Source of the DNA: a virus
Length of the DNA stretch: 22,107 nucleotides
Reading direction: 5' to 3' (one strand)
Virus record (IMG/VR): IMGVR_UViG_3300005583_000014
Location: 1-22,107 of that record
This document shows positions 1 to 22,107 of the stretch, piece after piece. Positions within the stretch are counted from its first letter, which is position 1, and every line of letters starts with the position of its first letter. The notes under the pieces are model-generated. The model saw only the letters and a list, made by a program, of their open reading frames with translations. It did no database searches and was not told the origin of the DNA. Both the position numbers and the translations under genes were made by a program.

Positions 1-483
1 GGATCAGCCGCAACGCCGAGCGAACTGCCGGAGGTGTTCGCGTATTCAATGGTCGGTTGCCAGCCATGCGTCGTCGCTCGCCGCGAGCTTGCCGCTGCAA
101 CCGACCTGCCGTTCCGAGTGGTGTGGCGCGACGAAGCCGCTCCGGCCTGGCTGACGTCCCGCCCCGCGTTCTGGTGGCACGTTAGCGGCCAGCAACCGAC
201 GCAAGCCGACGTGGCCAACACTCGGCAAACGACTGGATGGTCAGGAGTCAAAGACTTCTCGCAGCGATGGAAGGCAACGCGGACACCAAAGCCGCATCGG
301 GCCGGGGGTGCCGCGTCTGCTCTCCCGTTTGTTCCAGCGGTCGATCGCACAATCACACAGCACGCCGGCCACGCCTGCCCGTCATGCGGTCGGACGCAGT
401 ACGCCATCGCCAACGGCAGCGGGCCGAACCACACGCACCGCTGCGGAGCGTGCGACGTGACGTGGTGGCACGCGGATCAGTGA
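1..483 (+). CDS. Glutaredoxin-like protein with C-terminal zinc ribbon (5' end outside window)
   Basis: The frame is open to the left edge, so the true start is probably upstream; the first in-window start is GTG at 34, preceded by GGAG. Seen: a hydrophobic strand followed by CQPC, the CxxC active-site pattern of glutaredoxins and thioredoxins, near the N-terminus. A basic linker follows. The C-terminus has CPSCGR and, 19 residues further, CGAC, with histidines nearby, which is a zinc-ribbon pattern. Known: small phage glutaredoxins reduce disulphides, for example in ribonucleotide reductase. Inferred: a cytoplasmic redox protein whose ribbon may bind nucleic acid or a partner. The fusion is unusual. 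The stretch after CQPC lacks a clear cis-proline motif, so a plain unknown remains possible. Confidence 0.6.
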   Translation, partial: GSAATPSELPEVFAYSMVGCQPCVVARRELAAATDLPFRVVWRDEAAPAWLTSRPAFWWHVSGQQPTQADVANTRQTTGWSGVKDFSQRWKATRTPKPHRAGGAASALPFVPAVDRTITQHAGHACPSCGRTQYAIANGSGPNHTHRCGACDVTWWHADQ

Positions 484-489
484 TTCGAA

Positions 490-567
490 CCGCGAACAAT
501 CTCAAGAATTCTTTTCAGAATGCCGATTTGTTTGTTTACTTGCTGACGTTAGCGGCTAAGATTCACC
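490..567 (+). promoter_or_regulatory. Promoter-like intergenic repeat, copy 1
   Basis: This 78-bp element recurs at 1171-1248 with only scattered substitutions. It contains TTTACT (535-540), 16 bases, then TAAGAT (557-562), each matching 4 of 6 bases of the sigma70 -35 and -10 consensus. The start codon at 603 lies about 40 bases past the -10. An AAGAATTCTT palindrome sits near its 5' end (505-514). Conservation upstream of unrelated small genes argues for a regulatory role; promoter activity is inferred. Confidence 0.5.
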
Positions 568-602
568 CAGACGCGAACGAAACCACTAACCCAAAGGAAC
601 GA

Positions 603-797
603 ATGATGATTACGACCAACCAACTGAACCAAGTCGCAACGCTGCTCGGAACGACGGACAAGAACTTGGTTTTCTCAGTCTGCATCAAGACGCTGGTTGA
701 CGCGGGAATGTCCGCTGTGGACGCGATGAAAGAAGTCTGCGGAGTCGAGAACACCAACGCGATGATCGGCAAACTCTACGACGACCTGCGAGCCTAA
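603..797 (+). CDS. Small conserved-looking protein of unknown function (64 aa)
   Basis: ATG-ATG start with AAAGGAAC just upstream as ribosome binding site; longer in-frame starts cross the promoter-like repeat and are unlikely. The protein is mostly helical by composition. Hydrophobic residues are spaced through KNLVFSVCIKTLVDAGMSAVDAM and a C-terminal YDDLRA follows. No catalytic motif, signal peptide or membrane segment is visible. I do not recognise the family. It is the first gene of a run of small early-type genes, each with its own leader, and is followed by a GC hairpin at 817-837. Confidence 0.6.
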   Translation: MMITTNQLNQVATLLGTTDKNLVFSVCIKTLVDAGMSAVDAMKEVCGVENTNAMIGKLYDDLRA

Positions 798-816
798 TCC
801 GCACCGAATCCACCCG

Positions 817-837
817 CCCGCCGAACTCTCCGGCGGG
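817..837 (+). other. Intercistronic GC hairpin followed by shared GAACGAGGAAA leader
   Basis: CCCGCCG (817-823), a 7-base loop, and CGGCGGG (831-837) form a perfect 7-bp stem. No U-tract follows. The downstream GAACGAGGAAA serves as ribosome binding site for the gene at 858. The same hairpin-plus-GAACGAGGAAA module recurs at 1807-1842 before the helicase. It may act as an RNA processing or stability element rather than an intrinsic terminator. Confidence 0.5.
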
Positions 838-857
838 TCGAACGAGGAAAGAGAATC

Positions 858-1088
858 ATGCCAGCGACCTACAAGATCACGCCACACCGCAACGGCTACC
901 GCGTCACCGATGAATCTGGAGCGGTCGAGATCGTGTCTGGAAAGCGGTCAATGATGCAGCCGAGCCAGTTCAACGTCTTCGAGATCGCCTACGACTGCCG
1001 GCTGGCCGGAGCGATTGACGGAGAGATTGACACGACGCGATTCGACATAAATTCTTTGACGATCACAGTCACCACTGTAGCGGAGTAG
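858..1088 (+). CDS. Small protein of unknown function (76 aa)
   Basis: ATG preceded by GAGGAAAGAGAATC, a good ribosome binding site. The sequence alternates polar and hydrophobic residues: YKITPHRNGYRVTDE at the start and INSLTITVTTVAE at the end. This suggests a compact beta-rich or alpha/beta fold without cysteines, membrane segments or recognisable active-site motifs. Family not recognised. It lies between the hairpin at 817 and a truncated reading frame at 1094, in a region assembled from repeated modules. Confidence 0.6.
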   Translation: MPATYKITPHRNGYRVTDESGAVEIVSGKRSMMQPSQFNVFEIAYDCRLAGAIDGEIDTTRFDINSLTITVTTVAE

Positions 1089-1093
1089 ACCCC

Positions 1094-1240
1094 ATGAAAA
1101 AGAAACACCTCACCGCGTCCGAGATGCAGGCTATTGGCTGGGCCAACCGGCCGCCGGACTCTCCGGCAGGCCGCGACCAATCTCAAGAATTCTTTACCGA
1201 ATGCCGATTTATCGGTTTACTTACTGACGTTAGCGGCTAA
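1094..1240 (+). pseudogene. Truncated duplicate of the gene at 4243-4485
   Basis: Bases 1099-1149 match 4254-4304 with only two differences, so both frames encode KKHLTASEMQAIGWANR. After that point this copy departs: it runs into a hairpin (GCCGGA/TCCGGC) and then into the 78-bp promoter-like repeat, stopping at TAA 1238-1240 inside the -10 hexamer. The result would be a 48-residue chimera. There is no strong ribosome binding site ahead of the ATG. Most likely a remnant left by recombination between repeated modules; expression of a short peptide cannot be excluded. Confidence 0.6.
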
Positions 1241-1248
1241 GATTCACC
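1171..1248 (+). promoter_or_regulatory. Promoter-like intergenic repeat, copy 2
   Basis: Second copy of the 78-bp element at 490-567. TTTACT (1216-1221), 16 bases and TAAGAT (1238-1243) are preserved at the same spacing, as is the AAGAATTCTT palindrome. The start codon it would serve (1288) is 44 bases past the -10, close to the 40 seen for copy 1. Confidence 0.5.
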
Positions 1249-1287
1249 AATCGAAACCAACTGACTCCAACCGCAAGGGGAAACGAA

Positions 1288-1452
1288 ATGAAACAACTCT
1301 ACCTGATTCACGACGCAATCGGACAAATTGGAAGCCAAATCGCAGGCACGAAAAAGCGTGCCATTCAGTTGTTTTCCAAAAAGCACGACCTGACGCTGGC
1401 CGTCAAGCCGATCAAGGCTTACTCGATGGCGAACGAAAAGATTCCTGAGTAA
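1288..1452 (+). CDS. Small basic protein of unknown function (54 aa)
   Basis: ATG with AAGGGGAAACGAA upstream as ribosome binding site, downstream of promoter-like copy 2. The product starts MKQLYLIHDAIGQIGSQI and has a lysine-rich middle (TKKRAIQLFSKKH). It ends AYSMANEKIPE. No family recognised; the basic character would suit nucleic-acid or protein binding, but that is only composition. It is followed by a conserved hairpin at 1475-1492. Confidence 0.6.
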   Translation: MKQLYLIHDAIGQIGSQIAGTKKRAIQLFSKKHDLTLAVKPIKAYSMANEKIPE

Positions 1453-1474
1453 CCACCACCCGCACCCAGCCAAC

Positions 1475-1492
1475 AGCCCGCAAACGCGGGCT
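1475..1492 (+). other. Conserved hairpin, two alternative pairings possible
   Basis: AGCCCGC, AAAC loop, GCGGGCT gives a 7-bp stem. The following TTGCGG can instead pair with CCGCAA inside the hairpin (1479-1484 with 1492-1497), so two exclusive folds exist. The same sequence recurs at 4831-4848 and the bases following it. No U-tract is present. Confidence 0.45.
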
Positions 1493-1546
1493 TGCGGCGT
1501 TTGAAGACACGCAGCCAACCGAACCACTAACCGGAGACGAGAGAAC

Positions 1547-1792
1547 ATGATGGATTCCATCGCGATGAAGCTGAGAGACCACCTTGCGTCGAGCAACACC
1601 GCAACGATCAACGATCTTGTGACAGACGGCCTGTATCGACAGGCACGACGCATTCCCGAAGACGCCGAAACCGATCTCGAAGAGGTCGAGGAATGGGCGG
1701 TCGATTGTCTCAACGGATTGCGTCAACAAGAGCGTGATCGTGCTGCTTGGGACGAAGTCGCCAGGCGTGGCAAAGCGTTCGCAGCCAAATAA
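1547..1792 (+). CDS. Acidic small protein of unknown function (81 aa)
   Basis: Tandem ATG codons (1547, 1550) follow CGGAGACGAGAG. The sequence is predicted helical: an N-terminal helix (MKLRDHLASS), then INDLVTDGLYRQAR. An acidic central stretch with many Glu and Asp follows, then a basic C-terminus (RRGKAFAAK). No cysteine, signal peptide or known motif. Family not recognised. It sits just upstream of the hairpin module that precedes the helicase, so it is probably early-expressed with it. Confidence 0.6.
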   Translation: MMDSIAMKLRDHLASSNTATINDLVTDGLYRQARRIPEDAETDLEEVEEWAVDCLNGLRQQERDRAAWDEVARRGKAFAAK

Positions 1793-1806
1793 CCCACCAC
1801 GCACCC

Positions 1807-1830
1807 GCCCGCCGCAATCGCGCGGCGGGC
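1807..1830 (+). other. Intercistronic hairpin before the helicase gene
   Basis: GCCCGCCGC (1807-1815), loop AATCGC and GCGGCGGGC (1822-1830) form a 9-bp perfect stem. TGAACGAGGAAA follows and supplies the ribosome binding site for 1850. It is the second copy of the module at 817-837. Confidence 0.5.
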
Positions 1831-1849
1831 TGAACGAGGAAACACTGCG

Positions 1850-3241
1850 ATGAATTCGTATCAAGACTTCATGGCCACGAAACACGTCCGAGCGTTGCGG
1901 CACGGTTTTGACGTGACCGACGACTCGATCAATCAATCGCTGTTCGATTGGCAACGGTTAATTGTTCGGTGGGCGTTACGAGTTGGTCGTGCGGCGTTGT
2001 TCGAGGACTGCGGACTCGGCAAAACTCTTCAGCAACTCGAATGGGCGTCTCAGGTTTGCCAGCACACTGGCGGAAACGTACTACTGTTATGTCCGCTCGC
2101 GGTCCAATGGCAGACGATCCGCGAGGCTGAGAAGTTCGCGATTGCGACACCGTGTAAAGTCTGCGAGACGCAAGCGGACGTTGGCAACGGTATCACGATC
2201 ACGAATTATGAGAAGCTCCACCACTTCGATTCGACGAAGTTCGTCGGCGTTGTGCTGGACGAGTCTAGCGTTTTGAAATCCTACACCGGGAAAACAAAAC
2301 AGGCACTCGTTAAGCAATTCGCGGACACTCAATATCGACTCGCCTGCACCGCAACGCCTGCCCCGAATGACAGAATGGAACTCGGCAATCACGCGGAGTT
2401 CCTTGGAGTGATGCCGAGCAATGAGATGCTCGCCAGGTGGTTTGTGAATGCTGGTGACAAGGTTGGAGCGTACCGACTTCGGAAGCATGGCGAAGAGGAA
2501 TTCTGGCGTTGGGTAGCCTCATGGGCAGTGTGCATTTCATCGCCGAGCGATCTTGGGTTCGACGGAAGTCGCTACGAGCTGCCGCCGCTGAGGCTGCAAG
2601 AGCACATCGTTGATTGCCTCGTGCCGGCCGGGTATCTGTTTCAACCGACCGAACTAATCTCAGCGACGAATGTACATCGCGAGAAACGGGCCGCGTTGAA
2701 CGAGCGAGCGGATCAAGTCGCGGCACTCGTCAACGGAGACTCTGATTTTTGGGCGGTGTGGTGCGACACAGACTATGAGGCCGACGCATTGCTGAAACGC
2801 ATTCCCGACGCCTGCGAGGTGCGTGGCTCGCAATCGAACCAACAGAAAGAGATTCGCTTGCGTGATTTCACCGATGGCCGAATTCGAGTCATCATCACAA
2901 AGGCGGAGATCGGCGGGTTCGGAATGAACTGGCAGCACTGCCACAAAACGACGTGGTTCGCTGGCTACAGCTACGAGCGTTGGTATCAAGCGATCCGCCG
3001 ACTCTGGAGATTCGGCCAAACGCAGCCAGTTGAGGCTCACGTTGTCCGCACCGACCGCGAGGAATCAATCGTCGAGACCGTGCGAAGAAAACAGGAACAG
3101 CATCAAGAGATGCAACGCGAGATGGCCGGGCGGATGCAAGCGGGAATGAAAGAGGAACTCGGAATCGGTTCGACTACGTTGCGGGTTTACGAACCTGCGA
3201 AGACTGTAAAAATTCCAAAGTGGCTTCAAACGAAAGGCTAG
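1850..3241 (+). CDS. SNF2-type DEAD/DEAH superfamily 2 helicase
   Basis: ATG with GAGGAAA upstream; 463 residues. Superfamily 2 motifs are in order: DCGLGKT (Walker A, 53-59), LLLCPLAVQWQ (Ia region, near 78-88), LDESS (DExx box, 136-140) and CTATP (motif III, 166-170). GGFGMNWQ (motif V, 355-362) and QAIRRLWRFGQ (motif VI, 380-390) follow. The GLGKT and the Q..RR..R.GQ pattern are typical of SNF2-like ATPases, which translocate on double-stranded DNA. This compact form, lacking accessory domains, is common in phages and often sits beside a DNA methyltransferase, as here (6-bp gap). Role inferred: DNA remodelling or replication/recombination support. A role with the methyltransferase in protecting DNA is possible but unproved. 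Confidence 0.9.
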   Translation: MNSYQDFMATKHVRALRHGFDVTDDSINQSLFDWQRLIVRWALRVGRAALFEDCGLGKTLQQLEWASQVCQHTGGNVLLLCPLAVQWQTIREAEKFAIATPCKVCETQADVGNGITITNYEKLHHFDSTKFVGVVLDESSVLKSYTGKTKQALVKQFADTQYRLACTATPAPNDRMELGNHAEFLGVMPSNEMLARWFVNAGDKVGAYRLRKHGEEEFWRWVASWAVCISSPSDLGFDGSRYELPPLRLQEHIVDCLVPAGYLFQPTELISATNVHREKRAALNERADQVAALVNGDSDFWAVWCDTDYEADALLKRIPDACEVRGSQSNQQKEIRLRDFTDGRIRVIITKAEIGGFGMNWQHCHKTTWFAGYSYERWYQAIRRLWRFGQTQPVEAHVVRTDREESIVETVRRKQEQHQEMQREMAGRMQAGMKEELGIGSTTLRVYEPAKTVKIPKWLQTKG

Positions 3242-3247
3242 TCTGCG

Positions 3248-4246
3248 ATGAAAGCGATCAACGAACAGCACGGACAAGATTGGACGATGTTTCATGGCGA
3301 CTGCGTGGATGTTGTGCGGCAGTTACCAGACTGCTCTATTGACTACGGTGTCCACTCACCACCGTTCGCGAATTTGTTCATTTATTCAGACTCAGAAGCC
3401 GACATGGGGAACTGTGCCAGCACTGAGGAATTCATTCGGCATTACGAGTTTCTGATTGCGGAGTTGTTCCGCGTGACAGTCGTTGGCCGGTTGTGCTCGG
3501 TCCACTGCAAAGACCTGCCGAAGTACGCCAACCGCGACGAGACGACAGGACTCTTCGATTTCCCTGGCGACATCATTCGGGCATTTGAGAAGTTCGGATG
3601 GTCATATCATTCGCGAGTCACGGTATGGAAGTGCCCGGTGATTGAGCGTGAGCGAACGAACAACAACGGACTTTTGCACAAGACAATCAAGCGGGACTCG
3701 TCGCAGGTGCGGCAAGGTATGGCCGACTACCTGTTGACGTTTCGCAAGCCGCCATTCGGGACGCTGATGAGTGACAAGCCGATCGTGAGGCCGAACGGAA
3801 TCACTAACTACGTCGGCACCGAAGACCCGCGACTTGAAAACCAGCCTGACCATCCATCGCGTTTCTCACGGACACCAAGCCGCGATCCTGCACTCGCAAT
3901 CTGGCAACGCTACGCTGAGCCGGTATGGTGGGATATCGACCAAATGGACGTGCTGAATTTCAAGCACGCTCGCACGGATCGTGATGAGCGGCATATCTGT
4001 CCGCTTCAGATCGGGCTGATCGAACGAGCGATTGAATTGTGGTCAAATCCTGGTGATATTGTGTTGTCGCCGTTCGCCGGAATCGGAAGCGAAGGCGTTG
4101 GGGCGTTGCGGCGTGGCAGGAAGTTTGTCGGCGTTGAGTTGAAGGACTCATATTTCGAGGCCGCTTGCAGACATCTCGCGAGCGAGGAAACAAAAAAGAA
4201 AACACAAGAGCGGTCGTTGTTCTCACACGAGGAATTTGAAACATGA
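3248..4246 (+). CDS. Site-specific DNA methyltransferase, beta class (N4-cytosine or N6-adenine)
   Basis: 332 residues. The catalytic motif IV SPPF (37-40) is near the N-terminus, and the AdoMet-binding motif I, SPFAGIGSEG, is near the C-terminus, followed by GRKFVGVELKDSYFEAA. This order is that of beta-class amino-methyltransferases. SPP(Y/F) is more often seen in N4-cytosine enzymes, but N6-adenine cannot be excluded. The middle carries the target-recognition part. No restriction nuclease is adjacent, so it is best read as a solitary phage methyltransferase, perhaps for evading host restriction or for regulation. It follows the SNF2 helicase by 6 bp and overlaps the next gene by ATGA. Confidence 0.9.
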   Translation: MKAINEQHGQDWTMFHGDCVDVVRQLPDCSIDYGVHSPPFANLFIYSDSEADMGNCASTEEFIRHYEFLIAELFRVTVVGRLCSVHCKDLPKYANRDETTGLFDFPGDIIRAFEKFGWSYHSRVTVWKCPVIERERTNNNGLLHKTIKRDSSQVRQGMADYLLTFRKPPFGTLMSDKPIVRPNGITNYVGTEDPRLENQPDHPSRFSRTPSRDPALAIWQRYAEPVWWDIDQMDVLNFKHARTDRDERHICPLQIGLIERAIELWSNPGDIVLSPFAGIGSEGVGALRRGRKFVGVELKDSYFEAACRHLASEETKKKTQERSLFSHEEFET

Positions 4247-4485
4247 TCTTGCGAAAGAAACACCTCACCGCGTCCGAGATGCAGGCTATCGGTTGGGCCA
4301 ACCGCACGCCGGCTCAACGCCGCGAGCACCTGGCCGCGATGGGCCGGGCGTCCGCTGCGGCTCAGACGCCGGAGCAACTCGCCGAGCGAGGCCGAAAGGG
4401 TGCGATGGCTCGGATTCGCAACATCGAAGCGAAGAAATTGGCCGAAGCCAAAAGAAAAAAGACGCTGAAAACGCCGAAGAAATAG
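4243..4485 (+). CDS. Small basic helical protein of unknown function (80 aa)
   Basis: Starts in the ATGA overlap with the methyltransferase stop, so it is translationally coupled. The sequence is strongly basic and helical: KKHLTASEMQAIGWANR, then RREHLAAMGRASAAA, then ERGRKGAMARIRN. A Lys/Ala-rich tail follows. It could form a coiled coil or bind nucleic acid. Its first 17 or so codons are duplicated at 1099-1149. Family not recognised; coupling suggests function with the helicase-methyltransferase pair. Confidence 0.65.
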   Translation: MILRKKHLTASEMQAIGWANRTPAQRREHLAAMGRASAAAQTPEQLAERGRKGAMARIRNIEAKKLAEAKRKKTLKTPKK

Positions 4486-4536
4486 CGGCTTTCGCCGATT
4501 TGTTAAAGAGATTTCCATAAATTGTCGATAACTAGC

Positions 4537-4565
4537 TGGACGGGACTTGCTGACGTTGGTAAGAT
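4537..4565 (+). promoter_or_regulatory. Promoter-like element, diverged copy 3
   Basis: The sequence CTTGCTGACGTT then GGTAAGATTC (4545-4567) matches the 3' part of the elements at 490-567 and 1171-1248 but lacks about 6 internal bases. TAAGAT (4560-4565) is retained; TGGACG at 4537-4542 is a 4/6 match to -35 at 17-bp spacing. The next start codon (4614) is 48 bases past the -10, as in the other copies. Confidence 0.4.
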
Positions 4566-4613
4566 TCGACCAGACAAACGCAAACCACCTGACCTCGAAC
4601 TTGGAAACGAAAA

Positions 4614-4817
4614 ATGGTCCGCAAATACAAACTCGCCGAAGCCATCCAAATTGCCGCTCGCGACGGGAACCCGGTTCTGTCAATTAACCAAGACGTGATC
4701 CAAGATAACCCGGTGGTCACGATTCACCAGGACTTCACTCGGAGCGGCAAGTCGTTCGCGACGTTCAAGCGGGCCTGCGGAAAATATCGCGGCAATACTT
4801 GCGGCTCTGCATACTGA
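4614..4817 (+). CDS. Small protein of unknown function (67 aa)
   Basis: ATG after TTGGAAACGAAA, in the leader of promoter-like copy 3. The N-terminal half reads as a helix (YKLAEAIQIAARDG) followed by beta-like VLSINQDVIQDNPVVTIHQDF. The C-terminus is basic with two cysteines (KRACGKYRGNTCG). No family recognised. The following 150 bases hold a conserved hairpin (4831-4848) and nothing else that I can support. Confidence 0.55.
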   Translation: MVRKYKLAEAIQIAARDGNPVLSINQDVIQDNPVVTIHQDFTRSGKSFATFKRACGKYRGNTCGSAY

Positions 4818-4830
4818 GCCGCCCGCCGCC

Positions 4831-4848
4831 AGCCCGCAAACGCGGGCT
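4831..4848 (+). other. Conserved hairpin, second copy of 1475-1492
   Basis: AGCCCGC, loop AAAC, GCGGGCT, followed again by TGCGGC, so the alternative CCGCAA/TTGCGG pairing is also kept. It lies 14 bases after the stop of the gene ending at 4817. No U-tract. Confidence 0.45.
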
Positions 4849-4970
4849 TGCGGCATTAGAAGAGCGTCCCCCTGCTGCTCATTCAAACAGCGTCCACTTC
4901 CGCTGGCGCGGCTCCGACCAATCACCGGACCACTCGCCGCGCTGGCGGCCTTTAACTTCGGAGCAAATCA

Positions 4971-5147
4971 ATGGCATGGCCGTACAACACCGATGGCGTC
5001 CAGGTCGATCACGACGCCGCGCACAACGCTGAAGACAGGGCCTACGAGAAGGCCGACGAGTCGAGCACGAGGCAGATGTACCAGTCGGAGCAGGCCGAGC
5101 ATCTGCGGCAGGTCATGGCGGATGCTAAGCGTCCGAAAGTGGTTTGA
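4971..5147 (+). CDS. Small charged protein of unknown function (58 aa)
   Basis: ATG preceded by CGGAGCAAATCA. The product starts MAWPYNTDGVQVDHDAAHN. It continues as a highly charged, probably helical segment rich in Glu, Gln, Arg and Lys (EDRAYEKADESSTRQ, QAEHLRQVMADAKRP). No cysteines or hydrophobic segment. Family not recognised. It is the last gene before the repeat/tRNA-like region. A longer overlapping open frame beginning at 4993 is a shadow. Confidence 0.5.
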   Translation: MAWPYNTDGVQVDHDAAHNAEDRAYEKADESSTRQMYQSEQAEHLRQVMADAKRPKVV

Positions 5148-5152
5148 TGTGT

Positions 5153-5225
5153 GCTGCCGCGAGCCTGGGGAGGTGAGCGGCGGTGGAGAGTGACGCCGGC
5201 CTGCTTGTTGCAGGCCGGCTCCGAA
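5153..5225 (+). repeat. 73-bp perfect direct repeat, copy 1
   Basis: Identical, as read, to 5300-5372, 147 bp downstream. It contains a 10-bp perfect hairpin, GCCGGCCTGC, loop TTGTT, GCAGGCCGGC (5195-5219), plus a G-rich segment with two GGA motifs. There is no U-tract after the hairpin. The two copies bracket a tRNA-like element, giving a repeat/tRNA-like/repeat arrangement. Confidence 0.85.
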
Positions 5226-5296
5226 GTCCAAGTGTGGTAGCGGTAGCTTGCGAGTCCGTGATAGGGCTTTTCCGAGTTCGAGTCTCGGTTGGACTA
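5225..5296 (+). tRNA. tRNA-like element (possible degenerate tRNA-Ile, GAU)
   Basis: Seen: a 7-bp perfect acceptor stem (AGTCCAA 5225-5231 with TTGGACT 5289-5295). A perfect 5-bp T-arm (CCGAG/CTCGG) has the loop TTCGAGT, and a D-loop-like TAGCGGTAGC is present. The discriminator would be A5296 and no CCA is encoded. Weak points: the D-stem is mostly G-U wobble, and the best anticodon stem (AGTCC/GGGCT) leaves a 6-base loop, GTGATA. Placing T5259 at position 33 gives anticodon GAT. It may be a decayed or atypical tRNA, or a tRNA-mimic RNA. Its first base lies in the upstream repeat. Confidence 0.45.
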
Positions 5297-5299
5297 CTA

Positions 5300-5372
5300 G
5301 CTGCCGCGAGCCTGGGGAGGTGAGCGGCGGTGGAGAGTGACGCCGGCCTGCTTGTTGCAGGCCGGCTCCGAA
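5300..5372 (+). repeat. 73-bp perfect direct repeat, copy 2
   Basis: Second identical copy of 5153-5225, beginning 3 bases after the tRNA-like discriminator. Its hairpin is at 5342-5366. The csrA leader starts just downstream, so the repeat may form part of that transcript's 5' region. Confidence 0.85.
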
Positions 5373-5403
5373 CAACAACGCCGGCGTGGCACGAAGCCTC
5401 ATA

Positions 5404-5419
5404 CCCGCACGGATGCGGG
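5404..5419 (+). promoter_or_regulatory. CsrA-binding-type hairpin in the csrA leader
   Basis: CCCGC (5404-5408) and GCGGG (5415-5419) form a 5-bp stem presenting the loop ACGGAT. Known: high-affinity CsrA sites present GGA in a hairpin loop, consensus A-C-A-N-GGA-N-G-U. Here the CANGGANG core is matched exactly by CACGGATG. The site lies 29 bases before the csrA start codon, and GGGA recurs in the ribosome binding site. Autoregulation is inferred. A TTTT run 5 bases beyond the stem allows a weak terminator as the alternative. Confidence 0.5.
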
Positions 5420-5447
5420 GCCGGTTTTCCTCGAAGGGAGTCGAGCT

Positions 5448-5684
5448 ATGTTGGTACTTTCGCGTGAAGTTGGTGAGCGAATTATGGTCGGCGATGACAT
5501 CGTCATCACTGTTTGCCGCATCAGTCCAAACAAGGTTCGGCTTGGGATCGAAGCTCCAAAATCCATGCACATCGCCCGCGATGAACTGGTCGGCACATGC
5601 CCGAAGATTCAAACTGGACCCGAAGACGTCGCGGACATCGGACGAAAAACCATCGAAAGGAATCGAGATGTTTTTGCAGATTAA
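5448..5684 (+). CDS. csrA: CsrA/RsmA carbon storage regulator (translational regulator)
   Basis: 78 residues; bacterial CsrA is usually about 60-70. Starts MLVLSREVGERIMVGDDIVI, followed by the NKVRLGIEAPKSMHIARDEL block, which is diagnostic of the family. Known: CsrA is a homodimer that binds GGA motifs in mRNA leaders and either blocks ribosome access or alters RNA stability. The residues central to RNA contact, Leu4, Arg6 and Arg44, are all present, so binding competence is expected. ATG with AAGGGA upstream; an in-frame start further upstream would run through the leader hairpin and is rejected. The C-terminal extension (after about residue 50) is longer than typical. It overlaps the next gene by 17 bp. 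Expected targets include its own leader and the GGA-rich arrays at 18-19.7 kb. Confidence 0.93.
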   Translation: MLVLSREVGERIMVGDDIVITVCRISPNKVRLGIEAPKSMHIARDELVGTCPKIQTGPEDVADIGRKTIERNRDVFAD

Positions 5685-5853
5685 GGTTGGACAGATTTTG
5701 TTGATCGGTGACGAAACTCGCGTTGCGTTTGTGTCGATCGACGACGGCGAAACGGTGACGCTGCAAGTCGATTCACCGCTATATCCCAGCGTCGCGAACG
5801 AGTTGGACGCAATAAACGACCTTGAATTGTTCGTGGCCGGCGATGGAGCTTGA
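5668..5853 (+). CDS. Divergent CsrA-like protein lacking the key arginine
   Basis: 61 residues; ATG with AAAGGAATCGAG upstream, overlapping csrA by 17 bp in another frame, so probably coupled. By eye it aligns to CsrA: VGQILLIGDE against VGERIMVGDD, then VAFVSID and VTLQVDSP against VRLGIEAP. It has one gap near residue 5 and one insertion in the 26-29 turn. The position matching Arg44 is Asn44, and the N-terminal L-S-R segment is replaced (FLQIK), so the canonical RNA-binding face looks altered. Inferred possibilities: a CsrA dimer partner that modulates or poisons RNA binding, or a paralogue with new specificity. Family membership rests on pattern only. Confidence 0.65.
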   Translation: MFLQIKVGQILLIGDETRVAFVSIDDGETVTLQVDSPLYPSVANELDAINDLELFVAGDGA

Positions 5854-5856
5854 CCA

Positions 5857-6288
5857 ATGCAGATCATTTTTCGGGTTGAGTCAGTGCCAGTCGCACAGCC
5901 TCGCCAACGGCATCGGATCGTGGAGTCACAGGGCCGGACATTCTCGCAGAACTACACGCCGAGCAAGCATCCGGCAACGCAATTCAAATCGGACGTGCGG
6001 CTCGCTGCGGCGTCAGAAACGACAAGGCCGCTCGAAGGTGGATTACTGCTCGACGTTTTGTTCGTGATGCCGAGGCCAAAGGGAATGATTTGGAAAAAAC
6101 GGTTGATGCCGCGTGAGGCTCACACGAAGAAACCGGACATCGACAATCTTCTAAAAAGCGTGATGGATGCTCTCAAAGATTTGTGCTGGCGAGACGATTC
6201 GCAGGTCAGCGCGGTGACGGCTTGCAAAGTCATTGCGAGCGGTGACGAGATGCCTCACGTTGTTGTCAGTATCAAGGAGGAAACATGA
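5857..6288 (+). CDS. RusA-family Holliday junction resolvase
   Basis: 143 residues, close to the usual 120-140. The diagnostic block KPDIDNLLKSVMDALKD (92-108) and WRDDSQV (111-117) are present. These supply Asp94, Asp96 and Asp113/114, corresponding to the metal-binding aspartates of RusA. Known: RusA dimers resolve four-way DNA junctions and are common in phage recombination modules. The start ATG lies 4 bases after the preceding stop, with a weak ribosome binding site, consistent with coupling to the CsrA-like gene. The stop overlaps the next ATG (ATGA). Confidence 0.9.
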   Translation: MQIIFRVESVPVAQPRQRHRIVESQGRTFSQNYTPSKHPATQFKSDVRLAAASETTRPLEGGLLLDVLFVMPRPKGMIWKKRLMPREAHTKKPDIDNLLKSVMDALKDLCWRDDSQVSAVTACKVIASGDEMPHVVVSIKEET

Positions 6289-6635
6289 GCGGAAAGTCAC
6301 CACTACTTCCGTCGCCAATGACTCCAGAACGTGAGGAGCTTATGCGTGCTCGCGCCGCAGCCGGTGAGCAAATCGCACAGCCTGCCGACCAGGGCGGCGT
6401 CACCGAGTCGATCCAGCGGCGGCACGCGAGCCAGAACAAAAACGGATTCAGTTCAAACGCGAGGAAAGTCCACAAGACCGGGCCGACCAAAGATGCCAAA
6501 TTCGACGACGATGGCGACGAGATTGTTGCTGAGACCGACGCCGTGTTGTGGCAGAAGTATTTCGCGACGAGTCCCGGCAGCCGTGCTGCGCGGGGTGCGA
6601 TGGATGACCTATTGGCCATGAGGGGAAGGAAATGA
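6285..6635 (+). CDS. Hypothetical phage protein (116 aa)
   Basis: Very good ribosome binding site (AAGGAGGAAAC) and ATGA overlap with the resolvase gene. The N-terminal half is polar and probably disordered, with a helix MTPEREELMRARAAAGEQI. The C-terminal third has an acidic patch (KFDDDGDEIVAETDAV), then WQKYFATSPGSRAARGAMDDLL. No recognised domain. Its operon position between a resolvase and a HAD protein suggests a DNA-metabolism accessory role, but nothing in the sequence shows one. Confidence 0.7.
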   Translation: MSGKSPLLPSPMTPEREELMRARAAAGEQIAQPADQGGVTESIQRRHASQNKNGFSSNARKVHKTGPTKDAKFDDDGDEIVAETDAVLWQKYFATSPGSRAARGAMDDLLAMRGRK

Positions 6636-7054
6636 TTTTTGCTCTCGATTTTGATGGCACGTTCGCTGAAGACCAGAAACTCTGGCTCGCGTTCGTCGAG
6701 GATTGTTTCGAGCGTGGCCACGATGTTATCACGGTCACGCATCGACGCGACACGTTCCAGAATCGGCAGGAGATGGCGTTCGCCGGTGTCAGTTGGCCGA
6801 TCGTGTTCGCTGAGGGAACAAAGGCTCAGGCGGCGATCGAGGCCGGCTACGACATCAAGGAAGCCGTGTGGATCGACGACAACCCAGTTGGCATCGGCAC
6901 CGGCGACGAGAGCCAGCCAACAACGCAATCGGTGTTCGAGATTGAGTTGCGGCACGCTTTGAGCGTGCTGACCGACGGCAGAATGGAGTCGCTGCTGTCT
7001 GCTGAGTTCGCGGAACTCATCACACGAATCGAAACCGTGTTGGGAACAACATGA
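6632..7054 (+). CDS. HAD-superfamily hydrolase/phosphatase
   Basis: 140 residues with all four HAD motifs: DFDGTF (Asp6 nucleophile, Asp8), VTVTHR (Thr36), EGTKAQA (Lys64) and WIDDNP (Asp82, Asp83). The small size and lack of a large cap insertion suggest a phosphatase acting on a macromolecular or nucleotide substrate. Known: phages carry small HAD proteins among nucleotide-metabolism and DNA-end-repair genes; the substrate here is unknown. Starts in ATGA overlap with the preceding gene and ends in ATGA overlap with the following one, so it belongs to one operon with the resolvase. Confidence 0.85.
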   Translation: MIFALDFDGTFAEDQKLWLAFVEDCFERGHDVITVTHRRDTFQNRQEMAFAGVSWPIVFAEGTKAQAAIEAGYDIKEAVWIDDNPVGIGTGDESQPTTQSVFEIELRHALSVLTDGRMESLLSAEFAELITRIETVLGTT

Positions 7055-7227
7055 AATACGACGACAGAGGACTTGGTCCGCCGAAAACAACCGACACTCA
7101 GCCGGTCACAGTGCGGGCCGAGTGCAAGCAATGCGGAGAGAAGCGGCTGCACCGCTGCGTGCGGCAGGCTGATGGCGATGTGGCCTGCACCTGCCTGAAG
7201 TGCGGGCGGGTTGTGGTTGGGAGGTAG
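7051..7227 (+). CDS. Small zinc-ribbon protein (58 aa)
   Basis: Begins in the ATGA overlap with the HAD gene. Seen: CKQCGE (first knuckle), then CTCLKCG (second knuckle, with an extra cysteine), and an additional HRC between them; Arg/Lys-rich throughout. This is a typical treble-clef or zinc-ribbon spacing, seen in many short phage proteins that bind nucleic acid or a polymerase/primase. Specific function unknown. Followed by a short GC hairpin (7236-7251) and then the ATPase gene. Confidence 0.65.
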   Translation: MKYDDRGLGPPKTTDTQPVTVRAECKQCGEKRLHRCVRQADGDVACTCLKCGRVVVGR

Positions 7228-7235
7228 AAACGAAG

Positions 7236-7251
7236 CCAGCGGCGTCGCTGG
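7236..7251 (+). other. Short intercistronic hairpin
   Basis: CCAGCG, loop GCGT, CGCTGG: a perfect 6-bp stem between the zinc-ribbon gene and the ATPase gene. No U-tract directly follows. One of a series of similar hairpins placed after stop codons in this genome. Confidence 0.35.
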
Positions 7252-7290
7252 TACTGGAAGGCGGACCTTTTGCTTGATTGGGGGGAAACG

Positions 7291-8118
7291 ATGGAAAGCA
7301 TTTTTAATTTACTCAATTCGCCGACGAAACGGGCACGGCGGACCATGATCTATGGTCAACCGGGCGTCGGGAAGAGCGGCCTTGGATCGCGATGGAAAGG
7401 CCGCGTGGCGTTCATTACGACGGAAGATGGCCTGCGTGATATTGAGGGCGTTTCGGCGTGGCCGATCGTCACTGTGCTCGGCGACATGCTCCGCCGCAAG
7501 GCGATACCGGAAGGCAAGACGCCGAGCCTGATGGCACTCATCAGCGGCATCGCGGCAGCGAAGGGGCCGCTCCCGTTCGACACGCTCGTGATCGACACAA
7601 TCGACGGCCTTCATCATCTGGTTGTGGAGTACGTCAGCGAGGTCTATACGGACCAAGAGCGTGGTTACGGCAAGGATGTTGGGCTGTTCGCCGACGCTTG
7701 GAAAGCGATCCTTAACGCGTTGGAATGGATGAATTTGAATCGCGGTTTGGAGATCGTGTTGCTGGCTCACAGCCAGATTGAAAAGTTCAACGATCCGCTC
7801 GGCGAGTCTTACAACTTCTATTCGCCAAGGCTTCACGCGAAGAGTTCTGCACTGGTCTGCGACTGGTGCGACGAGGTGTTTTTTTACAATTATTGCACGA
7901 TGGTGATTGCGAAAGATGAGGGCTTCAATCGCACTCGCAACGTCGCAGTCGAAGCCGGTCAGCGTTCGCTGTTCACCGCGAAACGTCCGGGCTACGTCGC
8001 CAAGTCTCGGCTGGCCAATGTGCCTGAAGAGATTCCAGTGCTCAAGACCTCGACCTATCACGAGCTTATCGGCCAATACTTGCCGACCACGCCAACAGTT
8101 CCTTCTGTCGCTGGGTAA
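7291..8118 (+). CDS. RecA-like AAA ATPase, Sak4-type recombination protein
   Basis: 275 residues from ATG 7291, preceded by GGGGGGAAACG; a start at 7270 would extend it by 7 residues without a better site. Walker A GQPGVGKS (22-29), ITTEDGLRDIEG (42-53), Walker B TLVIDTIDG (98-106) and a LLAHSQIEKFNDP segment fit phage nucleotide-binding proteins of the Sak4 group. Known: Sak4 proteins are single-domain RecA-like proteins that promote strand annealing with a partner SSB. The next gene encodes a DUF669 protein, the usual neighbour, which strengthens the call. Together they likely form the recombination core with the RusA-like resolvase. Confidence 0.85.
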   Translation: MESIFNLLNSPTKRARRTMIYGQPGVGKSGLGSRWKGRVAFITTEDGLRDIEGVSAWPIVTVLGDMLRRKAIPEGKTPSLMALISGIAAAKGPLPFDTLVIDTIDGLHHLVVEYVSEVYTDQERGYGKDVGLFADAWKAILNALEWMNLNRGLEIVLLAHSQIEKFNDPLGESYNFYSPRLHAKSSALVCDWCDEVFFYNYCTMVIAKDEGFNRTRNVAVEAGQRSLFTAKRPGYVAKSRLANVPEEIPVLKTSTYHELIGQYLPTTPTVPSVAG

Positions 8119-8122
8119 CTGA

Positions 8123-8138
8123 CCACGCTGTCGCGTGG
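8123..8138 (+). other. Short intercistronic hairpin
   Basis: CCACGC, loop TGTC, GCGTGG: a perfect 6-bp stem 4 bases after the ATPase stop codon. No U-tract. It separates the ATPase from the DUF669 gene. Confidence 0.35.
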
Positions 8139-8176
8139 AACAGGCACCAGCAAATCTGCTCCGAAAGGGCAACACT

Positions 8177-8671
8177 ATGGCTGCGTTAGATTTCGACCCC
8201 GCAAAAGTGCAGAACGACGTGATTCCGAAAGGCGAATACCGGCTCGTGATTTCCGGTGCGGAAATCAAGCCGACGAAGGCCGGCGACGGCCTGCGACTCA
8301 ACCTCAAGCTGACGGTGTGTGGTGGCCAGTACGGCAACAGGACTTTGTTCGAGGGATTGAACATCAAGAATCCCAACCCGACTGCTCAGGCAATGAGTGA
8401 GCAGATGTTGAAGAAAATCTGCGAAGCGATCGGCGTGCTGAAGTTGACCGACACCGCCCAACTGCTCAACGGGCAGGGTGGTCAAATCAGCGTTCCGTTT
8501 ATGGCTTACGTCGATGTCAAAGACAACGACGGCGGCTTGCAAAACGTGCTGAAGAAGCCGCGACGGATTGCGAGCGGAGCGACGTCGACAGCTCCAGTTA
8601 TGGCTTCAGCGAGTGAGAATGTGCCGCAGGTCGCTGCAAGCAATGCGGCACCGTGGGAAAAATACAATTGA
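8177..8671 (+). CDS. DUF669-family protein, probable ssDNA-binding protein
   Basis: 164 residues from ATG 8177, with GAAAGGGCAAC upstream. The N-terminal block (MAALDFDPAKVQND, IPKGEYRLVISGAEIKPTK) is the DUF669 pattern. So are the beta-rich LNLKLTVCGGQYGNRTLFEGLNI and the later ISVPFMAYVDVKDN. Known: DUF669 proteins sit beside Sak4-like ATPases and are thought to act as phage SSBs. The C-terminus is low-complexity and ends in APWEKYN; it lacks the acidic tip of host SSB. Partner of the upstream ATPase in recombination or replication, by context. Confidence 0.8.
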   Translation: MAALDFDPAKVQNDVIPKGEYRLVISGAEIKPTKAGDGLRLNLKLTVCGGQYGNRTLFEGLNIKNPNPTAQAMSEQMLKKICEAIGVLKLTDTAQLLNGQGGQISVPFMAYVDVKDNDGGLQNVLKKPRRIASGATSTAPVMASASENVPQVAASNAAPWEKYN

Positions 8672-8728
8672 CGACCAAGGCACGGGGAAGCCGGGATGTG
8701 CCGTACAAATAAAGACACTGGCTTGACG

Positions 8729-8750
8729 GGCGGGAGAGACCGCCATTTTT
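8729..8750 (+). terminator. Possible weak intrinsic terminator
   Basis: GGCGG (8729-8733), loop GAGAGA, CCGCC (8740-8744), then ATTTTT. The stem is only 5 bp, so termination may be partial. It lies between the DUF669 gene and the start of the next gene at 8764. Confidence 0.4.
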
Positions 8751-8763
8751 CAACGGACACAAA

Positions 8764-8985
8764 ATGAAGATCCAAACACTACCACTGCCGCCGCTATTCG
8801 CCCGCGAACGCTATCCGTTCCACCTGCTAGAGGTTGGCCAATGTTTTGCGGTCGCGTGCTGCCCGACCGCACGCCGTGCCATGCAGCAAAATCTATCGAG
8901 CATCAGTCGCAAGCCGTCGTTGCGCGGTCGCAAGTTTGCGACACGTTGCACGCCTGACGGGGTTGGCGTTTGGAGGATCGCGTGA
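8764..8985 (+). CDS. Small phage protein, DUF7303-like (73 aa)
   Basis: ATG with CGGACACAAA upstream. The pattern YPFHLLEVGQCFAVACCP, then RKFATRC and a C-terminal GVGVWRIA, resembles a widespread family of about 70-80 residue phage proteins. That family begins FPF..MEVGDSF and ends KFTTR...GVRVWRI. The fold appears as strand-helix-strand with a basic helix in the middle (RRAMQQNLSSISRKPS); nucleic-acid binding is plausible but not shown. Its stop overlaps the helicase GTG start (GTGA). Family name is from memory. Confidence 0.65.
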   Translation: MKIQTLPLPPLFARERYPFHLLEVGQCFAVACCPTARRAMQQNLSSISRKPSLRGRKFATRCTPDGVGVWRIA

Positions 8986-10736
8986 GTCTCCCCTTCGGCA
9001 CCGCCACTTCACTGATCGTCCCGCGCTATTATCAAGACGCCGCTGCGGAAGCGTTGTGGCGTGATATGCGTGACCACTCGCCCGTTGCTGTGCTTCCGAC
9101 CGGATCAGGCAAGTCGATCATCGTGGCCATGCTGGCCAAGCGTACCATCGACGCTGGCGGGCGAGTGATCGTCCTGCACCCACGCAAAGAGTTGATCGAG
9201 CAGAACGCGGCCGAGTGCCGAGCGTTGATGCCGGGCGTTGATGTCGGGCTGTATTCTGCCGGACTCAACAAGCGACATACGGACCACGCGATTGTATTTG
9301 CCGGCATCCAAAGTTGTTTCGACAAGGCTCATTTGTTCGGCTCGCGTGAGATCATCATCGCGGATGAATGCCACCTGATCGCACCAGACGGCGAAGGCAG
9401 ATATCGCACGTTTTTGCACGCCATCAAAGAACTGTGCCCGCACGTGCGACTCTGTGGGATGACCGCCACGGCGTTCCGCACCGGCAGCGGAGCGTTGTGC
9501 GGGCCGCAGAATTTGCTGACCAAAGTTGCCTACACGGCCAGCGTTTCGCGGCTGATGACTGAGGGCTATTTGTGCCCGATCATCAACAAACCAATGTCCA
9601 GCGAACTCGACACGTCGGGACTGAAGATCATTGCCCGAACGCATGAGTTTGACGCGGCCGACAGCGAGCGGCTGTTCGACACGGATGACCACGTCAATGC
9701 GGCTGTGGCTGAAATCTTGAGCAAGACAGTCGACCGGCATTCCGTGCTCGTGTTTTGCTCAGGCGTCAAGCACGCGGGGCACGTTGCCGAAGTGTTGGCC
9801 ACGATGTCTGGCGAGCGGGTTGGCCTCGTGACGGGCGAGACTATGCCGCTCGAACGATCTAACCTGCTTTCGATGTTCAAGGCGGGAACGCTGCGTTGGC
9901 TCGTGAACGTGGACGTGCTGACGACCGGTTTCAATGCCCAGCGAATCGACTGCATTTGTGTTTTGCGTGCCACGGCTTCGCCGGGCCTGTTCGCGCAGAT
10001 TTGCGGACGTGGATTCCGGGTGCATGAGTCCAAGGGAAACTGTCTCGTGCTCGACCTCGGCCAGAACATTGCCCGTCACGGCCCCATCGACGCGGACGAT
10101 TACGGAATCCCGAAACCGAAGCAAACACGCGAAGGCGTGGTTGATGGCATGCCGTCAAAAGAATGCCCAGCGTGCGGAGAGCCTCAGCAGATACAAGCGA
10201 AGACCTGCACGGAATGCGGGTTCGAGTGGCCGGCCAAGCCTCGCCACGATGCGAATGCGGATATCGAGTCGGCTATTCTTGAATCACAGATCGAGCCGAC
10301 GGAATACCTCGTGGAAAGTGCTACGTTCAGCCGGCACGTCAAACGCGATGCTCCCGACGCTCCGAACACGTTGCGGATTGATTACGTTTGCCAACTGGCT
10401 GAGAGCGAAGGCAACCTGACGCAAAAGACGATCAGCGAATGGGTGTGCCTGGACCACGTCGGCTTCCCAAAACGCAACGCGATCAAGTGGTGGAAAGAAC
10501 GCAGCCTGGCCGAACTGGTGGAGGACGAGCAGGGCAGCTTGATCGACCCGGCAATCGACCTGTGGCAGCGTGGGGCAGTCGTGGTGGCGAGTCGAATTTG
10601 GACCGTGCCGAAAGGCAAGTTCACGCAGATTGTTCGGCAGGAAATCACAGACGAACGACCGGAAGAGTGGGCGGACGAGGGCGAGTTGGGAGAAGAAGCG
10701 TTTGATCCATTCGAGGCGGCGGAAGTTCCGTTCTAA
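8982..10736 (+). CDS. RadD-like DEAD/DEAH superfamily 2 helicase with zinc ribbon
   Basis: 584 residues from GTG 8982, chosen because GGAGG sits 5 bases upstream and the start overlaps the previous stop (GTGA). A TTG at 8970 would have no such site. Motifs: PTGSGKS (39-45), ADECH (127-131), TATAFR (161-166), VDVLTTGF (310-317) and QICGRGFR (339-346). A four-cysteine ribbon (Cys395, 398, 409, 412) follows the helicase core, then a roughly 170-residue C-terminal domain. This layout resembles RadD, which assists recombination, and phage replicative helicase candidates. Either role fits its place between recombination genes and the SF1 helicase and primase genes. Confidence 0.9.
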   Translation: MSLPFGTATSLIVPRYYQDAAAEALWRDMRDHSPVAVLPTGSGKSIIVAMLAKRTIDAGGRVIVLHPRKELIEQNAAECRALMPGVDVGLYSAGLNKRHTDHAIVFAGIQSCFDKAHLFGSREIIIADECHLIAPDGEGRYRTFLHAIKELCPHVRLCGMTATAFRTGSGALCGPQNLLTKVAYTASVSRLMTEGYLCPIINKPMSSELDTSGLKIIARTHEFDAADSERLFDTDDHVNAAVAEILSKTVDRHSVLVFCSGVKHAGHVAEVLATMSGERVGLVTGETMPLERSNLLSMFKAGTLRWLVNVDVLTTGFNAQRIDCICVLRATASPGLFAQICGRGFRVHESKGNCLVLDLGQNIARHGPIDADDYGIPKPKQTREGVVDGMPSKECPACGEPQQIQAKTCTECGFEWPAKPRHDANADIESAILESQIEPTEYLVESATFSRHVKRDAPDAPNTLRIDYVCQLAESEGNLTQKTISEWVCLDHVGFPKRNAIKWWKERSLAELVEDEQGSLIDPAIDLWQRGAVVVASRIWTVPKGKFTQIVRQEITDERPEEWADEGELGEEAFDPFEAAEVPF

Positions 10737-10766
10737 GACGTGATCTCAAACCAAGAAAGCAAAACT

Positions 10767-10949
10767 ATGGCCATCAACGAATCAATCCTGAACGACCTGC
10801 ACAAGCAAGCCACCGCTGCCGCCGCGAGGCCGGTCATTAAGTGGGTTGATATCGACCCACGAACACTGCTGGCCGTGCTCGAACTGGCGTACCGCGCGAT
10901 GCGGGATGACAGCGTGGCAGGATGCGGCGGCGGATGTTCCACAAATTGA
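10767..10949 (+). CDS. Small helical protein of unknown function (60 aa)
   Basis: ATG with AAGAAAGC upstream; a GTG at 10740 would add nine residues without a clear site. Sequence: MAINESILNDLHKQA, then an Ala-rich run, IKWVDIDPRTLLAVLELAYRAMRDD, and a Cys/Gly C-terminus (GCGGGCS). Probably two helices. It sits directly ahead of the SF1 helicase gene and may overlap it, depending on that gene's start. No family recognised. Confidence 0.55.
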   Translation: MAINESILNDLHKQATAAAARPVIKWVDIDPRTLLAVLELAYRAMRDDSVAGCGGGCSTN

Positions 10950-10963
10950 AAGATAAATTTCGT

Positions 10964-12013
10964 ATGTCTCGCTTTTCGTTATCCGACGACCAGACTAAAG
11001 CACTGCGACAATTCAAAACATGGCTGGCGAGTGGCTCGCGTGAATTCCGGCTAGGCGGACTGGCTGGCACCGGAAAAACCACGATTGTCAGTCAAATCTG
11101 TGAGATGATCGGCCAGTGTGATGTCTTCGCTCCAACCGCACGGGCCGCACAGGTTTTGCGAGCAAAAGGCATCGAAGCCAACACGCTACACTCGCTCTTG
11201 ATGAAATTCACGCACGAAGAGATTGATGACCGTGGCCGCGTCGTCCCGCAATTCATCGACAAAAATGCTCACCGACAAATTATGGCAGTTGATGAGTCTT
11301 CGATGGTGTCGCGTGGTATGTACCAAAAAATCATGCGCTGTGCGGATCGAGTGGTGTGGATCGGCGACTACGGACAACTTCCTCCAGTCGAACAAGACGC
11401 GAGTGGATTTTGTTTAATGAATGAAGAAACGCTCAACGCGAAACTAACAACTCAACATCGACACGCCGGCAACGGAGAACTGATCGACTTCGCGAATCAC
11501 TTGCGAGCAGGTAAATCACCTTCTGAGTTCGTCGCCATCGCGACAGTGACGATCAACCCACCAGTCGCGAACGGTAAGGATGTCGTGCAATATGCTGCCG
11601 AGTGTGGCGCTTCGATCGTGATTTGTTACACAAATCAATGGCGAGCAGGCTTCAATATTGAGATGCGTCGATTGCTCGATATGCCGGAAACTGGATTTTG
11701 CCAAGGCTTGAAAATTACTTGCTCGAAAAATCACTACCGAGAGAAAATATGCAACGGTGAAATGTTTGAGGTTAAGAGCAACACGGGATCAGAAATCTCG
11801 ACAACCTGCGGACGAATGTTCCAAGCCACATTCGACAAAACGAAAACAAAGTGCGTGCTGGTTGAAGACGGTTTTGCCGTGACATGCCACAAGGCACAAG
11901 GCAGCGAGTTTGCAAAAGTAGTGGTCGTCGAAGATGCGATCGCCTGCCCGCATTGGAGATACACGGCCGCGACACGCGCACAAAAATCACTCACCTATTT
12001 TCAAAACCGATAG
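10964..12013 (+). CDS. RecD/Dda-like superfamily 1B helicase
   Basis: 349 residues from ATG 10964; in-frame ATGs at 10922 and 10934 would overlap the previous gene, and none has a strong ribosome binding site, so the start is uncertain. Motifs: GLAGTGKTT (32-40, Walker A), FAPTARAA (55-62), DESSMV (110-115), GDYGQLPPV, and near the C-terminus TCHKAQGSEF and YTAATRAQ. These match the SF1B helicases RecD and T4 Dda, 5'-to-3' DNA translocases that in phages remove proteins from, or initiate replication forks on, template DNA. Base composition is more AT-rich than the flanking genes, which hints at a separate acquisition. Confidence 0.88.
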   Translation: MSRFSLSDDQTKALRQFKTWLASGSREFRLGGLAGTGKTTIVSQICEMIGQCDVFAPTARAAQVLRAKGIEANTLHSLLMKFTHEEIDDRGRVVPQFIDKNAHRQIMAVDESSMVSRGMYQKIMRCADRVVWIGDYGQLPPVEQDASGFCLMNEETLNAKLTTQHRHAGNGELIDFANHLRAGKSPSEFVAIATVTINPPVANGKDVVQYAAECGASIVICYTNQWRAGFNIEMRRLLDMPETGFCQGLKITCSKNHYREKICNGEMFEVKSNTGSEISTTCGRMFQATFDKTKTKCVLVEDGFAVTCHKAQGSEFAKVVVVEDAIACPHWRYTAATRAQKSLTYFQNR

Positions 12014-12023
12014 AGTAAGTAAC

Positions 12024-14237
12024 ATGGCATTCACGGATGAGGTTTACGAGAAAGTCATCAAGCTCGCTACACCGTCAGAGTTCTGGAGGTTTCCACCAAT
12101 ACTCGCTGAATTGCCGAATTGGGTACTTTGGTCCGCCGACAAGATTCCGCTTCAACCGAACGGGAAGCCGGCCAAGTCAAACGACCCGTCAACGTGGAAC
12201 ACGCTCGCGAACGTGTTGGCGGTTGCTGACCAGTTCGGCAACCGAATCGGCTTCATGTTTCGAGCGGCTGACGGGCTGGTCGGCATCGACCTCGACGGGG
12301 CAGTTTGTGATGGTGCAATCGCACCGTGGGCGTTGCGGATCGTGAAAGCGATGGATTGTTACGCGGAGTTTTCGCCGAGCGGCAAAGGCATACACATCAT
12401 TTGCCAAGGGGGGTTGCCCGATGGACGCGGACGAAAAACTAAACTTACCGAACCAGCCACAAGCGACAAGCAACCAGGAATCGAAATCTATTCCAACGGG
12501 CGTTATTTCACGTTTACTGGCGACGCGATCGGAGGTGAGGTGGTGCCTGCCAGTGATGCACTCAGACGATTACTTGCCGACTATTGGCCAGCCACGATTC
12601 CCCAAACCAAAGCCCCGGTAGCGATCAGCGAGCGTGTCCGGCGTTACATGCAGACCATCCCGCCAGCCGTCAGCGGCCAGGGTGGGCACAACCGCACGCT
12701 GTGGGCGGCACGTTGCCTCGTGACGGGATTTCAGCTTTCGGCTGAAGATGCGACCAGTCACCTCGCCGAATGGAACCTCGGCTGCCTTCCGCCGTGGTCG
12801 GAGCGCGAACTGGCACACAAGATCGAAAGTGCAATCGGCACACAGTGCGACAAGCCGGCCGGGTGGCTGCTGACAGAACGTGAGCCGAGCTATCAATCGA
12901 GCGTCGTGCTCGACCTCACGTTGCCGCGTGCGGTGGAGGCGGCAGAGCCGGATGAACCTCCACCACCAGAACTCCGCCGCTTCCCAACGCGATGCCTCGC
13001 CGCGCCGGGACTGATCGGCGAAATCGTGGCATTCACGCTCGCGACCGCGATCTATCCGCAGCCCGAACTCGCACTCGCTGGTGCGTTGGCCATGATGTCG
13101 CTGATCACCGGCCGCAAAATCTGCGACCGACGCAACACACGAACCAACCTCCAGATCACGACGCTCGGTCCAACCCGCTCCGGCAAAGAGCATCCCCGCA
13201 CGGTCAACGAAGGCATCCTGCGAGCAGTCGGTTGTCCGAGCCTGTACGAAGAGGCTTCAGCGAGTGCGGCCGCGTTGCATGGCTTCATGGAGGAACAACA
13301 CGGCGTCGGGATGATGATGTGGGACGAGTTTGGCGACTTCCTCGCGTTGGCACGATCGAAGTCGGGTGGCAACACTCAAGCTGCTCAAATGGTCACCGCC
13401 ATGACTAAAATGTATTCAGCATCCAAAGGCGTCTACAAAGCCGCCCGCTACGCGGACAACAAAAAGCAGGTCGTGATTGACCAGCCTCACTTCGTTTTGT
13501 TCGCCAGTTCTGCACCTGAAATTTTCTGGCGGCACGTCACGAGCGACTACCTGGCTGGCGGCTTCATGGGCCGAATGCTGCTCTTTCCGGGACGCGGGGC
13601 GGTGCTGCCGAACTCTGACGCGGCACCAGGGGCCGAAATACCAGCCGCGATCACCAATCAAGTCACGCAATGGCTCGCGTTCCCCGGAGACGTTGTGCCG
13701 GGCAACCTCAAGACCGCGAAAGCGAGAGTTGTGCCACACATTCCCGAAGCATGGGCAAGGTACGTTGAGCACGAATTCAAGATCGCGAAAGCACGCATCA
13801 AGGAAGATAATGTCAGGGCCGCAATGTGGGGCGGCACTGCCGAGAACACAGCCAAGCTGGCACTGCTGTTCGCGTGCAGCCGCGTTGGATTCTTCGGGCT
13901 TGAAATCACGCTGGCGGACGTTGATTTGGCAATCGCGTTATCAAATTGGCTGACCGAGCAGAAAGTAGACAGCACAGGGAAAAACGTGGCCGAGACACAA
14001 TCAGAGAAGGACTACGCACTCATCGACCGCATCACGCTCGCGGCTGGACCAAAAGGGATCGCGGCGTGGAGTTTGAATCGGAAGCTCAGGTCGATCCAGC
14101 CGTATCTCCGCGACCGATACCTGCTCGACATGCTGACCAATCACGACCTCGATATCGTCGAATCCGCGACCGGCGGAACACCTCAAAAAATGTATCGGCA
14201 CGTCGCGTTTCGGTCAAAACCCATTGCCAAAACCTAA
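12024..14237 (+). CDS. Primase-polymerase fused to ATPase/helicase-like domain
   Basis: 737 residues from ATG 12024. The N-terminal archaeo-eukaryotic primase-type domain shows GIDLDG (Asp89, Asp91), SPSGKGIH (117-124) and IEIYSNGRYFTFTG (153-166), the three catalytic motifs of PrimPol/NrS-1-type enzymes. Residues about 200-275 resemble the helical PriCT region. The C-terminal half has GPTRSGKE (382-389, Walker A-like) and MMMWDEFGD (430-438, Walker B-like), plus an FMGRMLLFPGRG segment, as in DUF3987-type primase-helicases. Inferred role: initiating and extending replication at the phage origin. The neighbouring 345-bp intergenic repeat cluster is the natural origin candidate. No family A/B DNA polymerase is visible in the window. 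Confidence 0.85.
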   Translation: MAFTDEVYEKVIKLATPSEFWRFPPILAELPNWVLWSADKIPLQPNGKPAKSNDPSTWNTLANVLAVADQFGNRIGFMFRAADGLVGIDLDGAVCDGAIAPWALRIVKAMDCYAEFSPSGKGIHIICQGGLPDGRGRKTKLTEPATSDKQPGIEIYSNGRYFTFTGDAIGGEVVPASDALRRLLADYWPATIPQTKAPVAISERVRRYMQTIPPAVSGQGGHNRTLWAARCLVTGFQLSAEDATSHLAEWNLGCLPPWSERELAHKIESAIGTQCDKPAGWLLTEREPSYQSSVVLDLTLPRAVEAAEPDEPPPPELRRFPTRCLAAPGLIGEIVAFTLATAIYPQPELALAGALAMMSLITGRKICDRRNTRTNLQITTLGPTRSGKEHPRTVNEGILRAVGCPSLYEEASASAAALHGFMEEQHGVGMMMWDEFGDFLALARSKSGGNTQAAQMVTAMTKMYSASKGVYKAARYADNKKQVVIDQPHFVLFASSAPEIFWRHVTSDYLAGGFMGRMLLFPGRGAVLPNSDAAPGAEIPAAITNQVTQWLAFPGDVVPGNLKTAKARVVPHIPEAWARYVEHEFKIAKARIKEDNVRAAMWGGTAENTAKLALLFACSRVGFFGLEITLADVDLAIALSNWLTEQKVDSTGKNVAETQSEKDYALIDRITLAAGPKGIAAWSLNRKLRSIQPYLRDRYLLDMLTNHDLDIVESATGGTPQKMYRHVAFRSKPIAKT

Positions 14238-14242
14238 AACCA

Positions 14243-14537
14243 GTTACCAAAAAAACTTGGCAACAGGTTTGAACCTGTTACCAATTGCCAAACCGGTCGC
14301 CAACTCGGTTGGTAACGCTAAGTCGTTGCGGCGTAAAGGAAAAGTAGACCTATTACCTATTACCATCAATAAATAGAAAACCTCTCTCTATAGGCTTTTA
14401 TCATTTCCCCCTTCGCGTGCGCGAGGTTTGGTAATCAAATTGCACTCATAACGAAGCTTTTATGCGTTCCAAACTATTTTGGTAACTTTCTCGAATTGGT
14501 ATCAATTTGGCTTTCTTCTCTTGCCGATAATGGTATC
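14243..14537 (+). other. Intergenic TTGGTAAC motif cluster (candidate origin or operator region)
   Basis: The 345 bases 14238-14582 hold no gene. Close variants of TTGGTAAC occur on the + strand at 14309, 14428, 14479, 14497 and 14530. They occur inverted (GTTACCAA or shortened ATTACC) at 14243, 14277, 14352 and 14359. Two are arms of a 28-base inverted repeat, 14257-14284, with one mismatch outside its centre. The segment 14337-14540 is markedly AT-rich compared with the flanking genes. A GATAAT at 14526 could be a -10 for the next operon, without a good -35. Iteron-type origin or repressor operators are both possible. Confidence 0.5.
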
Positions 14538-14582
14538 ATTAACCCGCCAGACACAACCAACCACAAACAAAGGGACACGAAA

Positions 14583-14822
14583 ATGACGACCAACGAACTG
14601 AAATGGGCCTTCGCAGTACAAGCCGACGATCACGACCTTGGCTCCGCCGCAGTGAAGTTTCTGCGACCGACACGCGAACGAGCAGAGTGGTCAGCGGACT
14701 TGATGCGGCAATGCGGATACCGCGCCGTAACGGTGAAAGCCTTCCTGCTGAATCAAGAGGCTGCGAGAGACATTGACACGGAGACGCTGAGAAAGATCGC
14801 GAACGAACTGGTGGCAGCATGA
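14583..14822 (+). CDS. Small protein of unknown function (79 aa)
   Basis: ATG with AAAGGGACACGAAA upstream; an in-frame extension to 14496 would run into the repeat cluster. The protein is acidic-neutral and helical: ELKWAFAVQADDHDL, then a helix with Arg (RERAEWSADLMRQCGY), then AVTVKAFLLNQEAARDI. It overlaps the ribbon-helix-helix gene (ATGA), forming a two-gene unit right after the motif cluster. No family recognised. Confidence 0.6.
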   Translation: MTTNELKWAFAVQADDHDLGSAAVKFLRPTRERAEWSADLMRQCGYRAVTVKAFLLNQEAARDIDTETLRKIANELVAA

Positions 14823-15034
14823 AAAAGAAAACGAAGGGGGACGGGCGAAAGCCCGCCCCCGTGGGCAACCCACAGGTTAACATCCGGTTTTCTGAGCCGC
14901 TTGGCACGCGGCTGGCCAGTGATGCGAAGAATGGCGGCGTGACGATCCAAGCCGTCATCATCAGCATCCTCGCCGAGCACTACCGCATCGAGGTCGCCGC
15001 TCCCAGGCGTGGGCGGCCACGTGTTGTCGAATAG
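14819..15034 (+). CDS. Ribbon-helix-helix-type DNA-binding protein (71 aa)
   Basis: Begins in the ATGA overlap. A basic N-terminus is followed by VNIRFSEPLGTRLASDAK and VTIQAVIISILAEHY. That is the strand-helix-helix layout of Arc/CopG-type ribbon-helix-helix proteins, in which the strand contacts the DNA major groove. The basic C-terminal tail is RRGRPRVVE. Such small proteins repress by binding repeated operator half-sites as dimers; the TTGGTAAC cluster upstream of its own operon is an obvious candidate target (inference). The stop codon TAG merges with a run of ten G (15034-15043). Confidence 0.65.
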   Translation: MKKKTKGDGRKPAPVGNPQVNIRFSEPLGTRLASDAKNGGVTIQAVIISILAEHYRIEVAAPRRGRPRVVE

Positions 15035-15176
15035 GGGGGGGGGCTTGTAAGGTACTTCCGGCCAGTTTTTTCCTAGATACCACATACTTACCCCCATCCT
15101 GTTGAGTTTTTCTATCAAATCGCCGCAAAACGTAAGGGGTAGGGGGCGGTGCGAATCCGACCGCAACGCTTTTGAA

Positions 15177-15641
15177 ATGACACGACACCGAAACAGAATG
15201 CGAAGACGGGAGCCGATTGAACCGGTTGCGGTTGCTTCGTTGCCAGCGACGACACAACCGACGCAGTCAATCCTACTGACTGACCCGCATCACAACCGGG
15301 CTGACGTGGCAATGATCCGCACGGCGATTCGTCGCAAGTGGAAGATACCGGACGCGGCGTTTGATGCGTTGCCTGGGCTGGTGTTGCAGTTGGCGACGGA
15401 CAAAAATCAGAAGGCCGAGACTCGGTTGAAGGCAGTGTCATTGGTGCAGGCGATGCACGACCAGAACGGGAATGGGAAGCGGGAGTCACGAAAGCCTGAG
15501 GGGGTGACTGTGAATGTTGGAGTCAGTGTTGACCAGCGACGAAGCCGCATCCTTGAAATCTGCCGCACTGCTAATGAGCGGGGAGGAGTTGGCGGAAGTC
15601 GAGCGGTTGATGGCGGGGGAAGCGGCGAACCTGCTGAGTGA
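15177..15641 (+). CDS. Candidate terminase small subunit
   Basis: 154 residues from ATG 15177 (upstream in-frame starts cross AT-rich leader; ATG 15198 is an alternative). The N-terminus is very basic (TRHRNRMRRREP). A central helical region, DVAMIRTAIRRKWKIPDAAF followed by VLQLATDKNQKAETRLKAVS, could be a DNA-binding HTH plus oligomerisation helices. The C-terminus is Gly-rich. Identification rests mainly on its place directly before the large terminase gene, which it overlaps by 128 bp; sequence alone does not prove it. The 142 bases before it hold poly-G and no feature I can support. Confidence 0.5.
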   Translation: MTRHRNRMRRREPIEPVAVASLPATTQPTQSILLTDPHHNRADVAMIRTAIRRKWKIPDAAFDALPGLVLQLATDKNQKAETRLKAVSLVQAMHDQNGNGKRESRKPEGVTVNVGVSVDQRRSRILEICRTANERGGVGGSRAVDGGGSGEPAE

Positions 15642-17706
15642 GGCCGAGGACGATGACCGGCTGACAACCAAAATTCAGCTCGACCGTGAGCGAACGGAGC
15701 AGTCGCAGGCCATCACTCTTGGTTTCGTCGTCGATCCAGTCCGCCGCGAGTCGTGCCGGCACAACTTGCGGCTTTACGCTTGGACGTATTTCGAGGCGTC
15801 GTGCTGGCGTGGTTTCGCTCCGTACCAGGAAGAGATGCTGGCGACGTTTCAAGAGGTGCTGTTGCACGGCGGCAAGAAGGCGCGGGCCGTGCGGCGTGGC
15901 GGACTCAAGAGCACGTTGGCCAGGATTGCGACGGCGTGGGCGGTGGACTTCGGGCATCGGCGTTTCCCGGTGTTGGTTGGCGCGACGGACGACAAAGCGA
16001 ACGAGCATCGCGACAACTTTCTTGACATGCTTCGAGCGAGCGAAAAGCACACTGAGGACTTTCCTGAATGGAAGCCGGTGATGTTGAAGCGAGCGAATCC
16101 AAAGAAGATGCTGCGGCTTGGCGGCGAGTTGCTGGTGGTCACGGCAAAGGATGAGCGAGGCACGATTGTCTTTCCGAGGATCGACTTCGTTCGCGACCGC
16201 TTCGGGAACGCGATCGAGTGCGAGGCGTCGGAGTGCCGCGTCTCGCCGTATTCGATGCAATCAACGGACGTATCTGGCCTGTCGTTCGTGAACACGTCCG
16301 GCGAGGTGGTGCGGCCTGATGCGTTGATCTTCGACGACGTGCAAACTCCGCAATCGGCTCAGTCGTTTATGATGACGAGCAAGCGAGAGAACTCGATTTG
16401 CACGACGTTCATGGGCTTGGCTGGATTGGGCGAGACCATTGCGGCGATCATGGTCTGCACAGTGCGGGAGGAAGATGACCTCACCATGCGGTTTTGTGAC
16501 CGCAAGAAGCATCCCGATTGGGATGGCCAGACGTTTCCGATCTTGCTGGTCGAGCCGTCGAGCAAGGAAGCGAAAGAACGTTGGGCAGAGTACGGGTTGA
16601 AACTGCGAGACGGCGACACGCCGGAAGCGGGGTTCGCATCGGCCACGGCGTACTACGTCGAACATCGTGCGGAGATGGACGCCGGCGGCATTGTCGCGTG
16701 GGAAGACGACAAAGAAGACAACTACGTCTCTGCGTTGCAGTGGTGCATGACCATGAGCATCTTGCAACCGGATTACTTCCGCTGCGAGTTGCAACAAAAG
16801 GGAGCGAGGCCGAAGGGGTCGGCAATTCAGTTGGAAGCGTCGCAGATCGTGAAGCGGTTCAGCGGTGTGCCGCGTGGGATCGTACCGGCATGGGCCAGCT
16901 ATCTCACCGCGTTCGTGGACTCTTCCGATCACGTTCTTTGGTTCGCGGTCGTGGCGTGGAAGCAAGACATGACTTCGCAGATTGTGGAGTGGGGAACGTG
17001 GCCGGACCAAGGGCGGCAGCAATTTTACAAGTCGGACCTGCAACGAATGCTCGAACACGAACTACCGGGAGCCTCGTGGGAAGAGGCATTCGTCAACGCT
17101 CACAATCGGCTCGATGACTTCCTGCTCGGTCAGGACTGGCCGACTGAAGACGGCAAGACGCGACAGATCGACTTGCTGCTCAAAGACTGGAGCGACGGCG
17201 GACAGAAGCCGCGGATCGAGTCGCAGATCATGGCAAGCAAGTTTCGGTCACGCATCAGACCAAGCAAGGGATTCGCTCCGAAGCCGGGGAAGAAACCGAT
17301 CCACGACTACGGTGACAAGCAACGCGATCGTGACACGAAATCGTTTTGGGTTGAGCGGCGAACCGAGCAGCCGGTGCATGTTCAGTTCGATGCCAACATC
17401 TTTAAGGCCAACGTCGCACGTCGGCTGCAAACAATCGTCGGCGCACCGTCGGCGATGATGTTTCCGGGCGACAACGAATCCGAATTGATGCTGCTGGCCG
17501 AGCATTTAACGGCAGAGCGAGCGTTGCCGATTGTGTATGATGGCTCGCCGGGGATCGTGTACGAGGCTATCCCAGGGCGTGACAATGATTGGCTCGACTG
17601 CATCGTCGGCAATGCGGTGGCGGCTTCTATGCTGGGGTGCTCTTTGGCTGGTGAAGTTCAACAGAAACGAGCGGTGCGGACATTCAAACTACCTGTGAGA
17701 GTGTGA
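15514..17706 (+). CDS. Terminase large subunit, GpA type (packaging ATPase-nuclease)
   Basis: 730 residues from ATG 15514, preceded by GAGGGGGTG; a later ATG at residue 21 would shorten the overlap with the upstream gene. Walker A-like RRGGLKST (127-134) and Walker B LIFDDVQ (271-277) mark the packaging motor. The nuclease domain starts at AFVDSSDHVLWFAVVAW (Asp469). It ends with DNDWLDC (about 690-696) and VGNAVAASMLG, the conserved C-terminal pattern of GpA-type terminases. Function: cleaves concatemeric phage DNA and pumps it into the prohead through the portal. The Walker A is shorter than the canonical GxxxxGK[ST], as in many terminases. Confidence 0.88.
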   Translation: MLESVLTSDEAASLKSAALLMSGEELAEVERLMAGEAANLLSEAEDDDRLTTKIQLDRERTEQSQAITLGFVVDPVRRESCRHNLRLYAWTYFEASCWRGFAPYQEEMLATFQEVLLHGGKKARAVRRGGLKSTLARIATAWAVDFGHRRFPVLVGATDDKANEHRDNFLDMLRASEKHTEDFPEWKPVMLKRANPKKMLRLGGELLVVTAKDERGTIVFPRIDFVRDRFGNAIECEASECRVSPYSMQSTDVSGLSFVNTSGEVVRPDALIFDDVQTPQSAQSFMMTSKRENSICTTFMGLAGLGETIAAIMVCTVREEDDLTMRFCDRKKHPDWDGQTFPILLVEPSSKEAKERWAEYGLKLRDGDTPEAGFASATAYYVEHRAEMDAGGIVAWEDDKEDNYVSALQWCMTMSILQPDYFRCELQQKGARPKGSAIQLEASQIVKRFSGVPRGIVPAWASYLTAFVDSSDHVLWFAVVAWKQDMTSQIVEWGTWPDQGRQQFYKSDLQRMLEHELPGASWEEAFVNAHNRLDDFLLGQDWPTEDGKTRQIDLLLKDWSDGGQKPRIESQIMASKFRSRIRPSKGFAPKPGKKPIHDYGDKQRDRDTKSFWVERRTEQPVHVQFDANIFKANVARRLQTIVGAPSAMMFPGDNESELMLLAEHLTAERALPIVYDGSPGIVYEAIPGRDNDWLDCIVGNAVAASMLGCSLAGEVQQKRAVRTFKLPVRV

Positions 17707-17912
17707 TGGACTTGCGGACGTTTTCGCTTCCGGGCGGTGTAAAATGCGGCAACTGCGACGCCGTGCTGACACGCGTGAATCGGACGGTGACGACGCAAGG
17801 GCTGGTGATGCGTGAGCGTGTCTGCGAGTCGTGCGGCAAGTTGAACACTACGAGCGAGCGAGTGATTGATACACGCGAGCGTCGTCGATATTTGCACGAG
17901 GCTGCGGAGTAG
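17706..17912 (+). CDS. NrdR-like zinc-ribbon protein (68 aa)
   Basis: ATG 17706 shares one base with the terminase stop (TGATG). Two knuckles, KCGNC and CESCGK, are separated by a basic beta segment (TRVNRTVTTQGLVMRERV). NTTSERVIDTRERRRY follows, reminiscent of the NrdR N-terminal ribbon (C-x-x-C ... CxxCG...FTTYERV). The ATP-cone domain of NrdR is absent. It may bind DNA or a packaging component; the family name is by resemblance only. A consensus -35 box lies directly after its stop codon. Confidence 0.6.
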   Translation: MDLRTFSLPGGVKCGNCDAVLTRVNRTVTTQGLVMRERVCESCGKLNTTSERVIDTRERRRYLHEAAE

Positions 17913-17914
17913 GA

Positions 17915-17942
17915 TTGACAAACGAAACGCAATCGGTATTTT
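17915..17942 (+). promoter_or_regulatory. Candidate sigma70-type promoter before the GGA cassette
   Basis: TTGACA (17915-17920) is a perfect -35 hexamer. After 16 bases TATTTT (17937-17942) matches 4 of 6 bases of the -10. A transcript from here would begin near 17949 and meet a hairpin (GTTGAT/ATCAAC, 17951-17969) and then the strong terminator at 18011-18045. Confidence 0.4.
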
Positions 17943-18010
17943 GTGTGCCAGTTGATGGGCAAGATCAACGCGACCGAACAAATTGAAAGCCGTCACAGGC
18001 TAACAAACGA

Positions 18011-18045
18011 AGCCGCGCCAACTTGCCCTTGGTCGCGGCTTTTTT
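18011..18045 (+). terminator. Strong intrinsic terminator after the terminase operon
   Basis: AGCCGCG, then CCAA, a 7-base loop, TTGG, an unpaired T, CGCGGCT and TTTTT form an interrupted 11-bp GC-rich stem with a U-tract. It ends transcription from the terminase operon, or from the promoter candidate at 17915, immediately before the first GGA array. Confidence 0.85.
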
Positions 18046-18054
18046 CGTTTGAAA

Positions 18055-18221
18055 GGAACGGAAAGGAGAGGACGGGACAGGAGAGGAGCGGAGGGGAGCG
18101 GATGGGAATGGCTCTTCTTTCCGCCGTCGCAGAAATGTGACGGCGGAACTTCCAAAGGAGAGGAGGGGAGGGGACTGGACGGGAGGGGAGAGGAGAGGAA
18201 TGGAACGGAACGGAGAGGATT
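18055..18221 (+). repeat. GGANN pentamer array 1 with 47-nt hairpin core
   Basis: Eleven consecutive GGANN pentamers (18055-18109) are followed by a 47-nt core (18110-18156). Thirteen more pentamers (18157-18221) follow, all in strict 5-base register, then GGT8. Only GGA is fixed; the two variable bases differ from unit to unit. The 5-base period is not a codon multiple, so the array is not coding. It fills the leader of the gene at 18259. Proposed role: multi-site binding RNA for CsrA; alternatives are a terminase recognition site or an SD-like array. Confidence 0.9.
18108..18140 (+). other. Core hairpin and 10-codon micro-ORF, copy 1
   Basis: ATG at 18108 opens a 10-codon frame, MALLSAVAEM, ending at TGA 18138-18140, with GGAGC GGATG just upstream. 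The same bases form a 10-bp perfect hairpin: TTCCGCCGTC (18119-18128), loop GCAGAAATGT, GACGGCGGAA (18139-18148). Either the RNA fold or a leader peptide could be the conserved entity. Copy 2 is at 18918-18950; copy 3 starts at 19563 but has lost the stop. Confidence 0.5.
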
Positions 18222-18258
18222 GGTTTTTTTTCAACACTCAAACACGCAAGGGCAAGCA

Positions 18259-18828
18259 ATGCAAACATTGACAGTCAGACTGAGGGGCACGAGTCCAACA
18301 ATTATTCACAGCGGCCAGATGGCCAACCCGATGAACAAATTCGCGAAGGCGTTGAAGGTCATCACCGGCAAACGAAAGAAGGCCGATGAGGACTTCGAGG
18401 CGATGGCCAAGATCGAATTCATGGGGTCGCTCTATCTGTGTGCTGATGGATCACCAGGTTGGCCGGGGGAGAACATCGAGGCCATGCTGTGCGAGGCGGC
18501 ACGAAAATCCAAAGAGGGCAAGATCGCCAAGATGGCAATCTTCGTTGATGGCGTGTGCCCGCTGATTTACGCCGGGCCGAAGACGGCTGACGGGCTGTGG
18601 GAGAAGGAAGAGTTCCGCATCGTCGCAGCGGTGAAGGTCGGCATGTCGCGGGTGATGCGAACGCGGCCGATCTTCCGGCAGTGGGAATTGGTCGTGCCGA
18701 TTCAATATGACGAAAAGTTGATCGACGAAGCGAACGTGCTGACGTGGGTGAACGTGGCCGGTGCTCAGATTGGGCTGAGCGATTGGCGACCGAGGTACGG
18801 CAGGTTCAGCGTGAGCGAAGAGAAGTAA
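18259..18828 (+). CDS. Conserved-looking phage protein of unknown function (cassette gene A, 189 aa)
   Basis: ATG 18259 with CAAGGGCAAGCA upstream; the open frame extends into the array but pentamers are not coding. Notable blocks are SPTIIHSGQMANPMNKFAKA, KRKKADEDFE and WPGENIEAMLCEAARKSKEG. FVDGVCPLIYAGP, RVMRTRPIFRQWELVVPIQY and LSDWRPRYGRFSV also stand out. The fold appears alpha/beta with many aromatic and arginine residues; no Walker, zinc or nuclease motif. I recall similar proteins in other phage genomes but no assigned function. It lies between GGA arrays 1 and 2, in a terminator-bounded cassette splitting terminase from the portal genes. Confidence 0.75.
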   Translation: MQTLTVRLRGTSPTIIHSGQMANPMNKFAKALKVITGKRKKADEDFEAMAKIEFMGSLYLCADGSPGWPGENIEAMLCEAARKSKEGKIAKMAIFVDGVCPLIYAGPKTADGLWEKEEFRIVAAVKVGMSRVMRTRPIFRQWELVVPIQYDEKLIDEANVLTWVNVAGAQIGLSDWRPRYGRFSVSEEK

Positions 18829-18829
18829 A

Positions 18830-19026
18830 GGAGGAGAACGGACTGGAGAGGACTGGACGGGAACGGAGGGGATTGGATGGGAAAGGACGGGATTGGACTG
18901 GAATGGAGGGGAACGGAATGGCTCTTCTTTCCGCCGTCGCAGAAATGTGACTGCGGAACTTCCAATGGATGGGAGAGGAATGGAGCGGACGGGAGAGGAG
19001 AGGACTGGACGGGAAGGAAAAGGAAT
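18830..19026 (+). repeat. GGANN pentamer array 2 with 47-nt hairpin core
   Basis: Starts one base after the gene A stop. One irregular GGAGG unit leads into sixteen in-register pentamers (18840-18919), then the core (18920-18966). Nine regular pentamers (18967-19011) follow, then three slipped GGA units ending at 19026. The core differs from copy 1 at two bases, one of which (G to T at 18952) breaks a stem pair. GGAATGGCT recurs at the array's end, ahead of a small hairpin (CTTTC/GAAAG) carrying the gene B ribosome binding site. Confidence 0.9.
18918..18950 (+). other. Core hairpin and micro-ORF, copy 2
   Basis: Same MALLSAVAEM frame with TGA at 18948-18950. The hairpin arms TTCCGCCGTC and GACTGCGGAA (18929-18958) have one mismatch relative to copy 1. 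Conservation of the 5' arm and loop is complete. Confidence 0.5.
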
Positions 19027-19052
19027 GGCTTCTTTCACAGAAAGGAAAACTG

Positions 19053-19487
19053 ATGGACGGACAAGAAACATACCCGATCGACACGACCGACCTGCACAAA
19101 GGATCGGTTGTCACGATGGCTCGATTGATCGAAATCACGAAGGCAATGCCGGGCACGTCGCGCTATGCGTTTCGTTTGTTGCGGTTGAAGAACTTCATCG
19201 CGAAGGCGTTGGCGCGACGTGGCGAACCGGCGACGTGTGTCATTCGTCAGAACGAGATTGTGATTCTGACTGACGCGGAAGCGAACCAATACAACTTCAG
19301 TTTCGCAGGCAGTGGTGCGAGGCGGATTCGCCGATCGACGATCCGGCACGCGACGATTGACCTGTCGAAGCTGACGCCGGACGAGCGGCTTGATTGGGAC
19401 AAAAAGGCGGGCCGGCTGGCGATGATGGTCGAAGGGCTGAAGGTAAAGGCGTTGCCCGCACCGGAGCCGCATAAACGGTTGCAGTGA
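19053..19487 (+). CDS. Phage protein of unknown function (cassette gene B, 144 aa)
   Basis: ATG 19053 with AAAGGAAAACTG upstream. The N-terminal half, SVVTMARLIEITKAMPGTSR then FRLLRLKNFIAKALARRG, reads as helices. The centre is beta-like (TCVIRQNEIVILTDAEAN). The C-terminal half is basic (RRIRRSTIRHATIDLSKLTPDERLDWDKKAGRL). No catalytic motif. The combination of basic surface and helices would suit DNA or RNA binding, but this is only composition. It lies between arrays 2 and 3 and ends 2 bases before array 3, so array 3 would be its 3' untranslated region. Confidence 0.7.
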   Translation: MDGQETYPIDTTDLHKGSVVTMARLIEITKAMPGTSRYAFRLLRLKNFIAKALARRGEPATCVIRQNEIVILTDAEANQYNFSFAGSGARRIRRSTIRHATIDLSKLTPDERLDWDKKAGRLAMMVEGLKVKALPAPEPHKRLQ

Positions 19488-19489
19488 AA

Positions 19490-19666
19490 GGAGCGGAATG
19501 GAGCGGATAGGAATGGAGTGGAGGGGATGGGACTGGAGCGGAGGGGAATGGAGCGGATTGGAATGGCTCTTCTTTCCGCCGTCGCAGAAATGAGACGGTG
19601 GAACTTCCAAAGGACTGGATGGGAGGGGATGGGATTGGAAGGGAGAGGAATGGAAAGGACGGGAAG
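19490..19666 (+). repeat. GGANN pentamer array 3 with 47-nt hairpin core
   Basis: Fifteen in-register pentamers (19490-19564), core (19565-19611) and eleven pentamers (19612-19666). The core differs from copy 1 at two bases: one converts a G-C pair to G-U and keeps the stem, the other removes the micro-ORF stop (TGA to AGA). The array runs from the gene B stop into the terminator at 19673, so it is a 3' untranslated segment or the body of a separate short RNA. Confidence 0.9.
19574..19603 (+). other. Core hairpin, copy 3 (micro-ORF stop lost)
   Basis: TTCCGCCGTC (19574-19583), loop GCAGAAATGA, GACGGTGGAA (19594-19603); a G-U pair replaces G-C. The frame from ATG 19563 stays open through the following pentamers, which suggests that the hairpin rather than the peptide is under selection here. 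Confidence 0.5.
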
Positions 19667-19672
19667 TAATCA

Positions 19673-19705
19673 AAGCCCGCTGGGAAAACTCAGCGGGCTT
19701 TTTTT
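19673..19705 (+). terminator. Strong intrinsic terminator closing the GGA cassette
   Basis: AAGCCCGCTG (19673-19682), loop GGAAAACT, CAGCGGGCTT (19691-19700), continuing to seven T residues in all (19699-19705). A 10-bp stem with a U-tract is a canonical Rho-independent terminator. Together with 18011-18045 it brackets the cassette. Confidence 0.9.
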
Positions 19706-19767
19706 GCAATCGCCACTAATAGCAAAGCTGCGTTGTGGTTGCGGAATGTGTCGGCATCATGCCGAGC

Positions 19768-19974
19768 ATGTCCGACGCCACCGACATTGCCGCGATTGAT
19801 GCCGCGCTCGCGAAGCCTGCTTCGCAGGCGGCTGACGGTGTGTCTGAGTCCAACCGCTCGGCATCCGATTTCATCGCGTTGCAGAATCACCGCAGAGCGT
19901 TGGCGGCTGCCAATGACCCCGCCGCGTTCTTTCGCGGCATGACGTGCAAGATCGTCGCACCAGGGGGGCCGTAA
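19768..19974 (+). CDS. gpW-like head-tail joining protein
   Basis: 68 residues from ATG 19768; ATG 19759 and GTG 19735 are in-frame alternatives and none has a strong ribosome binding site. Sequence TDIAAIDAALAKPASQAADG, then DFIALQNHRRALAAAND: two helices around a short polar hairpin, the size and layout of lambda gpW. Known: gpW sits at the portal vertex and is needed for tail attachment. Position immediately upstream of the portal gene (1 base between) matches the lambda order terminase, W, portal, protease. Confidence 0.7.
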   Translation: MSDATDIAAIDAALAKPASQAADGVSESNRSASDFIALQNHRRALAAANDPAAFFRGMTCKIVAPGGP

Positions 19975-19975
19975 C

Positions 19976-21640
19976 GTGCTCAACTGGATGAAGCGATTCT
20001 TGCCGAGGACGATCAACGCTCGTTTTGACATCGCTCAAACGAACGCCGACAACCGCAAGCATTGGGCGAACGCTGATTCGCTGTCCGCACGGGCCTCGAT
20101 GTCGCCGGCCGTTCGTCGCGTCATTCGCATTCGCTCGCGCTACGAGTCCGAAAACAACTCGTGGTACAGCGGCGTGCTCCGCACTGCGACGAACCACATC
20201 GTCGGCTGCGGTCCTCGTCTGCAAGTGCTGACCGACAACCCGGAAGCCAATACGCGATTGGAACGGGCATTCGGGAACTGGTGCCGCAAGATTCAACTCG
20301 CCGACAAACTGCGAACGGCGGTCGAGGCGTATTGGCGAGACGGCGAAGTTTTCTTCATGCGGTCGGAGCGTCCTCGCAATTATCCGATGACGCTGGACCT
20401 GCGGACGTTCGAGACGGAACAAGTTGCCTCGCCGATGATGGGATCAATTCTGTCTGATCCGTTCGTCGATGACGGCATCCGCTTCGATCAAGCTACGAAC
20501 GAGATCGAGTATCACGTCTTCGACCGGCATCCGGGCGGAATCAATCCGGTTTCGACGCTCAGCGGCCAGTGGTATCCGTCGCGCGAAGTGCTGCACCTGT
20601 TCCGAGCCGAGCGGCCTGGGCAAGTGCGAGGGCTTCCGCGAGCGACTCCTGCGTTGCCGTTGCTGCCAGTGATGCGACGTCAGCAGATGGCGACGCTGTT
20701 CTCTGCCGAGACTGCCGCGAACTTCGCCCTGTACCTCAAGAGCAATTCGCCAGCGATTGACCCGACTGCTTCGCCCGCCGACTTCGCCGAAATCGAGATG
20801 GCTCGCAACATGCTGACCACGTTGCCGAGCGGTTGGGACATCGGGCAGGTCGAGCCGAAGCAGCCAGGGCCGAACTACAAAGAGTTCCAAGATCACACGC
20901 TTAAGAGCTTCGCGCGTTGCACCAACATGCCGTACCCGCTCGCGGCCGGTACTGCTCAAGACAGCAACTTCAGCAGCTTCAAGGGCGACATGCGAAACGT
21001 GTGGCGGCCGGAAGTGTTGAGCGAGCAAGACCGAATCGAGACGTCGATCATCGAACCAATCTTCGCTTGGTTCCTCGAAGCGGCCATCTACGTTCCCGGC
21101 TTGCTGGACGGACTGCCGCAACTTTCGGAAATCAATCATCGTTGGCATTGGCCACCGTTGCCGGACCTCGACCCGGTGGACACAGCAAACGCGGCCTCGA
21201 TCAAGCTCGGCAGCGGTCAATCGACGCTGACACAGATTCACGCGGACGCCGGCCAAGATTGGGAGACCGAAGCGACGCGAGCGGCGACCGACTTCGGCGT
21301 TGACGTGGCGACGTACAAGGCGGCGTTGTTCGCGAAAACATTCGCCTCGCCGGGTGCCGGTCAATCAGCAGTCGGTGGAATGCCAGGTGCTGCACCAGCG
21401 GCGACGGCGGGAGCATTCACCGGCACGAAGCGACGCGATTTTACGAACAACCAAAAAGCGACGGCGGAAGTCCTCTCGGCAATGATCGCTGGAACGTCCG
21501 AAGTGTTGACAAAAGCGAGCCTTTTGCGACTCGGTTGGGATGATGCGGCGGCTCAGGCGTTGATCGACGATGCCCGCGATGGTGCGATTACGTCACCAAA
21601 CCTGGACCCGGCTGCGAGCGGATCGGCGGTGCCGGTATGA
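19976..21640 (+). CDS. Portal protein, lambda family
   Basis: 554 residues from GTG 19976, with AGGGGGGCC upstream. The N-terminus (MLNWMKRFLP, then NADSLSARASMSPAVRRVIRIRSRYESENN) matches the lambda-type portal family. So does SGVLRTATNHIVGCGPRL, and later RDGEVFF and the VLHLFRAERPGQVRGLP block. GTAQDSNFSSFKGDMRNVWR and an EINHRWHWPPLPDLDPVDTA segment are also typical. Forms the dodecameric ring through which the terminase pumps DNA. The last 100 residues are Ala/Gly-rich. Its stop overlaps the next gene (ATGA). Confidence 0.92.
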   Translation: MLNWMKRFLPRTINARFDIAQTNADNRKHWANADSLSARASMSPAVRRVIRIRSRYESENNSWYSGVLRTATNHIVGCGPRLQVLTDNPEANTRLERAFGNWCRKIQLADKLRTAVEAYWRDGEVFFMRSERPRNYPMTLDLRTFETEQVASPMMGSILSDPFVDDGIRFDQATNEIEYHVFDRHPGGINPVSTLSGQWYPSREVLHLFRAERPGQVRGLPRATPALPLLPVMRRQQMATLFSAETAANFALYLKSNSPAIDPTASPADFAEIEMARNMLTTLPSGWDIGQVEPKQPGPNYKEFQDHTLKSFARCTNMPYPLAAGTAQDSNFSSFKGDMRNVWRPEVLSEQDRIETSIIEPIFAWFLEAAIYVPGLLDGLPQLSEINHRWHWPPLPDLDPVDTANAASIKLGSGQSTLTQIHADAGQDWETEATRAATDFGVDVATYKAALFAKTFASPGAGQSAVGGMPGAAPAATAGAFTGTKRRDFTNNQKATAEVLSAMIAGTSEVLTKASLLRLGWDDAAAQALIDDARDGAITSPNLDPAASGSAVPV

Positions 21641-22107
21641 AAAATCTCAGCTTGCTCGCCTCACTGAATTTGAAAGCGGACGGTTCTCCGCGACGCTTTT
21701 CAATCCTCGCATACTCCGGCGGAAAGCTCGCCGTTGATGGCTTCGATCTGCCGGTGATTGTCGATCTTGCCGGCCTGACGATTCCTGCCAGCGTTCCGAT
21801 TTTGATTGACCACACGAAGTCCGTCGAAGCAACGCTCGGCCTGACGGACACGATCACCAACGACGGCAGGACGCTGTTGATGGCGGGTGCGGTAACAGGT
21901 CAATCGGCAATGAGTCAGCAAGTCCTCGCACAGGCGGCGGCAGGTCATCAGTGGCAAGCGTCCATCGGTGCGTTGGTCGGCGACACGGTGGAGATCGCCG
22001 CTGGTCAATCAGTCACGGTCAACGGCCAGACATTCCAAGGGCCGGTCATCGTCGCAAAACAATCTGTTCTCCGCGAAACGTCCGTCCTCCCGATGGGGGC
22101 CGATCCG
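21637..22107 (+). CDS. Prohead (maturation) protease, 3' end outside window
   Basis: ATG 21637 in ATGA overlap with the portal stop; 157 codons are visible. Blocks: RRFSILAYSGG, IPILIDHTKSVEATLG (written with a candidate catalytic His in IDH) and GAVTGQSAMSQQVL. HQWQASIGA (candidate catalytic Ser) and SVLRETSVLPMGADP follow. The His then Ser order and the LRE.SV.P.GAD ending resemble prohead serine proteases of the HK97/S78-U35 type that cleave scaffold during capsid maturation. One caution: the family assignment is from pattern, and the sequence reads PASVPILIDH. A fused scaffold or capsid domain may follow beyond the window. Confidence 0.8.
   Translation, partial: MKNLSLLASLNLKADGSPRRFSILAYSGGKLAVDGFDLPVIVDLAGLTIPASVPILIDHTKSVEATLGLTDTITNDGRTLLMAGAVTGQSAMSQQVLAQAAAGHQWQASIGALVGDTVEIAAGQSVTVNGQTFQGPVIVAKQSVLRETSVLPMGADP

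Follow-up and report, generated by a model that had tools for sequence, protein, structure and literature searches.

A probable VIPR guide locus with GGA-type pentamer arrays in a tailed phage

Layout of the locus and its pentamer arrays

In the 22,107-nucleotide stretch of viral DNA analysed here (the window; IMG/VR record IMGVR_UViG_3300005583_000014), two genes and six unbroken runs of GGANN pentamers lie together on the plus strand between two hairpins resembling intrinsic terminators (Table 1), neither of which was called by a consensus terminator scan. The runs amount to 76 units in three hairpin-centred elements. An earlier sequence-only reading had described six blocks with 75 regular units; the six blocks stand and the total is corrected, since the fourth block holds 10 units, not 9. 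Across all 76 units the first three pentamer positions have zero entropy, the third base being A in every one, and the two variable positions carry 1.93 and 1.94 of 2 bits (joint NN entropy 3.52 of 4 bits), which bears out the claim of an invariant GGA followed by near-random NN. Elsewhere in the window the longest GGANN run on either strand is two units, and nothing comparable to the arrays was found. The lack of CC and TC among the NN pairs, likewise pointed out earlier, is true of the window and is due to chance; it is no rule, because relatives use both pairs freely (CC 10 times in L051, TC 14 times in L014).

Table 1. Predicted features of the locus, in window coordinates
Feature	Position	Strand	Support or remark
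Intrinsic-terminator-like hairpin and T run, upstream of the locus	18009-18045	+	fold -19.4 kcal/mol, z -4.5
vrRNA1 guide array, 11 GGANN units	18055-18109	+	
vrRNA1 3' tail with hairpin 18119-18148	18110-18156	+	fold z -3.8; tail shared with L054 and L034
vrRNA2 guide array, 13 units	18157-18221	+	
Tail after vrRNA2, without hairpin, beginning GGTTTTTTTT	18222-18258	+	
Putative vipr gene, 189 aa, phrog_4652, RAMP fold	18259-18828	+	family match, AF2 model, homology
vrRNA3 guide array, 16 units	18840-18919	+	
vrRNA3 3' tail with hairpin 18929-18958	18920-18966	+	fold z -3.0
vrRNA4 guide array, 10 regular units, then slipped ones to about 19028	18967-19016	+	
Candidate vap accessory gene, 144 aa	19053-19487	+	Vipr-linked family, distant SUSP1 profile match
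vrRNA5 guide array, 15 units	19490-19564	+	
vrRNA5 3' tail with hairpin 19574-19603	19565-19611	+	fold z -2.5
vrRNA6 guide array, 11 units, reaching into the terminator-like hairpin	19612-19666	+	
Intrinsic-terminator-like hairpin and T run, end of the locus	19672-19704	+	fold -23.1 kcal/mol, z -5.9

The array blocks are intergenic and the constant core between paired blocks folds as a hairpin, in agreement with the earlier description of non-coding blocks paired around a constant core. This core serves one unit as its 3' tail and sets it off from the next. A hairpin tail is not present after arrays 2, 4 and 6. Comparison with the 4227 Rfam families gave no match to the window at E <= 1 and none to six relatives at gathering scores. 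In 78 of 136 GGA-type arrays the last GGANN is followed by a GGC or GGT unit, frequently GGCT or GGTT, as if the tail kept the pyrimidine form. Some array 3' tails in related loci (L102, L099, L149, L043, L017/L089 and L127) carry a stem-loop resembling a tRNA T arm (TTCRANN loop), found 12 times in 36.7 kb beside arrays vs 10 times in 1.28 Mb elsewhere. ARAGORN reported no complete tRNA in these tails except an ill-defined one in L017, and three of the folds tested were no more stable than shuffles; the stem-loops are possibly a tRNA mimic for RNA processing.

The two genes and their linkage to the arrays

VIPR was described in 2026, shown with phage SUSP1 and proposed to predate CRISPR (PMC13142463). 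As that description has it, Vipr is a RAMP protein with an RRM core that binds vrRNAs composed of GGY/NN pentamers and a 3' tail, whose NN pairs read DNA non-contiguously with one base skipped; a VIPR locus combines tandem pentamers (9-16 units, conserved GGY, hypervariable NN) with a structured 3' tail and a vap gene (PMC13142463). In the window, the product of 18259-18828 matches phrog_4652, a family of unknown function (E 4e-55), and its AlphaFold model (pLDDT 94) matches the Csm3, Cmr and Cas7 RAMP subunits in a Foldseek search of the PDB (best E 8e-5); one family member also matches a Csm3 profile. It is 36% identical to the SUSP1 protein over 187 aligned columns (E 2e-40), and is therefore predicted to be a minimal, 189-residue RAMP protein homologous to SUSP1 Vipr. 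Among GenBank phages, the gene family occurs in Felixounavirus, SUSP1, LESphi2, LittleE and MakoManhole, with GGT or GGC arrays in the corresponding position (weak in MakoManhole). In SUSP1, GGY arrays flank the locus upstream and downstream of two genes, and because this layout, with a single array before the two genes and further ones after them, agrees with the published one, the family member there is taken to be the vipr of the published work. Since that assignment was made by layout and not by accession, the identification of VIPR in the window is based on homology and fold together with layout and the form of the arrays.

The second gene (19053-19487) is a candidate vap accessory gene. 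Its product has no family match in Pfam or PHROG, its AF2 model (pLDDT 89) found no match in a fold search of the PDB, and its family comprises 12 loci, every one with Vipr. A weak and distant profile match links this family to the SUSP1 gene that lies downstream of vipr (hmmsearch 1.5e-6 over five sequences; hhalign probability 79 against the group).

Arrays and Vipr are linked well beyond the window. Scanning IMG/VR for ten units of GGANN returned 81 loci, about half of them simple repeats and most of the others with near-random NN; the latter have several arrays per contig, all on the same strand, and in most of them a relative of the 18259-18828 product lies usually within 150 bases of an array. 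In an enlarged set, Vipr is present at 31 of 35 high-entropy vs 6 of 47 low-entropy GGANN loci (Fisher 2e-12), the four high-entropy loci without it including short stretches or ones ending at the array. A GGYNN scan gave at least 120 loci, with Vipr at 77 of 96 high-entropy ones among the matches listed. High-entropy GGANN arrays are thus found mainly at Vipr loci. That the arrays are a plain pentanucleotide microsatellite might be argued from the many simple repeats among the other IMG/VR matches, and is scarcely credible given the near-maximal NN entropy at Vipr loci and a five-base register that survives complete NN replacement. Low-complexity drift is also contradicted by the shifted control motif AGGNN, because its arrays never show high-entropy NN (0 of 80 loci, seven of which have Vipr).

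The sole cellular relative found was in a Candidatus Zixiibacteriota MAG, on a bacterial contig of which (L321, 3510-3970) a GGA-type VIPR carries five guides split by the constant tail GGCTTTCCTTCTAGGCGTACAGA.

Taken as a whole, we regard the region, with a probability of about 0.93, as a tailed-phage VIPR locus in which about six vrRNA guides accompany a Vipr RAMP protein and a candidate accessory protein, with GGA in place of GGY. In the published account, every VIPR type is said to follow GGY/NN "or a related consensus" (fig. S17), and the main text makes no mention of GGA (PMC13142463). The GGA form would then be a purine-type variant beyond the GGY of the paper's text, with a real chance that the consensus of fig. 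S17 already covers it.

Guide code, turnover and the third base

A codon-phase test was used to ask whether successive NN pairs hold one codon phase, corresponding to a one-base skip, or cycle through phases, as judged by carrier codon statistics, with carrier codon usage standing in for that of the target. For the 133 GGA guides a constant phase is preferred to other steps by 30.6 and 37.0 nats, and none of 5000 bootstrap resamples over 32 loci fell at or below zero. Reversing the letters of each pair reduced these values to 6.9/5.1 and shuffling the letters to 13.5/16.3 nats, whereas guides simulated with a one-base skip gave 37.2/28.2 and those with 0-, 2- or 3-base skips were negative. Because part of the signal persists in shuffled guides, it is partly one of base composition; the GGY guides reach 75.7 and 87.5 nats for one phase with higher controls (42.4/29.1 and 36.5/31.7), so that part of their signal is compositional as well. 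The drops on reversal and shuffling, together with the simulations, therefore indicate that the GGA form carries the same signature as the published one-base-skip code. Skipping the wobble base is the best fit for 73 of the 133 guides. Taking NN as the first two codon letters turns window guides into degenerate strings that look like protein (A-I-A-Y-I-V-G-C-L-A-G-I-A-F-I for the guide at 19490), which is suggestive only. The former view of NN as neutral is abandoned, since NN is the message in VIPR and bears a codon-phase signature in GGA guides.

Comparison of close relatives documents the turnover of guides. Vipr is 98% shared between the window and L054, and the flanks compared at array 1 are 100% identical, yet 17 of 22 NN letters of that array differ (unrelated guides would give 16.5) with every GGA kept; between L017 and L089, again with identical flanks, 7 of 24 NN letters differ and 0 of 36 GGA letters (Fisher 9e-4). 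The expectation that relatives keep the register while NN changes, without GGA decaying like NN, is thus confirmed. As the arrays were found by their GGA, more weight falls on the register, which stays unchanged, and on the similar length while NN is replaced. The sense-strand arrays of L014 and L050 (about 2768-4048 and 3703-4608) have near-identical flanks and more than ten guides each, some shared and some replaced, and are a natural record of guide gain and loss.

Such complete NN turnover is unexpected for a constant operator, as would be required if a TRAP-like ring protein regulated the flanked genes, in transcription or translation, by binding about 11 GGANN repeats. TRAP binds about 11 (G/U)AG triplets with 2-3 base spacers, and the window blocks, at 10-16 units, are of similar length; those of relatives reach 37 units, a variability on which the ring was rejected, and the linked protein has a RAMP and not a TRAP fold. 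We therefore give this explanation almost no weight.

The third base is nearly pure per locus, with 1686 A vs 112 C/T in GGA loci and, among the matches listed, 3613 C/T vs 93 A in GGY loci, although the A/Y labels come from the discovery patterns and bias the counts towards purity. On a tree of 112 Viprs (quick method) the GGA and GGY kinds are interspersed and the A/Y label switches repeatedly, needing 13 changes, only 4 of them forced by well-supported branches. Residues separating the two kinds form a weak cluster around an RPIFxxW motif. Tentatively, and with the balance somewhat against it, the third base could be an identity letter read by the protein, GGA- and GGY-type Viprs being separate, repeatedly switched specificities, so that rival phages could run mutually deaf guide systems in one cell.

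The pyrimidine loci also bear on CsrA, whose RNA site has GGA at its core and whose homologue is encoded by this phage at 5445-5684 (Pfam CsrA, E 2.7e-21), so that the arrays might act as a CsrA decoy. CsrB/RsmZ-type sponges are noncoding RNAs with many GGA motifs, and the window arrays resemble them in being noncoding and GGA-rich; they differ in their strict five-base register and linked RAMP gene. Sister phage loci with GGC or GGT at the same place, together with the codon-phase signature of NN, argue against a sponge, which was rejected for want of a csrA association: CsrA is found in 3 of 45 array-bearing vs 3 of 33 mostly simple-repeat records, many of them fragments. We hold this function to be very unlikely.

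Targets, proposed mechanism and relation to known systems

Local, IMG/VR, GTDB and Zixiibacteriota scans turned up no natural target of a GGA guide. Local scans with 136 and 430 guides at skips of 0-4 showed no clear excess at a skip of one, and a search among terminase relatives gave no target. The exact patterns of three window guides had 2, 5 and 12 matches in IMG/VR, at chance level and with mismatched flanking units, and one such pattern had zero matches in GTDB. Three guides of the Zixiibacteriota relative, compared with 132 genomes of the phylum, yielded three weak matches, at chance in the flanks where checked and none convincing. Among GGY guides, the one at 2380 in L211 fits the minus strand of L181 near position 3789: read with the one-base skip, 19 of 20 letters agree and the skipped base falls at wobble positions. 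A hand estimate puts the chance expectation at about 0.02 such matches, and the match lies on the antisense strand of a probable portal gene, the frame and gene name having been assigned by eye.

This lack of targets, and a third base unlike that of the published text, would suit a VIPR-derived locus whose GGA form is used otherwise, with another skip length, on RNA targets, or as a decoy against the GGY Viprs of rivals. Such a use appears improbable, as the codon-phase test favours a one-base skip as in GGY guides and the two kinds of Vipr interleave on the tree.

Under the VIPR reading, the locus would express about six vrRNA guides of 10-16 GGANN pentamers each, three of them carrying a hairpin tail at the 3' end. 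On the analogy of SUSP1, Vipr copies, presumably one per pentamer, would coat the RNA by gripping GGA, and the displayed NN pairs would bind double-stranded DNA in an xNNxNN pattern that leaves out a base in every unit, as a rule the wobble base of a codon; the outcome would be silencing of genes of competing phages or satellites. For the GGA locus we infer all of these steps, from transcription and RNP assembly to target binding, silencing and the identity of the targets, from that analogy. The sequence-only reading had seen GGA as a fixed contact register, which fits in so far as GGA is held and NN variable, an unknown element with protein contact points being only half right; the paired blocks are, on the VIPR reading, separate guides instead of a single symmetric site.

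A purine-type branch with repeated A/Y switches offers natural material on how Vipr reads its scaffold, for orthogonal guide systems and for a generality test of the non-contiguous code. With the codon-phase test, the skip rule can be checked in any VIPR clade without known targets.

The closest known system is SUSP1 VIPR, with which the window shares a Vipr homologue, a candidate vap, arrays upstream and downstream, the pentamer register with hypervariable NN, a structured 3' tail and one-base-skip statistics, and from which it differs in having GGA instead of GGY, a different tail in the form of a simple hairpin, and two vrRNAs between vipr and the second gene. Class 1 CRISPR-Cas effectors (Csm3/Cas7) resemble Vipr in their RAMP fold and Gly-rich C-terminal loop, whereas the window locus has no CRISPR array or cas genes, a period of 5 rather than 6 nt and a non-contiguous guide; a class 1 array was rejected because the repeats are pentamers and the arrays enclose just Vipr and a single small gene. 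TIGR-Tas likewise comprises phage-encoded guide RNAs in tandem arrays and targets DNA, but its effector was reportedly found by starting from a guide-interaction domain of Cas9 and not from RAMPs, and its guides are tandem interspaced spacers instead of GGx/NN pentamers (PMC12045711).
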